Below are positions 1 through 64,000 of a DNA stretch of 64,000 nucleotides, piece after piece. Where the stretch lies: the NCBI RefSeq assembly GCF_024362485.1, contig NZ_CP101456.1, positions 1,736,001-1,800,000 on the forward strand, read 5' to 3'. Each line of letters begins with the position of its first letter. Within the stretch, counting starts at the first letter, position 1. The notes under the pieces are model-generated. The model ran no database searches and had not been told where the DNA came from. It saw only the letters and a program-made list of their open reading frames with translations. The stretch comes from Natronobeatus ordinarius. GTDB taxonomy: Archaea; Halobacteriota; Halobacteria; Halobacteriales; Natrialbaceae. A program made the translations under genes and the position numbers.

Positions 1-361
1 CCGACGCCTGCCGAGCGACTCACTCCCGAGCCGTCGACCGACTGGATCCCGGCTCTGATCGCCGAGCGCTGCAGTTTGCAGATGACAATCTTAAAGTAAC
101 GATACATCATCTGGTCCACTGTCGTGATCGACTGTGAGCCTCGGTCTTGCGGAAACACAGCGGATGCACTGAGTCGACAGGTCGGTACGTGGAGACGGTT
201 CTCTCACACTTCCTTTCGCCAGCGCTGTACGAGATGGAACGTGTCGAGTCCGAACGTGTTCATAGTCGGCCGAACTGAACGGAACCAAGCCAACGTCAGT
301 GACCGGGGAACCGCTCGGCGATCTCGTCGACGCGCGTCCCCGGGCGGACGACGGTGTCTCC
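1..361. other. Non-coding stretch upstream of rdfA
   Basis: No credible gene is visible here. Short open frames entering from the left edge end by about position 143 and lack recognisable composition. An AT-richer patch around 85-100 (CTTAAAGTAA) could be a promoter element, but it is far from the rdfA start. The tail of an upstream gene cannot be excluded for the first 100 bases. Confidence 0.4.
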
Positions 362-967
362 ATGGCGCGTGAAAAAAACAGACGGCGGACGAAAGTCGAA
401 CGGGTCATTGAAGAGTACGGTCTCGACGGCTGGGGAGAACGCCTCGAGGCCGAGTGGACCGGCGACGGGACCGAACGGAAGAGCCTGCGTGACCTCGCAA
501 CCGGGTTCAACGTCGCCGTGTTGCGGGCTGCGCTGTCGGCAGCCGGTGAGTCGACGGTCACGGCCGACGTAGAGAGTACGTACCACACGCTCACTGCCGA
601 CGACGTGTCGCGCTCGGATACGATTCGGAAACGGCGCGAACTCGAGCGAGCCGGCATCGACGTGGACGACGTACTACGAAGTTTCGTCACCCATCAGGCC
701 ATCCACACGTACCTCACGAACGTTCGCGAAGCCACACTCGAGCGAGACGAGGGTGACCGCGTCGAACGCAAGAAAGAGACCGTTCAGCGACTGATCAGCC
801 GAACGCAGGTGGTGACCGACTCGACGATCGAGGAACTGGTGAACGCCGAGTTGTTGCGCGATCGACCTTACGAGGTGTTTGTCAACGTTCGTGTGGTCTG
901 TAACGACTGCGGAACCGACTACGCCGTCGAGGAACTGATCGAACGAGGTGGCTGTGACTGTGGCTGA
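362..967 (+). CDS. rdfA: Rod-determining factor RdfA-like protein
   Basis: This 201-aa protein resembles the haloarchaeal family annotated as rod-determining factor RdfA, a regulator of the rod/disk shape transition in Haloferax. The N-terminus is basic and helical and fits a winged-helix-like region (VERVIEEYGLDGWGERLEAEW). The C-terminus has a Cys cluster (CNDCGTDY ... GGCDCG, about residues 180-200) that probably binds zinc. The ATG at 362 is preferred to an upstream in-frame ATG at 299, because the extension is arginine-rich and not acidic. The SMC-like gene begins 85 bases downstream on the same strand, the usual neighbour of this family. The family assignment is from recalled similarity; the Cys cluster and the neighbour are seen directly. 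Confidence 0.72.
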   Translation: MAREKNRRRTKVERVIEEYGLDGWGERLEAEWTGDGTERKSLRDLATGFNVAVLRAALSAAGESTVTADVESTYHTLTADDVSRSDTIRKRRELERAGIDVDDVLRSFVTHQAIHTYLTNVREATLERDEGDRVERKKETVQRLISRTQVVTDSTIEELVNAELLRDRPYEVFVNVRVVCNDCGTDYAVEELIERGGCDCG

Positions 968-1052
968 CGGCGTGTCGTCGGTCGACTGTGGCTCACACGG
1001 TGGCAACTGCAAGTCGAGCGTATTCATAATCAACCCCCATGACCTCTAACAT

Positions 1053-2993
1053 ATGTCCGCAGCAGAGTCGATAGAAGATCAGATCGAGGTAGCAGTATCG
1101 AACGTCGGCGGGATCGACGCGACCGACGTCTCGTTACGGCCGGGAGTCAACGTCCTCACTGGCCGCAACGCGACGAATCGAACGTCGTTCCTGCAGGCGA
1201 TCATGGCCGCACTCGGCAGTGATCGCCCCTCGCTGAAAGGCGACGCCGACGAAGGGTTCGTCGAGCTGGCCTTCGGCGACGACACCTACACGCGCTCGCT
1301 CGAGCGCCAGAACGGCACGGTGAGCTTCGGCGGCGACCCGTACCTCACTGACGAGCAGGCCGAACTCGCGGATCTGTTCGCGTTCTTGCTCGAGTCCAAC
1401 GAGGCTCGCCGGGCCGTCGGCCGTGGTGACGACTTACGCGAGCTCATCATGCGCCCGATCGACACCGACGAGATCCAGGCGCAGATCCAGTTGCTCGAGG
1501 CCGAAAAGCGGGATCTCGACGACCGGATCGACGAACTCGAGCAGTTCGCCCGCGAGCTGCCCGGTCTCGAGGAGCAAAACCGTGCACTCGCCGACGAGAT
1601 CGAGGCACTCGAGGCCGATCTCGCCGACGTCGAGGCCGAACTCGAGACACTCGACGCCGACCTCGAGGAGAGTCAGAGCCAGAAAGACGAACTCGAGGAG
1701 ACGTTCTCCCGGCTGCGGGCCGCCAGAAAGGAACTCGAGACGATCGAGTACGACCTCGAAACCGAGCGTGAGAGCCGACGCGAACTCGAACGCGAACGCG
1801 AGCGGCTCGAAGACGAGTACGACGAGTTCACGAACGAAGAGTTCGAGTCCGCAGACCGGCTCGAAGGGCGCATCCAGGAGCTTCGTGAACGCAAACGGTC
1901 ACTCGAGACGACGGTGAGCGAACTCCAGGGCGTCATCCGTTTCAACGAGGAACGGCTCGAAGATGGCGGCATCGGTCTCGAGGCCGACGACGACGGGGAC
2001 GTTACCGATCAGCTGCTGGCCGATACCGACGAGATCGTTTGCTGGACCTGTGGCTCCGAGGTCGACCGCGATCGGATCGAGACGACCCTCGAGCGGCTGC
2101 GCTCGCTTCATCAAGACAAGCTGAGCGAACGGAACGAGCTCCAGCGGACGATCGACGACCTCTCGTCGCGGCAGAAAGAGCGCCGGGAGAAACAGCGCCG
2201 CCTCGACGACCTCAAGCGTCGGCTGGCGACCATCGACACCGACCTCGAGGCCCACGACGATCGCATCGCCAAACTCGAGGAGCGACGCGACGAGAAACTG
2301 GACGCGATCGCCGAACTCGAGGCCGAAACCGAGCGCTTCGAGGGCGCCGATTACAGCGACGTCCTCGAGACACACCGCCGGGCGAACGAACTCGAACTCA
2401 CACTCGAGCAGAAAGAAGCACAACGAGCCGAGGTCGCCGACCAGATCGCAGACCTCGAGAAACGGCTCGACGAACGCGAGGAACTCGAGGCGCGACGCGA
2501 GGACCTCGAGGCGGAGCTTACCGAGTTGCGGACCCGCGTCGACCGCATCGAGCGAGAGGCCGTCGAAGCGTTCAACGAGCACATGGAATCGATCCTCGCC
2601 GTGCTCGAGTACGCGAACATCGAGCGGATCTGGATCGAACGGCGGGAACGAACGGTTCGCGAGGGGCGGCGGACGGTGTCGCGGTCGGCGTTCGACCTCC
2701 ACGTCGTCCGAACGAGCGAGGAGGGGGCCACCTACGAAGATACGATCGACCACCTCTCTGAGAGCGAACGGGAAGTGACCGGCCTCGTGTTCACGCTGGC
2801 GGGCTACCTCGTCCACGACGTGTACGACGTCGTCCCGTTCATGCTGCTCGATTCGCTCGAGGCGATCGACTCCGAACGCATCGCCGACCTCGTCGAGTAC
2901 TTCGAGGAGTTCGTCGACTGTCTCGTCGTCGCGTTACTCCCCGAGGACGCACAGGCGCTTTCGGACGAGCACCACTACGTCACCGAAATCTGA
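1053..2993 (+). CDS. Archaea-specific SMC-related protein with zinc hook
   Basis: A 646-aa SMC/Rad50-like ATPase. An N-terminal P-loop-like segment (TGRNATNRTS, residues 36-45) is followed by a long coiled coil from about 120 to 560. A CWTCG hook (Cys330, Cys333) interrupts the coil as in Rad50. A signature-like LSESE lies near 570 and a Walker B-like hydrophobic strand FMLLDSLEAID near 596-606. The P-loop lacks the usual GxGKS/T lysine and has Arg43 at the equivalent place. The protein is shorter than Rad50 or SMC (about 900-1200 aa) and matches the haloarchaeal SMC-related family found next to rdfA. A role in chromosome organisation or shape control is inferred. Its start lies 85 bases after rdfA, so an operon is likely. 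Confidence 0.8.
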   Translation: MSAAESIEDQIEVAVSNVGGIDATDVSLRPGVNVLTGRNATNRTSFLQAIMAALGSDRPSLKGDADEGFVELAFGDDTYTRSLERQNGTVSFGGDPYLTDEQAELADLFAFLLESNEARRAVGRGDDLRELIMRPIDTDEIQAQIQLLEAEKRDLDDRIDELEQFARELPGLEEQNRALADEIEALEADLADVEAELETLDADLEESQSQKDELEETFSRLRAARKELETIEYDLETERESRRELERERERLEDEYDEFTNEEFESADRLEGRIQELRERKRSLETTVSELQGVIRFNEERLEDGGIGLEADDDGDVTDQLLADTDEIVCWTCGSEVDRDRIETTLERLRSLHQDKLSERNELQRTIDDLSSRQKERREKQRRLDDLKRRLATIDTDLEAHDDRIAKLEERRDEKLDAIAELEAETERFEGADYSDVLETHRRANELELTLEQKEAQRAEVADQIADLEKRLDEREELEARREDLEAELTELRTRVDRIEREAVEAFNEHMESILAVLEYANIERIWIERRERTVREGRRTVSRSAFDLHVVRTSEEGATYEDTIDHLSESEREVTGLVFTLAGYLVHDVYDVVPFMLLDSLEAIDSERIADLVEYFEEFVDCLVVALLPEDAQALSDEHHYVTEI

Positions 2994-3154
2994 GGTGGCT
3001 CGAACCGGACTCGACAGTCGTTCTCACCGGAAGTCATCGCGGTGCGTTCGACGGCGTCGCCGCCGAACGTCGATGTACACGTGCACACAGTGTATACGTC
3101 GAGCCGCCGCTACCGAATCGTGTGGCTCGGCCGGTGGCGAGCGCGGCCGGCCGT

Positions 3155-3688
3155 TCAGTACGTCGGCTCGCCCTCGGGCTCGCCGTCACGCTGATTGACG
3201 ACGCGGGCGAGCGTGAACAGGCCGTCTGAGAGCCGGTTGAGGTACTCGATCACCTGCTGGTTGATCGGTTCTTCGGTCGCGAGTGCGACCGCACGACGCT
3301 CTGCGCGTCGGCAGACGGTGCGCGCGTGGTGGATCTTGGCTCCCGTCTCGCTGCCCGTCGGGAGGATGAACGAGCGGAGCGGCTCGAGTTCCTCGTCGTA
3401 GCCGTCGATCCAGCCTTCGATCTCCTCGACGTGGTCGCCACTAACGACCGGGTCGTCCTCGGCCGGGTCCGGGTTCGCGAGGTCGGCCTGCACGACGTGG
3501 AGGTGATTCTGGACGGCCTCGAGCTGTTCGTCGACGTCCTCGTAGCCCGTCGGTCGGACGGTTCCGACGAGTGCATTGAGTTCGTCGACGGCGCCGTACG
3601 CCTCGATCCGGTGACTCGCCTTCGAAACGCGGGTCATGTCACGCAGGTCCGTCTTCCCTTCGTCGCCGCGACCGGTGTAGATCGGCAT
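3155..3688 (-). CDS. Cob(I)yrinic acid a,c-diamide/cobalamin adenosyltransferase (PduO type)
   Basis: A 177-aa protein that transfers the adenosyl group of ATP to the cobalt of cob(I)alamin, forming adenosylcobalamin. The N-terminal phosphate-binding motif (MPIYTGRGDEGKTDL), the central YGAVDELNA helix and the C-terminal RRAERR motif are all present, and the length is typical of PduO-type enzymes. The ATG at 3688 is the family start; the reading frame continues far upstream only as antisense to AMP phosphorylase. It is divergent from the AMP phosphorylase gene, with about 200 bases between them. It may supply cofactor to the B12-dependent acyl-CoA mutase at 28326. Confidence 0.93.
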   Translation of the reverse strand: MPIYTGRGDEGKTDLRDMTRVSKASHRIEAYGAVDELNALVGTVRPTGYEDVDEQLEAVQNHLHVVQADLANPDPAEDDPVVSGDHVEEIEGWIDGYDEELEPLRSFILPTGSETGAKIHHARTVCRRAERRAVALATEEPINQQVIEYLNRLSDGLFTLARVVNQRDGEPEGEPTY

Positions 3689-3895
3689 GGGTGAGAGAAA
3701 GGGCAGCCGATACTTAATTCCGGTCGGTACCCGCCCGCCCGCTCCCACCCGCTCCCGCACGCGCCAGCGTGGCGGAGGCGCCGCTGTCCAGTATCCACAG
3801 TGTCTCGCCGTCCGGTGCGTGGTGGTGTCGTCGGCCCGTCGACGACGAACCGACCACCACCGTTTTGCCCTCGCGGTCGCACGAAGGGAGTACGA

Positions 3896-5374
3896 ATGAA
3901 CCTCGAGGCCGCCTCGATCGATATCGGGACGAACCAGCCGACGGTCCTCCTGAACACGGCCGACGCCGACGAACTCGGTGCCCACCCGCTCGACCGCGTT
4001 CGGATCCGCCAGGCCGGGACTGCGACGACCGGGATCGTCAAGGTGACCGACGAACTCGTCGATCCCGGCACGATCGGCGTGACGGAGCCGCTGCATCACC
4101 TTCGGGGAGCCGTCGACGTCACGCTCGCCGGAACGCCGCGGTCGGTCAGGTACGTCAGGAAAAAACTCGACGACGTCGAACTCGACCGGCACGAACTCGA
4201 GGCGATCGTCCGGGACATCCACGAGAACCGACTCTCGGACGTGGAGTTGAGCGCGTACGTCTCCGGCGTCTACGCGAACGGCCTCTCGCTCGAGGAGACC
4301 AAACACCTCACCCAGGCGATGACCGAAGTCGGCGAGCAACTCGCGTGGGGTGACTCGATCGTCGCCGACAAGCACTCGATCGGGGGCGTCGCGGGTAATC
4401 GGGTGACGCCGGTTATGGTCGCCATCGTCGCCGAGGCCGGGCTGACGATGCCGAAAACCTCGTCGCGGGCGGTGACCTCGCCGGCGGGGACCGCGGACGT
4501 GATGGAGGTCTTCTGTGAGATCGAGTTTACGGTCGAAGAAATCGAGGCGATCGTCGCGGAGACGGGCGGCTGTCTCGTCTGGGGCGGCGGCGTGGACCTC
4601 TCGCCGGTCGACGACGAGATCATCCGCGCGGAGAACCCGCTGTCGATCGACCCCCCGGGCCAGCTCATGGCCTCGGTCCTCTCGAAGAAGCGCGGGGCGG
4701 GCTCGACGCACGTCCTGATCGACGTCCCCTACGGCGAGGGGGCGAAAGTCGAGAGCCTCGTCGCCGCCCGCGAGCTCGCAGACGACTTCAAGCGGGTCGG
4801 CGACCACCTCGAGATGGACGTCGTCTGTGCGATCACCCACGGCACCGACCCGACGGGCGACGGCATCGGCCCCGTCCTCGAGGCGCGTGACGTCCTCTCG
4901 GTGCTCGAGGGCGGCGGGCCCGAACCGCTCCGGCTGAAGTCGATCCGACTCTCGGACATCTTACTCGAGCACTGTGGCGTCGATGCCTCGGCGACCGACA
5001 TCCTCGACTCCGGACGCGCGCTCGAGCGATTCCAGCAGATCGTCGCCGCCCAGGGTGGCGATCCCGACGTCTCCGTCGACGACCTCGAGCCGGGGTCGGA
5101 GTCGGCGACGATCCGGGCCGGCCGGTCGGGGATGATCTCGCGGGTGGACAACCGGCAGCTCTGTGACCTCGCGCGCCGGGCTGGCGCGCCGAAGGACCAC
5201 CGTGCCGGCCTCGAGCTTCACCGCGTCGCCGGCGAACCGGTCGACGAAGGTGACGAGCTCTACACGATCTACGCCGAGACGCCCGGAAAGCTCGCCGAAG
5301 CCGAGGAGCTCGCCGGGAAGCTCGAGCCGATTCGCGTCCGGAGCAGGGCCGACGCACTCGTCGAGCGTCGCTGA
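3896..5374 (+). CDS. deoA: AMP phosphorylase
   Basis: A 492-aa enzyme of the archaeal AMP phosphorylase branch of the thymidine phosphorylase family. It converts AMP (also CMP/UMP) plus phosphate to base and ribose 1,5-bisphosphate. An N-terminal archaeal extension (residues 1-80) precedes the conserved core, with the family signature around DKHSIGGVAGNR and KTSSRAVTSPAGTADVME (about residues 155-205). The C-terminal barrel-sandwich domain contains the dimer-typical GMISRVDN segment. The ATG at 3896 is chosen because the upstream extension is unlike the family and Arg/Pro-rich. The downstream partners of the pentose bisphosphate pathway (R15P isomerase, RuBisCO) are not in the window. Confidence 0.92.
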   Translation: MNLEAASIDIGTNQPTVLLNTADADELGAHPLDRVRIRQAGTATTGIVKVTDELVDPGTIGVTEPLHHLRGAVDVTLAGTPRSVRYVRKKLDDVELDRHELEAIVRDIHENRLSDVELSAYVSGVYANGLSLEETKHLTQAMTEVGEQLAWGDSIVADKHSIGGVAGNRVTPVMVAIVAEAGLTMPKTSSRAVTSPAGTADVMEVFCEIEFTVEEIEAIVAETGGCLVWGGGVDLSPVDDEIIRAENPLSIDPPGQLMASVLSKKRGAGSTHVLIDVPYGEGAKVESLVAARELADDFKRVGDHLEMDVVCAITHGTDPTGDGIGPVLEARDVLSVLEGGGPEPLRLKSIRLSDILLEHCGVDASATDILDSGRALERFQQIVAAQGGDPDVSVDDLEPGSESATIRAGRSGMISRVDNRQLCDLARRAGAPKDHRAGLELHRVAGEPVDEGDELYTIYAETPGKLAEAEELAGKLEPIRVRSRADALVERR

Positions 5375-5418
5375 CGGCGGCGACGTCGACGACTTCCCGT
5401 GACGCGGGAACGACGGGT

Positions 5419-5427
5419 GAATTATAT
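5419..5427 (+). promoter_or_regulatory. TATA box of uspA at 5457
   Basis: GAATTATAT is an AT-rich octamer in otherwise GC-rich sequence. It lies about 33 bases upstream of the ATG, which is the spacing expected for a nearly leaderless haloarchaeal transcript. Confidence 0.6.
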
Positions 5428-5456
5428 GGGGGCGTTCGTGGTAGCGGTGGGCGCCA

Positions 5457-5867
5457 ATGTACGACACGATTCTCGTCGCGACCGACGGGAGCGACGCGGC
5501 GAACCGGGCGATCGAGCACGCCACCAGCCTCGCCTCGACGTTCGACGCCGACCTCCACGCGGTGTACGTCGTCGACACGCGACGGTACGGCTCCGCTGCG
5601 CTCGCCGACTCGAGTGCCGTCATCGAGGACCTCGAGGAACAGGGATCGGCGCTCCTCGAGGACGTCGAGCAGCGGTCGGACGTCGACGTCACGGCGACGG
5701 TCCGACGCGGCCGCCCGAGCGAGGAGATCGACACCTACGCCGACGAGATCGACGCCGACCTCGTCGTGATCGGCAACCGCGGGCTCGGCGGCCCGGCGGG
5801 CGGCCAGATCGGTAGCGTCGCCGAGCGCGTCGTCCGCTACGCCGGCCGCCCCGTGATCACGGCCTGA
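5457..5867 (+). CDS. Universal stress protein (UspA), copy 1
   Basis: A 136-aa single-domain Usp of the ATP-binding subtype. The N-terminal beta strand with the DG motif (ILVATDGSD) and the C-terminal nucleotide-binding signature (GNRGLGGPAGGQIGS followed by RPVITA) are intact. Cytosolic stress or energy sensing is the family role; the specific function is unknown. A TATA element lies just upstream, and a second very similar usp follows 35 bases downstream, so co-transcription or a recent tandem duplication is likely. Confidence 0.92.
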   Translation: MYDTILVATDGSDAANRAIEHATSLASTFDADLHAVYVVDTRRYGSAALADSSAVIEDLEEQGSALLEDVEQRSDVDVTATVRRGRPSEEIDTYADEIDADLVVIGNRGLGGPAGGQIGSVAERVVRYAGRPVITA

Positions 5868-5902
5868 TCGTTCCCGAATACTCACCGACGACTCTCACAC
5901 CC

Positions 5903-6322
5903 ATGTACGATACGATACTCGTCCCGACGGACGGTAGCGACCCCGCGAACCGCGCGATCGAACACGCCCTGACGCTCGCCGATCGGTACGGCGCGACGGT
6001 GCACGCGCTGTACTGCGTCGAGACCCACCGCTACGGCGAGCCCGCCCTCTCGAGTTCGGCCATCGTCCTCAACCAGCTCGAAGAGCGGGGGCAAGCGATG
6101 CTCGAGGGGCTCGCCGACCGGGCGGAGAACGACGGTATCGACGTGAGCTGGACCATCTGTCACGGCCGCCCCTGGGAGGAGATCCACGACTGTGCCGACG
6201 AGGTCGACGCCGACCTGATCGTCATCGGCTACCAGGGCCAGAGCCACTCGCGCGACCACAAGATCGGCAGCGTCGCCGAGCGCGTCGTCCGGACGGCCGA
6301 CGTGCCGGTGTTGACGGCCTGA
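5903..6322 (+). CDS. Universal stress protein (UspA), copy 2
   Basis: A 139-aa Usp domain that is clearly paralogous to the preceding gene. Shared features include the MYDTIL start, the DGSD-AANRAIEHA-type helix 1 and a final IGSVAERVVR motif. The ATP-binding glycines are degenerate compared with copy 1 (GYQGQSHSRDHKIGS), so nucleotide binding may differ. The gene begins 35 bases after copy 1 on the same strand. Confidence 0.92.
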   Translation: MYDTILVPTDGSDPANRAIEHALTLADRYGATVHALYCVETHRYGEPALSSSAIVLNQLEERGQAMLEGLADRAENDGIDVSWTICHGRPWEEIHDCADEVDADLIVIGYQGQSHSRDHKIGSVAERVVRTADVPVLTA

Positions 6323-6369
6323 GGTGTGTGCCGTCGTTGGCGTTCTCGCTGGAGGCCGAGCAGGTACGC

Positions 6370-6600
6370 CTACTGCTCGACCTTCTCCCCCCGAACGAGG
6401 AGATAGATGATCGTGGCGAGGAGGCCCGGAACCAATCCGAGAATGAACATGATGGGAATGCCAGTTGCCCACTGCCACGCCCAGTCACTCCCCCGATCTT
6501 TCGCGTCACGGTAGATCCACCGTCCGAGTATCCCGAACAGTAGAACGAAGACGATAAATAATATGAGGAGGAGTTCTGGTCCGCCTGGAAGGGGGATCAT
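6370..6600 (-). CDS. Small two-helix membrane protein
   Basis: A 76-aa protein with two predicted transmembrane helices (about residues 8-27 and 47-68), joined by a short polar loop containing RDAKDRGSDWAWQWA. It resembles the N-terminal membrane segment of PLDc_N-type small haloarchaeal proteins, but no enzymatic motif is present. The ATG at 6600 is supported by a strong AT-rich promoter about 30 bases upstream. The function is unknown. It converges with the usp gene ending at 6322. Confidence 0.75.
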   Translation of the reverse strand: MIPLPGGPELLLILFIVFVLLFGILGRWIYRDAKDRGSDWAWQWATGIPIMFILGLVPGLLATIIYLLVRGEKVEQ

Positions 6601-6628
6601 TGCTGTACCGACCTGCTTGAACTGGCAG

Positions 6629-6643
6629 AAAAATATATTTTAT
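6629..6643 (-). promoter_or_regulatory. TATA box of the small membrane protein gene
   Basis: AAAATATATTTTAT on the plus strand is centred about 35 bases from the ATG at 6600. It is one of the strongest AT runs in this part of the window and implies a leaderless or short-leader transcript toward lower coordinates. Confidence 0.65.
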
Positions 6644-6710
6644 GGAGTGGGTTTACTGGATCCTACAACTGGCGGGAGAGCCGTCGCTGGCGGTCGCCGC
6701 TCGAGGACGC

Positions 6711-7598
6711 TCAGTTGACCGTCAGCACCGGTCGCTCGGAGCGACGGACGACGCGCGCCGTCGTACTCCCCAGGAGTCGGTCGGCGCTCGCGCCCACGCC
6801 GCGTCCGCGGGTGCCCATCGCGAGCAGGTCGGCGTCGACGCCGTCGGCGTACGCGAGGATCTCTTCCTCCGGGACCCCACGAAGGAGTTCGGTGTTGACG
6901 TCGAGTCCACGATCGGTCGCCTCCTGGGCGACGGTCTCGAGAGCGTTCTCGCCCCCTTCCCGGAGCAGGCCGACGATGCTCCGCGGCGCGTCCTCGAGGT
7001 CGTACACCGTCCGGTCGATCACGTAGACGACGTCGACGCCCGCGCCGACGACCTCGGCGAGGTCGAGCGCACCCTCGGCGGCCCGCTCGGCGGCGTCGCT
7101 GCCGTCAGTCGGGATCACGATCCGGCCGGTCCTGACGTCGGACGGGTCGGGAACCGACTCGGGCCCGTCGCCCAGGCGGACGGCCATCACGGGGACGTCG
7201 GCGGTCGTGAGCACGCGTTCGGTGGTGCTACCCAGCCGGACGTCCTCGAGGGCGGCCTCGCCGCGGGTGCCCATGACGATCAGGTCGGCGTCGACCTCGT
7301 CGGCGTAGGCGACGATCTCGCGGTAGGGGACGCCCTCGCTGACGTGGCGGACGACCTCGACGCCCGCCGAATCGGCCAGCTCCATCACGTGGGCGGTCGC
7401 GTCGCGACCGCGTCGCTCGCTCGAGCGACGCACCTGCTCGTGCTGTTCGTCGGTGAGGTCGGCGACATCGTCCCACGACTCGATCACCGAGATCGCGTGG
7501 ACGGTTGCGTCGTCGTCGGCGGCGAGCGAGAGCGCTCGAGCGATCGCACCTTCTGCACCGGGGGTTCCATCGACCGGAACGACGATCGTGTCGTACAT
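6711..7598 (-). CDS. Tandem-domain universal stress protein
   Basis: A 295-aa protein with two full Usp domains, about residues 1-145 and 148-295. Each begins with a IVVPVDGT/IVIPTDGSD strand and ends with a nucleotide-binding GTRG...GSTT(E/A)RV signature, so both halves appear competent to bind ATP. Tandem Usp proteins form an internal pseudo-dimer. The gene is transcribed opposite to the flanking usp genes 5903 and the AarF-like gene. The ATG at 7598 sits directly before the usual MYDTIVV start. Confidence 0.93.
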   Translation of the reverse strand: MYDTIVVPVDGTPGAEGAIARALSLAADDDATVHAISVIESWDDVADLTDEQHEQVRRSSERRGRDATAHVMELADSAGVEVVRHVSEGVPYREIVAYADEVDADLIVMGTRGEAALEDVRLGSTTERVLTTADVPVMAVRLGDGPESVPDPSDVRTGRIVIPTDGSDAAERAAEGALDLAEVVGAGVDVVYVIDRTVYDLEDAPRSIVGLLREGGENALETVAQEATDRGLDVNTELLRGVPEEEILAYADGVDADLLAMGTRGRGVGASADRLLGSTTARVVRRSERPVLTVN

Positions 7599-7814
7599 CT
7601 CGAGGGGCTACGACGGCGACGGTCAAGAAGCCCCACGTCGGTTTTCGATCGTCGGATTGGGTGAGACGGATGAGATCGCCGGAGGAGGCGTACGGATGGT
7701 GCCGTCCGCACGCGGTCGCTTCGCCGGGGCGTCCATGAGTCACGTATTTGTGCCAGTTGTCCGAAACGCCGGTATGTACGGCCACTCCATCGAGCTCCCT
7801 GCGAGTCGTCGACG

Positions 7815-9383
7815 ATGAGGGGATTTTACCGCCGGTACCTCCAGGTCGTTCTCCGCTTTCTCCCGTTCGCGCTGGCGTTCCTGCGGGATCGGCGGCGGTT
7901 CCTGCTGTTCGGCCCGCCGCGGCGCGTTCCCGAGGCGGTCCACCGACGCCGCGCCGAGCGGATGACCGAGCTCATGCTCGAGCTCGGCCCGGCGTTCATC
8001 AAGGTCGGGCAGGTGCTCTCGACGCGGCCGGACGTCGTCCCGCCGATCTACGCCGAGACGTTCGCGACGCTCCAGGACGAGGTCCCCGAGGACGTCGGCG
8101 GCGATCCGCTGACCGTCGTCGAGGAGGAACTCGCCGAGCTGGTCGACCTCGAGACGCTCGAGCCGGTCGCCGGCGGCTCGCTGGCGTTCGTCTACGCGGT
8201 CGAGCACGACGGCGAGCGCCTCGCCCTGAAGGTGCGCCGGCCGGGGATCACGGCGATCATCGAGCGCGACCTGCGGGTGATCGACGCGATCCTCCCGATC
8301 GTCGCCGCCTTCGCCCCCGAGAACCAGCGCTACTCCCTCGAGAACGTCGCCGACGACTTCGAGGAGATCATCCTCGAAGAGCTCGACTTCGAACGCGAGG
8401 CGGCGATCATGCGCGAGATCGGTGCGAATCTCGATCCCGACCGGGTCGTCGTCCCGGCCGTTCACGAGGAGCTCTCGTCGGAACGGGTCCTCGCGATGGA
8501 GTTCGTCGCAGGAGCGAAGATCACCGACGAGGACGCTCTCGCCGACCGCGGTATCGATCGAACGGCGCTCGCGACGCTGATCGCCCGGACGTACCTGCAG
8601 ATGGGACTCGTCGACGGGGTCTACCACGCCGACCCACATCCGGGCAATCTCGCGGTGACCGACGACGGCCGACTCGTCATCTACGACTTCGGGATGAGCC
8701 AGCGGCTGACCCCGAGCGCCCAGGAGGATATCGTCAGCCTCTACCGGACGCTCGTTCGTCGGGACGTCGACGGCCTGTTGAACACGCTCATCGCGCTCGA
8801 GGTACTCGAGCCGACGGTCGACCGCGTGGCCGTTCGGAACGTGCTCCGGCTCGTGATCGAGAACCTCGAGGGACGCTCCGTGATCACCTGGCGGGCGATC
8901 ATCACCGAGTTGATGACGATGTTGCACGACTTCCCCTTCCGCATTCCGCCGAACGTGATGTTGCTGATCCGCGCCGGCACCGTCGGTGAGGGGGTCTGCC
9001 GATCGCTCGATCCCGAGTTCGACTTCATCGCCGTCACCCGCGACTTCCTCGTCGATCACGGCTTCATCGAGAGCGAGCTCGAGAGCCTGCTCGCGGACCT
9101 GCGCGACGACCTGCGCGAGTCCGTGCCCGTCATCGCGGCTGCACCCGCCCGGTTCGACCGCGTCTTCGGGCAACTCGAGCGCGGCGAACTCGTCGTTCGA
9201 ACCCAGCCCGTCGACGACGACGACGGAGACGGGGCCGTCGGCTACGCCGTCATCGCTGCGGGGCTGGTCGTCGCCGCGGCGATCCTGACGTTTCACGAGC
9301 AACCGTACGAACTCGTCGGCGTGGCGTTCGCGGTCGCCTTCCTCTGGCTGTACGTTCGGGGACGGCTCCGTCGACGTCGCTGA
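7815..9383 (+). CDS. ABC1/AarF/UbiB atypical kinase family protein
   Basis: A 522-aa UbiB-type protein-kinase-like ATPase, linked in the family to isoprenoid quinone biosynthesis or lipid homeostasis. The family KxGQ motif (FIKVGQVLSTRPD, about residue 67), the lysine strand ALKVRRPG, the catalytic segment HADPHPGN and the metal-binding DFG are intact. Two hydrophobic helices near the C-terminus (about 475-512) anchor it to the membrane. It lies among usp genes. The ATG at 7815 is in the expected position before a basic RRYLQVVLRFLP helix. Confidence 0.93.
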   Translation: MRGFYRRYLQVVLRFLPFALAFLRDRRRFLLFGPPRRVPEAVHRRRAERMTELMLELGPAFIKVGQVLSTRPDVVPPIYAETFATLQDEVPEDVGGDPLTVVEEELAELVDLETLEPVAGGSLAFVYAVEHDGERLALKVRRPGITAIIERDLRVIDAILPIVAAFAPENQRYSLENVADDFEEIILEELDFEREAAIMREIGANLDPDRVVVPAVHEELSSERVLAMEFVAGAKITDEDALADRGIDRTALATLIARTYLQMGLVDGVYHADPHPGNLAVTDDGRLVIYDFGMSQRLTPSAQEDIVSLYRTLVRRDVDGLLNTLIALEVLEPTVDRVAVRNVLRLVIENLEGRSVITWRAIITELMTMLHDFPFRIPPNVMLLIRAGTVGEGVCRSLDPEFDFIAVTRDFLVDHGFIESELESLLADLRDDLRESVPVIAAAPARFDRVFGQLERGELVVRTQPVDDDDGDGAVGYAVIAAGLVVAAAILTFHEQPYELVGVAFAVAFLWLYVRGRLRRRR

Positions 9384-9566
9384 CTCGTCGGCCCGGCCTG
9401 GCCGTCGCTGCGTGGAGCCAGCCCGTCGGCGTAGGCCATCGGCTATTGCACCAGGTAAGAAATGAGATATTTATTCCGACGGACGACTGGTACGTGGTGG
9501 CCAACGATCGATCGACTCGTCGGAAGGGAGTCGTTACTTACCCTGCTCGTGGGTGCACGTCCGCCC

Positions 9567-9794
9567 ATGTGGGATGAGGGGGGTGACAGTCGTCGCCGGA
9601 CAGAGACTGCGTTCGGCACGACGGCCCACGTCGACGAGTCGACCGACGCCGAGTGGGGGGCAACCAACGCAGCCGTCGAGCATCGGACGATCGACCTCGA
9701 GTTCGAGTGGCACCAGCTCTGCCACGGGTGTGGTGAACGAAAGTGGTTCAACGCCGCGATCTGTGACGACTGTCGGAGGCGACACGACGTCTGA
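9567..9794 (+). CDS. Small zinc-ribbon protein, hypothetical
   Basis: A 75-aa acidic protein ending in a Cys4 module, CHGCGERKWFN...CDDC, followed by RRRHDV. The frame is open from 9462, but the ATG at 9567 is preferred because the protein becomes acidic from there. An AT-rich element (ATATTTATT) near 9468 would give a leader of about 70 bases. The Cys pattern suggests zinc binding; partners and role are not recognisable. Confidence 0.6.
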   Translation: MWDEGGDSRRRTETAFGTTAHVDESTDAEWGATNAAVEHRTIDLEFEWHQLCHGCGERKWFNAAICDDCRRRHDV

Positions 9795-9846
9795 CACCAG
9801 TCCGGCCCGGCTCCACCGGCCGACGGCCAGTATCGCCACGGCACCG

Positions 9847-10272
9847 TCACCTGACGACGGTCACCGTCACGGGTGCCCGTCGGACGACCGTTTCAGCGAC
9901 GCTCCCGAGCAGGAGACGCGCCGCGCCGCTTCGGCCGTGGCTGCCCATCACGACGTGGTCGACGTTGCGTTCGTCGGCCTGATCGACGATCGATCGAGCC
10001 GGGCTGCCCACGCCGATTGCCGTCTGGAGGTCGACGTCGTACTCGGCGGCGAGCTCGCGCGCTTCCTCGAGCGTCTCTTCGGCGCGACGCTCGGCTTCGC
10101 TCTGTGCCTCGTCGTCGAACCAGCCGGGTGCGATCGACTCGCCGGACGGTCCCTGGAGTTCGACCACCGAGAGCACAGTCACCGTCGACCCCGGAAACGT
10201 TTCGAGGACGTACTCGAGTGCCTTCGTCGCCTGCTCGGAGCCGTCCGTCGGAACCAGATAGTGAGCGGTCAC
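9847..10272 (-). CDS. Universal stress protein (UspA), copy 4
   Basis: A 141-aa Usp with an intact GSHGRSGAARLLLGS nucleotide-binding loop and a final APVTVTVVR strand. A GTG at 10272 is chosen as start (VTAHYLVPTDGSE). The TATA-like ACTTTAT on the minus strand lies about 25 bases upstream, which excludes the longer frame that begins at 10320. This copy has a long acidic helix (residues 60-95), as in the usp at 10857, indicating a subgroup shared by the two. Confidence 0.88.
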   Translation of the reverse strand: MTAHYLVPTDGSEQATKALEYVLETFPGSTVTVLSVVELQGPSGESIAPGWFDDEAQSEAERRAEETLEEARELAAEYDVDLQTAIGVGSPARSIVDQADERNVDHVVMGSHGRSGAARLLLGSVAETVVRRAPVTVTVVR

Positions 10273-10324
10273 ACGTCGTCGAACGTCAGCTTCGAATAAA
10301 GTGTTTGGTCGGCCCGGCACCAGG

Positions 10325-10759
10325 TCACTCGGATTCGACGTCGTTCGCGTCCGGAACGACCGCGACCGGGACGGGCGACTGTCGGACGAGTCGGTCAGTC
10401 GTACTCCCGAGGATCGCAGTGGGGAGGTCGCGTTCCCCCTGCCGGCCGACGAGGATCAGTCCGGCCTCGATCTCGTCGGCGTACGCGAGGATCTCCTCGT
10501 CGGGGCGGCCCCGTCGGACCGCTGCGTGGAGTTCGACGTCGCGGTCGTCGATGGCCGTGACGGCTTCCTCACGGAGGGTCGATGCGGCGCGGTTGAGGTC
10601 GTCGACTTCTGCCACGCCGAACTTCATCGGATTGCCCGTCGCGTCGACGACGGTGAGCACGTGGAGCGCTGCGTCGATCCGGTCGGCGAGTCCGACCGCG
10701 TACTCGAGCGTCTTGCGGGCCGACTCATCCTCGATCGCGACGAGAATCGTATCGTACAT
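10325..10759 (-). CDS. Universal stress protein (UspA), copy 5
   Basis: A 144-aa Usp. The first loop reads VAIEDESAR rather than the usual DGS, so the N-terminal nucleotide contact differs. The C-terminal GRQGERDLPTAILGSTT signature is present. The ATG at 10759 gives the typical MYDTILV start; a TTG two codons upstream is less likely. It follows the previous minus-strand usp arrangement and is divergent from the usp at 10857. Confidence 0.88.
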   Translation of the reverse strand: MYDTILVAIEDESARKTLEYAVGLADRIDAALHVLTVVDATGNPMKFGVAEVDDLNRAASTLREEAVTAIDDRDVELHAAVRRGRPDEEILAYADEIEAGLILVGRQGERDLPTAILGSTTDRLVRQSPVPVAVVPDANDVESE

Positions 10760-10856
10760 GTACAATCGCCACTTCGTGCCGGGGCTACGAATCGTTCTCC
10801 TGCGACGGGCTTAACGGTAGTGAACTTTTTGCGTTCTCCCGGTGTACGGGTTCGAC

Positions 10857-11306
10857 GTGAACGACAGAATTCTCGTCCCGGTCGACGGGTCACAGCTGTC
10901 GCGTCGAGCCCTCGAGGTCGCTCTCGGGGAGTATCCCGACGCGGAGATCCTCGCACTGCACGTGATCGACCCGACCGAACCGGGGTACAGCGTCGCCGAC
11001 GCGGAGTACCACGCCGAGGTCGAACCGCGTCACGGCTCGACCGAGTGGTACGACCGCGCCCACGAACTGGGCGAGGAGGTGCTCGAGGAGGCGCGCGAGC
11101 TCGCCGACGAGCACGACGTCGACCTCGAGACGGAGACCGCCGTCGGCCGTCCCGATAGGGAGATCCTCGCGTACGCCGAGGACGAGGACGTCGAGCACAT
11201 CGTGATGGGCAGCCACGGCCGGGGCGAAGACTCCCCGATCCTCCTCGGGAGCGTCACCGAAGCCGTCGCCTTCCGGGCGCCGATTCGAGTGAGCCTGATC
11301 CGGTAG
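10857..11306 (+). CDS. Universal stress protein (UspA), copy 6
   Basis: A 149-aa Usp beginning with GTG (VNDRILVPVDGSQ). An in-frame GTG at 10842 is the alternative. The AACTTTTT element near 10823-10830 fits the later start better. The GSHGRGEDSPILLGS nucleotide loop is intact. The central acidic helix resembles the usp at 9847. It is the last of the six-gene stress cluster. Confidence 0.87.
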   Translation: MNDRILVPVDGSQLSRRALEVALGEYPDAEILALHVIDPTEPGYSVADAEYHAEVEPRHGSTEWYDRAHELGEEVLEEARELADEHDVDLETETAVGRPDREILAYAEDEDVEHIVMGSHGRGEDSPILLGSVTEAVAFRAPIRVSLIR

Positions 11307-11329
11307 TCGACGGCAGTTTTGCCTGTCTC

Positions 11330-11405
11330 TCACCTAACCGTGGACCTATGAACGGCGTCTCTTTTGGCGAAAGGTTTATAAATCGTTGAGACTAACTTTA
11401 GGTGA
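11330..11405. promoter_or_regulatory. tfb promoter with inverted repeat flanking the TATA box
   Basis: TTTATAAA at 11375-11382 is preceded by a purine-rich BRE-like CGAAAGG, forming a textbook archaeal promoter. It is bracketed by an 8-base inverted repeat, TCACCTAA at 11330-11337 and TTAGGTGA at 11398-11405, the second copy lying at the expected transcription start. The placement suggests an operator, possibly for feedback on the TFB gene. This is inference from position only. Confidence 0.6.
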
Positions 11406-11477
11406 ATTGCTCCCGGACGAGTGGCAAACGTGAGCGCCGCTCGACTGACGAGTGCCGCCCTTCCACCCCGTATTCAA

Positions 11478-12518
11478 ATGACGAAGATCACCTTCAGCGC
11501 CCACGAGCGCACCGACTCGAACCGACACGAGACGACCCGAACGCGAGACGAACACGAACGCCAGAACGAGAACGAACGCGAACGCGAACACGAAGCCACC
11601 GTCACCTGCCCCGAGTGTGGCGGGCGCCTCGAGAGCGAGGGCACCGAGACGATCTGTGCCGAGTGTGGCCTGGTCGTCGACGAAGACGAGGTCGACCGCG
11701 GCCCCGAGTGGCGCGCGTTCGACGCCGCCGAGCGAGACGAGAAGAGCCGCGTCGGCGCCCCCACGACGAAGATGCTCCACGACGAGGGGCTTTCGAGCAC
11801 GATCGGCTGGCAGAATCGCGACGCCTACGGCTCGACGCTCTCGAGTCGCCAGCGCCGCACCATGCAGCGCCTTCGCACGTGGGACGAGCGCTTCCGGACT
11901 CGCAACCACAAAGAGCGCAACCTCAAACAGGCCCTGGGCGAGATCGACCGGATGGCCAGCGCGCTCGGCCTCCCCGAGAGCGTCCGCGAGACGGCGTCGG
12001 TGATCTACCGGCAGGCGCTCGAGCGCGACCTCCTGCCGGGGCGGTCGATCGAGGGAGTCGCGACCGCGAGCCTCCACGCCGCCGCGCGCATGGAGGGAGT
12101 CCCGCGCTCGGTCGACGAGATGGTCACCGTGAGCCGCGTCGACGAACAGGAGTTCACGCGCGCCTACCGGTACATCAACCGCGAACTCGGCCTCGAGATC
12201 CAGCCGGCCGACCCGCTCGAGTACCTCCCGCGCTTTGCCAGCGAACTCGCGCTCGAAGACGAGACCGAACGCCGAGCCCGCGAGCTGCTCGAGCTGGGTC
12301 GCCGCGAGGGGCTGCACGTGGGGAAATCGCCGGTCGGCCTCGCCGCCGCGGCCATCTACGCCGCCGCGTTGCTCACCGACGCCGAACTCACCCAGCACGA
12401 GGTGAGCGAGGTCACCGAGATGAGCGAGGTCACGATCCGCAACCGCTACCAGGAACTGCTGGCCGCCGAGGAAGCGAGCCGCCTAGACGCCGACGGTGGC
12501 GCCACAGCCGAAGCGTGA
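11478..12518 (+). CDS. tfb: Transcription initiation factor IIB (first paralog)
   Basis: A 346-aa TFB that bridges TBP-bound promoter DNA and RNA polymerase. The N-terminal zinc ribbon (CPECGG ... CAECGL), the B-reader with RGPEWRAFD and two cyclin-fold repeats (about 145-340) are complete. The ATG at 11478 follows the family; an upstream in-frame GTG at 11421 adds an unrelated Ala/Arg segment. The N-terminus before the ribbon is a highly charged ERERE tract, longer than in the second TFB at 37181. Multiple TFBs are normal in haloarchaea and allow promoter-specific programmes. Confidence 0.95.
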   Translation: MTKITFSAHERTDSNRHETTRTRDEHERQNENEREREHEATVTCPECGGRLESEGTETICAECGLVVDEDEVDRGPEWRAFDAAERDEKSRVGAPTTKMLHDEGLSSTIGWQNRDAYGSTLSSRQRRTMQRLRTWDERFRTRNHKERNLKQALGEIDRMASALGLPESVRETASVIYRQALERDLLPGRSIEGVATASLHAAARMEGVPRSVDEMVTVSRVDEQEFTRAYRYINRELGLEIQPADPLEYLPRFASELALEDETERRARELLELGRREGLHVGKSPVGLAAAAIYAAALLTDAELTQHEVSEVTEMSEVTIRNRYQELLAAEEASRLDADGGATAEA

Positions 12519-12527
12519 ATCCGGCTG

Positions 12528-12998
12528 TCACCAACCCGACATATCTCGGTCGACGTCGTCCACGTCTTCCACGTCGAGCGCGTCGGCCGGGACGCCGGCG
12601 CGGTCGAGCACGTCGTCCGTGACGGTGATGGGACAGTCGACCCGAACCGCGAGCGCGATGGCGTCGCTGGGCCGGGCGTCGAACACTTTCTGCTGGCGTT
12701 CACCGTCCCTGATGAGCTCCGCGTCGACTTTCGCGTAGAACGTACCGCCGGCGAGGTCGTCGATCCGGACGCGGTCGAACGCGCCGCCGAAGTCGGTGAT
12801 CATCTCGACGAGCAGGTCGTGGGTCATCGGCCGCTCCGACGGGACGTTCTGGCGGGCCTCCTCGATCGAGCGCGCCTGGCCTGGTCCGACGAAGATCGGT
12901 AACAGCTCCTCGCGCGCCTCGAGGACGACGGCTGGCGCCCCGACTCCTTCTTCGTCGACGCTGACGCCGACGGCTTTCACCTCCGCGGGATTGCTCAT
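12528..12998 (-). CDS. Bifunctional nuclease family protein (DUF151)
   Basis: A 156-aa protein of the DUF151/bifunctional nuclease family, members of which have RNase and DNase activity in plants. The conserved core includes the LPIFVGPGQARSIE strand, the THDLLVEMI helix and the FDARPSDAIALAVR signature (about residues 104-118). It converges with tfb, with 9 bases between the two stop codons. The physiological role in archaea is not established. Confidence 0.88.
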   Translation of the reverse strand: MSNPAEVKAVGVSVDEEGVGAPAVVLEAREELLPIFVGPGQARSIEEARQNVPSERPMTHDLLVEMITDFGGAFDRVRIDDLAGGTFYAKVDAELIRDGERQQKVFDARPSDAIALAVRVDCPITVTDDVLDRAGVPADALDVEDVDDVDRDMSGW

Positions 12999-13132
12999 AG
13001 AGGCCGTTCGTCGTGGAGGACCAAAGTACTACAGGCGAGTCGTACTGCCGATAGCAGCCGTCGCCGCGAACCGTCAGGAAGACGAGACCGTCGCGGTGTG
13101 GGTTCAAGCCGCTCGGCGACGAACGATCATCC

Positions 13133-13876
13133 ATGTCCAGTGAGGGGACGATCACCATCGTACCGAGCGTTCACTTTTCGCCGACGCACCGTCGTCGAAC
13201 TCGCGAGGTCATCCACGCGGTCGGCCCCGACCTCGTCGCCATCGAACTCGACGAACGTCGATTCGAACGGCTCACACGGGCGGGACACACCGCCGACGAG
13301 CTGTGGCGAACGATGCCGCCGGGTGCGGCGATCGCTTACGGCACGCTCCAGACCATCCAGCAAACCGTCTTGCGGCTGTACGGACTCGATCCGGGAAAGA
13401 CCGAGATGGAGACCGCCATCGAGACCGCCGCCGAACTCGAGCTCGACGTCGCGTTGATCGACGAGCCGATCGGCGAGACCCTCACCGAGTTGACCCGTCG
13501 GCTCGGCCCGGAGACGATCCCGAAGCTGTTGCTTCGCTCGAGCACGATGCCACCTGCCGAACGCCTCGCACAGCTCCAGGCGACGACGATTCCGCTCCGG
13601 GACGTCGAGCACGGCGACGACGTCCAGCCGATGGTGGACGCGATGCGCCGGCTGCTCCCCGAGGTCACGGACGTGCTGATCGACCGCCGCGACCGCGCGA
13701 TGGCTCGCCGGCTCCACACGCTCCGCCACGAGGGCTACGACGTGGTCGCGATCGTCGGCGCGGGTCACCACAACGGCATCCGCGACGAACTCGAGGCACT
13801 CGAGGGGACAGCCGACGGCCTCGCCGTGCCGATCGAGCCGCCGACTCGCGAGGTCGTTCGAATCCCCATCGAGTGA
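13133..13876 (+). CDS. TraB/PrgY-like (TraB domain) protein
   Basis: A 247-aa protein of the TraB/GumN family of putative EreA-fold hydrolases. The characteristic motifs are an early VHFSP strand, the VAIELDERR strand, the DRRDRAMARRL helix and the final VGAGHHNGI motif. Bacterial TraB relatives act on pheromone signals; the archaeal substrate is unknown. No membrane helices are evident, unlike PrgY, which has a C-terminal membrane region, so this is the short soluble form. Confidence 0.85.
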   Translation: MSSEGTITIVPSVHFSPTHRRRTREVIHAVGPDLVAIELDERRFERLTRAGHTADELWRTMPPGAAIAYGTLQTIQQTVLRLYGLDPGKTEMETAIETAAELELDVALIDEPIGETLTELTRRLGPETIPKLLLRSSTMPPAERLAQLQATTIPLRDVEHGDDVQPMVDAMRRLLPEVTDVLIDRRDRAMARRLHTLRHEGYDVVAIVGAGHHNGIRDELEALEGTADGLAVPIEPPTREVVRIPIE

Positions 13877-13928
13877 GTTTCAACCGTCAGTATGAGTCTC
13901 CGACGTCGGCGCGTTCGTCCGTGACGGC

Positions 13929-14981
13929 TCACGGCTCCGGACGAGCGGCGGTCGTCACCTCGAGCGTGTCACGCTCACCGTCCCGAACGACGTCGACCTC
14001 GATCGTCTCCCCGGGCGTTACGTCGAGTGCGAGCACTGCCGAGAGCCGTTCCTGGTTGGGGATGGCTTCACCCGCGAGCTCGACGATGACGTCGCCGCCG
14101 ACGGGAACGGGGGTGTCGTCGACGACCGTGGTCTCACTCGGCGGCTCGAACGCGTCGGCGGCAGGCGAGTCCGGTGCGACCTCGAGGACGAGGACGCCTG
14201 CCGTATCCTCGAGGTCGTTCGCGGCCGCAACGGGCGGTGTGACCGGCGCGACGCCGACGCCGAGGTAGGGGTGATCGTACTCGCCGTCGTCGATCAGCGC
14301 GGGAACGACTCGCTGGAGCAGGGCTGCGGCGATGGCGAAGCCGATGGTCTGTCCGGCGCCCGCGAAGACGACCCCGAGGACGTCGCCGTCGAGGGTCACC
14401 AGCGGTCCGCCGCTGTTACCGGGATTGACCGGGGCGTCGGTCTGGATCGCCGCAGGGATGTCGAATCCGGTCGGACTCGGCAGCGATCGGTCGACTCCGC
14501 TCACGATTCCTCGAGAGACCGACGCGTCGAGTCCCAGCGGGTTGCCGAGCGCGACGACTTCCTGCCCGACGACCGGGTCGGACTCGCTGATCGGGATCGA
14601 CTCGGCGCCGTCTGGGAGCGCTTCGACGGACAGCACGGCCAGGTCGCTGTACGGGTCGGTCCCGACGACCGTCGCCGATCGCCACGACTCGTCGCTGAAC
14701 TGTACCTGCACCGACGCTTCCTGGCCGACGACGTGGTCGTTCGTGACGAGGTGCTCGTCGTCGTAGACGAACCCCGAACCCAGCCCACCCGGGCTCTGGC
14801 CGTCCACTCCGGCGACCTGGACGAGCACGACGCCGTCGATCGTCTCCTCGTACACGTCCGTGTACCGCGTTTCGTCGGACGACTCGTTGGTTGCTGACCC
14901 GACTCGAGCGCCCGCAACGGTCGCGACGGTGCCACCGGCCGCACGCAACACGCGTCGGCGCGTCGGCTGTCCTGGAGGCAT
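13929..14981 (-). CDS. S1C (HtrA/DegP-like) serine protease, Tat-exported
   Basis: A 350-aa protease likely acting outside the membrane. The N-terminus has a twin-arginine-type signal (TRRRVLRAAGGTVA). The trypsin-like domain carries the triad His83 (TNDHVV), Asp113 (YSDLAVL) and Ser190 (GNSGGPL). A single C-terminal PDZ domain spans about 245-350. Family members degrade or chaperone misfolded exported proteins. The gene stops about 50 bases from the TraB-like gene in convergent orientation. Confidence 0.93.
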   Translation of the reverse strand: MPPGQPTRRRVLRAAGGTVATVAGARVGSATNESSDETRYTDVYEETIDGVVLVQVAGVDGQSPGGLGSGFVYDDEHLVTNDHVVGQEASVQVQFSDESWRSATVVGTDPYSDLAVLSVEALPDGAESIPISESDPVVGQEVVALGNPLGLDASVSRGIVSGVDRSLPSPTGFDIPAAIQTDAPVNPGNSGGPLVTLDGDVLGVVFAGAGQTIGFAIAAALLQRVVPALIDDGEYDHPYLGVGVAPVTPPVAAANDLEDTAGVLVLEVAPDSPAADAFEPPSETTVVDDTPVPVGGDVIVELAGEAIPNQERLSAVLALDVTPGETIEVDVVRDGERDTLEVTTAARPEP

Positions 14982-15368
14982 AGGACAGGGACTTCACCGA
15001 ACGGGATAAAACGACCACCTGCCCCCACTACCTCGCGCCGACGTCGCTCCGTTCGCGGGACGGTCCTCGAGACAACCGGTAATACGCTATTACTGGCGAT
15101 CGGTCGAACCCCGACCTGGATCCGACAGCGAGCAACCGGGTGCCGTCGAACTCAGGCGGGGATGAGTCGATCTCTCCCAAGATCGTTTCGACCTTCTGAG
15201 GGGTGACAGTAACACTGTACTGACGTCGAAACCTGGGCTTTTGTATCGAGTCCTAGAAAGTGCAAATTATGGGTTTGGGCGACCCTGGCCGCTACTTTCG
15301 AACACTCGAGCAAAACGATCGAGCCGGTTTTTGAACGGCTTCGGAGTACCGCCGGACGAGGATCGATC
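14982..15368. other. Intergenic region between htrA-like and SPW genes
   Basis: No gene is visible. Two small perfect palindromes occur: GTAATACGCTATTAC at 15079-15093 and ACAGTAACACTGT at 15206-15218. Either could be an operator for one of the two divergent genes. No clear TATA box stands out for the SPW gene at 15369. Confidence 0.4.
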
Positions 15369-15872
15369 ATGAGTGAGTCCCCAACTGACGAACCGACTAC
15401 CGACGAGGCACAGCTTCGAGACGAATCCGACCCTGGCGAGACGCGGACGCAGGGGCAGGGCGAACCCGAGGATCAGAAGTGGCTGAGCGGAATCGTCTCC
15501 CTGATCGGCCTCTGGGTTCTGCTTTCGCCGTTCGTCTACGAGGCGGCGGCGTCGACCCTGTGGAACAACGTCATCGTCGGCGGGGCAGTCTTCTTGCTCG
15601 CCGGCTACAACTACTACCGAATCGTGACCGGTCACCCGACCAGCACGGGCGTGATGTCGCTCGTCGTGCTCCTGGGCCTGTGGACGATCGTCGCGCCCTT
15701 CGCGTTCGCGGGCGAGTTCGCCGTCGGCGCCGTTGCAGGCGCCGACGTGGCGGCCGAAGGTCTCGTCTGGAGCAACGTGGTCGTCGGCGCGCTCGGCGCA
15801 CTGATCGCGGCGTACGTGGCCTACGCCGCCGGGCGAGAAGCGCCCGCTGGTGCGCCGGTTGGAGCGAGATAA
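15369..15872 (+). CDS. SPW repeat membrane protein
   Basis: A 167-aa protein with a hydrophilic acidic N-terminus (about 38 aa) followed by four transmembrane helices arranged as two SPW-type repeats. Each repeat has a W(L/V)xxSPF/APF-like motif (LWVLLSPFVYE and LWTIVAPFAFA) and a following WNNVIVGG/WSNVVVGA helix. The family is of unknown function. It is a common haloarchaeal and actinobacterial membrane protein. Confidence 0.88.
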   Translation: MSESPTDEPTTDEAQLRDESDPGETRTQGQGEPEDQKWLSGIVSLIGLWVLLSPFVYEAAASTLWNNVIVGGAVFLLAGYNYYRIVTGHPTSTGVMSLVVLLGLWTIVAPFAFAGEFAVGAVAGADVAAEGLVWSNVVVGALGALIAAYVAYAAGREAPAGAPVGAR

Positions 15873-16003
15873 CTGACGCAGCCGGCGAACGCGGTTCGAA
15901 CGAGTCGAGGTTGCCGGTGAACGCTGGCGCCTGAGCCCCAGGTATATAGGTCGCGTCGGTGTGGCTCTACCGAGCGGTTCGATCCCCGCGAGGAGTCACA
16001 CCC

Positions 16004-17401
16004 ATGGAATCCGTAAACCCTGCAACCGGCGATCCCGTCGAGACGTACGAGGATCACGACGAGGAAGCGATCGACGAGACCCTCGAGGCGGCCCACGAGG
16101 CGTTCGACGACTGGCGGCGCCGCGACGTGACCGAACGCGAGCAACTCATCGAGTCGGCCGCCGACGTCCTCCGCGAGAACGAGGACGAGTACGCCGCGGT
16201 GATGACCGAGGAAATGGGCAAGCCCATCGACTCGGCGCGAGCCGAGGTCGAGAAGTGCGCCTGGGTCTGTGCGTACTACGCCGAACACGCAGGCGAGTTC
16301 CTCGCCGACGAACGGCTGGCGGCCGACGCCGACGTGGCGGCGTTCACCAGCTACGAACCGCTCGGGCCGGTGCTCGCCGTCATGCCGTGGAACTTCCCGT
16401 TCTGGCAGGCGTTTCGCTTCATCGCGCCGCACCTGACTGCCGGGAACGTCGGGCTGCTCAAACACGCCTCGAACGTCCCTGGCTGCGCGCTCGCCATCGA
16501 AGCGGTGCTCGAGGAGGCCGGCTACCCCGAGGGCGTCTTCACCTCGTTGCTCGTCGGCGCAGATCAGGTCGAACGTATCCTCGAGGACGACCGGCTCGCC
16601 GCCGCCACGCTCACCGGCAGCGACGGAGCCGGCCGCGCCGTCGCGGGAACGGCCGGCGGGGAGCTCAAGAAGACCGTCCTCGAGCTCGGCGGCAGCGACC
16701 CGTTCGTCGTCCTCGAGGATGCACCGCTCGAGGCGGCCTGTCGCGTCGGCGCGCGGGCCCGGACGATCAACTCCGGACAGTCCTGTATCGCCGCCAAGCG
16801 GTTCGTCGTCGTCGAGGACGTCTACGAGGCGTTCGTCGACGGTTTTACGGCGGAGATGGACGCCCTCACCGTCGGCGACCCGATGGACCCCGTGACGGAC
16901 GTCGGTCCCCAGGCGCGGTCGGACCTCGTCGCAGCTCTCGTCGACCAGGTCGAGGCGACCGTCGACGCCGGAGCGACCGTCGAACTCGGCGGCGAGCCAC
17001 TCGAGCGCGAGGGCTACTTCTACCCGCCCACGGTGCTGACGGACGTCCCCGAGGACTCACCCGCCGCCCGTGAGGAGGTGTTCGGCCCCGTCGCCGCCGT
17101 CTTCTCGGTGCCCGACGAGGCGGCTGCGATCGAACTCGCCAACGACACCCGGTTCGGGCTCGGCGCCAGCGTCTGGACGACGGATCTCGAGCGCGGACGG
17201 CGCGTCTGTCGAGAACTCGAGGCCGGGTTGACGTTCGTCAACGAACTCGTCAAGTCGGATCCGCGCCACCCGTTCGGCGGCGTCGAAGACTCCGGATACG
17301 GGCGCGAACTCGGACGCGACGGCATCCTGGAGTTCGTGAACCGCAAGACCGTCTGGGTCCAGCACGGCCGCCGGGGTGGGGACGAGACGGCCGTCGAGTG
17401 A
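16004..17401 (+). CDS. NAD(P)-dependent aldehyde dehydrogenase (succinate-semialdehyde type)
   Basis: A 465-aa ALDH of the YneI/succinate-semialdehyde dehydrogenase subgroup, which oxidises aldehydes to carboxylates. The VMPWNFPFWQ cofactor motif, the ELGGSDPFVVL segment with the general-base Glu, and the nucleophile Cys261 in GQSCIAAKRF are present. The ATG at 16004 gives the canonical MESVNPATG start; the in-frame extension to 15959 is not family-like. The natural substrate cannot be told from the sequence. Confidence 0.92.
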   Translation: MESVNPATGDPVETYEDHDEEAIDETLEAAHEAFDDWRRRDVTEREQLIESAADVLRENEDEYAAVMTEEMGKPIDSARAEVEKCAWVCAYYAEHAGEFLADERLAADADVAAFTSYEPLGPVLAVMPWNFPFWQAFRFIAPHLTAGNVGLLKHASNVPGCALAIEAVLEEAGYPEGVFTSLLVGADQVERILEDDRLAAATLTGSDGAGRAVAGTAGGELKKTVLELGGSDPFVVLEDAPLEAACRVGARARTINSGQSCIAAKRFVVVEDVYEAFVDGFTAEMDALTVGDPMDPVTDVGPQARSDLVAALVDQVEATVDAGATVELGGEPLEREGYFYPPTVLTDVPEDSPAAREEVFGPVAAVFSVPDEAAAIELANDTRFGLGASVWTTDLERGRRVCRELEAGLTFVNELVKSDPRHPFGGVEDSGYGRELGRDGILEFVNRKTVWVQHGRRGGDETAVE

Positions 17402-17477
17402 GGCGGTCTGCTGTAGCGCTCTGCCGATACAACCGCAATGTGGGGCGGTTGCGCCACACTCGTCACGGCGATCCGTC

Positions 17478-17768
17478 TCAATCCCCGATGGAGTCTCCGG
17501 CTGGCCGGTGGTCGGATTCGGCGGTCGTGGCCCGGTCGGTCACCACTATCTGGCTGGGACCCTCGACGAGAATGGTGTATCCACGGTAGGAAAACTCGAC
17601 CCGGACGTTGGATTCGGAGTCCTCGGGATCGATCGAACGAAAGAGCGCGTCGAGTGCGTCGGTGTCTACGGCGTCGTGAAGCGGTGGGGTAAGCTGTACC
17701 GGTTGCACGTCTTCACGCGCTGCGACGGCGCGAACGACCGATACACTTACTGACTCCCCAGCATCCAT
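17478..17768 (-). CDS. HalOD1 output domain protein
   Basis: A 96-aa protein consisting of a HalOD1 domain, the small alpha/beta output domain found in many haloarchaeal regulators. Typical elements are the PPLHDAVDTDALDALF helix and the RVEFSYRGYTILVEG strands. The ATG at 17768 is supported by a TATA-like element about 27 bases upstream. It stands alone without a receiver or sensor domain, so its input is unknown. It converges with the aldehyde dehydrogenase gene. Confidence 0.85.
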   Translation of the reverse strand: MDAGESVSVSVVRAVAAREDVQPVQLTPPLHDAVDTDALDALFRSIDPEDSESNVRVEFSYRGYTILVEGPSQIVVTDRATTAESDHRPAGDSIGD

Positions 17769-17791
17769 ACCGTGGCTGCCACACACACCCA

Positions 17792-17799
17792 CATAAAGC
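17792..17799 (-). promoter_or_regulatory. TATA box of the HalOD1 gene
   Basis: GCTTTATG on the minus strand, about 27 bases upstream of the ATG at 17768, implies a leaderless mRNA and fixes the choice of start. Confidence 0.55.
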
Positions 17800-18253
17800 C
17801 TATCGGTTTTTCATTCTCGCCCGTCACGCCCGTTGAGCGCCGAATTCTGTCGATCACTCGCAAACGCGACCGGTGGTGCCCGTCTCATCGAGAGTTGACC
17901 GGTCCGGTGACGGTTTCGGAGTGTGTCGTCCCTGGCCGACGAGCTCCCGCGCTGCGCTGTGATCGATCGCCACCTCGGACATCGATAGTCCGGCCCACGT
18001 CGGTCCGTGAATCACCGCTTACGTCGGTGGTACGGTGTCCCTCGAGCAGGGCACCGTCGCGCTCTGTCCCCCTCTCGCCGGATTGGGGCGCTTGACGCAC
18101 CGACAGACACGTTAGCCCGCATTCAGATCGGATTCAGAGACAGTCACGGATACGTGAGCGTGAACGAACGTATGTACTCACGAAAGTCCGGGTAGGTGAG
18201 CAGAAACAATGGGTCGGTGGCGCCTCCGATGAGGTACGCTGCACACGTGTGAG
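17800..18253. other. Intergenic region before the ABC exporter
   Basis: About 450 bases without a convincing gene on either strand. The open frames here are Arg/Ser-rich and lack haloarchaeal acidic composition. No RNA gene or strong promoter could be identified. The part directly upstream of 18254 presumably holds the promoter of the ABC operon. Confidence 0.4.
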
Positions 18254-19015
18254 ATGTTTCCTCGTACACACACGAACCGACGCTCGACTGAGGACGGATC
18301 GACAGGCGAGGACGGTTCGACGGCCGTTCGCTTCGACGACGTCACTCACGAGTACGGCTCGAGCGGTCGGCGGTTTCGATCGGGTCGCGACCGATCGGTG
18401 ACCGCACTCCGTGACGTCTCGTTCACCGTCCGGACCGGCGAGGTCGTCGGGCTGACGGGGCCGAGCGGAAGCGGCAAGTCGACGGTCCTGCACGCTGTCG
18501 CCGGGCTACTCGTTCCGACGTCCGGAACCGTCGAACTGTTCGGGACGCCACTCACAGCGCTCTCGAACCGGGGGCGACTGAAAGCGCGCCGGCGACACGT
18601 CGGCATCGTCTTCCAGCGATTTCACCTCCTCCCGTCGCTGTCCGCTCGGGCGAACGTCGCCCTCCCGCTCGTCCAGGCGGGATATACGAAGCGCAGCCGT
18701 CGCAAGCGTGCGACGGAACTGCTCGAGCGCGTCGGCCTCGAGGATCGCGCCACACACCTCCCCGGGGAACTCAGCGGTGGCGAGCAACAGCGCGTCGCGA
18801 TCGCCAGGGCGCTCGCGACCGACCCGGACGTGATCGTCGCCGACGAGCCGACCGGCGAACTCGACACCGCGACGGGGGCGGACGTGCTCGAGTTGCTGAC
18901 CGACGTCGCCGACGATCGGACGGTGTTGATCGCGACGCACGACGTCTCGGTGCTGTCTGTCACCGACCGAGCGATCAGCCTTCGTGACGGGTCGGTGATT
19001 GCGGATGAGCGATGA
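18254..19015 (+). CDS. ABC transporter ATPase, LolD/MacB type
   Basis: A 253-aa ATPase that powers the two downstream FtsX-type permeases. Walker A GPSGSGKST (about residues 69-77), Q-loop FQRFHLLPSL, signature LSGGEQQRV, Walker B VIVADEP and H-loop ATHD are all intact. The domain begins after a hydrophilic stretch of about 20 aa. Exporters of this class release lipoproteins, peptides or antibiotics, or act as mechanotransmitters; the substrate here is unknown. It overlaps the next gene by 11 bases. Confidence 0.95.
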   Translation: MFPRTHTNRRSTEDGSTGEDGSTAVRFDDVTHEYGSSGRRFRSGRDRSVTALRDVSFTVRTGEVVGLTGPSGSGKSTVLHAVAGLLVPTSGTVELFGTPLTALSNRGRLKARRRHVGIVFQRFHLLPSLSARANVALPLVQAGYTKRSRRKRATELLERVGLEDRATHLPGELSGGEQQRVAIARALATDPDVIVADEPTGELDTATGADVLELLTDVADDRTVLIATHDVSVLSVTDRAISLRDGSVIADER

Positions 19016-20219
19016 GCCTCGACAGTCGCGCCGCTCGCGCTGGATCGGTCTCGTGGGGCTGTCGATCTCCCGGCTGCGGACGCGGGCGACGACGCTCTCG
19101 ACGGGACGGCTGTTCGCGACCGTCTGCGTCGTCGGCCTGACGATCGCGCTCCTCTTGCTCGTCACGGGCGTCGCGCTCGCGCTCGCCGACGACGGCATCG
19201 CGACCCACGACGACGCGGACGTCCGCATCGTCCCTCACGACGAGAGTACGCTGTCGGCCGTCGACGGCGTCGAGCGCTCGAGACTCGGAGACACCACCGA
19301 ACGAACCGAGCGGATTCGCTCGACGGCGGGCGTCGACCACGCGTCCCCGGTCCTCGTCGAGACGATCCAGGTGCAACCGCCCGGGCGTGACGACCCACAG
19401 CGCGTCCTCGCCGTCGGCGTCGTCCCCGGAGACGAGCCGGCGACCGTCGCCGGGCTCCCAACCGACGACCTGGATGGCGAGGGGGTCGTCCTCTCTGAAG
19501 CCGCTGGCGCCCAGCTCGAGGCGTCGGCAGCCGACGAGGTCGTCGTCACGACGACGGACGACGGGGACGACCCGGAGACGTGGACCGTTGCGAGCGTCGA
19601 GCGCTCGTCCGCCAACTCCGACACCGACGTTCCGGTCGTGCTCGTCTCGCTCGACGAACTTCAGGCCATTACCGGTGCTGGTCACGGCGAGCTCGCCGAC
19701 AGAATCCTGGTCTGGGGTGACGACGACTCCGCAGCGGCGGCCAGCGAGGAGGCCTACCCGTACGCGACGATCGAGACGACCTCGAGCGTCGATCCCGAGA
19801 CGCTCTTCGGTGACGGGTTAGCGCTCGCGACGAGTGCGATCGCACTGGTCGTTGGCGTCGCCGTCTGCTCGCTCGTCGTCGCGACGACCGCGGGGCTGGC
19901 CGTCGACGAGGACCGACGGACGCTCGCGATTCTCGCGGCGGTTGGCTTCTCCACGTCGAGTCGGCTCTCCGTGGTCGCGATCACGACGCTGGTGACGACC
20001 GCCGGCGGAGCGCTCGTCGGCATCGCACTCGGGGTCGGCGGGATCGTCGCCGTCAACGAACTCGCCGGAGCGATCATCGACTCGGGACCCGTCGTTCGCG
20101 TCCACCCGATCTTCGTTCCGTACGCCTTCGGCGTCGCGCTCCTCTCGGGCCTGCTCGCGGTTCCGTACCCGTTGGCGGTCGCGATCCGGACGAACGTCCT
20201 CGAAGAGGTGGGACGATGA
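19005..20219 (+). CDS. FtsX-like ABC transporter permease 1
   Basis: A 404-aa permease of the MacB/FtsX fold. It has one N-terminal transmembrane helix (about 40-62), a large extracytoplasmic domain (about 63-265) and three C-terminal helices. The ATG at 19005 overlaps the ATPase stop, indicating translational coupling. The external domain is strongly acidic (SADEVVVTTTDDGDDPE). It partners with the ATPase and the permease at 20239 to form a heterodimeric exporter. Confidence 0.9.
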   Translation: MSDEPRQSRRSRWIGLVGLSISRLRTRATTLSTGRLFATVCVVGLTIALLLLVTGVALALADDGIATHDDADVRIVPHDESTLSAVDGVERSRLGDTTERTERIRSTAGVDHASPVLVETIQVQPPGRDDPQRVLAVGVVPGDEPATVAGLPTDDLDGEGVVLSEAAGAQLEASAADEVVVTTTDDGDDPETWTVASVERSSANSDTDVPVVLVSLDELQAITGAGHGELADRILVWGDDDSAAAASEEAYPYATIETTSSVDPETLFGDGLALATSAIALVVGVAVCSLVVATTAGLAVDEDRRTLAILAAVGFSTSSRLSVVAITTLVTTAGGALVGIALGVGGIVAVNELAGAIIDSGPVVRVHPIFVPYAFGVALLSGLLAVPYPLAVAIRTNVLEEVGR

Positions 20220-20238
20220 CACTCACCGGGGTGAGACG

Positions 20239-21474
20239 GTGAATCCCCTGCGCCCGGCCGCACGCGTTCGGGCCGTCGTCGGCCTCGCCCTCACACAGTT
20301 GCGACGAGCGCCCGGCCGGACCGTACTGACCGTCGTCGCGATCGCGCTGGCCGTCCTCTCGGTGACGTTGCTGGTGAGCCTCGGCGTCGGCGTCTTCGAG
20401 GCCGGACAGGAACGGCTCGACGAGAGCAACCGGGACATCTGGATCACGAGCGATCCACTCGATTCCTCCTCCGGAGGGACCGAGAACGCGATCGTCGACT
20501 CCCACGCCGTCGCCGCCGACGTCCACGAGCGCGAGGACGTTCGGTTCGCGACGCCGATCGCGATGCATAGCACGTACGTCGGAACCGATCCAGACGACCT
20601 CGAGCCCGTCACCGCCGTCGGCATCCCGGAAACCCACGGCGGATTCGACTTCGAGCACGGCGGGGGCTTCTCGCTCGAGGACTACCACGGCGAGGACGTC
20701 GACGATCCCGCCGCCTCGGCACCCGACGTGATCGTACTCGATCCGGCGTTCGCCGCGGCGATCGACGCCTCGGTCGGCGACACCGTCTACGTCGGCACCA
20801 GCAGGGAGACGGCACCGAACCACGAGTATACCGTCGTCGGTATCTCCGGACACTACTCGGCGTTCCTTGGCTCGCCCGCCGTAACGATGCCGCTCACCGA
20901 GCTGCAGGGCGTCGCCGGGACGTCGGGAACTGACCGGGCGGTGTTCGTCACGGTCGACGTCGCCGAGGGTGCAGATCGAACCGCGGTCCGAAACGACCTC
21001 GCGGCGACCTATCCGGCGTACGACGTGCGCACGAGCGACGAACAGCTCGGGGCGATGATTCAAGACCGCGCGCTCGTCGTCGCCAGCGGCGTGACGCTGG
21101 TCGCACTCGCGGTCTGTGGCGGCCTGTTGCTCACGGTGAACCTGTTCGTCCTCGTGGCATACCAGCAACGCGACGAACTGGCGGCGCTCCGGGCGATTGG
21201 GCTCTCGCGGTGGTTGCTCGCGGGGACGATCGCCGTCCAGGGGTTCGTCATCGGGCTCCTCGGTGGCCTCGTCGCCCTCGTCGCGACGCCCCCTGCTGTC
21301 CTCGGACTCAACCGACTCGTCGCCTCGCTCGTCGGTTTCGAACAGCTCCTGCGGACCCCGCCGGAAGTCTACGCCGTCGGCGGCGTCATCGCGCTCGTCG
21401 TCGGAACGGTCGCGGCTGCCGTCACCGGCTGGCGGGCCGGCCGATACGCCCGACTCGAGCGCCTCGAGGTGTGA
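20239..21474 (+). CDS. FtsX-like ABC transporter permease 2
   Basis: A 411-aa permease beginning with GTG, 19 bases after the previous gene. The topology is the same as in permease 1: an N-terminal helix near residues 20-45, an extracytoplasmic MacB-like domain and three C-terminal helices including RDELAALRAIGLSR, the FtsX coupling motif that contacts the ATPase. The third gene of the operon; no periplasmic adaptor follows. Confidence 0.9.
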   Translation: MNPLRPAARVRAVVGLALTQLRRAPGRTVLTVVAIALAVLSVTLLVSLGVGVFEAGQERLDESNRDIWITSDPLDSSSGGTENAIVDSHAVAADVHEREDVRFATPIAMHSTYVGTDPDDLEPVTAVGIPETHGGFDFEHGGGFSLEDYHGEDVDDPAASAPDVIVLDPAFAAAIDASVGDTVYVGTSRETAPNHEYTVVGISGHYSAFLGSPAVTMPLTELQGVAGTSGTDRAVFVTVDVAEGADRTAVRNDLAATYPAYDVRTSDEQLGAMIQDRALVVASGVTLVALAVCGGLLLTVNLFVLVAYQQRDELAALRAIGLSRWLLAGTIAVQGFVIGLLGGLVALVATPPAVLGLNRLVASLVGFEQLLRTPPEVYAVGGVIALVVGTVAAAVTGWRAGRYARLERLEV

Positions 21475-21647
21475 CTCGAGCGGCGCCGAGGAACACCTCC
21501 GGGAGACGGGAAGTGACTCGAGCGAGGACAGCTCGGGGGTGTCCGACAGTTCCGACACACCCGCGACCCGTTCGGCGGGATGCGCTGGCATCTCGTTTCA
21601 GCCGCCTCCGACGCCGTCTGCACTTCCGAGTAAGCCTCGTTCGGCCG

Positions 21648-22412
21648 TCAGATCGACCGGTACGGTCCCAGTCGCGTCCCGTCGAGCAGATACGCCTCCC
21701 CCTCGGCCAGCCCCTCGGGGAGAAACGGCGCGAGAAACTCTTGCCCGGGAACGTTCACCCAGGTCCCGCCGACGAGGTCGTTGAACGCTGGCACGACGAC
21801 GAGACGTGGCGGCGCCCCATCCTCGAGCCACGGCAGCCCCTCGTCGCTCGTTCGCTCGGCGAACGGCTCCGGGTCGAGCCGTCCCCGGACCCACACTGGT
21901 TCGACGTGACTGCCACCGACTTCGTCCTCGAGTCGGACGAACGGGTGTTCGTGGCCCAGACAGACCACGTCGGCCTCGAGGACCTCGCGGGCCGGCCAGG
22001 TGTGGCCGTGACAGACGCCAAGGCCGTCGAGCGCGACCCCGCTGCCGGGGACGATCTCGACGCCCTCGAGCCACGTCTCGATCGCTCCGTCGTGGTTGCC
22101 CTTCACCAGCGTCACCGAGAGCGCAGGCGGCAGCGACTCGAACAGCACCTCGAGTTCGCCTCGCTCGGCTCCGCCGGGCTCGCCGATCGAGTGCATCAGG
22201 TCACCGAGGACGACCAGTCGATCGACCCGGGTACGCTCGAGCAGCGACAGCAGCCGCTCCCGGCGTTCGTCGGCACGGCTCGGAATCTCCACGCCGCGTT
22301 CGTACCGGAGGCCGGCCTCGTACCCCGCGTGGTAGTCGGCGATGACCAGCGCACGCCCCTCGTCGAGCGTGGCCACGGCCGCCGGTTCGTCGGGAACTGG
22401 CTCGAGCGTCAC
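21648..22412 (-). CDS. rpe: RPA-associated calcineurin-like phosphoesterase
   Basis: A 254-aa metallophosphoesterase with all metal-binding motifs: ADYHAGYE, GDLMHS, GNHDG, and late GHTW and GHEHP. It begins at GTG 22412, 52 bases after the RPAP stop on the same strand. In Haloferax volcanii a phosphoesterase gene (rpe) is co-transcribed with rpa1 and rpap1, and the same three-gene order is seen here. Its substrate is not known; a role in ssDNA metabolism is inferred from the operon. Confidence 0.88.
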   Translation of the reverse strand: MTLEPVPDEPAAVATLDEGRALVIADYHAGYEAGLRYERGVEIPSRADERRERLLSLLERTRVDRLVVLGDLMHSIGEPGGAERGELEVLFESLPPALSVTLVKGNHDGAIETWLEGVEIVPGSGVALDGLGVCHGHTWPAREVLEADVVCLGHEHPFVRLEDEVGGSHVEPVWVRGRLDPEPFAERTSDEGLPWLEDGAPPRLVVVPAFNDLVGGTWVNVPGQEFLAPFLPEGLAEGEAYLLDGTRLGPYRSI

Positions 22413-22464
22413 GGCCGGCCCCTCCGACCGCCCTCGAGCGACACGCGAGCCCGAACGCCGACCA

Positions 22465-24141
22465 TCAGATCGCTTTCAGCGTCTCGTCGTCCGGTTCGTA
22501 ACACTGTCCGCCCATCAGCGCGTCCTGGATTGCCGCCTCGACGTCGGCCTCGCTCGTGCCGGTCTCCTCGGCGACGGTCGAGACGACCGCCTCGCGATCG
22601 GCACCCTCGCCGTCGTCGAGGTCGGTCATCGTCTCGACGACGTACTCCTGGACGTCGATCTCCTCGAGGTCGAGGTCTGCGTCGGGCTCTTCGTCCTCGT
22701 CGATAGATTCCTCGCCCTCGTCCGCGGCTTGCTCGTCCTCGTCGATAGAGTCCCCGTCGTCGTCAGACGCAGCCGCGTTGGCAGCTGAGTCGGCGACGTC
22801 GGCGGTGTCGTCCATCTCGTCGGCCGAATCGGCTGGCTCTTCGAGCTCCGTCGCGGGGGCCGTGGCGTCGACGGCTTCGATTCCTTCGTCCTCGTCTACG
22901 AGGTCGGGTTCGGGATCGGACTCGGCCTCGGGGACGTCGATACCAGCCTCACCTGGCTCACCGACTTCGGCGCCGGTCGAGAACTCGGCGCCGAACTCCT
23001 CTTCGAGCTCTTCGCGCTCCTCGTCGTCCATCTCGTACATTCCCCCACCGGCCGCCTCGAAGTCGCCGAGTTCGTCTCCGTCCTCGTGCTCGGCGACGTC
23101 GGTCGACTCGTCGAACGAGGTCGTTTCTGTGGTCGTCTCGACGTCGTCGTCGGCTGCCGTCGTCTCGAGTTCGTCCGTCTCTTCCGGTTCGCGTTCGTCC
23201 GTCTCTTCCGGTTCGCGTTCGCCCGCCGTCTCGTGTTCAATCTCGGCGCTTTCGGATTCGGCCGACGTACTCGGGACGTCCGTTTCCGTCCCTGCGTCTG
23301 CCGTCGCGGCGGATTCGGTCGGCGACGCTACCGCTGGCTCCGACGCCGACTCGGCCGTCGCGTCGGCTGCCGGCTCCGACGCCCCACTCGGGGCCGACGC
23401 GCGCACCTCGAGGTCACCCATCGCGGCCAGCGCGGCGAAGCTCGCGGCGTCGGGCGCCGCGTCGCCGGGCTGTCGGTCGAACGAGCGGACCTGGTCGCGG
23501 TCGCCAGCGACCACGCGGGCCGCGTCGAGGGAGAGGTCGGCCAGCCCGTCGAGGTACGCCGGCGTGGTTCCGTAGTGGTCCTGTGCCAGCGGGATGCCCA
23601 TCGCCAGCCCGTCTCCGAGACCGCTCTCGAGGAGGGCCTCGGCGAGGTCGTCGCCGTAGACGTCGAGGTCCGCTGCGCGGGCGTAGGTGGCGATTCGGTC
23701 GAGCGTCTGTTCGGCCGTCCCGACGACCCAGCGGTCCCGGGTGTCGGCGTCGACGGTCGCGATGGATTCCGGCCGAACGGAGGTGTAGACCCGGTCTGAG
23801 TCCTCGGGCTGGAACGTCCGGGCTTTCCCCGTCACTGCGACGAACAGCGGAGGCTCGGCTCGCTCGAGGAACGCGAGCTGGTCGGGCTGGTACTGGCCGG
23901 CGTAGACGACGAACGCGCCCGTGGGGTCGACCACGCGGGCACGGACCATCTCGTCGTTGACCGACGTCACCTCGGTGAGCGTCCCCACGACGAACAGGCG
24001 GTTGACGCGTGCGCCCGTCGGCGTGACGACGTAGTTGGGGGCGCGTTCCTCGTCGCTTTCCGTGTGTGAGAGCGACGCGTCGTCGTACTCGGCCGCGAAC
24101 AGCCGGTAGGCGACCTCGCGGCCGGGTCGGTCGGCGCTCAT
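22465..24141 (-). CDS. rpap1: RPA-associated protein RPAP with long acidic insert
   Basis: A 558-aa RPA-associated protein of COG3390. The N-terminal part (1-245) is the conserved OB-fold-containing region. It is followed by about 230 residues of low-complexity Glu/Asp/Ser/Ala sequence, including a tandem REPEETDE repeat. The C-terminal domain (about 490-558) ends CYEPDDETLKAI and looks like a winged-helix domain. Its start codon overlaps the RPA stop (ATGA). In Haloferax the RPAP protein copurifies with its cognate RPA and contributes to DNA repair. Confidence 0.9.
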   Translation of the reverse strand: MSADRPGREVAYRLFAAEYDDASLSHTESDEERAPNYVVTPTGARVNRLFVVGTLTEVTSVNDEMVRARVVDPTGAFVVYAGQYQPDQLAFLERAEPPLFVAVTGKARTFQPEDSDRVYTSVRPESIATVDADTRDRWVVGTAEQTLDRIATYARAADLDVYGDDLAEALLESGLGDGLAMGIPLAQDHYGTTPAYLDGLADLSLDAARVVAGDRDQVRSFDRQPGDAAPDAASFAALAAMGDLEVRASAPSGASEPAADATAESASEPAVASPTESAATADAGTETDVPSTSAESESAEIEHETAGEREPEETDEREPEETDELETTAADDDVETTTETTSFDESTDVAEHEDGDELGDFEAAGGGMYEMDDEEREELEEEFGAEFSTGAEVGEPGEAGIDVPEAESDPEPDLVDEDEGIEAVDATAPATELEEPADSADEMDDTADVADSAANAAASDDDGDSIDEDEQAADEGEESIDEDEEPDADLDLEEIDVQEYVVETMTDLDDGEGADREAVVSTVAEETGTSEADVEAAIQDALMGGQCYEPDDETLKAI

Positions 24142-25409
24142 GCGTCGACCTCCGTGAGGAAGGCCGTCGCACGATCGGCCGGCTCGTCGTCGCTCTCCTC
24201 GAAGGACTCCGCGTCGAGGTTCGCCCCGTACTCGTCGACCGAGAGATGTCCGCGGACCTGGTACTCACGGCCGACGATCCGCTCGCGGATGGTGTCTGCG
24301 ACGGCTTCCTGGTCCATCGCGTCGCGGGCCTCCTCGAGGGCGTCTTCCAGCGTCCCACCGTACACTTCTTCGGTGAGTTCGTCGTCGAGGATCACCGTGA
24401 CGGCGCCGGTGCCGTCGTCGAGGATCGCCTTCACCCGCAGGTCGTCGACGCCGTCGACGCTTCCGTGGGTGCGACACTGTCCTTTCTGGATGACGCGAGA
24501 ACACTCCGGACAGCGCTGGATGAGCCCCGAGCCGTCCCGGACGGCGATCAGGTTACCCACGAGACGGACGTCGTAGATGCCGCCCGTCGCGACTGCCTCG
24601 CCGATCCCGAGTTCGGGGGCGTCGCTCCCGACGTCGATTTCGCGCTCGAGGGACGTCACCGTCGAGAACGCAGAGACGTTCACCTCGGGCACGCCGCGGA
24701 ACTCCCGGACGTAGGCGTTCTCGATCCGGACCGACGCGCCCTCCTCGATTTCGGGAACCGGGTCCCAGTTCGTGAACGGCAGCCGGCCGCTCTCGTCGCC
24801 GAAGACGCCGCTCAAGATTTCGGTCTCGCCGTCGCGGCCGTCGATGGTGCGGCGCTCACACTCGAGCACGGACACCTCGATCGTCACCGCGCGGTCGCCC
24901 GTCTCGAGGTCGGCGAGGCTGGCCTCGCCGCCGATCTCGTAGGGCACCTCGAGCGGTTCGTCCTCGAAGCTGAGCGAGGTGCTCTCGCCGAGGTTGAGCT
25001 CGGGTTCGCCGTCCCACTCGCGGACGCCTGCGTTGCCGGCGGTGATCGTGTCGCCCGGTGAGAGGCCGAAGTCCTCCCAGGCGGTGTAGTCGATGACGCC
25101 CGTCTCGTCGGCGAGTTTGCCTTCGACGATGACGTGGTCTGAGCCCTGATACCGGATCGACCGTTCGCCCGCCGTCAGCACGCGGGCGGAGACCGTCACG
25201 TTGCTCGAGTCGGGCGTGATCTCCCCGACGTCGGCGGCCGTCGGTGCACCACCGCCGCCGGTGTCGTCGCCGTACTTCCGCCGTAAGCTCTGTACGGCCT
25301 CGTCGAGTGGAACGCTGTACTCGACGAGGTTCTGTAAGTCGCGTTTGACCTCCTCGTTGTCGACACCGAGGTCGGAGGCGAGATCCTCGGCACGGTTGTC
25401 GAGATCCAT
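24138..25409 (-). CDS. rpa1: Replication protein A large subunit (ssDNA-binding)
   Basis: A 423-aa single-stranded DNA-binding protein for replication and repair. A short helical N-terminus is followed by three OB folds (about 65-170, 175-285, 290-415). A zinc-finger motif CPEC...CRTH lies near 315-330. The ATG at 25409 is chosen over a very long upstream frame, because the extension is antisense to the divergent gene and a TTTTTTAAG promoter lies about 25 bases upstream. It is the first gene of the rpa-rpap-rpe operon. Confidence 0.93.
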   Translation of the reverse strand: MDLDNRAEDLASDLGVDNEEVKRDLQNLVEYSVPLDEAVQSLRRKYGDDTGGGGAPTAADVGEITPDSSNVTVSARVLTAGERSIRYQGSDHVIVEGKLADETGVIDYTAWEDFGLSPGDTITAGNAGVREWDGEPELNLGESTSLSFEDEPLEVPYEIGGEASLADLETGDRAVTIEVSVLECERRTIDGRDGETEILSGVFGDESGRLPFTNWDPVPEIEEGASVRIENAYVREFRGVPEVNVSAFSTVTSLEREIDVGSDAPELGIGEAVATGGIYDVRLVGNLIAVRDGSGLIQRCPECSRVIQKGQCRTHGSVDGVDDLRVKAILDDGTGAVTVILDDELTEEVYGGTLEDALEEARDAMDQEAVADTIRERIVGREYQVRGHLSVDEYGANLDAESFEESDDEPADRATAFLTEVDA

Positions 25410-25430
25410 CACCGGCCTTTCGTCCGGACC

Positions 25431-25440
25431 CTTAAAAAAC
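25431..25440 (-). promoter_or_regulatory. TATA box of the RPA operon
   Basis: GTTTTTTAAG on the minus strand, about 25 bases from the ATG at 25409. This is typical of a leaderless haloarchaeal transcript. Confidence 0.6.
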
Positions 25441-25460
25441 GTTGCCGCGGCGGAGTGAAA

Positions 25461-25478
25461 CTGAACGTGGACGTTCAG
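25461..25478. promoter_or_regulatory. Perfect 8+8 palindrome in the RPA/arfC divergent promoter
   Basis: CTGAACGTGGACGTTCAG is a perfect inverted repeat with a two-base centre, about 20 bases upstream of the RPA TATA box. The position suits a repressor or activator site for the DNA-repair operon; this is inference. Confidence 0.5.
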
Positions 25479-25578
25479 CGACGTCTCACCGGCGCTCGAC
25501 GACGGCTGTCGGCGAGGTTCGCTCCTCGGAGAGCGAGAGGCTGAGAGATTAAGCCGTCGCAGCCGTATGCTCGAGACG

Positions 25579-26256
25579 ATGCACGTCGTCGTCAACGCCG
25601 CGATGAGCGCGGACGGAAAGCTCTCCTCGAGACGCCGCGAACAGGTACGGATCAGCGGTCCCGACGACTTCGCCCGCGTCGACCGCCTCCGGGCCGAGAG
25701 CGACGCGGTCGTCGTCGGCGTCGGGACCGTCCTCGCCGACGACCCGCACCTCACCGTCAAGGATCCGGAACTGTGTGAGCGACGGCTCGAGGCCGGCGAG
25801 TCCCGACACCCAGCCCGCGTCGTCGTCGACTCGCGGGCGCGCACGCCGGCCGACGCCCGCATCCTCGACGACGCCGCGACGACGTACCTGCTCGTGAGCG
25901 AGGCCGCGGGCGACGACCGCCGGGCGACACTCGCCCGGCCGACCCTCGAGTTCGTCACGGCGGGCGACGACCGGGTCGACCTCCCGCGAGCGTTCGCCGA
26001 ACTCGAGCGGGCGGGGCTCGAGACGGTGATGGTCGAGGGCGGTGGCGAACTCATCTTCTCGCTGTTCGACGCCGGGCTGGTCGACGAGCTCTCGGTGTTC
26101 GTCGGGTCGAGAATCATCGGCGGCCGCGACGCCCCGACGCTGGCCGATGGCGACGGCTTCGTCGAGGCGTTCCCGGAACTCGACCTCGAGCGAGTCGAAC
26201 GGATGGACGACGGCGTGGTGTTGTACTGGCGCGTTCGCTTCGCCGACGGGGAGTGA
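25579..26256 (+). CDS. arfC: 2,5-diamino-6-(ribosylamino)-4(3H)-pyrimidinone 5'-phosphate reductase
   Basis: A 225-aa RibD C-terminal-type reductase (MjaRED homolog). It reduces the ribosyl side chain to ribityl in archaeal riboflavin and F420 biosynthesis. The start MHVVVNAAMSADGKLSS is canonical. The VVGVGTVLADDPHLTVK strand-loop and the C-terminal VEGGGELIFSLF and GGRDAPTL motifs bind NADPH and substrate. The ATG at 25579 is preferred to one four codons upstream. Confidence 0.92.
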   Translation: MHVVVNAAMSADGKLSSRRREQVRISGPDDFARVDRLRAESDAVVVGVGTVLADDPHLTVKDPELCERRLEAGESRHPARVVVDSRARTPADARILDDAATTYLLVSEAAGDDRRATLARPTLEFVTAGDDRVDLPRAFAELERAGLETVMVEGGGELIFSLFDAGLVDELSVFVGSRIIGGRDAPTLADGDGFVEAFPELDLERVERMDDGVVLYWRVRFADGE

Positions 26257-26295
26257 CGACCTTCCGAAGGTGGGCGTGCGTTCTCCCGGTTCCCG

Positions 26296-26466
26296 CTACA
26301 GCGGGATGTCGGCGATGTCGGTCGAACCACAGGTCGGACAGGTGGCTTCGTCCTGGGAAACCGCCGTCCCGCACGCGCGACACTCGCGGTGAACGTCCGT
26401 CCGCGCTCGCTCCTGTGGCCCGTCCGACCGCCTGATCCGGTCCAGTATGTCGTCGATCAGTGCCAT
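26296..26466 (-). CDS. Small zinc-ribbon protein
   Basis: A 56-aa protein with a short helical N-terminus (MALIDDILDRIRRSDG) and a C-terminal rubredoxin-like zinc ribbon, CRACGTAV...CPTCGSTD. The ATG at 26466 is chosen because AAGTATATG, a TATA-like element, lies near 26505-26512. The family is common in haloarchaea and of unknown function. It may be co-transcribed with the nucleotidyltransferase gene upstream. Confidence 0.72.
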   Translation of the reverse strand: MALIDDILDRIRRSDGPQERARTDVHRECRACGTAVSQDEATCPTCGSTDIADIPL

Positions 26467-26524
26467 CTGAGGGATGTCAGGCGTCGGTCGATAGCCACCC
26501 AGCATATACTTTCTGTATTCTTCC

Positions 26525-26542
26525 GAACTATAATTCTAGTTC
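26525..26542. repeat. Short inverted repeat GAACTA...TAGTTC
   Basis: A 6-base stem with a TAATTC centre in an AT-rich patch between the nucleotidyltransferase stop and the zinc-ribbon gene. It could be a terminator-like hairpin or an operator. Confidence 0.35.
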
Positions 26543-26600
26543 TAGACACTCATGTAATTATCGTCGGCGACGACGGTCCGTCCCCGGCCTTCGACGGACG

Positions 26601-27488
26601 TCAGTCGAACGCGGCCTCGAGCGTCTCCCGGAGAAAGGCGTCGACGCGGGCTCGGTCGACCCGGCGGCCAGCGTGGTCGGCGGGCTCGAGCTCGGACAGG
26701 TGCACCTCGGCCGGGTCGAACAGTCGACCGACGACGGCGTCGCCCTTCCCTCGTCGTTTGCGCTCGACGAGGTCGAGAGTCCGGTCGACGAACGAGGGCT
26801 CGAATCGATCGCCTTCCGCCTCGAGAAACCGTGGGAAGTCGAGCGTCGGAAACCGGTGGGTCTCCCGGACGTACTGGGCGTAGCAGACGCCGCGGGCCAC
26901 GTAGAGGTGGCGTTTGACCGTCCGATCCGTCTGTCCCTCCTCGTAGGCCCCGACCGGGACCCGTTCGGCGTCGTCCCGGTCGCCGTCGACGGGGCGGGCG
27001 AGGCACTCGTCGTCGCGCTCCTCGAGGACGAGGTAGGCGAGCTCGCCGTCCTCGAGCAGCCGGCCCTGGAGGTATTTGCGGTACTGCCGGCGGGCGAGCG
27101 ATCGGTAGTGGTGGTACAGCGCGAGCGGCGCGAACGAGTCGCCGACGTCGGCCTCGAGGCGGGCCAGCGGCCCGAACTCCCGGTAGCGACGCGGGCTGTG
27201 GAGGAACTCGAACACCGTCGGGTTCGAGTCGACGACCAGCTCGGCGAACCGGCGGACGTTCCAGCCGCGACAGTCGAGCGCTCCGTCGGTCCACTCGAGC
27301 GACGGCTCGTAGCCGCCGAGGCTCGCGTACTCGAGCGGCCGCTGGGCGTAGACGACGGCGACGTCGCGGTCGCTGTCGGCGTCGGCGAGGTTCCAGGCGC
27401 GACTGCCGACGTCCCGGGCGGCGACGATTCGGACGTCGTGGGCCGTCTCGATTGACTCGAGCGCCGCGTCGACGGATGGAGATGCCAT
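26601..27488 (-). CDS. YcgL/COG3541-type predicted nucleotidyltransferase
   Basis: A 295-aa protein of the COG3541 nucleotidyltransferase family. The N-terminal pol-beta-like core contains [19 protein letters not shown], where the GS/R and DxD metal-binding acidic pair are visible. The remainder is helical with a [17 protein letters not shown] segment. The family is often encoded in phage or defence contexts, but the neighbours here are housekeeping genes. The ATG at 27488 gives the shortest family-like start. Confidence 0.83.
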
Positions 27489-27598
27489 GGAGTGTGTCGG
27501 CGACTTCGAGCCGGACCGACAACTGTCCTGTGGGGGTGTGTGCGAGGACAGCATTTATCTTACGTCACCGCGTCGCTACGAACCGGGTAGTACGACAG

Positions 27599-27799
27599 AT
27601 GGTTTTCAAGAAAATCACGCTGATCGGTACGAGTACGGAGAGCTTCGAAGACGCCGCGGACGACGCCATCGACCGCGCAGAAGAGACCATCGAGAACGTC
27701 CACTGGGTCGAAGTCGACGAGCTGGGCGTCGAGGTTGCGACGGCAGACGAACGGGAGTACCAGGCAGAGGTGACGGTCGCGTTCCAGCTCGAGGATTAG
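27599..27799 (+). CDS. Dodecin (flavin-storage protein)
   Basis: A 66-aa dodecin that assembles into a hollow dodecamer storing riboflavin or lumichrome in Halobacterium. It has the conserved [11 protein letters not shown] start, the [18 protein letters not shown] helix, the WVEVDELG strand carrying the flavin-stacking Trp and a [12 protein letters not shown] end. A TATA-like GCATTTATC lies about 45 bases upstream. Its stop overlaps that of the convergent HesB gene by a few bases. Flavin storage fits with the nearby arfC. Confidence 0.95.
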
Positions 27800-28161
27800 G
27801 TTCGGAACGACTCGCCACAGCCACACTCGCTAACCACGTTGGGGTTCTCGACGTTGAAGCCCGCGCCCTGGAGGCCGGTCTCGTAGTCGAGGACGCTTCC
27901 CTCGATGTACTTCAGGCTCGCCGGGTCGACGAACACCCGGAGGTCGTGGTGTTCGTACACCGTGTCGTCCTCCTCAGGTGCCGTATCGAAGCGCATACCG
28001 TAGGAGAGGCCGGCACAGCCGCCCTGCTGGACGAACAGCCGAAGCCCCGCCTCCTCGACGTCGAGTCCTTCGTCCTTGAGGAGCGCCAGCGCCTGCGAGG
28101 CGGCGTCCTCGGTCACTTCGATCCGCGGTCGGCTCTCTCCGCCTACGCTTTCGGTACTCAT
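27796..28161 (-). CDS. HesB/IscA family iron-sulfur cluster assembly protein
   Basis: A 121-aa A-type Fe-S carrier. The three cluster ligands are present: the Cys of GGCAGLSYG (about residue 49) and the CGC pair of SECGCGESF near the C-terminus. An N-terminal extension of about 13 aa precedes the typical IEVTEDAA start. It transfers clusters to apoproteins. It overlaps dodecin tail to tail by 4 bases and is divergent from the mutase gene. Confidence 0.94.
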
Positions 28162-28325
28162 AGGGTATCGTTACCCTGCGAACGTGTTAACCTTGACGCT
28201 CGGGTGAGCCACGACGTCGCGAGGACGACGTCGACCGTGACGCACTCGAGCCGGCTACGGGTGACGGTGGCGGATTTCGCACCATTTCTCAAGCTTAAAG
28301 CTGCCGGGTGCCTTCGGTATCGATA

Positions 28326-30008
28326 ATGTTCGACCCCGACGAGCTCGAGGAGATCCGCGAGGGGAAAACGGAGTGGGAAGAAACGCACGTCGAACCGGTC
28401 GTCGAGCGATTCGGCGAACGAAAGGAGACGTTCACCACGGATACGGGCGGTCAGGAAGTCGACCGACTCTACACGCCGGCGGACGTCGTCGACCTCGACT
28501 ACGAGGACGACCTCGGCTATCCGGGCGACGAACCGTACACCCGTGGCGTCTACTCGACAGGGTACCGCGGTCGGCTGTGGACCATGCGCCAGTACGCCGG
28601 CTTCTCGACGCCCGAAGACACCAACGAACGGTTTCACTACCTGCTCGACCAGGGCCAGACGGGGCTGTCGATGGCCTTTGACCTGCCGACGCAGATGGGT
28701 CACGACTCGGACGCGCCGATGTCCGCCGGTGAGGTCGGCAAGGCAGGGGTGGCGATCGACTCGCTCGACGACATGGAGACGGTGTTCGACGGGATCCCGC
28801 TCGACGAGGTCTCGACGTCGATGACGATCAACGCCCCCGCGTCCGTGCTGCTCGCGCTCTACATCGCGGTGGGTGACCGTCAGGGTGTCGACCGCGAGGA
28901 GCTCCGGGGGACGATCCAGAACGACCTGCTGAAAGAGTACACCGCCCGAAACACCTACATCTACCCGCCGGAGCCCTCGATGCGGATCATCACGGACATC
29001 TTCGAGTTCTGCGCCGAGGAGACGCCGAAGTTCAACACGATCTCGATCTCGGGCTACCACATCCGTGAAGCGGGTGCAACGGCGGCCCAGGAACTCGCGT
29101 TCACGCTCGCCGACGGCATCGAGTACGTCGAGGCGGCGATCGACGCCGGGCTCGACGTCGACGAGTTCGCACCACAGCTGTCCTTTTTCTTCAACGGCCA
29201 CAACAACATCTTCGAGGAGGTCGCGAAGTTCCGCGCCGCCCGTCGGATGTGGCACGACATCATGGACGAGCGCTTCGACGCGCAGAACCCCAAGTCCAAA
29301 CAGCTCAAGTTCCACACCCAGACGGCGGGCTCGATGCTCACCGCCCAGCAGATCGAGAACAACGTCGTCCGCGTCGCCTACCAGGCGCTCGCCGCCGTCC
29401 TCGGTGGTACCCAGAGTCTGCACACCAACGGCAAAGACGAGGCGCTCGCGCTGCCGACCGAGGAGTCCGTCCGCACCGCCTTGCGAACCCAGCAGATCCT
29501 CGCCCACGAGTCCGGCGCCGCCGACACGATCGATCCGCTCGCCGGCAGCTACTACGTCGAGAGTCTGACCGACCAGGTCGAAGCCGAAGCCTACGAGCTC
29601 CTCGAGGAAGTCGACGAGCGCGGCGGGATGCTCGAGGCCATCGAGCAACAGTGGGTCCAGCGCCAGATCCAGGACACCGCCTTCGAGCGCCAGAAGGAGA
29701 TCGAAGCGGGCGAGCGCATCATCGTCGGCGTCAACGAGTTCGAGGTCGACGAGGACGTCGAGATGGACGTCCAGGAGGTCACCGCGGAAGACGAGCGTCG
29801 CCAGATCGCCCGGCTCGAGTCGACCCGCAGCGAACGCGACGACGAAGCAGCCGAGGCGAAACTCGAGACCTTACGCGAGGCCGCCCGCGGCGACGACAAC
29901 CTCATGCCGTACATCATCGACGCGGTGAAGGCGTACGCGACCGTCGGCGAGGTCTGTAACGTCCTCCGCGACGAGTTCGGCGAGTTCCAGCCGGGAAGTG
30001 CGGTCTAA
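28326..30008 (+). CDS. Methylmalonyl-CoA (acyl-CoA) mutase large subunit
   Basis: A 560-aa catalytic TIM-barrel chain of a B12-dependent acyl-CoA mutase. The family core is evident: [32 protein letters not shown], the [12 protein letters not shown] strand and the [13 protein letters not shown] and GGTQSLHTN segments. The cobalamin-binding domain is absent, as expected for the split archaeal type whose small subunit is encoded separately (not in this window). The ATG at 28326 is about 28 bases after a CTTAAAGC TATA-like element. It depends on adenosylcobalamin, which the enzyme at 3155 can supply. Confidence 0.93.
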
Positions 30009-30086
30009 CCCGTTCTGTCGAACCCGCTCGAACACCCGCCGCGATAGCCGAAAGCATTATCCCATTGATACCGCCATCTCTCACCC

Positions 30087-30554
30087 ATGACCGACGATGC
30101 TCTCGGGTACGCGATGTCCGACGCCGAGATCGCTTCGCTGCTCAATTCGAAGGGACACGGCGTGTTGAGCATGGGGAACGCCGACCGGGGATACGGCATC
30201 CCGATGTCCTACGGCTACGACGAGACCGAGCACCGACTCGTCGTCGAGTTCGTGAGCCTGGGCGACGGCAAGAAACGACGGTTCCTCGAGTCGAGCACGG
30301 AGGTCACGTTCACCGTCTACGAGTGGGAGTCCCTCGAGGCCTGGGAGAGCGTCGTCGTCACCGGGACGGTCCGGCCGCTCGAGGACAGCGACGTCTCCGA
30401 GCGGTTCGCTGCCCTCCTCTTCTCCCAGGCCGAGGGAGTTGCGGGCGACCTCCGCTGGATCGACTCGGACGAAATCGACCGCGAGTGGTTCGAGATCGTC
30501 CCCGAGGAGATAACCGGGATGCGTGGTGAGAAACTCCCCGGCGAGGTTCCCTGA
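30087..30554 (+). CDS. Pyridoxamine 5'-phosphate oxidase family (NimA-like) flavoprotein
   Basis: A 155-aa split-barrel flavoprotein of the pyridoxamine phosphate oxidase-related family. The N-terminal SDAEIASLLNSKGHGVLSMG segment, the YGIPMSYGYD strand and the VVVTGTVRPLE strand are typical of NimA-like members. Nitroreductase or F420/FMN-dependent activity is possible, but the substrate is unknown. No close functional neighbour is evident. Confidence 0.82.
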   Translation: MTDDALGYAMSDAEIASLLNSKGHGVLSMGNADRGYGIPMSYGYDETEHRLVVEFVSLGDGKKRRFLESSTEVTFTVYEWESLEAWESVVVTGTVRPLEDSDVSERFAALLFSQAEGVAGDLRWIDSDEIDREWFEIVPEEITGMRGEKLPGEVP

Positions 30555-30651
30555 GCGGATTGGTCCCCACCCCTCGCCGGCGAACGGCCGGATTCCGTGA
30601 CCGTCCGCGACACGTACGCTTATACCGGCTCGAAGTGTGTTCACACCCGGA

Positions 30652-31617
30652 ATGAGAGCTGTACGCCTCCACGAGCACGGCGGACCGGACGTACTGAACG
30701 TCGAGGACGTCGACCGACCCGAGCCCGGCGCGGACGAACTCCTGATCGAGGTCGCGGCGGCGGGCGTCAACCCCGTCGACACCTACTTCCGGGACGGGTC
30801 GTACGAACCTGTCTCCGTCCCGTTCACCCCCGGCGTCGACGTCGCAGGCGTCGTCGCCGAGACGGGATCGGCCGTCGAGGGGTTCGACGAGGGCGACCGC
30901 GTCTTCGGAACGGGAATCGGGAACGCCGCCGCCCAGGGCGCCTACGCCGAATACGCAACGGTCCCGACCGATCGCGTCGTCCACCTCCCCGACGGCGTCA
31001 ACGCGGCGGAAGCCGGCGCCGCGGGGGTCGTCGCCGGCACGGCCTGGCGCGCGCTGATCGACCACGCCAATCTTCGCCCGGCCGAGTACTGCCTGGTCCA
31101 CGGCGGCTCCGGCGGCGTCGGCCACGCCGCCATCCAGATCGCCTCGGCGGTGAGCGCCCGCGTGATCACCACGGCCGCGCCAGAGTACCACGACGACCTC
31201 GAGGCCCTCGGCGCCGATACCGTCCTCGACTACGGCCGGGACGACCTCGCCGACGCCGTCCTCGAGGCATCCGACGGCGGCGTCGACGTGATCCTCGACC
31301 ACCGGCTGGACGACTACCTCCAGTTCGACGCCGACGTGGCCGCCACCAGTGCCCGCGTCGTCGGCATCGGTGAGAACTCGCCGGACCCCGGCTTTTCGAA
31401 CGACGGCGCCGCCCGCTCGAAGGACGTCAGCTACCAGTTCATGAGCATGTTCAACACGCCCGACCTCCGCGTCCCGCTGCGCGGGGTGGGCTCCCTCATG
31501 GAAACGGGCGCGCTCTCGATCGAACTCGAGGAGTCCTACGACTTAGCGGAGGCGGGCGAGGCCCAGCGTGCGGTGATGGAAGAGAGCGTCTTCGGCAAAC
31601 TCGTCCTCGAGCCGTAG
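30652..31617 (+). CDS. NADPH:quinone reductase (MDR superfamily)
   Basis: A 321-aa zinc-independent medium-chain dehydrogenase/reductase of the quinone oxidoreductase group. The start MRAVRLHEHGGPDVL, the PGVDVAGVV segment and the Rossmann loop HGGSGGVGHAAIQIA (about residue 150) are intact. No structural zinc Cys cluster is present. It reduces quinones or other enones with NADPH. The ATG at 30652 is favoured over one five codons upstream. Confidence 0.9.
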   Translation: MRAVRLHEHGGPDVLNVEDVDRPEPGADELLIEVAAAGVNPVDTYFRDGSYEPVSVPFTPGVDVAGVVAETGSAVEGFDEGDRVFGTGIGNAAAQGAYAEYATVPTDRVVHLPDGVNAAEAGAAGVVAGTAWRALIDHANLRPAEYCLVHGGSGGVGHAAIQIASAVSARVITTAAPEYHDDLEALGADTVLDYGRDDLADAVLEASDGGVDVILDHRLDDYLQFDADVAATSARVVGIGENSPDPGFSNDGAARSKDVSYQFMSMFNTPDLRVPLRGVGSLMETGALSIELEESYDLAEAGEAQRAVMEESVFGKLVLEP

Positions 31618-31720
31618 TCCCGCTCGATTCTCCCGCGTCGGTACTTAAACGCGCGTCGTCGGTTTCTCGCCCCGAAACCTCGAATACCTTTTCTTGGATT
31701 CGGCGGGACCAGTTGTTTCT

Positions 31721-32710
31721 ATGGTAGAAACTCCCACTCGAGAGGCCGCGAACCGCGGGACTGTTCGACGGCTGCTGTACGGGAGCGACGATCGGTTGCG
31801 AGCGACCTGGCGGGTGCTCGTCCCGCTCGTACTCGCGATCGTCGCCGTGATCGCCGGACGGCTGTTGCTCGCCCCGCTCTTCGGAACGCTCGTCGACCTG
31901 GACGCCAGTGAAACGGTCCCCATCGTGTGGATCCTGGCGGCCGGCCTGTACCTCGTTCTCGTCGTCGGGGCCGCGACGGCCATCGCACTCGCCGTCGCGT
32001 CTCGGCTCGATCGACGGTCGGTCAGCTCCTACGGCTTCGAACGATCCAGACGGTGGGTACGGGACTTCTTCGGCGGAATCCTCATCGGCGCTGTCGCCGT
32101 CATCGCCGCGTTCGGCTACCTGGCCGCACGGGGACGGGTTACGTTCGCCGTCGAGATGACCGGCGTCGGCGTCGACGGCTGGCCGCTGGCGGCCGCGACG
32201 ATCCTGGTCCTGCTGACGTTCGTCCTCGCCAACAACGTCCTCGAGGAGGTCGTCTTCCGGGGCATCCTCATCGGGAACGCCGCCGAGGGGCTCCGGGCCC
32301 GTTCCGTGGCCCCCTTGCCGGCCGTCGGCGCGGCGGTCGCGATCAGCCTCCCCGTGTTCGGCGCGTTTCACCTGCTCAGCGGCGGACTCGGGATGGTCGT
32401 CACCAGCGCCATCGGCGGGATCCTCTTCGCGGCCGGCTACGTCCTCACCGGACAGCTGGCACTTCCGATCGGCGTCCACTTCGGCGGGGTGATCTACGTC
32501 AGTCTCACGCAAGAGCCGTTGCTCGAGGGACTTACGCTCCCTACGGTGCTCGTCGTCGAGACCGGGAGCGATCCGTCGTTGCTGCTCGGCGTCGAGTTGT
32601 GGCTCGTTCGCGCCCTGATCGGCGTCGTCCTCGTCGCCGCGTGGGTCGCCGTCTTCTACGGGGGCCTCTCGATCGACGAACGCGTGTACGCCGCCGACGC
32701 GAACGTTTGA
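31721..32710 (+). CDS. CPBP family intramembrane glutamic metalloprotease
   Basis: A 329-aa polytopic membrane protein of the CPBP (CAAX protease/bacteriocin-processing, Abi) family. Motif 1 is NVLEEVVFRGIL with the paired glutamates, motif 2 FGAFHL with the histidine and motif 3 the HFGGVIYV segment, all within the C-terminal half. About eight transmembrane helices are predicted. The substrate is unknown. The ATG at 31721 is preferred to an in-frame ATG nine codons upstream. Confidence 0.9.
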   Translation: MVETPTREAANRGTVRRLLYGSDDRLRATWRVLVPLVLAIVAVIAGRLLLAPLFGTLVDLDASETVPIVWILAAGLYLVLVVGAATAIALAVASRLDRRSVSSYGFERSRRWVRDFFGGILIGAVAVIAAFGYLAARGRVTFAVEMTGVGVDGWPLAAATILVLLTFVLANNVLEEVVFRGILIGNAAEGLRARSVAPLPAVGAAVAISLPVFGAFHLLSGGLGMVVTSAIGGILFAAGYVLTGQLALPIGVHFGGVIYVSLTQEPLLEGLTLPTVLVVETGSDPSLLLGVELWLVRALIGVVLVAAWVAVFYGGLSIDERVYAADANV

Positions 32711-32820
32711 CCCGGTTCGGCGTCGAACCCACCGCTTTCCCGACCAGCCGAGGAACGATCTGCAATCTCCTCTTTCGTGGCCACGCTACCGTTGAAGGGG
32801 CTCGCCGATGAACGCCCGCT

Positions 32821-32961
32821 ATGGGCCCCGAATCGATCACCGACAGCGTCGAGGCGGGCGGCGCGGCGATTCCCAAACTCGGCTTCGGAACCGCGCGTAT
32901 GTCCGGCGACGAGTGCCGCCGGGCCGTCGAGACCGCCCTCGAGGCCGGCTACCGCCACGTG
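32821..32961 (+). pseudogene. Aldo/keto reductase, 5' part (interrupted)
   Basis: The first 47 codons of an aldo/keto reductase (AIPKLGFGTARMSGDECRRAVETALEAGYRHV). The frame stops making sense at 32962, where a TnpB element is inserted, immediately before the catalytic Asp codon. The rest of the gene resumes at 34436. The two parts join in frame to give a 276-aa enzyme of normal length for this family. Interruption is recent enough that both parts are undamaged. Confidence 0.9.
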
Positions 32962-33110
32962 AAGTACCACGGGTCGGGTGACCCGTGGCGTCCGTGTCTA
33001 CCCTGTAGTCGGGGCAACGGTCTTTAATTCCTCTCGCGCTTGACTCTGCGAGTCTCGCGCCGACTTTCCGTGTCGGTAAACACCCGAAGCGAAAACTGCT
33101 CCGTGAGAGT
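32962..33110 (-). ncRNA. Predicted omega (right-end) RNA of TnpB
   Basis: By analogy with TnpB systems, the RNA scaffold would cover the 3' end of tnpB and the right end, finishing at 32962. The flanking host sequence beginning CACGTGGCGGTAGCC (minus strand, below 32962) would act as guide. The extent is approximate; no transcript evidence is visible. Confidence 0.4.
32967..32988. repeat. Terminal hairpin, right end (downstream of tnpB)
   Basis: A perfect 9-base stem CCACGGGTC/GACCCGTGG with a GGGT loop. It lies 5 bases inside the element boundary and downstream of the tnpB stop. In this family such a structure is part of the excision signal and of the omega/reRNA. Confidence 0.85.
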
Positions 33111-34338
33111 CGGCCTCTTCACACAGGCCCGATGCCGTCCGTCTCACCTTCCGAACACTTGGAAGGGTTTCGAGAGACGGCACATTCTCATTCTGCTCGT
33201 GGAACCATTCTTGCGCCACACAAACCGCTGCTTTCCGGTCAGCGTGGTCTTGGAAGTCGCACTCCATACATTTGAACCGCTTCCAACGCCGATTCGCTCG
33301 CTCGGTGTGCAAGCATTCCGTTCGCGGACAGCGTTGACTCGTGTACGCCGGGTCAACATCGTCTGAGGGGATTCCACCCCAAGCGGCTTTGTACGTCACC
33401 ATATCTCGGAGTGCGGCGAACGGCAAGGAGTGCAAGCGCCGGTTCATTCGCGTGCCGTAATCGATTGAGTCTCGCATGTCTTTGAGGTCTTCAAAGACGA
33501 TTACCGGTTCGTTGAATTGCGAAACCCATCGTGTTACGTCGCGCGATACTTTATGGAGTTGGTCGTGAACGAAGTCTTGTTCTTCGGTTTGGACCACGTT
33601 CTCGAACGCGGATTGTCCGACTTTCTGCATCCGCTTCCGTTTGGTGAAAAACTCGTGGCGAACTCGTTTGATGTCGGGGTACTCGATGACGACTGAATCG
33701 AGTACGTCACCAGTAGCTCTATTCAGCGCGGTGAGTGCCACGCAGTCCTCGTTAATGTCCACACCAACTACTGTCTCTGCGTAGTCTGGAGACGCTACGG
33801 TGCGTGTCTTGTGGGTGACTGTGACGTGTACTCGCCATTCGTCGTGTTTATACACGAGTTCAGCTACGCCCACTCTCCACGAGTCAGAGTTAAGAGCGTT
33901 CTTGACTCGTTCGAGGTGGTTGGGACTACCGCGAAGTACGCCTTTGACGTGGTTGTACGGTTTGTAACTGACTCTGAAGCGAACATCTCCCGAATCATCT
34001 ACAGTGAGGGCGTATCCTTCGTTGTGATTCATCCGCATTGGATACGTCTCGTCAATGTAGGGAAACGGTCGGCCCCACTCGTTGTCTTTGTGGTCGTGGT
34101 ACGTCTCTATCTCACCCAGTGCTTTCTGGACGAGGAGTTGAGTCGTGTTTTTCACGAGGTTGGCGTTATCCACTACGGTGTCGTGGATGTCGTCCCAGTC
34201 CCATCCCTCACGGTCGAGGCGGTTGACTTCGTTGCGAACTCGTCGGGCTTCGAGACACCCTTTGTACAAGTTGTCAGGACTACCCGTTTGGATGGTTAAT
34301 CCAAAAGAAAGCGTCTGGGTCAGTCCTGCATCTTGCAT
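32998..34338 (-). CDS. tnpB: RNA-guided endonuclease TnpB
   Basis: A 446-aa TnpB. The split RuvC nuclease residues are in place: Asp in VVGVDINED, Glu in VIVFEDLKD and Asp in DHADRKAAV. A Cys4 zinc finger CPRTEC...CMEC lies between the last two. The ATG at 34338 (MQDAGLTQTLSFG) is preferred over a frame opening at 34395. GC and codon use differ sharply from neighbouring genes, consistent with acquisition. TnpB uses an RNA from the right end to cut DNA that matches the flank, which favours retention of the element. The frame is intact. Confidence 0.92.
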   Translation of the reverse strand: MQDAGLTQTLSFGLTIQTGSPDNLYKGCLEARRVRNEVNRLDREGWDWDDIHDTVVDNANLVKNTTQLLVQKALGEIETYHDHKDNEWGRPFPYIDETYPMRMNHNEGYALTVDDSGDVRFRVSYKPYNHVKGVLRGSPNHLERVKNALNSDSWRVGVAELVYKHDEWRVHVTVTHKTRTVASPDYAETVVGVDINEDCVALTALNRATGDVLDSVVIEYPDIKRVRHEFFTKRKRMQKVGQSAFENVVQTEEQDFVHDQLHKVSRDVTRWVSQFNEPVIVFEDLKDMRDSIDYGTRMNRRLHSLPFAALRDMVTYKAAWGGIPSDDVDPAYTSQRCPRTECLHTERANRRWKRFKCMECDFQDHADRKAAVCVAQEWFHEQNENVPSLETLPSVRKVRRTASGLCEEADSHGAVFASGVYRHGKSARDSQSQAREELKTVAPTTG

Positions 34339-34391
34339 CGTCAATAAATTGTCGTGAATCGTTGTAAGTGTAGTGATTTGTCGGCATTCAC

Positions 34392-34413
34392 CCACGGGTC
34401 AGGTGACCCGTGG
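34392..34413. repeat. Terminal hairpin, left end (upstream of tnpB)
   Basis: A perfect 9-base stem CCACGGGTC/GACCCGTGG with an AGGT loop, differing from the other end only in the loop and flanks. It sits about 22 bases inside the boundary at 34435. Confidence 0.85.
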
Positions 34414-34435
34414 TACTCTGCCTTGACCGCTGATA

Positions 34436-35125
34436 GACACCGCCCAGATGTACGACAACGAGGCGGCCGTCGGCGACGCCCTCGAGCGAAGCCCCATTCC
34501 CCGCGAGGAGGTGTTCGTGGTCACTAAAGTGAACACGAACAACCTCGCCGCCGACGCCGTCCACGAGAGCACTCGCCGGAGTCGCGAGCGCCTCGGCCTC
34601 GAGACGATCGACCTCCTCCTGATCCACGCACCGCGATCGCACACGCCGCTCGAGGAGACCCTGGGCGCGATGAACGAGCTCCAGGCCGAGGGCGTCGTCG
34701 CCCATATCGGGGTGAGTAACTTCTCGGTCGACCAGCTCGAGCGCGCTCGCGGGCTCTCGGCGACGCCGATCGTCACGAACCAGGTGAAGTACCACCCCTA
34801 CCACGACCAGCGTGACCTCCTCAGGTACTGCCTCGAGCACGACGTCTGCCTGACGGCGTACAGCCCGCTGGCCGAGGGCGCGGTCGTCGGCGACGACCGA
34901 CTCGAGGCGATTGGCGACGAGTATGGGAAATCGGCGGCGCAGGTCGCGCTCCGGTGGCTCATCCAGCAGTCGCCCGTCGCCGCGATTCCGAAGGCCTCGA
35001 GTCGATCCCACATCGAGACGAACGCCGAAATTTTCGACTTCGAGCTCTCGGAAGCGGAGCTGACGGAGGTGTTCGAACTGGGCGACGGACTGCTCGAGTC
35101 GCTAGCGAGGCGGCTGGGATTCTGA
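34436..35125 (+). pseudogene. Aldo/keto reductase, 3' part (interrupted)
   Basis: The remaining 229 residues of the aldo/keto reductase, starting DTAQMYDNEAAVG. The catalytic Asp and Tyr of this motif, the Lys in VFVVTKVN and the His in LLLIHAP are all retained. An internal ATG at 34448 could give a 225-aa product lacking the first beta strand and the Asp, which would be unlikely to be active. Confidence 0.9.
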
Positions 35126-35493
35126 ACTGTCGGTTCTGTCCCTTTTGGGGCGGTTCGGTAGGGTGCTCGACTCGGTACGGGTGCTCGACCCGGTCGGGTG
35201 CTCGAGTGGGCGTGCCGACGACGCGCCCGGCGCTCGAGCGTGCGAGCCTCGAGCGTATGAGGCTCGAGCGGGAGTTCTGACGACCGTCTCGCTCGTTCCA
35301 GTTCCGACGACCGTCTCGCTCGCACGAAACACGGTGGACGCCACGCCCTCCCCAGCCGACTGCGCTGCTCGCGCTTCGCGCTGCGCTGCTCGCCCCTCGC
35401 ACGATTCGAGCCGCGCCTCGCTCCGCTCGTCGCGGCTCGGCGCGCGCCAGTGGAGCCAGCTGGGCAGTACAGCTGGCAGTGTCTGGCGGACGG
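35126..35493. other. Repeat-rich intergenic region
   Basis: No gene is supported. Short direct repeats include GGGTGCTCGA (three times near 35160-35205), GACGACCGTCTCGCTCG at 35279-35295 and 35306-35322, and TGCGCTGCTCGC (twice near 35360-35390). Several CTCGAG-based inverted repeats are also present. The region may hold transcription terminators for the converging genes. Confidence 0.45.
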
Positions 35494-36162
35494 TCAGGTG
35501 AGCCGGCCGCCGGTCAGCCGCACGATCCCGAAGAGGTGGGTCTCGTGGGCGATCGCCGACGCGCGCTCGCGGAGTCGACCGTGAGCCGCGTCGATCCGCT
35601 CGTCGAGCCGGCGGGTGGGGTCGTCCTCGTAGCGGAGTGTCGTCGTCGGCGGCGTCGAGAGGACGACGATCGCGCGGAAGACGGCGTTGACCGGCGGCGC
35701 GTACGGCTTTTGGCTCCGGGCGGCGTTGGCGAGGACGACGTGGCCGCCCGGCCCAACGAGGGCACACCAGTCGTCGACCGCACCGGCGGGGTCGGGGAGC
35801 ATGCCGACGACGAACGTCGCGAGGACGGCGTCGACTCCCTCGAGCACCGGCGGCGCCGTCGCGTCGCCCCGGACGACGTGGACGTTGTCGTACTCGGCGG
35901 TGGACGCCCGGGCGCGCTCGAGCACCGGCCCTGTGAAGTCGATCCCGATCACGATCCCGTCGGGGCCGACCCGCTCGCGCAGATAGGGGAGATTCGCCCC
36001 CGTTCCACAGCCCATCTCGACGACGGTGTCGCCGGGCTCGAGGCGACACGCGATGGCCGCGCGTCGGCGAAGCCCCGGCACGCCGGGCGTCCGGCGCGCG
36101 ATGTAGTCGTAGAGGCGCGCCCAGCGGCCGTAGAACGCCTGTGCGTCTTCGGACGAACTCAT
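35494..36162 (-). CDS. Class I SAM-dependent methyltransferase
   Basis: A 222-aa Rossmann-fold methyltransferase. Motif I EMGCGTGANLPYL (about residue 50), the acidic GIDFTG strand end and the post-motif segment VVRGDATAPP are intact. It is similar to UbiE/PhpA-type small-molecule methyltransferases; the acceptor is unknown. It starts one base after the stop of the ThiN-domain regulator gene on the same strand, so the two are almost certainly co-transcribed. Confidence 0.88.
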   Translation of the reverse strand: MSSSEDAQAFYGRWARLYDYIARRTPGVPGLRRRAAIACRLEPGDTVVEMGCGTGANLPYLRERVGPDGIVIGIDFTGPVLERARASTAEYDNVHVVRGDATAPPVLEGVDAVLATFVVGMLPDPAGAVDDWCALVGPGGHVVLANAARSQKPYAPPVNAVFRAIVVLSTPPTTTLRYEDDPTRRLDERIDAAHGRLRERASAIAHETHLFGIVRLTGGRLT

Positions 36163-36163
36163 G

Positions 36164-37063
36164 TTAGAGCAGCGATCGGATCGTGTCGGCGACGGCCTCG
36201 GGATCTGGCCCGAGAATATAGGTGATCGGCTCGATTCCCTCGCCGCCGGTCTGGTAGAGCACTGTCGCGTCCGGTTCGGCCTCGATCGCCTCGCCGACGC
36301 TCGAGTCGACGTCACCCGACTCGTCGAACTCGGCCAGGAGGTGGCCCCGGTCCCTGAGTTCGGCCAGGAGCTTCGGGTCGTATCGAACGTTCGCGGCGGC
36401 CGTGGCGTCGCTGCCGTGGCGGCGGGCGGCGAGTAAGACCGTGGCGACGTGTTCGGAGACGCCGAACTCCGGGTCCGCCGGCACGGTCGCCTTTCCCTTC
36501 ACGTCGACGATCCGACCCGGGACGCCGGCGACGTCGTCGACGTCCGCCGCGTCGGGGACGCAAGCGACGAGGTTCGACCCCACCGCGGGGATAAGCCCCG
36601 CGAAGCCGCTCGCGTTCTCGAGGATTCGGAGGCCCCGACGGACCGACGAGAGCACGCGCTCGCTGCTACGCAGGGTGCTCTCGGGGTCGTGAACGCGAAA
36701 ACTCGAGTCGTACGCTGCGAGTTCGGGTACGGCCTCCTCGTGAAGCTGTGCGAGGAGGTCACCGCCGGCCTCGAGGTCGCGCACGAGCACCTCGAGTTCG
36801 ACGAGCGCCTGAACGGGCGTGACGTCGCCGGCGGCGAGTCCCTCGCCGAGGTTCTCGACGAGCGCGCGGACGCGGTCGTCGCCGGCGATTCGGTCGTTGG
36901 TCCTGACTTCGCCGTGGGCGTACTTCGAGACGGCGCTCTGGCTGATGCCGAGCACGTCGGCGACCTCCCGCTGGGTGAGCCCCTGCTCGCGGAGTTCGGC
37001 GGCGAGCAGCGAGCGGACCGTCGGGAGAAACTCCTCGACGACGAGTTCTTCGACGAATTTCAT
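36164..37063 (-). CDS. thiR: HTH regulator with ThiN (thiamine-phosphate synthase-like) domain
   Basis: A 299-aa regulator combining an N-terminal XRE-type helix-turn-helix (LTQREVADVLGISQSAVSKYAHG, about residues 28-50), a helical linker and a C-terminal ThiN domain (about 125-299). ThiR-type proteins sense thiamine phosphates through ThiN and repress thiamine genes in archaea. The Arg needed for catalysis by stand-alone ThiN enzymes cannot be judged by eye. The methyltransferase at 35494 follows immediately; no thiamine gene is nearby, so the regulon is elsewhere or unusual. Confidence 0.85.
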   Translation of the reverse strand: MKFVEELVVEEFLPTVRSLLAAELREQGLTQREVADVLGISQSAVSKYAHGEVRTNDRIAGDDRVRALVENLGEGLAAGDVTPVQALVELEVLVRDLEAGGDLLAQLHEEAVPELAAYDSSFRVHDPESTLRSSERVLSSVRRGLRILENASGFAGLIPAVGSNLVACVPDAADVDDVAGVPGRIVDVKGKATVPADPEFGVSEHVATVLLAARRHGSDATAAANVRYDPKLLAELRDRGHLLAEFDESGDVDSSVGEAIEAEPDATVLYQTGGEGIEPITYILGPDPEAVADTIRSLL

Positions 37064-37180
37064 TCGGTGGCAACGCTACGTGCGCCCTGGAAATAACTGT
37101 GGGGAACGCAACGCGTCGCGTTTCGGGAAAATCACCGCCGGTTCACGCCGTCGCCGACGGTGCGTCGATTCGTCGTGTGA

Positions 37181-38161
37181 CTACGCGAGTCCGAGGGTGT
37201 CCTCGGCCTCGAGCAACTCGTGGTAGCGGTTGCGGATCGTCACTTCGGAGATGTCGGCGACCTCGGAAACGGCGGCCTGCGTGGTCTTCTCGTTGGTCAA
37301 CAGCGCGGCGGCGTAGACGGCGGCGGCGGCCAGTCCAACGGGGGACTTCCCGGAGTGGACGCCTTTCTCCTTTGCGTTCTGGAGCAGCGCGCGGGCGCGC
37401 AGTTCGGCCTCGTCGGAGAGGTCGAGTCCCGAGGCGAACCGGGGCACGTAGCTCTCGGGGTCGGCGGGCTGGACCTCGAGGCCGAGTTCGCGGACCACGT
37501 AGCGGTAGGTGCGGGCGATCTCGTTCTTCTCGACGCGCGAGACGTCGGCGATCTCGTCTAAGCTGCGCGGGACGCCGGCCTGGCGGGCGGCGGCGTAGAC
37601 ACAGGAGGTGGAGACGCCCTCGATCGACCGGCCGGGTAGCAGGTCCTCATTGAGCGCGCGGCGGTAGATGACGCTGGCCGTCTCGCGGACGTTGTTCGGG
37701 AGGCCGAGCGCGCTGGCCATCCGGTCGATCTCGCCCAGCGCCTGTTTGAGGTTGCGCTCTTTGGAGTCCCGGGTGCGGAATCGTTCGTTCCACTTGCGCA
37801 GCCGTTGCATCTTCTCGCGCTGGCGCGAGTCGAGTGAGTTGCCGTAGGCGTCTTTGTTCCGCCAGTCGATGTTGGTCGACAGCCCCTTGTCGTGCATCGT
37901 GTTCGTCGTCGGGGCGCCGACGCGGGACTTCTCGTTCTTCTCGGCGGCGTCGAACGCGCGCCACTCCGGGCCGCGGTCGACCGAGTCCTCCTCGACGACG
38001 AGGCCACAGTCTTCGCAGATGGTCTCGCCGTGTTCGTCGTCGACGATCAGGTGGCCGCTGCACTCCGGACAGGACAGGTCGTCGGCGGTCTTCTCGGTTT
38101 CGCGTTCGTCGGTCTCTCGTGCGGTTCGCCGTACTCTGGTCGATGGTGTTACGTCTGGCAT
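37181..38161 (-). CDS. tfb: Transcription initiation factor IIB (second paralog)
   Basis: A 326-aa TFB with zinc ribbon CPECSG...CEDCGL, B-reader RGPEWRAFD and two cyclin folds; the C-terminus ends LLEAEDTLGLA. The cyclin domains are closely similar to those of the TFB at 11478, but the N-terminal tail is shorter and the second-repeat recognition region differs (KTTQAAVSEVADIS against ELTQHEVSEVTEMS). The ATG at 38161 is chosen; a GATTTAAATT TATA element lies near 38231-38242, giving a leader of about 45 bases. Confidence 0.95.
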   Translation of the reverse strand: MPDVTPSTRVRRTARETDERETEKTADDLSCPECSGHLIVDDEHGETICEDCGLVVEEDSVDRGPEWRAFDAAEKNEKSRVGAPTTNTMHDKGLSTNIDWRNKDAYGNSLDSRQREKMQRLRKWNERFRTRDSKERNLKQALGEIDRMASALGLPNNVRETASVIYRRALNEDLLPGRSIEGVSTSCVYAAARQAGVPRSLDEIADVSRVEKNEIARTYRYVVRELGLEVQPADPESYVPRFASGLDLSDEAELRARALLQNAKEKGVHSGKSPVGLAAAAVYAAALLTNEKTTQAAVSEVADISEVTIRNRYHELLEAEDTLGLA

Positions 38162-38356
38162 ACGAGGGCGGGTGCTCACCGGCCGAACCTGTCGCAAAAG
38201 CCCGGACGGATTCGTTATCTACTCAATTCCGAGACACCCAATTTAAATCTTCCGGAATTGAAACGCGATGACGGCGAAAAACTGGTTATTCGTCGGTAAT
38301 GGCATGAAAAATCAAAACATTAAAGTAAGGTTGTTCGCCCCGGATCGGGGCTACAA

Positions 38357-39433
38357 TTGATGCTGTCGGTTACACTGCTGGACAGTCGCGATATCGAGAG
38401 TGATCACCTGCAGCGACAAAATGACCAAGCGTCCGCGCCGGCTAGTCGGCGTATGCGCCGGTTCACCGATCTCGGCGGTGGGACGCGTGTCGCCGGAGGA
38501 AACGCGGTGACGCCGAACTATCAACGACTCTCCGCCGCCGACCTCCAGGAACGCTCCGATCGACTGTGGGATCGATACGCCGACTGTGACCTGTGTGCGT
38601 ACGACTGCGGCGTCGATCGAACCGCGGGTGAGATCGGCGCCTGCCGGGTCGACGACACCGCTTCCGTCTCCTCGTACTTCCCCCACTTTGGGGAGGAAAA
38701 CTGCCTGAAGGGGAGCCACGGCAGCGGAACGATCTTCCTCGCCAACTGTAACATGACCTGCGTCTTCTGCCAGAACTTCGAGACGAGCCATGAGGCCCAG
38801 GGCGAGGAGGTCACCCCCGAGGAGATCGCCGAGATGGCGCTCGCCCTCCAGTCGAAGGGCTGTCACAACGTCAACTTCGTCTCGCCGACCCACCACGCGC
38901 CGCACCTGGTCGAGGCCGTCCGCATCGCCCGCGAACGCGGCCTCGATCTGCCGATCGTCTGGAACTGCGGCGGCTACGAACGCCCCGAGATCCTCGCCGA
39001 ACTCGAGGGGATCGTCGACGTCTTCATGCCCGACGTCAAGTGGGGCGACGACGCCGCGGCGACCACGTACTCGAAGGCGCCGGGTTACTGGACGAACGTG
39101 CAGGAGTCGCTCCGGGAAATGCACCGCCAGGTTGGCGACCTCGAGTTCGACGCCCACGGGCTGGCGACCGGCGGGCTTCTCGTCCGTCACCTCGTGATGC
39201 CGAACCACGTCGAGAGCGCGAAGCGCGTCCTGACCTACGTCGCAGAGGAACTCTCCACGGAGACGTACGTGAACGTCATGGCGCAGTACACGCCGTACTA
39301 CAAGGCGAAATCCGAGGAGCGCTACGAGGAGATCGGCCGCGGGATCACCCACGAGGAGTACCGCACGGTCGTCGAGCACGCCCGCGAGGTCGGCCTCACC
39401 CGGGTCGAGACCGACGAGGCCAGGCTCCGGTAG
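38357..39433 (+). CDS. Radical SAM protein, PflX/COG1313 type
   Basis: A 358-aa radical SAM protein related to PflX/AmmeMemoRadiSam-type activating enzymes. The CX3CX2C cluster motif is CNMTCVFC, preceded by an auxiliary Cys set (CDLCAYDCGVDR ... GACRVD). The C-terminal half contains the MPDVKWGD and NVMAQYTPYYKA strands. The start is uncertain: the frame opens with ATGs at 38357/38360, close to an ATTAAAG promoter-like element near 38317. Later candidates are ATG 38453 and GTG 38507, the latter near the first conserved residues. The peptide or enzyme target is unknown. Confidence 0.85.
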   Translation: MMLSVTLLDSRDIESDHLQRQNDQASAPASRRMRRFTDLGGGTRVAGGNAVTPNYQRLSAADLQERSDRLWDRYADCDLCAYDCGVDRTAGEIGACRVDDTASVSSYFPHFGEENCLKGSHGSGTIFLANCNMTCVFCQNFETSHEAQGEEVTPEEIAEMALALQSKGCHNVNFVSPTHHAPHLVEAVRIARERGLDLPIVWNCGGYERPEILAELEGIVDVFMPDVKWGDDAAATTYSKAPGYWTNVQESLREMHRQVGDLEFDAHGLATGGLLVRHLVMPNHVESAKRVLTYVAEELSTETYVNVMAQYTPYYKAKSEERYEEIGRGITHEEYRTVVEHAREVGLTRVETDEARLR

Positions 39434-39507
39434 TCGCCCGGTCACGCGATCACCTCCAGCCTCGGGAAGTAGGGACGATTAAGTATCGTCACCCCGGAGG
39501 GCACACC

Positions 39508-40002
39508 ATGAGTCTGGGACAGCGCGTCTCGAGCGACCACCAGCTCGCCCGGCTCCTCCAGATCGGTGTCGTGCTGGAGGAGGTGGTCGAGTCACGCGCC
39601 GCCCACCACCTCGAGTCGCTGCCCGAGGGTGAACGAGCGGCACTCGACGATGAGGTGCGCGCGCTGCTCGCCGAGGCCGCAGAAGAGTCGGCGGAACACC
39701 GCGAACGACTCGAGGCACTGATCGACGACCTCGAGGCCGAGACGGTCCCCTACGAGGAGATCAACGCGCTGGTCACCGCCCGGTACGGCCCGCCGGAGGA
39801 CACCGACGGCGTCCTCTACGATCAGCTGTGTAACGAGGAGACGGCGTACAAGTTCTACGACGATCTCATCGAGGCGATCGAGGCTTCGGACACCGAGTTC
39901 GCCGTCGATCGCGAACGCGTCCTCGAGACGCTTCGTGAGATCCGCGAAGAGGAGAAAGAGGGTGCCGAGGAAGTGACCGAACTGATGGAGCGGTTAGCAT
40001 GA
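39508..40002 (+). CDS. Ferritin-like/rubrerythrin-type domain protein
   Basis: A 164-aa almost entirely helical protein of the haloarchaeal ferritin-like group. Glu/His-rich helices such as VVLEEVVESRAAHHLE, AAEESAEHRERLE and LCNEETAYKFYDDL supply candidate di-iron ligands. The gene is followed 31 bases later by a DtxR-family metal regulator, which supports a role in iron or manganese handling. The ATG at 39508 is chosen because the upstream frame is antisense-like. Confidence 0.75.
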   Translation: MSLGQRVSSDHQLARLLQIGVVLEEVVESRAAHHLESLPEGERAALDDEVRALLAEAAEESAEHRERLEALIDDLEAETVPYEEINALVTARYGPPEDTDGVLYDQLCNEETAYKFYDDLIEAIEASDTEFAVDRERVLETLREIREEEKEGAEEVTELMERLA

Positions 40003-40033
40003 ACGGGGCGACGAGCACGGACGGTGATCAGGC

Positions 40034-40459
40034 GTGAACACGGCAGATCAGTATCTCAAGGCGGTCTACCTCGCACAGCGACTCGAGGATGGCCCCGCCT
40101 CGACCGGCACGCTCGCCGACATGCTCGAGGTGAGCCCCGCCAGCGTCAACGAGATGATCGGCAAACTCGAAGAGCGCGGCCTCGTCGAGCACGAGAAGTA
40201 CAAGGGCGCACGGCTGACCGACGAGGGACTCGAGCGCGCCCACCACGCCCTCCAGACGTACTGTATCATCGAACGATTCCTCGCGAACGTCCTCGAGGTC
40301 GAACACTTCAGGGAGGAAGCCCGCGCCTTAGAGAGCGTCATCGACGACACGGTCGCTGAACGCCTCGACACGATCATCGACCGACGTACGGAGTGTCCCG
40401 ACTGTTTCGACCCGGAAGCGGACTGCTGTCGCTACCTCGAAGTCCCCCAGACAGACTAG
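40034..40459 (+). CDS. sirR: Metal-dependent transcriptional regulator, DtxR/SirR family
   Basis: A 141-aa regulator beginning with GTG. The winged helix (MNTADQYLKAVYLAQRL ... VSPASVNEMIGKLEERGLV) is followed by the dimerisation and metal-binding helices, with ligands such as the Cys of TYCIIERFL and His/Glu residues near VEHFREEA. A Cys-rich end (CPDCFDPEADCC) is typical of the haloarchaeal SirR type. No SH3-like third domain is present. It probably represses iron or manganese uptake genes when metal is replete. Confidence 0.9.
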   Translation: MNTADQYLKAVYLAQRLEDGPASTGTLADMLEVSPASVNEMIGKLEERGLVEHEKYKGARLTDEGLERAHHALQTYCIIERFLANVLEVEHFREEARALESVIDDTVAERLDTIIDRRTECPDCFDPEADCCRYLEVPQTD

Positions 40460-40539
40460 TGCTTTGCCAAGCCTGACCTGCGGGGTCGAATTCGTCGCCG
40501 AAGGCCGGTTCGACCTCGCAGTCGACGCTTGGCGGAGTA

Positions 40540-40689
40540 CTAGCGCGAAACGAGGTCGTCGTACCTCGAGCGTTCGATCCGATAGGACCCACAGTGCGGA
40601 CACTGCTGTCTGTTCAGCTCGAACGACTCGCCGCAGTGTCCACACTCGTAGAGTCCCCCGCGACCGCGCTCGCGAATGAGGTTCTTCAT
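40540..40689 (-). CDS. 49-aa zinc-ribbon protein
   Basis: The protein begins MKNLIRERGRGGLYECGHC and ends LVSR. Two CxxC pairs (CGHCGE and CPHCGS) form a short zinc ribbon. Its composition and Cys spacing match many tiny haloarchaeal zinc-finger proteins. The function is unknown. It is convergent with sirR and separated from it by 80 bases. Confidence 0.7.
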   Translation of the reverse strand: MKNLIRERGRGGLYECGHCGESFELNRQQCPHCGSYRIERSRYDDLVSR

Positions 40690-41044
40690 GCGACGGCTGA
40701 GCGTCATCAGTGCGATCTGTTACCGACCACCTGGGGAGACGGTATAGTTATCGATCACGTACCGGCGACGTCACGTCTCAGCACCCTCGATTCGCCGACC
40801 GACTGGTGTTTGGTGACATGTAGCATAGATCCGCTCGAGCGGTCGACGACGGACATCGCCGTCACCTTCGGCGTGTCGGTCCCGTATCGTGACGAGCCCG
40901 TAACCAGTCATTACTGCAGCGAGTGACGCCGCCGGTTCGTAGTAGAGAGCTGTTATACCGTCGGAACCGTCAACAGCGCGCTCGAGGCGGCTCGCCGTCG
41001 TGAAAAGTAACACTATTGTGCTCGCTGACCCTACCGTCGGCTGC
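40690..41044. other. Intergenic region upstream of tRNA-Gln
   Basis: No convincing gene on either strand. An AT-richer patch (AAAAGTAACACTATT) at about 41008-41022 is at the right distance to serve as the tRNA promoter. Confidence 0.4.
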
Positions 41045-41116
41045 AGTCCCGTGGTGTAGTGGCCAATCATAACGGCCTTTGGAGCCGTTGACGGCGGTTC
41101 GAATCCGCCCGGGACT
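41045..41116 (+). tRNA. tRNA-Gln (anticodon TTG)
   Basis: The acceptor stem AGTCCCG pairs with CGGGACT, followed by discriminator A. The anticodon stem ACGGC/GCCGT encloses the loop CTTTGGA (anticodon TTG). The T arm GGCGG TTCGAAT CCGCC is perfect. CCA is not encoded. No intron is present. The last 19 bases of the tRNA recur twice downstream. Confidence 0.93.
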
Positions 41117-41121
41117 ATTTT
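41098..41121 (+). repeat. tRNA-Gln 3'-end repeat, copy 1 (in the tRNA)
   Basis: The 24 bases from the T loop to four bases past the discriminator (TTCGAATCC...CTATTTT). They recur identically at 41200 and 41316. A hairpin follows immediately: TTTCGCGC and GCGCGAAA around GAACAACCCCGTGA. Confidence 0.85.
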
Positions 41122-41199
41122 CGCGCGAACAACCCCGTGAGCGCGAAATACGTCCAGCGGATTCGAGCCCAGAAGGCGAGAGGATTCGAGCCTTCGCGG

Positions 41200-41223
41200 T
41201 TCGAATCCGCCCGGGACTATTTT
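41200..41223 (+). repeat. tRNA-Gln 3'-end repeat, copy 2
   Basis: An identical 24-base copy, without the 5' half of a tRNA. It is followed by a hairpin TTTGCGCC/GGCGCAAA around GAACAATTTCGTGA. The loop is related to that of copy 1, but the stem is changed on both arms so that pairing is kept. Confidence 0.85.
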
Positions 41224-41315
41224 GCGCCGAACAATTTCGTGAGGCGCAAATATCCTCGGCGGTTCGAACGAGAGAAGACGCAGCGCGAACGGAGTGAGCG
41301 GTCGTCTTCGCGTTG

Positions 41316-41339
41316 TTCGAATCCGCCCGGGACTATTTT
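41316..41339 (+). repeat. tRNA-Gln 3'-end repeat, copy 3
   Basis: The third identical 24-base copy, followed by CGCGCGAAC as in copy 1 but without a full hairpin. The three copies are spaced 102 and 116 bases apart. Confidence 0.85.
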
Positions 41340-41508
41340 CGCGCGAACGAGGTGCGCTCGAGTATCGTCGATCGTGATCGTCGGGAAGCAGTCGCCGCCT
41401 TCGGGCTCAAGCCGACTGTCGAGTGATGACGGTCCCAAATCGACGTTCGCAGGGATTGATGAGTGGCACAATCCTGATTGGGACACGTGATGTATCGAAC
41501 GTGTGTCA

Positions 41509-42117
41509 ATGTCTGACGAATCCGTCAAAGAACGAATCCGATATCGGCAGGAACACTCCGTCGATCCCGAGGCGTTCCTCCGTGACGCCGGGGCGATCCG
41601 GCCGGCCGACGGGGACGAGCAGCTCCGGTTCACGTCCTCGTTCGAGTCTCGAGTGGCCTACCACCTCGAGCGGTTCCGTCGGGAGGGCGTCGATACGGCG
41701 GTCGTCGCGGGGATTTTCGGCGTCGACGAGGCGGATGTCGAGGCCGTCGAGCGGCCGTACGTCGCGTTCAAGATCGTGTATACGGTCCGTAGCTGGCCGT
41801 CGAAGGGGGCGCTCGTGTTCGACGCCGCAACGGATGCGACGCTCCGCGAGCGAAGCGACGAGTGGAGCGCGGTCCCGCCGCGACAGCGGTATCGAATCTT
41901 ACAGTCACTGCGGTCGTTTCAGGACGAGTGTTTCTTCTGTTCCGGGGAGATCGCGTTCGACGACGAACCGGTCGAGTCCTGTTGTAGCGAACGGCGGGTG
42001 CTGCGGCTCTACTGTGCGGGGTGTGACCGTCGGTTTCTCGAGTTCGCCGTCGACCGAGCCACGGGAGACAGCGTCGGGACGGCGTCGGGCGGTGACCCAT
42101 CTGCAGCCCACGACTGA
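41509..42117 (+). CDS. Conserved haloarchaeal hypothetical protein with Cys-rich C-terminus
   Basis: A 202-aa protein. The N-terminal two-thirds is helical and acidic (VKERIRYRQEHSVDPEAFLR; a VAGIFGVDEADVEAV segment resembles a helix-turn-helix). The C-terminal part has six Cys residues in CFFC, CC and CAGC spacing, consistent with a zinc-binding fold. The ATG at 41509 is preferred over a GTG two codons upstream. No family function is recognised. It lies just downstream of the tRNA-tail repeats and could be chromosomal or acquired. Confidence 0.65.
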   Translation: MSDESVKERIRYRQEHSVDPEAFLRDAGAIRPADGDEQLRFTSSFESRVAYHLERFRREGVDTAVVAGIFGVDEADVEAVERPYVAFKIVYTVRSWPSKGALVFDAATDATLRERSDEWSAVPPRQRYRILQSLRSFQDECFFCSGEIAFDDEPVESCCSERRVLRLYCAGCDRRFLEFAVDRATGDSVGTASGGDPSAAHD

Positions 42118-42134
42118 AACGAGTTGTCGAATTG

Positions 42135-43505
42135 TCAGTCGTCCGCGGCAGCCTCGCTCCGGTCGTCGTCGGGCGCCTCGAGTTCGCTGCTGCGATATGG
42201 CTCGTCGTAGAGCAGGCAGGCAACTTCCTGCGTCCCGTCGACCGCGAATAACTCGGGATTGGTCGTCTCACACGGAGAGACGAACCCGTCGTCGAGCGTT
42301 TCGGCGGCGGCGGTCGGTCCCGCTTCGTGGAGGGTTTCGATCGCGTCGCTGAGCTGTGCTTCGGCATCGGGGGCCGGGAGCCGGGACGGAATGCCGAACG
42401 CCGAGCGAACCGCGTCGTCTACCGTTCCGATGTCTTCGTCGTCGAGTCCGAGGCGTAACTCTCCCTCGGGTCCCAGGCTGACGAGTTCTGCGATCGAGGT
42501 CGCCTCCCGGGCGCGGAGTTTGAGGTCCAGGATCGACCGCCACGTCGACTGCTCGAGATCCATCCCATCCGGCGGGATCACCCGATGACAGCGGGTGTGA
42601 AAGCGACACCCGTCGGGGGGATCGATCGGGGACGGGACCTGGCCCTCGAGCAGGATCTTGTTCCCCACCCACGCGGGGTCCGGCTCCGGAATCACGGACA
42701 GCAACGCCTCCGTGTACGGGTGACGAGGTGTCGCGAACAGTTTCTCCGTCCGTCCCACTTCCGCAATCTCGCCGAGGTACATCACCGCGACCCGGTCTGA
42801 GATGTGCTCGACGACGCTCAGGTCGTGGGCGATGAATATGTACGAGAGCCCGAACTCCGTCTGGAGGTCCTCGAGGAGGTTGAGGATCTGTGCCTGGACG
42901 CTGACGTCGAGTGCGCTGACCGGCTCGTCACAGACGATCACCTCGGGATCGACCGCGAGCGCGCGGGCGATGCCGATTCGCTGACGCTGCCCGCCCGAAA
43001 ACTCGTGGGGATAGCGGTGTGCGTGACTGGGGTTCAGTCCGACGGTCTCGAGGAGGTCGTAGATGCGGTCGGTTCGCGCCTCGCCCTCCGCGATGTCGTG
43101 GATGTCGAGCGGTTCGCCGATGATGTCGCCGACGGTCAGTCGCGGGTTCAGGCTCGAGAACGGATTCTGAAAGATGTACTGGAGGTCCGTCCGGAGGTCC
43201 CGGAGTGCGGAACTCGAGAGGTCGGTCAGTTCGATCTCCTGGACCGAGCCGTCTTGCTGTTCGTTCCGGTAGGTGATCGAGCCGGCGGTCGGCTCGACGA
43301 GCCTGAGAAGCGCTCGACCGAGCGTGGTCTTGCCACAGCCACTCTCGCCGACGATTCCGAGGGTTTCGCCCTGATACAGTTCGAGGTCGACGTCCTCGAC
43401 CGCCCTGACCTGCTGGGAGCGGCCGAGCAGGGTGTCGACGAAACTACCCTCCGACTCGTAGTACTTCGTCAGCCCGTCGACCGTGAGGATCGGCTCGTCA
43501 GCCAT
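42135..43505 (-). CDS. dppF: Dipeptide/oligopeptide ABC transporter ATPase (DppF/OppF type)
   Basis: A 456-aa ATPase, last gene of the peptide uptake operon. Walker [10 protein letters not shown], signature [10 protein letters not shown], Walker [14 protein letters not shown] and the peptide-family C-terminal CRFHTRC motif are intact. The C-terminal tail is about 120 residues longer than in bacterial OppF and is acidic. Its start overlaps the DppD stop by 8 bases, indicating coupled translation. Confidence 0.94.
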
Positions 43506-44568
43506 CGGACTCACCCGGCGAGAGCCGGCTGGGTTCGACCGGATCGTCGACGGTCACCGAGAACGAAAGGTCACTCGAGAGATCGCCGGTGTGGGCGAGA
43601 CATCGCGACGCCCGTTCGGTCTCCGGTCCCGCCTTGCGTCCGGTTCTCGGCTCGACCAGGGGTGGCTCTTTCCGCTTGCAGACGTCCTCTGCGTACGGAC
43701 AGCGCGGGTGGAACCGACAGCCGGAGGGTACGTCGATCAGATCGGGCATCGTTCCGGAGATGGCCTCCAGCCGTCTGTCGCCGGTCCCCATGCGTGGGAT
43801 CGACGCCATCAGGCCAACGGTGTAGGGATTCTGCGGGTCGTAGAACAGCTCCTCGACGGACGCTTTCTCGACGGCCTGCCCGGCGTAGAGGACCATCACT
43901 CGGTCACAGACTTCGGCGATGACGCCGAGATCGTGGGTGATCAGCTGGACGGCCGTGTCGAACTCGTCGGCGAGTTCCGTGAGCTCCTCGAGGATCTTCG
44001 CTTCCGTCATCACGTCGAGTGCCGTCGTGGGCTCGTCGGCGATCAACAGGTCCGGATCGCACGAAAGCGCCATCGCGATCACCACTCGTTGTTGCATGCC
44101 GCCGGAGAAGTTGTGTGGATACTCGTCGTAGCGCGAGGCGGCGTCGGGGATGCCGACCGTGTCGAGCAGTTCGATCGTCTCGGCTCTCGCTTCTTCTTCG
44201 TCGTATCCGAGGTGGTGACGCATCGCCTCTGCGATCTGTTCGCCGACCGTATAGACCGGGTTCAACGCCGTCTGGGCGTCCTGGAAGATCATGGCGATGC
44301 GATTGCCCCGGATCTGCCTGAGTTCCGCTTCGCTCAGCTGGAGTAAGTCCGCTCCCTCGAGGAGGATCTCGCCGCTTTCGATCACACCCGGCGATTCGAT
44401 CAGTCGGAGCAGCGACAGCGCCGTGACGCTCTTGCCGGCCCCGCTCTCGCCGACGATGCCGAACTTCTCACCCCGCTCGATCGTGTACGAGAGGTCGTCG
44501 ACCGCCCTGACGACGCCTTCCTGGGTGTAGAAGTTGACCGTGAGATCTCTCACTTCGAGCAGCGTCAT
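43498..44568 (-). CDS. dppD: Dipeptide/oligopeptide ABC transporter ATPase (DppD/OppD type)
   Basis: A 356-aa ATPase with Walker A GESGAGKSV, signature FSGGMQQRV, Walker B LLIADEPTTALDV and a C-terminal oligopeptide-transporter domain with Cys motif CRFHPRCPYAEDVC. This Cys motif can bind a 4Fe-4S cluster in DppD homologs. It starts at the exact stop of dppC (one-base overlap). Confidence 0.95.
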   Translation of the reverse strand: MTLLEVRDLTVNFYTQEGVVRAVDDLSYTIERGEKFGIVGESGAGKSVTALSLLRLIESPGVIESGEILLEGADLLQLSEAELRQIRGNRIAMIFQDAQTALNPVYTVGEQIAEAMRHHLGYDEEEARAETIELLDTVGIPDAASRYDEYPHNFSGGMQQRVVIAMALSCDPDLLIADEPTTALDVMTEAKILEELTELADEFDTAVQLITHDLGVIAEVCDRVMVLYAGQAVEKASVEELFYDPQNPYTVGLMASIPRMGTGDRRLEAISGTMPDLIDVPSGCRFHPRCPYAEDVCKRKEPPLVEPRTGRKAGPETERASRCLAHTGDLSSDLSFSVTVDDPVEPSRLSPGESDG

Positions 44569-45584
44569 TAGCCACCACCCATCTGTGTCGTTTCGCCGCC
44601 CTGTGCGTCGAGGGCGTCGTTGACGGCGTCACCGATCATGTTCATCGCCATCACGAAGATGAAGATCATGATCCCGGGGAAGAAGGTCGCCCACCACCGC
44701 CAGGTGCCGCCGGCGGAGACGATGGTATCGCGTTCGGTCTCGAGCATCGTCCCCCACTCCGGCGTGTCGGCGGTGAAGCCGAGCCCAAGGAAGCCGAGGG
44801 CGGCGACGCCGATGACGACGACCCCGATGCTGAGGGTGGCCTGGACGATCACCGGAGCGATGGCGTTCGGAACCACGTGTCGGAACAGGACGGTGCGGTC
44901 TCGAGCACCGAGTGCCTTGGCTGCGAGCACGTACTCGTTTTGTTTCACCTTGAGGATCTCACCGCGGATCAGGCGAGCGTAGATGGCCCAGCCGGGGAGC
45001 GCGAACGCCGCGACGAGTTCCCAGTAGCCGCGGCCGATCATCGCGATGATGACCAGCGCGAGGACGAGGCCGGGGAACGCGAACACCATGTCGACGATAC
45101 GCATCAGCACGTCGTCGATTTTGCCACCGAAGTAGCCCGAAACCCCACCGTAGACGACGCCGAACGATGCGGCGAGCACCGTCACGATGAGGCCGATGGA
45201 GACGCTGAACCGGGCACCGTACATCACTCGTGAAAGCATGTCACGGCCGAGTCGGTCGGTCCCCATCGGGTGTGCCAGGGAGGGCGATTCGTAGGGTGCG
45301 CCCACACCGGTGTTCATGGGATCGAACGGGCTCAGCGCGATCGGCTGGACGGCGTATCCCCAGGCCGTAATCGGCCTGGCGAAGATGGCCGAGACGACCA
45401 TTACCAGGACGATAAGCGCGCCGAGCAGTGCGAGTCGATCACGAACGATCTGGCGGACGACCCGATACCAGCGACTCTCCACGTCCGTCCTGGCGTCGTC
45501 GTCTACCACCGGCACCTCTTCGCGGTCGACTGTGTGTTCTCCGTGGAAGCCTTCGATCTGAATTCGACCTCGTTTCGTGGACAT
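44568..45584 (-). CDS. dppC: Dipeptide/oligopeptide ABC transporter permease (DppC type)
   Basis: A 338-aa inner-membrane permease. An N-terminal cytoplasmic segment of about 50 aa precedes the first helix. The BPD family EAA loop is recognisable in the AKALGARDRTVLFRHVVPN segment. About six transmembrane helices are present, including the OppC-type PMGTDRLGRDMLSRV external segment. It starts 4 bases after the stop of dppB. Confidence 0.95.
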   Translation of the reverse strand: MSTKRGRIQIEGFHGEHTVDREEVPVVDDDARTDVESRWYRVVRQIVRDRLALLGALIVLVMVVSAIFARPITAWGYAVQPIALSPFDPMNTGVGAPYESPSLAHPMGTDRLGRDMLSRVMYGARFSVSIGLIVTVLAASFGVVYGGVSGYFGGKIDDVLMRIVDMVFAFPGLVLALVIIAMIGRGYWELVAAFALPGWAIYARLIRGEILKVKQNEYVLAAKALGARDRTVLFRHVVPNAIAPVIVQATLSIGVVVIGVAALGFLGLGFTADTPEWGTMLETERDTIVSAGGTWRWWATFFPGIMIFIFVMAMNMIGDAVNDALDAQGGETTQMGGG

Positions 45585-45588
45585 AGTA

Positions 45589-46545
45589 TCAGTACTCGTC
45601 TCTGATCCGCGGATCGAGAATCGCGTAGACGATGTCGGCCAGCAGGTTGGCGAGGATGATCGCCAGGCCGGTGAGCAACGTAATTCCCATGATGAGGTTC
45701 ACCTCGCGAACGTAGATCGCCTCCACGAACAGGTGGCCGAGTCCGGGCCATCCGAACACGACTTCGACGACGACCGCGCCGGCGATGATGTTGGCCGTCA
45801 GGAAGGCGGCGACCGTCACGACCGAGATGAGCGAGTTCCGCAGGACGTGTTTCAAGAGCACGGTCCGCTCGGGCAGCCCTTTCGCCCGTGCGGCCGTAAC
45901 GTACTCTCTGTTCAGTTCTTCGGCCATCGAGGTCCGCATGATCCGCATGATGTTCGCGGAGGCGGCCGTCCCGATGGTGACACCCGGCAGTACCAGCCAC
46001 CACAGCATCGATCGAGACAGGAGCGGTTCCTGCGGATTGAGCACCGGCCAGAGGTCGAACCTGACGGCGAAGATCGCGATGAGCATCAGGCCGAGCCAGA
46101 AGTTAGGAATCGAGATGCCCGCCAGCGCCACGAAGCGGCTGGCGTCGTCGGCCACCTTCCCCTTCTTCGCCGCCGCGTAGATTCCGGTGGGAATCGCGAT
46201 GAGGAGCGCGAACACCCAGCCGAAGAGGCCGAGCGCGATCGTCTCGGGCAATCGACCCCAGATCAGCGGTCCGGCGTCGGGGCCGAACGTGTACGCCTCG
46301 CCGAAGTCGCCCTGCAGGACGTCGGTGAGCCAGTCGACGTACTGGACGTACACCGGACGATCGAATCCGAGGTCGCGGCGAAGTTGCTCTTCCTGGCCCG
46401 GTTGTACGTCCGGGTTCAACCCGATGATGAGGTCTACCACGTCCGTCGGCGTGAGATGAACGAGGCCGAACGTGATGACGGAGACACCGAACAGTACCGG
46501 GATCGAAACGAGCAGCCGGTGGAGGATAAACCGACGAAGACTCAT
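45589..46545 (-). CDS. dppB: Dipeptide/oligopeptide ABC transporter permease (DppB type)
   Basis: A 318-aa permease with the DppB-type N-terminus (RRFILHRLLVSIPVLFGVSVITF), a long first external loop, and the EAA-like AARAKGLPERTVLLKHVLRN loop. The DppB/DppC pair forms the membrane channel. It lies 25 bases downstream of the binding-protein gene. Confidence 0.95.
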   Translation of the reverse strand: MSLRRFILHRLLVSIPVLFGVSVITFGLVHLTPTDVVDLIIGLNPDVQPGQEEQLRRDLGFDRPVYVQYVDWLTDVLQGDFGEAYTFGPDAGPLIWGRLPETIALGLFGWVFALLIAIPTGIYAAAKKGKVADDASRFVALAGISIPNFWLGLMLIAIFAVRFDLWPVLNPQEPLLSRSMLWWLVLPGVTIGTAASANIMRIMRTSMAEELNREYVTAARAKGLPERTVLLKHVLRNSLISVVTVAAFLTANIIAGAVVVEVVFGWPGLGHLFVEAIYVREVNLIMGITLLTGLAIILANLLADIVYAILDPRIRDEY

Positions 46546-46570
46546 TTTTGAACGGGTAAATACGTCTGCG

Positions 46571-48613
46571 CTACCGGTTCAGCCACGTGATCTGTTCGTC
46601 GTACGGGGCGTGGAACGACCACTCGACGTGCTGGCGGCGGTCGACGTAGATGTTGAAGCCCTCGACGTCGGGGCCAACGACGGCCGTCTCGAGCGAGAAG
46701 TCGACCATCGTCGTCGCGGACTCCTCGACGATGGTCGGCCAGATCTCGTCGTACAGCTCCCGCCGGGTGTCCTGGTCCTCTGCGGCGTCGACGGAGAACC
46801 GGCAGGCGCGATAGTCGTCCATCCAGTCGAACGTACCGTCCGGGAAGAACCAGTTGCAACAGATGTTGTGGTTGTCCGGATCGTGTAAGGCCTCGTTGTA
46901 GCCGTGGGGCTCCCAGGTGCCCGCCAGGCCGATCACGGTGGCGGCGTTTCGTTCGGAGTAGTCGAAGCGAGAGCCGTCGACCTGCAGCATCGTGGTCGAC
47001 CACTCGCCGATGTCCGCCGGCGTCTCCATCGTGGCGTCGAACAGCCCGCTCTCGTTGAGCTCGCTGACGATCAGCGTCACCTTGTCCTGTCGGGTCTCGT
47101 CGTCGGCGTTGGTCTCGATGGTGACCTCGACCGGCGGATCGAGGGGACTCTCCTCGATCAGTTCCTCGGCCGCGTCGTGGTCCGGTTCGGCCGGCAGTGC
47201 CCAGTCCGACGCGACGAGTTCATCGTAGGTCCCCTGGGTGGCGAGCGCCGACGGCGGTTCCGGGATCGGAACCTGGCCGGGTTCACCCCAGCCCATGTCG
47301 ACCACGTCGACGATCTCCTGTCGCGGGATCAGGTGTGCCAGTGCCTGCCGCACTTCCTGGTTCGCGAAGGCCCCGCCCTCGTCGGTGTCCTCGAGCGGGA
47401 ACGACATGAACTTGAAGCCAGTGGCGGGCTGGGAGTCGACGGTGAAGTCGGGATCCTGGTCGAACGCGTCACGCTCGGCGGCCGGCAACTCGTACGCGAG
47501 ATCGATCGATCCGTCCTGGAGGCCGGCGACGCGCGTTCCTTCCTCCGGGACGAACCGGATGTTGATCTCGTCGATGACCGGTGCTTCGGGGAAGTCGTCG
47601 GGGCCGTCCCACCACGCTTTGTTCTCGAGGCCGACCGTCTCGAGCCAGTAGTTGTCGCTGCGCTCGAGGAGGACCTGCTCGCCTTCGGTATACTCGACGA
47701 TCTGGTACGGACCCGTCCCGACCCAGTCTTCGGGCTCGAGTTCGCCCGGTGGGACGTCGTGTTGCGCTTCGGGAAAGATCGTCACGGGCGCCTCGAGCAA
47801 GGCACCCGCATCCGGCAGCTGATGGTACAGCTCGAACTCGTAGCCGTCCTCGCCCTCTGGAGCTTCGGCGTGTAAGAAGGCGTCGACGACCTGGCCGTGG
47901 AGGAGGCTGTCGACGTGGCGGTCGTAGGAGCCGATCAGGTCGCCTGCGGTCAGCTCCGTGCCGTCGTGGAACTCGATTCCCTCGTGGAAGCGGCCGCGAA
48001 CCATCGTTCCGTAGACGCCGTCGTCGACGGCGTCGCCAGCTTCGTCACGGGTGAGTACGCGGACGGTATCGCCTTCCTCGAGGTCACCCTCGGCCGCGGC
48101 GGCCATGTCCTCGGGATGGTGGATCAACACCGTGTTCGGCCAGTCAACTTCCTCGAGAACCGGTACGAAGACGCCTTCGTCCTCGTCTTCCTCGAGTTCC
48201 TCGATCTCGAGTTCCCGCATGTACGGCTCGTAGTCGAGTTCGTCGACGTCCTGTGCCTCGACGAGTTCGTACTCCTCGGCCATCCAGTTGTGTAACTCGC
48301 CGTCGAGGGACATCTCGTAGACGTCGTCGTAGACGGCGTTGAAGATGATCGAGTCGTCCGCGAGGACGGACATCACGAAATCCACGTGGTCCATCCCTGC
48401 CCGCTCGATGGCCAGTTCCAGTCGGCCCCCTTCCTGAATCTCGGCTGGATCGGCTACCTCGTCGTCGTCCCCTCCTTCTTCGTCTTCGTCGTCTTCGAAT
48501 CCGGCACACCCGGCTGTCACGACGGCGCCGGTGGCCGCGATTCCCTGCAGGAGACGTCGACGGTCGATACTTCCTGTCCGTACGTTGGATTCGTCGGTTG
48601 CTGGTGTAGTCAT
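46571..48613 (-). CDS. dppA: Peptide ABC transporter substrate-binding lipoprotein (canonical order)
   Basis: A 680-aa SBP_bac_5 protein, first gene of the dpp operon. The N-terminus carries a twin-arginine motif (RRRLLQG) and a lipobox (TAGCAG), followed by a very acidic linker, indicating a Tat-exported lipoprotein. The domain order is the normal one: lobe I begins near 85, a long acidic insert lies around 135-200, the EFHDGTELTAGD motif around 245, and the C-terminal segment ends with the FSLETAVVGPDVEGF strand. The ATG at 48613 is chosen because the frame to 48706 is not signal-like. Confidence 0.92.
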   Translation of the reverse strand: MTTPATDESNVRTGSIDRRRLLQGIAATGAVVTAGCAGFEDDEDEEGGDDDEVADPAEIQEGGRLELAIERAGMDHVDFVMSVLADDSIIFNAVYDDVYEMSLDGELHNWMAEEYELVEAQDVDELDYEPYMRELEIEELEEDEDEGVFVPVLEEVDWPNTVLIHHPEDMAAAAEGDLEEGDTVRVLTRDEAGDAVDDGVYGTMVRGRFHEGIEFHDGTELTAGDLIGSYDRHVDSLLHGQVVDAFLHAEAPEGEDGYEFELYHQLPDAGALLEAPVTIFPEAQHDVPPGELEPEDWVGTGPYQIVEYTEGEQVLLERSDNYWLETVGLENKAWWDGPDDFPEAPVIDEINIRFVPEEGTRVAGLQDGSIDLAYELPAAERDAFDQDPDFTVDSQPATGFKFMSFPLEDTDEGGAFANQEVRQALAHLIPRQEIVDVVDMGWGEPGQVPIPEPPSALATQGTYDELVASDWALPAEPDHDAAEELIEESPLDPPVEVTIETNADDETRQDKVTLIVSELNESGLFDATMETPADIGEWSTTMLQVDGSRFDYSERNAATVIGLAGTWEPHGYNEALHDPDNHNICCNWFFPDGTFDWMDDYRACRFSVDAAEDQDTRRELYDEIWPTIVEESATTMVDFSLETAVVGPDVEGFNIYVDRRQHVEWSFHAPYDEQITWLNR

Positions 48614-49069
48614 GAGCACCCCGCCTCGACGCACCCCGAGGAACCCGGCGGTTCCACCCGGCGTGAAACCACACAGGTGCACCCCGAAGATGCCATAGCA
48701 TGACATGTTTCTCCGAGTTAAAAGCTCTTACTAAATGATAACTATAGTTCACATTTTACTAAATGGCTGGTATAAATTTGAATCGCGTTCGGAGATTTAT
48801 ACTGCCGTTTCACACGTACGATGAAAGAACGATTTGTGAGTGGGCGAGGGGTGACTGCGGTGAGTCGTGTGAACGCACCCTGCCCGTCATCCGGCATGCG
48901 CTCCGATCGTCATCCGGCATGATACGAAATGCGCTACACGAGGTCCGTGTACGCGCACGAGACTCGCCATTGGGACCTCCGAAGCTGGTGAACTCGTCCA
49001 CGAGGAACCGACTCGGTTTCGAGGGTAACGGGCAGCCGATGAGCGCTCGACGTGCCTACCAGTGAGTCC
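48614..49069. promoter_or_regulatory. Control region between dppA and rnp4
   Basis: The AT-rich segment 48726-48780 contains a direct repeat TTACTAAATG (48728-48737 and 48756-48765) flanking a perfect palindrome AACTATAGTT (48740-48749). This looks like an operator-promoter for the dpp operon. Further right, CGTCATCCGGCATG is repeated at 48885-48898 and 48908-48921. The open frame at 48763-49065 on the plus strand does not look like a haloarchaeal protein. Confidence 0.5.
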
Positions 49070-49345
49070 TCAGTCGTACGGGTATCGTGCCTGGTGTCCG
49101 CACTCACAGGTGATCACGACGTGGCCGTTCTGCAGCCTGACGCGGGCGTTCGTCCCGGGCCTGAGGTAGGCGTCACAGGCGTCACAGGTGAACCGCCTGA
49201 ACGTCCGGGGGAGCGAGAGGCGGTTCCGTTCGGCGACCCGGCGAGCGAGACGGACGTAGTAGCGCGCACGATCGTCCTCGCCCGCCGCCGCGGCCGCTCG
49301 AGCGAGTTCCTCGAGCCGTTCGATTCGCTCTTCGGCGACGCCCAT
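49070..49345 (-). CDS. rnp4: Ribonuclease P protein component 4
   Basis: A 91-aa Rpp21/Rpr2/SNM1-family subunit of archaeal RNase P, which matures the 5' ends of tRNAs. It has N-terminal helices (RIERLEELARAAAAAG, ARRVAERNRLSLPRTFRR), then zinc ligands in FTCDACDAYLRPG and ITCECGHQARYPYD. All four Cys are present. It is an essential housekeeping gene lying between two transport loci. Confidence 0.92.
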   Translation of the reverse strand: MGVAEERIERLEELARAAAAAGEDDRARYYVRLARRVAERNRLSLPRTFRRFTCDACDAYLRPGTNARVRLQNGHVVITCECGHQARYPYD

Positions 49346-49603
49346 GGTTCGATACTTTCGGCGTCGCCCCTATCGGTCTTGCGTTCCGGCGCGTCGGCGT
49401 CGCCGCAGTTGGGCGGTGCGGCGAGCCAGGAGACGCAATCGGAGAGCCGCACATACGCGTCTCGACGGGCCCGTCGGACGGCACCTTCCCCGACGCAAAT
49501 CACCCCGATCGACGCGGTACGCTCGGCTTATGGGTCGGCTCCGGCCGAATTGTCGATCCGAGGTTCGCCTGCCTCGGTTGCGACTCCGTGTGAGTTATCG
49601 TCA

Positions 49604-49615
49604 CAATACTGTTAT
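49604..49615 (+). promoter_or_regulatory. Shared 12-base motif upstream of permuted SBP unit 1
   Basis: CAATACTGTTAT, 27 bases before the ATG at 49642. The identical 12-mer occurs before the second unit at 52252. It probably includes the TATA/promoter element or an operator. Confidence 0.6.
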
Positions 49616-49641
49616 CAGTTGGGAGAAAATATCTGACTGCT

Positions 49642-51387
49642 ATGAGTCGGTGCCCTCCAGCCGCTGACTCCCGTGTCAGCCGTCGCTCCTTTCTCGGGGC
49701 GATCGCGACGACGGGGCTAGCGCTCTCCGCGAGTGGTTGTATGGACGTGGTACAGAGCGCCGTCAGCGGGAGCCGAACCGAGCGGTCGTCGATCACGCTC
49801 GCGACGGTCCCCTCCGACGGCGACCGGGAAGGCGTGCAACTCGCTCGAGCACTCGCCGAGAACCTCGAGGCCGTCGGCCTGGCCGTCGACATCGACTACC
49901 TCTCTCCCGTCGAGTTCTACCGGACGGTGCTGCTCGAGGGGGCGTTCGACTGCTACGTCGGTCGCTACCCCGCTTTCACGGATCCTGACGTCCTCTACGA
50001 GGCGCTCCACTCCCGGTACGCCGACGAATCGGGCTGGCAGAACCCGTTCGGGTTCTCCAACACGGCGGTCGACGATCTCCTCGAGGAACAACGGACGACG
50101 GGAGGTGAGCGCCGCCGGGAGGTCGTCGTGGCGTTGCTCGAACGACTCACGGAAGAACAGCCGTTCGTACCGATCTGCGTCCCAGACGAGGTACGTGCCG
50201 TCCGGACGGACCGATTCGACGGCTGGGAGGGATCGCACCTCGCCACCCGGCTCGGCTACCTCGGTCTCACGTCGGGGGGCGACGACGCCGAGTTGACGAC
50301 GGTCGTCACCGACTCGCGTCCGACGCGAAACCTCAACCCCGTCGCGGCTCACTACCGGACTCACGGGCCGATCGTCGACCTGCTGTACGACTCGCTCGTC
50401 ACGGCGGACGAAGACGCGTACCGACCCTGGCTCGCGACGTCGATCGAGTGGGACGAGGGGATGGCAGCGATCACGCTCAGGGACGACCTCCGATTTCACG
50501 ACGGCGAGAACCTCACAGCCGCGGACGTCGCGTTCACCTACCAGTTTCTCGAGGACACCACCCTGGGTGCGGACGTCGTTCCGTCGCCGGCCCCGCGGTA
50601 TCGTGGCCGCTCGTCGATGGTCGAGGCGGTCGAGGTCGTCGACGAGCGGATGCTGTCGATCTCGGTCGACGCGGGGGACGACGTCCGGGAGCGGGCACTC
50701 ACGGTCCCCATTCTCCCCGAACACGTCTGGCGCGAACGAGTCGAGGCCGCGACCGACGCCGATCCAGCGGTCCGGCAGGGTCGATGGGAGGCGGTGACTG
50801 ACGAGTTCGCTCCCCCGATTGGAAGCGGCCCGTTCGTCCTCGACGATCGATCCGAACGCGATCACCTGACGCTCACGCGGTTCGAGGAGCACTTTACGCT
50901 CACCGACGACGCGCTCCCCGGCCCGACCACGGAGACAGTACGGATCGACGTCGAGCCCAGCAGTTTATCGGCCGTCGAACAGGTCGCCGACGGGACGGCC
51001 GACGTGACGACGTCGACGCTCGAGACACACGCCATCGAGGCGGCGACCGACCGGGAGACGGTCGAGGTACTCGAGTCGCCGTCCCGGACGTTCTACCACG
51101 TCGGGTTCAACGTTCGCCGCGAGCCGTTCACCACACCACAGGTTCGTCGCGCCGTCGCGGGACTCGTCGACGCGGCGTGGCTCGTCGACGCGGTCTTCGA
51201 CGGCCGTGCGACGCCGGTCGCGTCGGCGCTCTCGGATGACTGGCTTCCGGATTCGATCGCAGACGAGCGGCCGGCCACCACGTTCTTCGGCACCGACGGC
51301 GACCTCGACGTCGAAGCCGCTCGAGCGGTCTTCGAGGACGCCGGGTTCCGGTACGATCCAGCGCACGACCGCCTGGTGAGACGCTGA
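49642..51387 (+). CDS. Circularly permuted SBP_bac_5 lipoprotein, unit 1
   Basis: A 581-aa Tat lipoprotein (SRRSFLGAIATT; lipobox SASGC at about residue 33). Residues about 48-220 match what is normally the last part of peptide-binding proteins: the LATVPSD strand, NLEAVGLAVDIDYL, the YVGRYPAFTDPDVLYEALHS segment and EEQPFVPICVPDEV. Residues about 224-581 then match the normal beginning and middle (RPTRNLNPVAAHYR, LLYDSLVT, FHDGENLTAADVAFTY) and end at VFEDAGFRYDPAH, exactly where the usual C-terminal part would start. The family assignment is strong; the permutation is read by eye. The stop codon overlaps the next start (TGATG). Confidence 0.85.
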   Translation: MSRCPPAADSRVSRRSFLGAIATTGLALSASGCMDVVQSAVSGSRTERSSITLATVPSDGDREGVQLARALAENLEAVGLAVDIDYLSPVEFYRTVLLEGAFDCYVGRYPAFTDPDVLYEALHSRYADESGWQNPFGFSNTAVDDLLEEQRTTGGERRREVVVALLERLTEEQPFVPICVPDEVRAVRTDRFDGWEGSHLATRLGYLGLTSGGDDAELTTVVTDSRPTRNLNPVAAHYRTHGPIVDLLYDSLVTADEDAYRPWLATSIEWDEGMAAITLRDDLRFHDGENLTAADVAFTYQFLEDTTLGADVVPSPAPRYRGRSSMVEAVEVVDERMLSISVDAGDDVRERALTVPILPEHVWRERVEAATDADPAVRQGRWEAVTDEFAPPIGSGPFVLDDRSERDHLTLTRFEEHFTLTDDALPGPTTETVRIDVEPSSLSAVEQVADGTADVTTSTLETHAIEAATDRETVEVLESPSRTFYHVGFNVRREPFTTPQVRRAVAGLVDAAWLVDAVFDGRATPVASALSDDWLPDSIADERPATTFFGTDGDLDVEAARAVFEDAGFRYDPAHDRLVRR

Positions 51388-52223
51388 TGCTCACGGGCAT
51401 CCTCGCTCGAGTACTGCTCGTCGTGGTCGTCATGCTGGCCGTCTCGATTCCGCTCGTCGTGGGCCGCGACCGGCTTACGCGAACGGCTCGAGCGTGGCGA
51501 CCACGACTGCAGACGGCGGCCCCGATCGCCGCCGTCCTCGTCGTCGCCCTGTTGTTCAACCGGGTCGCCCGGGAGGCGTTTCCATCGATCTCCTGGCAGA
51601 TCGGCTGGAACGCGACGTCGACGTTCCATCGACTCGAGGGCGACTCGATCCTCGTCTTTCAGTCGTACGCGACGTCGGAGCTGACGGCGTACTTCACGTT
51701 CGTCTACGTCTACGGCTACGTCTTCTTGCTCGTCTTCCCCCTGGTCGCGTACTTCGCACTGTCGAACACCCGATACCTTCGCGAACTGCTGGCCGCGTAC
51801 ACGTTCAACTACACGCTCGGGCTGGTCTGTTACGTGTTCGTCATCGCGTACGGCCCTCGAAACGTGATGCCGGAGCTGCTCGACACCGTGCTCTACGACG
51901 CCTACCCGCAGTATCAACACCTTACCCGGGAGGTCAATCACAACACGAACGTCTTCCCCTCCCTGCACACGTCGCTCGCGACGACGGTCGCCATCTTCGC
52001 CTACCGGACGCACAGTGAGTATCCGACGTGGACGCCCATCGCGGTCGTCCTTGCAGGCAGCGTCGCGCTCTCGACGATGTATCTGGCGATCCACTGGGCG
52101 ATCGACGTCGTGGCCGGCGTCGTCCTCGCGGCCGTCAGCGTCGCGCTTGCGGCGACCGTCGTCGGGCGCGTGTCGCTTTCGCTGAGCCGTGAGCGCCTGT
52201 CACGCACGTTCCGGCGGGAGTGA
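51387..52223 (+). CDS. PAP2/Aur1-like membrane phosphatase, unit 1
   Basis: A 278-aa polytopic protein with about six transmembrane helices. The PAP2 motifs are FPSLHTS (about residues 190-196, with the catalytic His) and a later IHWAIDV (about 235-241, with the second His and Asp). The lysine/arginine motif 1 is not canonical; AYGPRNVMP is the best candidate. The PSLH variant is typical of the inositol-phosphotransferase/Aur1-like branch, which acts on lipid-linked phosphates at the outer membrane face. Translation is coupled to the preceding permuted binding protein. Confidence 0.87.
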   Translation: MLTGILARVLLVVVVMLAVSIPLVVGRDRLTRTARAWRPRLQTAAPIAAVLVVALLFNRVAREAFPSISWQIGWNATSTFHRLEGDSILVFQSYATSELTAYFTFVYVYGYVFLLVFPLVAYFALSNTRYLRELLAAYTFNYTLGLVCYVFVIAYGPRNVMPELLDTVLYDAYPQYQHLTREVNHNTNVFPSLHTSLATTVAIFAYRTHSEYPTWTPIAVVLAGSVALSTMYLAIHWAIDVVAGVVLAAVSVALAATVVGRVSLSLSRERLSRTFRRE

Positions 52224-52251
52224 CCGAGCTCTCCTCGCCCCCGGGTGTGCG

Positions 52252-52263
52252 CAATACTGTTAT
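52252..52263 (+). promoter_or_regulatory. Shared 12-base motif upstream of permuted SBP unit 2
   Basis: CAATACTGTTAT, identical to 49604-49615, ending 31 bases before the ATG at 52295. The surrounding bases differ between the two units, so the match is not simply an unbroken duplication. Confidence 0.6.
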
Positions 52264-52294
52264 AGCGGAGCGGCCAAACTCCGGTGAGATCCAG

Positions 52295-54043
52295 ATGGAT
52301 TCGGGACCGATCACTCAGACCGACGGCACGAGCCGTCGAGCTCTCCTCGCAGCGGCCGCAACCGGCGTCACGGCCGCAACGGCGGGCTGCGTTCGACAGG
52401 CCCGAAGCGTCATCACCCGCGACGCCGTCGATCGACTCTCGGTGACGATCGCGACCGTTCCATCCGACTACGACAGGGAAGCCGTACAGCTCGCCCGCCG
52501 GCTCGGCGACAACCTCGAGGCCGTCGGCATCGGCGTCTCCATCGACTTCCTGGCTCGCGATGAGTTACCCCGCGCGGTGCTCGTCAACCACGATTTCGAC
52601 CTCTACGTCGGTCGCCACCCCGACTTTACCGATCCCGACTTCCTCTACGAGGCGCTTCACTCCCGGTACGCCGACGAGTCGGGCTGGCAGAACCCCTTCG
52701 GCTTCACGAGTATGGCGTTCGACGAACTGCTCGAACGCCAGCGCACCCTCGAGGGTGAGCCACGACGGGGGGCCGTCGTCGACGTTCTCGAGGGGGTAGC
52801 CGAAGAACAGCCGTTCGTGCCGATCTGCGTCCCCGAAGAATACCGTCTCGTGCGCGACGATCGGGCCGGAGGTTGGGACGACGGCCACCTGGCGACCCGG
52901 CTCGGCTATCTCGGACTCGAGACGCCGGAGCGAGACGCGGAACTCCGGGCGGCCATCGTGGACACGCGGCCGACGAAGAACCTGAACCCGCTCTCGGTCG
53001 AGTACCGGGAACAGGGGACGGTCGTCGACCTGCTGTACGACTCGCTCGGCACGGTCGACGACGGCGAGCTTCGCCCGTGGCTCGCTCGCTCCTGGGAGTG
53101 GGACGGCTCGACGGCGACCGTCGAACTCAGGGAGGGCGTCCGCTGGCACGACGGTGAGGCACTCACGGCCGCGGACGTCGCGTTCACCTACCGGTTGCTC
53201 GAGGACACCACGCTCGGCGACGGATCGGTCCCGTCACCCGCCCCACGGTATCGCGGGCTCACCTCACTCGTCGACGAGATCGAGCTCGAGGACGAGCACA
53301 CGCTCTCGCTCTCGGTGACTGCAGGGCCCGACGTCGGATCGCGGGCGTTCACCGTCCCGATCCTGCCCGAACACGTCTGGGCCGACCGGACGGACGAGGC
53401 GTCGATTCCCGGCGTTCGAGTCGCTCAGGGAACGACCGAGGCGCTCGTCACGGACAACGTCCCGCCCGTCGGGAGCGGTCCGTTCGCGTTCGCCGAGCGA
53501 ACCGAACGCGACGTGCTCGTCCTCGAGCGGTTCGACGACCACTTCACGACGACCGACGACGCGCTCCCCGGCGCGACCGTCGAGCGACTCCGAATACTCG
53601 TCCACCCCCGAAGCACCTCGGCGATCGAGGCCGTCGAGGCGGGCGACGCCGACGTCACCATCACGCCGCTCGAGGCGTACTCGGTCGAGACGGTGTCCGA
53701 ATCGTCGTTGGTTCGACTGCTCACCTCCCCGTCGACGACGTTCTACCACGTCGGGTTTAACGCCAGAAACGCCCCGTTCAGCAACCCCTACTTCCGGCGA
53801 ACGGTGGCCGGCCTCCTCGACAAGGCGTGGCTCGTCGAGGAGGTGTTCGAGGGATACGCTCGGCCGATCGCGACGCCAGCCACCGACGCGTGGACCCCCG
53901 ACTCGCTCGCGTTCGAGGGCGAAGACCCGGCCGTCCCCTTCTTCGGCTCCGATGGCGAACTCGACGAGCGGGCGGCGAGATCGGCGTTCGAGGAGGCGGG
54001 CTTTCGCTACGACGAGGAGGGGCACCTCCTCGCGAGACACTGA
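52295..54043 (+). CDS. Circularly permuted SBP_bac_5 lipoprotein, unit 2
   Basis: A 582-aa paralog of the protein at 49642, with the same permuted order. A Tat signal (SRRALLAAAATG) and lipobox (TAGC) are followed by the C-terminal-type part (about 45-215, including YVGRHPDFTDPDFLYEALHS and EEQPFVPICVPEEY). Then comes the N-terminal-type part (about 222-582, with TKNLNPLS, LLYDSLGT, WHDGEALTAADVAFTY) and the end AFEEAGFRYDEEGHLL. The two copies share many identical blocks. The ATG at 52295 is chosen over an in-frame start at 52220, because it places the Tat motif near the N-terminus. Confidence 0.85.
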   Translation: MDSGPITQTDGTSRRALLAAAATGVTAATAGCVRQARSVITRDAVDRLSVTIATVPSDYDREAVQLARRLGDNLEAVGIGVSIDFLARDELPRAVLVNHDFDLYVGRHPDFTDPDFLYEALHSRYADESGWQNPFGFTSMAFDELLERQRTLEGEPRRGAVVDVLEGVAEEQPFVPICVPEEYRLVRDDRAGGWDDGHLATRLGYLGLETPERDAELRAAIVDTRPTKNLNPLSVEYREQGTVVDLLYDSLGTVDDGELRPWLARSWEWDGSTATVELREGVRWHDGEALTAADVAFTYRLLEDTTLGDGSVPSPAPRYRGLTSLVDEIELEDEHTLSLSVTAGPDVGSRAFTVPILPEHVWADRTDEASIPGVRVAQGTTEALVTDNVPPVGSGPFAFAERTERDVLVLERFDDHFTTTDDALPGATVERLRILVHPRSTSAIEAVEAGDADVTITPLEAYSVETVSESSLVRLLTSPSTTFYHVGFNARNAPFSNPYFRRTVAGLLDKAWLVEEVFEGYARPIATPATDAWTPDSLAFEGEDPAVPFFGSDGELDERAARSAFEEAGFRYDEEGHLLARH

Positions 54044-54051
54044 CCCTGACC

Positions 54052-54885
54052 ATGCTCATTCGCGTCCTCTTCCAGTTGACCGTCGTCGTCGCCCTCATGA
54101 TCCTCGTCGCGACGGCCGTCGTCGTCGGCCGCGACCGACTCGCCCGAACACGACGGGAGTTCCGAGCGCGAGTGAAGGCGGCGGCACCGATCACCGCCGT
54201 ACTCGCCGTCGTCTTGCTGTTCAACGGCGTCGCCCGGGAGACGGTACCCGATATCTCGTGGACGATCGGCTGGGAGGTGACCGGGACGATCTACGAGTTC
54301 GAGGGCGAGTTCATCGTCTGGCTCCAGGACCTGGCGACGCCGTGGACGACGGCGTACTTCTCGTTCGTCTACGTCTACGGCTACGTCTTCTTGCTCGTGT
54401 TCCCCCTGATCGCGTACTTCGCGCTGGCAGACACCCGACCGCTTCGCGAGCTGTTGACTGCGTACACGCTCAACTACGTGCTCGGGCTGGTCTGTTACGT
54501 GCTTATCATCGCCTACGGGCCCCGGAACGTGATGCCCGAACTCGTCGACGCCTTGCTGTACGACACGTACCCGCAGTACCAGCACCTCACCCGGCAGGTC
54601 AACCGAAACACCAACGTCTTCCCTTCGCTGCACACCTCCCTCGCCGCCACGGTCGCCTTCATCGCCTACCGGACCAGGGACGTCTACCCGGTCTGGTTCG
54701 CCGTCGCGACCGTCCTCGGGCTCAGCGTCGCGGTCTCGACGATGTACCTCGGCATCCACTGGGTGGTCGACGTCGTCGCGGGCATCGTTCTCGCGGCCGT
54801 CAGCGTCGTCCTCGCCGCCCACTTCGTCGGCCGCTGGTCGATCACCGAGCGACTCGAGCACCGGTGGCCCTTCGCCAGCGGCTGA
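54052..54885 (+). CDS. PAP2/Aur1-like membrane phosphatase, unit 2
   Basis: A 277-aa paralog of the membrane protein at 51387, starting 8 bases after the second permuted binding protein. The motifs FPSLHTS (about 190) and IHWVVDVVAG (about 235) are conserved, as are the FVYVYGYVFLLVFPL helix and the RNVMPEL and YPQYQHLTR segments. The long loop sequence NVFPSLHTSLA is identical in both. Its partnership with a permuted binding protein is thus duplicated as a unit. Confidence 0.87.
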   Translation: MLIRVLFQLTVVVALMILVATAVVVGRDRLARTRREFRARVKAAAPITAVLAVVLLFNGVARETVPDISWTIGWEVTGTIYEFEGEFIVWLQDLATPWTTAYFSFVYVYGYVFLLVFPLIAYFALADTRPLRELLTAYTLNYVLGLVCYVLIIAYGPRNVMPELVDALLYDTYPQYQHLTRQVNRNTNVFPSLHTSLAATVAFIAYRTRDVYPVWFAVATVLGLSVAVSTMYLGIHWVVDVVAGIVLAAVSVVLAAHFVGRWSITERLEHRWPFASG

Positions 54886-56025
54886 TCACCCGTCCTCGAG
54901 AAACGCCTCGTCGCCGTGGGTCTCCCGGAGCTCCCGGAGGTGTGCTCGTCCCTCGAGCAACCGCTCGGTCGGTTCGGCGTAGGTGTACTCGAACATGTCG
55001 TCGGGGTCGCCCTCGTAGGCTTCGGCGCGATCGACGGCGTCGGCGAGCGTCTCGTCGATCGCCGACTCGATGGCGTCGATCCGTTCGTCCTCGAGCAGAC
55101 CCCGCTCTCGGAGGTAGGCTTCGAAGCGTGCGATCGGGTCGCGTTCTTTCCACTGGTTCACCTCCGCCTCGTTCCGGTAGACGGTCGGATCGTCCGCCGT
55201 CGTGTGTGCGCCAAAGCGGTACTGGACGGCCTCGACCATCGTGGGTCGCGCCTCGCCGTCGGCCGGGTTCGCGGCCCGCTCGCGGACCGCCTCGGTCACG
55301 ACGTACGTCGCGAGCGGGTCCATCCCGTCGACCTGGATCCCGTCGAAGCCGTAGGCGCGGGCTTTCCCGGCGAACGTCGCTGACGCCGTCTGCTTCTCTC
55401 GGGGCGTCGAGATCGCCCACTGGTTGTTGTTACAGAAGAAGACGATCGGGACGTCGTAGACGCCCGCGAAGTTCGCCGCCTCGTGGAAATCCCCCTCCGA
55501 GGTCGACCCTTCCCCGAAGTGAACGAGGGTGACGCCGTCGTCGCCGTTCAGTTTCGCCGCCCACGCGTACCCGACCGCGTGGGGGAGGTGCCCGCCGATC
55601 GAAATGTTGAGCGGGAAGACGCCGACGTCGGGCAGCGCCGCGTTCCCGACCTCGTGACCCATCCAGTACAGCAGGTACTCCCACGGGAACCCTCGCGAGA
55701 GAACGGCCCCGTGCTCGCGATACTGGTAAGAGATCGTGTCGTCGTCGGCGAGTGCGTACGTCGAGCCGATCTGTGACCCCTCCTGGCCGGCCAGCGAGGC
55801 GTACGTCCCCAGCCGCCCCTGGCGCTGGAGGCTGATCATCCGCTCGTCGAAGCGGCGACACAGGCGCATGTCACGGTACATCGATACCAGCGTCTCCTCG
55901 TCGAGGTCCGGCTCGAGCGCCGGCGCGACCACGGTTCCGTCGGCATCGAGCACCGACACCTGGTCGTCCGGTGCCCGGTCGAACACGCCCACGCCCCCCG
56001 CCTGGTCAGGTACGTCTCGAGTCAT
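54886..56025 (-). CDS. 2-oxoacid dehydrogenase E1 component, alpha subunit
   Basis: A 379-aa thiamine-diphosphate-dependent E1-alpha of the pyruvate/branched-chain 2-oxoacid dehydrogenase type. The ThDP motif GEGSTSEGDFHEAANFAG...CNNN (about residues 170-205), the RQGRLGTYASLAGQEG start and the AHTTADDPTVYR phosphorylation-loop equivalent are intact. The E1-beta, E2 and E3 genes that normally follow are not adjacent. The partner is probably encoded elsewhere, or this copy is specialised. Confidence 0.92.
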   Translation of the reverse strand: MTRDVPDQAGGVGVFDRAPDDQVSVLDADGTVVAPALEPDLDEETLVSMYRDMRLCRRFDERMISLQRQGRLGTYASLAGQEGSQIGSTYALADDDTISYQYREHGAVLSRGFPWEYLLYWMGHEVGNAALPDVGVFPLNISIGGHLPHAVGYAWAAKLNGDDGVTLVHFGEGSTSEGDFHEAANFAGVYDVPIVFFCNNNQWAISTPREKQTASATFAGKARAYGFDGIQVDGMDPLATYVVTEAVRERAANPADGEARPTMVEAVQYRFGAHTTADDPTVYRNEAEVNQWKERDPIARFEAYLRERGLLEDERIDAIESAIDETLADAVDRAEAYEGDPDDMFEYTYAEPTERLLEGRAHLRELRETHGDEAFLEDG

Positions 56026-56097
56026 CTCCTGGATGCACGGTCGAATACGGTCAGGAAAAAGGTATGGATGAACGACTCACCGGTCACGCCGACGTCC

Positions 56098-56544
56098 TCA
56101 CTCGACTGGATCGCCCGGGCTTCGGACGACGAACACCGGGATCGACGCCTTGTCGACGACCCGTTCCGAGACGCTTCCCATCGTGATCTGTTTCTCCCGG
56201 GGGCTCTTTCCGTGGGTCCCGATGACGATCAGATCGATGCCGTGTTCGTCGGCGTACTCGAGGATCGCCTTCGACGGCGTCCCGTACTCGACCACCTCGA
56301 TCGTCTCGAGTCCGGCTTCCGCCGCCCGGTCGCCCACCTCGTCGACGGCCGCCTCGCTCTCGCGCTCGAGTTTCGCTTCGATCTCGGCCCGCGTCTCGCC
56401 CGTCGCCGCCTGCACGATCCGGGTGTCGACGATCGAGAGCGCGTGGACGGTCGCGTCGTTGGCTTCGGCGATCGGCAGGGCGTGTGCGAGCGTCTGGTCG
56501 ACCGTGGCGCTACCGTCTGTCGGAATAAGAACGTCGTCGTACAT
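56098..56544 (-). CDS. Universal stress protein (UspA), distal copy
   Basis: A 148-aa Usp outside the main cluster. The VLIPTDGSATVDQTL start and the GTHGKSPREKQITMGS nucleotide loop are intact. The ATG at 56544 is chosen (MYDDVL), because the upstream frame is unrelated. It lies between the E1-alpha gene and a membrane protein gene on the opposite strand. Confidence 0.9.
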   Translation of the reverse strand: MYDDVLIPTDGSATVDQTLAHALPIAEANDATVHALSIVDTRIVQAATGETRAEIEAKLERESEAAVDEVGDRAAEAGLETIEVVEYGTPSKAILEYADEHGIDLIVIGTHGKSPREKQITMGSVSERVVDKASIPVFVVRSPGDPVE

Positions 56545-56687
56545 CGGTATCCTCGACGTGAAGTCAGTCTCTCCCACACACCCCGTCGGCAGAAGTGTTT
56601 CGGTCGACGCAGGCGACGGCCGGACGTGATTCGTACCGAGACAGTCAGGCGAAACGTACTTCACGCTTCGAACGAAGGTACTCGATC

Positions 56688-57347
56688 ATGATCGATCCCG
56701 CCGCAGTCGGAGTGATGTTGGTCGGCGTGGCGCTGCTGTTCGCCGGCGCGACGCTGTCGAGTTACGGCGTCGGTGCCGTCGGGGCGCTCCTCGGATCGGC
56801 CGGCGGCTACCTCGGTGCACCGACCGTCGCCGCGATGGCCGGGCTCGAGGGGGCGATCGTCCCGGCCGCCGGCGTGCTCGTCGGCGCCGGCGTCGGCATC
56901 GCCGTCACCTACCTCCTCCTCTCGGTCGCGGCCGCGGCCGTGAGCTTCGTCGTCGGGACGTTCTTCGGACTGGCCCTGGTCGCCCCCGCGCTCGTCGACG
57001 GCACGTGGTACCTCGAGTGGGGTGTCGCCCTCCTCCTCGGCGCCCTCGCAGCGATCTTCGGGCTGTTCATGACCCGGACGGCTGCGGTCCTCGTCACCTC
57101 GTTCGTGGGGGCGGCGCTCGCCAGCCGGTCGGTGTCTCCCTCGAGCCTCGAGGCCGCGCAGGCGTCGACGAGCCTCGAGCCGCTCCTGTTCGACGTCGGT
57201 GCGCCGCTGTTCGTCGGCCTGTTCGCGCTCGGCGTCCTCTCACAGGTCGGGCTGTTCAAATTCGGGTACGTTACGCGAATCGTCCGCATCCTGCCCGGCG
57301 TGAGCGTGCTTCGCGACCGGGGCAGACGGAAGAAAGCCGGCGGCTGA
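56688..57347 (+). CDS. Polytopic membrane protein, glycine/alanine-rich
   Basis: A 219-aa protein with about seven hydrophobic helices rich in Gly and Ala (for example VLVGAGVGIAVTYLLLSV), and a basic C-terminal tail (RIVRILPGVSVLRDRGRRKK). It resembles DUF4203/TMEM198-like membrane proteins only in general pattern. The ATG at 56688 begins the hydrophobic domain. The function is unknown. Confidence 0.7.
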   Translation: MIDPAAVGVMLVGVALLFAGATLSSYGVGAVGALLGSAGGYLGAPTVAAMAGLEGAIVPAAGVLVGAGVGIAVTYLLLSVAAAAVSFVVGTFFGLALVAPALVDGTWYLEWGVALLLGALAAIFGLFMTRTAAVLVTSFVGAALASRSVSPSSLEAAQASTSLEPLLFDVGAPLFVGLFALGVLSQVGLFKFGYVTRIVRILPGVSVLRDRGRRKKAGG

Positions 57348-57460
57348 TCCGGGTCCGTCGGAACGACGACCTGTCCGCTGGTTGTGACGAAACCGACCGC
57401 GAACCACAGACTGGTGCCCGTCGGTTCGCTCACCGCCCACCGAATCCGGACACCACACCA

Positions 57461-57501
57461 ACTTACCTCTGGGTAACTGTGTAGCTTACCCAGAAGTTAC
57501 C
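57461..57501. promoter_or_regulatory. TTACC/GGTAA repeat cluster with hairpin upstream of DUF4870 gene
   Basis: CTGGGTAA and TTACCCAG (57469-57476 and 57486-57493) form a perfect 8-base stem. Further TTACC half-sites lie at 57463-57467 and 57497-57501. The cluster ends about 80 bases before the next gene and looks like a multi-site operator or an RNA hairpin. Confidence 0.45.
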
Positions 57502-57581
57502 AAATGTTGATCATGCTGTGGTACCTCTCTGATTTTTGTACGAATTCGACTGACTATCCAGACAGACCCTACTGATAATAC

Positions 57582-58070
57582 ATGGCGACAGAAGACGCAG
57601 ATCACGACGCGGAACTGGCAACCGAACAACCCGACTCGAGCGTTACGGACGACGAATCAGAGACGGACATCGCTGAGCCGAGCGTCGCGGACGACGAATC
57701 GGGGACGGAAGTCGCAGGCGGACTCGAAGAGAACGTCGCCGGTGCGCTGACGTACCTCCTCGGCTTCATCACCGGACTGGTGTTCTATTTCGTCGAAGAG
57801 GAGAACGAGTTCGTCCGGTTCCACGCGATGCAGAGTACGATCGTCTTCGGCGGGCTCTTCGGACTGCACATCGTGCTTATGATGTTGAGGTGGGTGTTCG
57901 ACGCGACCATCCCGTTCGTCGGCTGGCTCATCGCACTGGGGATCGCGTTCGTCCAGACGCTGATCTTCCTGGGAACGCTCGTCCTGTGGCTACTGCTCAT
58001 GTACAAGGCCTACCAGGGTGAGCAGTGGTCCCTTCCCGTCGTCGGCTCGATGGCCGAAAACCAGGTCTAA
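57582..58070 (+). CDS. DUF4870 domain membrane protein
   Basis: A 162-aa protein. An acidic N-terminal tail of about 45 residues contains an imperfect repeat (VTDDESETDIAEPSV / VADDESGTEVAGG). It is followed by a DUF4870 domain with three to four transmembrane helices and the typical ENEFVRFHAMQS motif between helices 1 and 2. The function of the family is unknown. Confidence 0.85.
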   Translation: MATEDADHDAELATEQPDSSVTDDESETDIAEPSVADDESGTEVAGGLEENVAGALTYLLGFITGLVFYFVEEENEFVRFHAMQSTIVFGGLFGLHIVLMMLRWVFDATIPFVGWLIALGIAFVQTLIFLGTLVLWLLLMYKAYQGEQWSLPVVGSMAENQV

Positions 58071-58190
58071 CGCGTCTCTCGCCAGCACTCCTTCTCGAAG
58101 AACCCAGTTTCGAGCGCAGCGACGCGCTCAACAAGCGTGCAATAGCACAGGCCAGCGCTCACGGCGGTCGCCCGACGATCTCTCTCGAGG

Positions 58191-58517
58191 ATGACCGACC
58201 GACCGCCGTCCCCGCCGACGCCGACGTCCGCCCCAACCATCGCCACGTCACCCACCGACGCCAGCCTCGAAGGACGACTCGTGGCGACCACGAGCCAGCT
58301 CGCTGGCGCCCTCGAGCGCACCCTCGGCGTTCGTCTCGACGAGTCGACGCTCGAGGCCGTCCTGGTCGAACTCGACCGCGGTGGCTCCCTCGAGTGGGTT
58401 ACGGTCACCCGCGACGGAGAGTACGTCTGGGATCTCACCGCGTTCCCGGATCGACTCGCCGCGGCCGTCGTCGGTCGCCTCGAGGCGGCCCTCAGACGGC
58501 GTCTCGACGGCTCATGA
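58191..58517 (+). CDS. Hypothetical haloarchaeal small protein
   Basis: A 108-aa protein. A Pro/Thr-rich N-terminus of about 20 aa is followed by a compact domain with SQLAGALERTLGVRLDEST and EWVTVTRDGEYVWDL. The helix-rich pattern with a beta hairpin is compatible with a winged-helix-like fold. No family function is recognised. Its stop codon overlaps that of a tiny zinc-ribbon gene on the other strand. Confidence 0.5.
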   Translation: MTDRPPSPPTPTSAPTIATSPTDASLEGRLVATTSQLAGALERTLGVRLDESTLEAVLVELDRGGSLEWVTVTRDGEYVWDLTAFPDRLAAAVVGRLEAALRRRLDGS

Positions 58518-58676
58518 GGGGTGCTGGTGGCTGATCTTCTCTGCGACCAGCCCAGGAACCGGCGTCAGACACTGATCGCACTTCCACGTCGGCGCGACGG
58601 TACCCGACTCCTTCAGGAGGTCCTGTCTGTACCGAAGCACCGCCCCGCACGTACACCGGTACTCGGTTCTGCTCAT
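58512..58676 (-). CDS. 54-aa zinc-ribbon protein
   Basis: The protein begins MSRTEYRCTCGAVLRYRQD and ends SHQHPS. Two Cys pairs (CTCG and CDQC) with a Trp between them (TWKCDQC) form a plausible zinc ribbon. It resembles many small haloarchaeal zinc-finger proteins. It overlaps the end of the preceding plus-strand gene by 6 bases. Confidence 0.65.
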   Translation of the reverse strand: MSRTEYRCTCGAVLRYRQDLLKESGTVAPTWKCDQCLTPVPGLVAEKISHQHPS

Positions 58677-58712
58677 ACAGTAGCACTCGCTCGTGGAGCG
58701 AGGTAAAGTACC

Positions 58713-59735
58713 TTACCCGCGCCAGGTCAGCACCGACGCCGACCACGTGTAGCCCGTCCCCGCCGCGAGCAGGCAGACCACGTCGCCCGCCTCGAGCAAC
58801 CCCGCTCGGCGTCCCTCCTCGAGCGCGAGCACCTGGTCGGCGCTCTGGACGTGGCCGTACTCGTCGAGGTAGTAGCCGTCGGTCTCGGGGTCGAGGCCGA
58901 GTTCCGCGAGCAGCGTCTCGTGGAACGACCGCTTCATGTGGGTGACGGCGACGAAGTCGAGGGCCGAGCGATCGAAGCCGGAGCGCTCGAGCGCCCGATC
59001 GGCCACCTCGAGGTAGTTCGGCAGCGAGACGGGTGCGAGGCGTTCTTTCATCCCCTCGGGGTCGGGAACGTCGAGGTGGTGTCGGCCCGCGGCGACGGTC
59101 TCCTCGCTCGTCGGCTCGAGCGAGCCGCCGGCGGGCACGATCACGTCGTGGGCAAACGAGCCGTCGGTGACGGCCGCGTGCTCGTGGACGAGCGCCCGGG
59201 TTCGGGAGCCAGGCTCGGCCTCGAGGACCATTGCGGCCGCCCCGGAGCCGAAGTTGAACATGAACGAGGAGCGCTCGTTTTCGTAGTCGATCAGCTCCTC
59301 CTCGCGGCTCGCAGTCACGAGCAGGGCGGTCTCGACGGCCTCTGCCCGGAGCTGGGCGGCGACTTGTCGGATCGCGATCGGCGCGCTCGCACAGAGGGTG
59401 TGGCTCTCGGTCGCGTAGGCGTTCTCGGCACCGAGGCGCTCACAGACGTTCGCCGCGGCCGACCAGACCACGAAGTCCTTGTACTCGCTGCCGTGATACA
59501 ACACGAGATCGAGGTCGGTCGCGTCGATCGCGGCGTCCTCGAGCGCCCGTTCGGCGGCGGCGACGCACATGTCGGTCACGTGGTCCTCGTCGGGTGGACA
59601 GACCCGTTTCTCGCGGACGCCCATCTTCTCGATCACGACCGACTCGGGAATACCGCTTTGCGCGGCGATCGCCTCGCCGGTCAGGACGTCGTCGGGGAGG
59701 TAGCGGCCGTAGCCGGTGAGCCCGACCGCCGTCAC
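58713..59735 (-). CDS. 3-oxoacyl-ACP synthase III family protein (KAS III-like)
   Basis: A 340-aa thiolase-fold condensing enzyme starting with GTG. The nucleophile Cys115 (SHTLCASAP), the general His in VAVTHMKRSF and the late DEYGHVQSADQ motif are present. Haloarchaea lack bacterial fatty-acid synthesis, so the enzyme may act on CoA thioesters in an HMG-CoA-synthase-like or catabolic reaction; this is inference. It lies downstream of the branched-chain amino acid transporter operon on the same strand. Confidence 0.85.
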   Translation of the reverse strand: MTAVGLTGYGRYLPDDVLTGEAIAAQSGIPESVVIEKMGVREKRVCPPDEDHVTDMCVAAAERALEDAAIDATDLDLVLYHGSEYKDFVVWSAAANVCERLGAENAYATESHTLCASAPIAIRQVAAQLRAEAVETALLVTASREEELIDYENERSSFMFNFGSGAAAMVLEAEPGSRTRALVHEHAAVTDGSFAHDVIVPAGGSLEPTSEETVAAGRHHLDVPDPEGMKERLAPVSLPNYLEVADRALERSGFDRSALDFVAVTHMKRSFHETLLAELGLDPETDGYYLDEYGHVQSADQVLALEEGRRAGLLEAGDVVCLLAAGTGYTWSASVLTWRG

Positions 59736-59866
59736 GGGTGCACACCCCCGTCGTCCGGTTCGGCCCGTCGCTCGCGGGTGGCGTCGTTCGATACGTCGGC
59801 TCGTCGTCGGGTGTCGCTGTGACTGGTGTGGTTCATCGATCGAAGTGCGTGGATTCGCACCTCGAG

Positions 59867-61246
59867 CTACCGGCGGTAGCGCTCGAGGAGCGTGGGGGCG
59901 CGTTTCGCAACGGTGCCGCCGAGTCGGTCGCGGACCGACCCGAGCAGGCCGTTGGGGACGAACAGGACGAACAGCACGAAGACGATGCCCAGATAGAGCG
60001 GGGCGCGGCCGTCGACGGCCGAGTTGATCACGTCAGCGAGCGTGAAGCCCGCGATGTCGGTCGCCAGCACGCCCTCCGAGAGCGTCTCGCGGAGATAGGT
60101 GGCGACCCCTTCGTTCTCCGTCGAGAGCACGTCCTCGAGCCACTCGTGGAAGACGGTGCCGAACAGTGGGCCGGCGAGGGTGCCGATGCCGCCGACGATC
60201 GTGACGATCAGGGCGTCGGCGGTCACGAGGAAGAAGTACGTGTTCTCCGGCGAGACCGACCGCGAGTAGGCGGCAAAGAGCGCCCCCGCGATGGCAGCGA
60301 AGAAGGCGCTCATGGCGAACGCACCCATCTTGTACCAGAAGACGTTGTAGCCGATCGCCTCGGCGCGCTCTTCGTTCTCGCGGATGGCGATCATCACCGT
60401 GCCAAACGGCGAGTGGATAATTCGCTGCATCGCGAAGTAACAGACGAGGACGACGACCGCCAGCGCGTAGTAGGAGGTCATCGTCGTCGAGATGTCGATG
60501 CCGGTACCCAGAACGTTCTCGAAGCTGTCGCCGGTCAGCCGCCCGACCGCGAACGAGAGTGACTCGACGTAGGGGACGCCGATCTCGAGGCCGTCGCCCG
60601 AGATCGTCGCTCCTTCACGCGGATTCGCGCTCACGAAGCCCCAGTTCCGAATGAGTTCGTAGAGCACCTGCGCAAAGCCGAGCGTGATCATCGCGAAGTA
60701 GACGCCAGTCAGGCGGAACGAGACCGCGCCGATGGCGAGCGCGAGCACGCCGGCCAGGAACGCACCGAGGAGCATGGTGATCATGAACGGCGTCCCGTCC
60801 GGGATGCCGGGGACCTGCCCGTTCGCGGCGAGGACGACGAAGTACGCGCCGGTCCCGTAGAAGGCCGCGTGGCCGAACGAGAGGTAGCCCGTGTAGCCGC
60901 TTACGAAGTCGAAACTCATCGCGAACAGCCCCAGGTAGAGCACGACGATCATGAACGTCAGCCCGGGCAGGAACGCTTCCGCCTCGAATCCGAGCGGTGA
61001 GTCGACCAGGAGGCCGTAGACGGGCGGATAGAGGAAGAACGCGAGGATCACGAGCCCGTGGACGACGTGGTCGCGAGCGTACTCGCGAAGCCAGTGGCCG
61101 TCGGTCGTCGACTCCTCGAGTCGCTCCACCTGGGTGGGCGTCCCACTTTCGGCGGTGGTGCCGCCGTTCGTGGCTTCGGTGCCGCCGTTCGTGGCCTCCC
61201 GACGGGCGTCGTCGGTCGGCTCGTCGCGGCTCGGGCTAATGGCCAC
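59867..61246 (-). CDS. livM: Branched-chain amino acid type ABC permease, LivM
   Basis: A 459-aa permease, longer than typical LivM because of an N-terminal hydrophilic tail of about 55 aa containing a small EATNGGT repeat. The family segment GYTGYLSFGHAAFYGTGAY and about nine transmembrane helices are present, with the REN motif of the ATPase-contacting loop (AIRENEERAEAIGYN). It overlaps livH by 11 bases. The substrate could be branched-chain amino acids, urea or short amides. Confidence 0.92.
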   Translation of the reverse strand: MAISPSRDEPTDDARREATNGGTEATNGGTTAESGTPTQVERLEESTTDGHWLREYARDHVVHGLVILAFFLYPPVYGLLVDSPLGFEAEAFLPGLTFMIVVLYLGLFAMSFDFVSGYTGYLSFGHAAFYGTGAYFVVLAANGQVPGIPDGTPFMITMLLGAFLAGVLALAIGAVSFRLTGVYFAMITLGFAQVLYELIRNWGFVSANPREGATISGDGLEIGVPYVESLSFAVGRLTGDSFENVLGTGIDISTTMTSYYALAVVVLVCYFAMQRIIHSPFGTVMIAIRENEERAEAIGYNVFWYKMGAFAMSAFFAAIAGALFAAYSRSVSPENTYFFLVTADALIVTIVGGIGTLAGPLFGTVFHEWLEDVLSTENEGVATYLRETLSEGVLATDIAGFTLADVINSAVDGRAPLYLGIVFVLFVLFVPNGLLGSVRDRLGGTVAKRAPTLLERYRR

Positions 61247-62276
61247 CCACCTCCTCGACGCCGTACAGCCCCTGTGGCCGCACGATCAACGCGATCACCA
61301 GCAAGAGGAAGATCGTGATCTCCGGCAGGCCGGAGAAGTCGACGATCCCGGTCGTGAACAGCCACGTCGTGAACGAGTCGGCGACGCCGACGATGACGGC
61401 CGCCACGAGCGTTCCCTTGAACGAGCCGAGGCCGCCGATGATGACGACGACGAACGCGTAGAGCAGGACGTCGATGTTGAGCAGGACGCTCGGTCCCCAG
61501 ACCGGATCCCACATCAACAGGACGCCGCCGACCGCCGCGAGCCCGGTACCGAGGCCGAAGACGATCGTGAACGCCTTGCGAACGTCGATGCCCAGCGCCT
61601 CGACCATCTCCGGGTCCTCGCTGCCGGCGCGGATGTACAGCCCGTACAGCGTCCGAGTGAGGAACAGCCAGACGCCGACGGCGGCCAGCACCCCGAGGCC
61701 GATCTCGAACAGGTACAGCCCCCGGATGTTCGCCCCCAGGATGTCGTATCTGGCTGCGAGGGCGTCGGGGAGGGTCCCCATCGGCGCCTGCCACTGGGGC
61801 TCCGGCTGGATCCCCTGCAGCGTCGCCACGATTCGCGTCGCCTCCTCGAGGATGAGCCCGACGCCGAACGTCAACAGGATCTGGTACATCGGCGTCCGGT
61901 CGTAGATCGGCCGGATGAGCGAGACCTCGAGGGCGCTACCGACTGCCGTCAGGAGCGCGAAGACGACGGCGGCGACGACGAAGAAGAACGCGACGGTCGT
62001 GAACGGCCCTGCGCCACCTGCGAGAGCGACGACCATGAGAACGCCGCCGAGGTACGCCCCGAGCATGGCGAACGCGCCGTGGGCGAAGTTCAGTACGCCC
62101 ATCAGCCCGAAGACCAGGGTGAGTCCGACGGCGAGGATGAAGTAGACCGCCGCCTTGCCGAGTCCCTCGACGACGAGGCGGGCGAACGTACTCGGTCGGA
62201 AAAAGCGCTGGAGCGCGTCGGCGACCAGCGGAGCGTCTGGAGTCGCGAGCGCGAGCGCGAGGTACTCACCGATCAT
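61236..62276 (-). CDS. livH: Branched-chain amino acid type ABC permease, LivH
   Basis: A 346-aa permease with the LivH signature GLMGVLNFAHGAFAMLGAY and about eight transmembrane helices. The C-terminus ends PQGLYGVEEVGGH. It is a partner of LivM in the membrane channel. It overlaps livF by 4 bases (ATGA). Confidence 0.93.
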   Translation of the reverse strand: MIGEYLALALATPDAPLVADALQRFFRPSTFARLVVEGLGKAAVYFILAVGLTLVFGLMGVLNFAHGAFAMLGAYLGGVLMVVALAGGAGPFTTVAFFFVVAAVVFALLTAVGSALEVSLIRPIYDRTPMYQILLTFGVGLILEEATRIVATLQGIQPEPQWQAPMGTLPDALAARYDILGANIRGLYLFEIGLGVLAAVGVWLFLTRTLYGLYIRAGSEDPEMVEALGIDVRKAFTIVFGLGTGLAAVGGVLLMWDPVWGPSVLLNIDVLLYAFVVVIIGGLGSFKGTLVAAVIVGVADSFTTWLFTTGIVDFSGLPEITIFLLLVIALIVRPQGLYGVEEVGGH

Positions 62277-62971
62277 GCGGACAGATACCTCCGGATTCGC
62301 TCGTCGTCGGCGGTGACGCCCTCGGTCGAGCCGGACTCGACGACGGTGCCGTGGTCGAGCAGGTAGAAGCGGTCGGCTAAGTCCATCGCCAGCGGGAAGT
62401 TCTGTTCGACGAGCACCACCGTCGTCTCGGCGGAGACTGCGCGAAGGGCCTCGACGACCTGGTCGACGATCATCGGGGCGAGTCCCTCGCTCGGTTCGTC
62501 CACGAGCAGGAGGTCGTTGTTCCCGACCATGCCACGGGCGATGGCGAGCATCTGCTGTTGACCCCCGCTTAAGTTCCTCGCCTCTTTCTCACGAAACCGT
62601 TCGAGGGCGGGAAAGAGGTCGAAGACGTACTCTCGAAGCGCCTCGAAGTCTCCGTCCGGTGGCACCGACACCCGGACGTTCTCCTCGACGGTGAGGTAAC
62701 CGAACATCCGACGTTCCTCGGGCACCCAGCCGATCCCCTTGCGGGCGACGTCGTGGGTCCGCTGACCCGTGATATCCTCGCCGGCAAACAGAACGGTTCC
62801 TTCCCTCGGCGGCGTTAGCTGCAGGATCGATCGGAGCGTCGTCGTCTTGCCGACGCCGTTGCGACCGATCAGCGCGACGATCTCGCCTTCCTCGACCGAG
62901 AGGTCGACGCCCTGTAAGACGTGGCTCTCGCCGTAGTAGGTGTGGACGCCCTCGAGTTCGAGCAGCGTCAT
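62273..62971 (-). CDS. livF: Branched-chain amino acid type ABC ATPase, LivF
   Basis: A 232-aa ATPase with Walker A GRNGVGKTT, signature LSGGQQQMLA, Walker B LLLVDEPSEGLAP and the LivF-typical GKGIGWVPEERRMF-like segment (ARKGIGWVPEERR). It overlaps livG by 4 bases. Confidence 0.95.
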   Translation of the reverse strand: MTLLELEGVHTYYGESHVLQGVDLSVEEGEIVALIGRNGVGKTTTLRSILQLTPPREGTVLFAGEDITGQRTHDVARKGIGWVPEERRMFGYLTVEENVRVSVPPDGDFEALREYVFDLFPALERFREKEARNLSGGQQQMLAIARGMVGNNDLLLVDEPSEGLAPMIVDQVVEALRAVSAETTVVLVEQNFPLAMDLADRFYLLDHGTVVESGSTEGVTADDERIRRYLSA

Positions 62972-63801
62972 CCGGCCGTCACCCCCGCGTTTCCGGGCTC
63001 GTCGGCGTCTGAGGCGCCCTCCTCGTAGCCGCCGAGGTAGGCGCGCTGGACGGCCTCGCTCTCGCGAATCTCGGCCGGCTCCCCGTCGGCGATCAGCTCG
63101 CCCTGGTTGAGCACGACGACGCGGTCGCTGATCCCCATCACGACGTCCATGTTGTGCTCGATCAGCATGATCGCGTGATCGGTCGCGACGTCCTCGATGA
63201 TCTCCGTCACCTGACTCACGTCCTCGCTCGAGACGCCGGCGGTCGGCTCGTCAAGCAACAGCAGGTCCGGCTCGCCCGCCAGGGCGATCCCGATCTCGAG
63301 GTTGCGCTTCTCGCCGTGGCTGAGGTTCTGAGCCGGCCGATCCGCGTAGTGGTCGAGGCCGATCCGCTCGAGGATCGCCTCGGCCTCCGCGAAGTGGTCG
63401 TCGAAGGCGTGGACGTTGCGCCAGAAGCGCCAGGAGTCGCTGCCCCGGTGGGCCTGGACGGCGATGCGGACGTTCTCGAGGACGCTCAGCGTCGGGAAGA
63501 CGTTCGTGATCTGGTACGAGCGGTGGAGGCCGAGCAGCGCGGTCTCGTGGGGCGGCGCGTCGGTGATGTCGATCACGCCGTTCTCGTCCGCCCCATCAGC
63601 CGGCTGGTCCGACGGCGCGAACTCGATGGTGCCGTCTGTCGGCTCGAGCACGCCGGTCAGCAGGTTGAAAAACGTCGTCTTCCCGGCTCCGTTGGGGCCG
63701 ATGACCGAACAGAGTTCGCCCTCCTCGAGGGTGAACTCGACGTCGTTGACGGCGGTGATTCCGCCGAACTCCTTGGTCAGTCCGGATGTCGAGAGGAGCA
63801 T
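62968..63801 (-). CDS. livG: Branched-chain amino acid type ABC ATPase, LivG
   Basis: A 277-aa ATPase with Walker A GPNGAGKTT, signature LSHGEKRNLEIG, Walker B LLLLDEPTAGVS and H-loop LIEHNMDVV. The ATG at 63801 (MLLSTSGLTKEFGG) is preferred over an extension to 63900, which runs antisense into the binding-protein gene. It starts 2 bases after the livK stop. Confidence 0.95.
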   Translation of the reverse strand: MLLSTSGLTKEFGGITAVNDVEFTLEEGELCSVIGPNGAGKTTFFNLLTGVLEPTDGTIEFAPSDQPADGADENGVIDITDAPPHETALLGLHRSYQITNVFPTLSVLENVRIAVQAHRGSDSWRFWRNVHAFDDHFAEAEAILERIGLDHYADRPAQNLSHGEKRNLEIGIALAGEPDLLLLDEPTAGVSSEDVSQVTEIIEDVATDHAIMLIEHNMDVVMGISDRVVVLNQGELIADGEPAEIRESEAVQRAYLGGYEEGASDADEPGNAGVTAG

Positions 63802-63803
63802 GA

Positions 63804-64000
63804 TCAGCTGAGGTCGCAGCTGGCTTCCTCCGACGGCACCATCACCGCTTCCGGGGCGAGCGTCTCGACGGGTTCGCTCGGCATGACCGAGGCGTCCCAC
63901 GTGTCGGCGAACTCGTCGCTCGTCGGGACGGGCCAGGCGACGGTCATCGCCGAGGCCGCCTGATTGTTGTGCTCCTGGAACTGGTAGGCGTTCTCGCCTT
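63804..64000 (-). CDS. livK: Branched-chain amino acid type substrate-binding protein, LivK (C-terminal fragment)
   Basis: The last 65 or so codons of a gene entering from the right edge. Readable residues include YQFQEHNNQAASAM and a Cys close to the end (EEASCDLS, stop at 63804). This ending and its position directly before livG fit a Leu/Ile/Val-family periplasmic binding protein. The rest lies outside the window. Confidence 0.7.
   Translation of the reverse strand, partial: GENAYQFQEHNNQAASAMTVAWPVPTSDEFADTWDASVMPSEPVETLAPEAVMVPSEEASCDLS

Follow-up and report, generated by a model that had tools for sequence, protein, structure and literature searches.

In the 64,000-nucleotide stretch of DNA analysed here (the window), two tandem units each encode a circularly permuted SBP_bac_5-type Tat lipoprotein (SBP-1 and SBP-2) followed by a PAP2-type membrane enzyme (PAP2-1 and PAP2-2), and this SBP-PAP2 pair is deeply conserved in Halobacteria, with the PAP2 gene nearly always the direct downstream neighbour of the SBP gene. 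We give about even probability to the interpretation that the SBP has left its importer and now works with an Aur1-like PAP2 enzyme as its obligate partner on the outer side of the membrane, where it would either present a ligand to the enzyme or regulate it. The gene positions and junctions originally predicted for both units were correct when the coordinates were rechecked (Table 1), with a TGATG overlap (−1 nt) joining SBP-1 to PAP2-1 and an 8-base gap (+8 nt) separating SBP-2 from PAP2-2. No ABC genes were found within either unit, in agreement with the predicted lack of a permease or ATPase; SBP-1 and SBP-2 do not share an operon with DppB/DppC/DppD-type genes, as importer subunits would, and have a PAP2 gene there instead. 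SBP-1 and SBP-2 each have a twin-arginine motif and a lipobox Cys, which are invariant across the PAP2-linked SBP family.

Table 1 Features of the two SBP-PAP2 units and the neighbouring DppA gene (positions are those of the window)
Feature	Position	Strand	Description
SBP-1 (P0001, 581 aa)	49642..51387	+	Tat lipoprotein, circularly permuted SBP_bac_5; TIGR01409 (Tat signal) over its cut-off
PAP2-1 (P0002, 278 aa)	51387..52223	+	PAP2_3/Aur1-like membrane enzyme; PF14378 8.9e-18
SBP-2 (P0003, 582 aa)	52295..54043	+	Tat lipoprotein, circularly permuted SBP_bac_5; AlphaFold2 model
Basic helix after lipidated Cys32, SBP-2 residues 32-47 (CVRQARSVITRDAVDR)	52388..52435	+	Conserved; replaces the usual acidic linker
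Displaced segment, SBP-2 residues 45-214	52427..52936	+	Homolog of the canonical SBP_bac_5 C-terminal part
GWQNP-motif stretch ESGWQNPFG, SBP-2 residues 128-136	52676..52702	+	Alignment of SBPs
SBP-2 residues 216-582	52940..54040	+	Homologous to canonical SBP_bac_5 N-terminal and middle parts; ends at the permutation point (AFEEAGFRY...)
PAP2-2 (P0004, 277 aa)	54052..54885	+	PAP2_3/Aur1-like; H194 (PSLH), H236 and D240 shared by all 50 homologs
DppA, of a complete Dpp operon	46571..48613	-	Canonical order; internal contrast, outside the SBP-PAP2 module

The Pfam family SBP_bac_5 (PF00496) matched the two SBPs at 145 and 158 bits (cut-off 32.4), with the match covering only positions 1–282 of the 368 in the profile and running nearly to the C-terminus (residues 258–574 of 582 in SBP-2). 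In a PDB sequence search, residues 243–570 of SBP-2 aligned with AppA (1xoc) 48–344 and residues 47–186 aligned weakly with AppA 359–495, i.e., in swapped order. We then used a canonical profile, made from the canonical SBP_bac_5 proteins of the source genome and canonical-order relatives from other haloarchaea (L197-L207). Against it, unrotated SBP-2 gave two swapped matches, and rotating the chain at ~215–221 gave a single match spanning profile positions 39–509, which was the top score of the rotation scan. Rotation raised the score from 161 to 176 for SBP-2 and from 144 to 176 for SBP-1; with the N-terminal segment shuffled 100 times, the score was at most 165. By the swapped matches and the rotation scan, SBP-1 and SBP-2 depart from the canonical SBP_bac_5 segment order and are circularly permuted, their segments being swapped when compared with homologs that have the same fold. 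The prediction that the C-terminal segment comes first in both proteins is thus confirmed, since rotation restores one full-length match, and that of an ordinary order in the neighbouring DppA was borne out by profile comparison; five other SBPs in the source genome likewise have the canonical order.

It could be argued that an unrelated extra N-terminal domain attached to a truncated SBP merely imitates a permutation, as the N-terminal segment by itself gives a weak match, scoring no more than 30 bits in PAP2-linked proteins. We regard such an artefact as highly improbable, however, because the part that this segment matches is precisely the absent C-terminal part, and rotation gives a single alignment where shuffles fail. 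Moreover, in a related family (family ii, below) the N-terminal segment scores 175–237 bits, which makes the swap unmistakable, and the nearest canonical-order relatives are 46–49% identical. The AlphaFold2 model of SBP-2 (pLDDT 88.6, pTM 0.86) is also one confident, well-defined protein. A Foldseek search with this model gave a TM of at most 0.46 over ~400 columns; since Foldseek aligns in chain order only and cannot rotate chains, this low value agrees with a permutation and is no proof of it.

Permuted SBPs were also found well beyond the PAP2 pair. Of the 106 SBP_bac_5 matches in 24 haloarchaeal genomes, 41 stopped near profile positions 255–290, a count that serves as a proxy for permutation and was checked on 20 loci, where 19 proteins qualified as permuted by rule and the twentieth by position; the neighbours at these loci were ABC genes in 14 cases, PAP2 in five and neither in one. 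Family ii (L188-L207), with permuted members in Natrialbaceae and certain other haloarchaea, always lies in ABC operons, whilst family iii (L208-L227) is nearly all ABC-linked and is cut at the same site as the PAP2-linked SBPs. The long DppA-like group that includes the DppA of the window has permuted members as well (L239, L248-L251), and one neighbourhood contained a second permuted SBP (L050) heading a DppBCDF operon. Complete DppBCDF operons with a permuted SBP_bac_5 occur in haloarchaea, another archaeal class and Alphaproteobacteria; bacterial cases within ABC operons include Ketogulonicigenium, Nitratireductor and Roseomonas, and the alphaproteobacterial plasmid proteins that we checked (3/3) were permuted and within ABC operons. 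Among PDB sequences, a phmmer search met no permuted SBP_bac_5 member. Permutation as a mark of PAP2 coupling, a link implied by the original prediction, was rejected given how common permuted SBPs are in haloarchaeal ABC operons and their occurrence in Alphaproteobacteria. By its own terms, the functional proposal would be contradicted if homologs routinely lay next to ABC permeases and had no PAP2, and this describes the wider permuted group, from which the PAP2-linked clade stands apart. The permuted SBPs in ABC operons of haloarchaea and Alphaproteobacteria suggest that the permutation is older than the PAP2 link and compatible with import.

The history of the rearrangement was traced on a tree of 80 proteins, built from the shared segment only. 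Eight changes of chain order are needed on this tree, seven of them forced by supported branches, and a single origin of the permutation was rejected (0% of bootstrap trees). The cut sites fall at profile positions ~318–336, 337–341 and 350–366, within one region of the fold spanning ~50 profile positions. This supported tree indicates that the chain order in SBP_bac_5 has switched at least seven times, always near one site. The PAP2-linked SBPs form one clade (100/100), nested in a permuted group with family iii and bacterial proteins, the outer branch of which has moderate support (94/79). Since ABC-linked SBPs are part of that permuted group, we infer that the permutation preceded the change of partner.

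We then surveyed the pairing across Halobacteria, where most of 292 genomes contain relatives. Strong matches to both genes were present in 190 of these 292 genomes, to the SBP only in one, to the PAP2 only in none and to neither in 101; the co-occurrence counts, including the Fisher p, are descriptive, as the surveyed genomes are related by phylogeny. The single SBP-only genome (G131) holds an ABC-linked relative (L196). A separate scan returned 259 matches, the best 80 of which were all haloarchaeal, and no full-length match to the PAP2-linked SBP family was found outside Halobacteria in 120 genomes of the phylum. Within 117 neighbourhoods (a set that includes some genomes fetched twice), a PAP2 gene lies directly downstream of 142 of 161 SBPs, mostly overlapping or at a distance of ≤20 nt. 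In 17 of the other 19 cases the SBP is an additional one that immediately follows an SBP-PAP2 unit, and the remaining two rows are one Halorussus amylolyticus locus fetched twice, with an SBP that has no adjoining PAP2 in a genome that has another pair. A 1:1 stoichiometry is thus not required, given the two SBPs per PAP2 in some genomes and this lone SBP. Seen from the other partner, the SBP was directly upstream at all six PAP2 loci examined, five of which were chosen for having no SBP neighbour in our list. Distances among the SBPs and among their PAP2 partners are closely correlated, with r = 0.91 compared to a mean of 0.72 and a maximum of 0.80 when partners were swapped within genomes, and in tandem units 253 of 253 comparisons were concordant, each SBP and PAP2 keeping its own partner. 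No conserved flanking genes were consistently shared around the SBP-PAP2 units in these neighbourhoods, which suggests that the two genes move as a unit; a conserved third gene was considered and rejected, as the shared flanks were antisense shadow frames or genes several kb off. The predicted coupling of SBP to PAP2 is therefore far more conserved than the view of two units had shown, and the gene pairing shows a functional coupling, short of physical contact.

The SBP could still serve an ABC core encoded elsewhere. The two genes might then be co-regulated only, with the SBP feeding a distant ABC importer and the PAP2 enzyme processing a related compound (e.g., by phosphate release prior to uptake) without contact between them. 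Such an arrangement would fit the sister permuted SBPs, which are importer subunits by gene context, and the full Dpp operon next door in the same genome. We nevertheless consider it quite improbable, because importer genes are not consistently linked (8 of the 161 SBPs have DppB/C/D-like genes within 6 kb, in separate operons in the examples inspected), and because neither the partner fidelity of tandem units nor the loss of the flexible acidic linker described below would be expected from it.

The PAP2 proteins of both units scored 65–72 bits against PF14378 (cut-off 27.0) and 42–47 bits against PF01569 (cut-off 27.2), and 50 homologs all share His194, His236, Asp240 and Arg158. They lack the motif set of PgpB-type lipid phosphatases (C1 KX6RP, C2 PSGH, C3 SRX5HX3D): C1 is absent, with YGPRN instead, C2 reads PSLH, and C3 reads STX5HX3D, in which Thr replaces the Arg. 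The fold model (pLDDT 93.3) found its top PDB matches in 9vj4 (E 4e-4, TM 0.50) and 9ivc (E 6e-4), from IPC synthase and Aur1-Kei1, and both the fold and the His-His-Asp residues are those of Aur1/IPC synthase-like enzymes. With the C1 motif and the C3 Arg of PAP2 phosphatases missing, transferase activity appears as likely as hydrolysis. The term phosphatase in the original prediction is thus too firm, the nearest folds being phosphotransferases. The inner loops are basic and the catalytic loops poor in K/R, and the active site should therefore face outside; the catalytic residues are predicted on the outer face, on the same side as the SBP, in keeping with the outer-surface placement of the chemistry proposed before. 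One published account terms the inositol-lipid phosphatase unidentified (PMC9385802). An identity of the PAP2 protein as an archaetidylglycerol- or inositol-phosphate phosphatase was considered and is disfavoured by its patchy distribution (190/292), which speaks against a role in an essential lipid step.

The PAP2-linked SBPs also differ from other SBPs in their anchor and in a motif, two differences that stem from a single clade and do not count as independent observations. Over the 25 residues that follow the Cys, the net charge averages +1.0 in PAP2-linked SBPs, compared to −6.2 in ABC-linked permuted and −5.9 in canonical ones, and the model together with the charge points to a short basic membrane-proximal helix where a flexible acidic linker is usual. 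The motif GWQNP is strictly conserved and lies, by alignment rather than coordinates, in a segment near the ligand site of canonical SBPs; every PAP2-linked SBP examined has its QNP, and every other SBP in the alignment lacks it. In OppA and DppA, an Asp binds the amino end of the peptide. A peptide ligand was disfavoured here since the counterpart of this Asp is not conserved in the PAP2-linked SBPs, which is not decisive, as the ABC-linked relatives vary too.

We propose that the two products of each unit may work as an obligate pair on the outer side of the cell membrane. The ancestor of the SBP would have been a permuted SBP serving an ABC importer, and in one lineage the importer would have been lost and the SBP dedicated to an Aur1-like PAP2 enzyme. 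With its lipid anchor and the short basic helix keeping it against the membrane, the SBP could bind a specific ligand there and then either present it to the PAP2 active site or switch that site on; the enzyme would hydrolyse or transfer a phosphate-bearing group carried by a lipid or isoprenoid. Ligand capture for dephosphorylation, as first suggested for these units, may be one form of this. Tentatively, and with somewhat less than even confidence, we see in it a new archaeal surface system, in which an importer-derived lipoprotein, from a family repeatedly permuted at one hot spot in both archaea and bacteria, would serve an extracytoplasmic Aur1-like phosphoryl-transfer enzyme as its dedicated subunit for ligand presentation. 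Rather than carrying a substrate, the SBP might be a subunit that regulates or scaffolds the PAP2 enzyme, comparable to LpqZ-AftA and FecB-AftB. Importer-less SBP-fold lipoproteins that bind a membrane enzyme provide a precedent for this (PMC12802301), and the obligate pairing, the short basic anchor and the sharing of one PAP2 by two SBPs would all agree with it. We judge a purely regulatory or scaffolding role unlikely, as the pocket of the mycobacterial SBPs is reported to be less conserved (PMC12802301) whereas GWQNP is strictly conserved here, and such conservation near the ligand site favours a real ligand.

In the open-access literature we found no relevant prior reports of natural permutation in SBPs or of haloarchaeal SBP-PAP2 pairs. 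The frequency of natural circular permutation has been termed an open question (PMC2096629), and SBP_bac_5, with at least seven supported switches, offers canonical and permuted pairs at 46–49% identity that are directly comparable. Permutation relocates the lipid anchor on the fold, which provides a testable reason for selection. The SBP-PAP2 module occurs in about two thirds of the sampled haloarchaeal genomes, annotated merely as ‘ABC transporter substrate-binding protein’ and ‘phosphatase PAP2 family protein’, and experiments that seek an importer for such SBPs would miss the probable PAP2 partner. If our interpretation is true, the view that orphan SBPs may partner enzymes, reported in mycobacteria, would reach Archaea and lipid-phosphate chemistry.

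Compared to known systems, the PAP2-linked SBPs are homologous over their full length, after rotation, to canonical SBP_bac_5 proteins of cluster C from ABC importers (AppA 1xoc, DppA, OppA), and they are Tat/lipobox lipoproteins, as is usual in haloarchaea. They differ in their permuted chain, in a PAP2 gene without an ABC core in the operon, in the basic helix that replaces the acidic linker and in a GWQNP motif of their own. The permuted SBPs of ABC operons (families ii and iii; Ketogulonicigenium, Nitratireductor, Roseomonas) show a rearrangement of the same type, and family iii shares with the PAP2-linked SBPs an identical cut site and the permuted group on the tree; in contrast, these proteins belong to complete DppBCDF operons, and the haloarchaeal ones retain the acidic linker after the Cys. 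The PAP2 enzyme of the module shares the PAP2_3 family and the invariant His-His-Asp with Aur1/IPC synthase and PAP2 lipid phosphatases (9vj4, 9ivc, LpxE 6ebu, PgpB), although at only ~18% identity, without KX6RP, with Thr for the C3 Arg and with an SBP lipoprotein as partner. In mycobacteria, the orphan SBP-like lipoproteins LpqZ and FecB are reported to associate with the arabinosyltransferases AftA and AftB (PMC12802301). These systems differ in their SBP types, glycosyltransferase partners and orphan genes, and permutation is not reported there. With LpqW, they nonetheless combine, like SBP-PAP2, an importer-less SBP-fold lipoprotein with a membrane enzyme, a likeness that here comes from gene pairing and partner fidelity, and by this analogy LpqZ-AftA and FecB-AftB (PMC12802301) appear to be the closest precedent for the SBP-PAP2 pair.

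Permuted chains also occur in SBPs of haloarchaeal ABC operons, and one closely related group (L numbers denote individual loci) varies in chain order, since the permuted proteins of L050 and L188-L196 have canonical-order relatives in L197-L203 at 46-49% identity. The long DppA-like group, which includes the canonical DppA of the window, likewise has permuted members (L239; L248-L251), and these represent another recent order switch. A double-SBP_bac_5 ORF in L280 could be a present-day intermediate on the duplication route to permutation.

Features in and beyond the window (L coordinates counted within each locus)
Feature	Position	Strand	Remarks
Pyruvate dehydrogenase E1-alpha-like gene	window 54886-56025	-	convergent with PAP2-2
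Second permuted SBP family	L050 16333-17976	-	also L188-L196; first gene of complete DppBCDF operons
1011-aa ORF, two head-to-tail fused SBP_bac_5 copies	L280 6855-9890	+	DppB-like gene downstream
Third SBP-PAP2 pair, genome of the window	G000 C1:3038000-3041100 = L035 8325-11119		more divergent
Permuted SBP_bac_5 proteins	L282 4998-6674; L283 4920-6518; L284 4902-6587		ABC operons

In the third pair (36% and 49% identity) a gap of ~170 nt separates SBP and PAP2. In SBP-PAP2-SBP loci of Natrinema, Halovivax and others (L036, L040, L093-L118, L126) one PAP2 is common to two SBPs. Among PAP2-linked-type SBPs, only the one at L069 8139-9935 (= L123), from Halorussus amylolyticus, has no PAP2 nearby; that genome also carries a separate complete pair (L070). 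In the window, the last bases of PAP2-2 and its convergent neighbour adjoin (54885/54886); in Haloterrigena-type genomes (L050, L120) the SBP-PAP2 unit is convergent with a permuted-SBP ABC operon, ~0.6-1.5 kb away.

Among Alphaproteobacteria, an M28 peptidase gene adjoins two of the three permuted SBPs (L282-L284), all of which are encoded on plasmids, of Ketogulonicigenium, Nitratireductor and Roseomonas.
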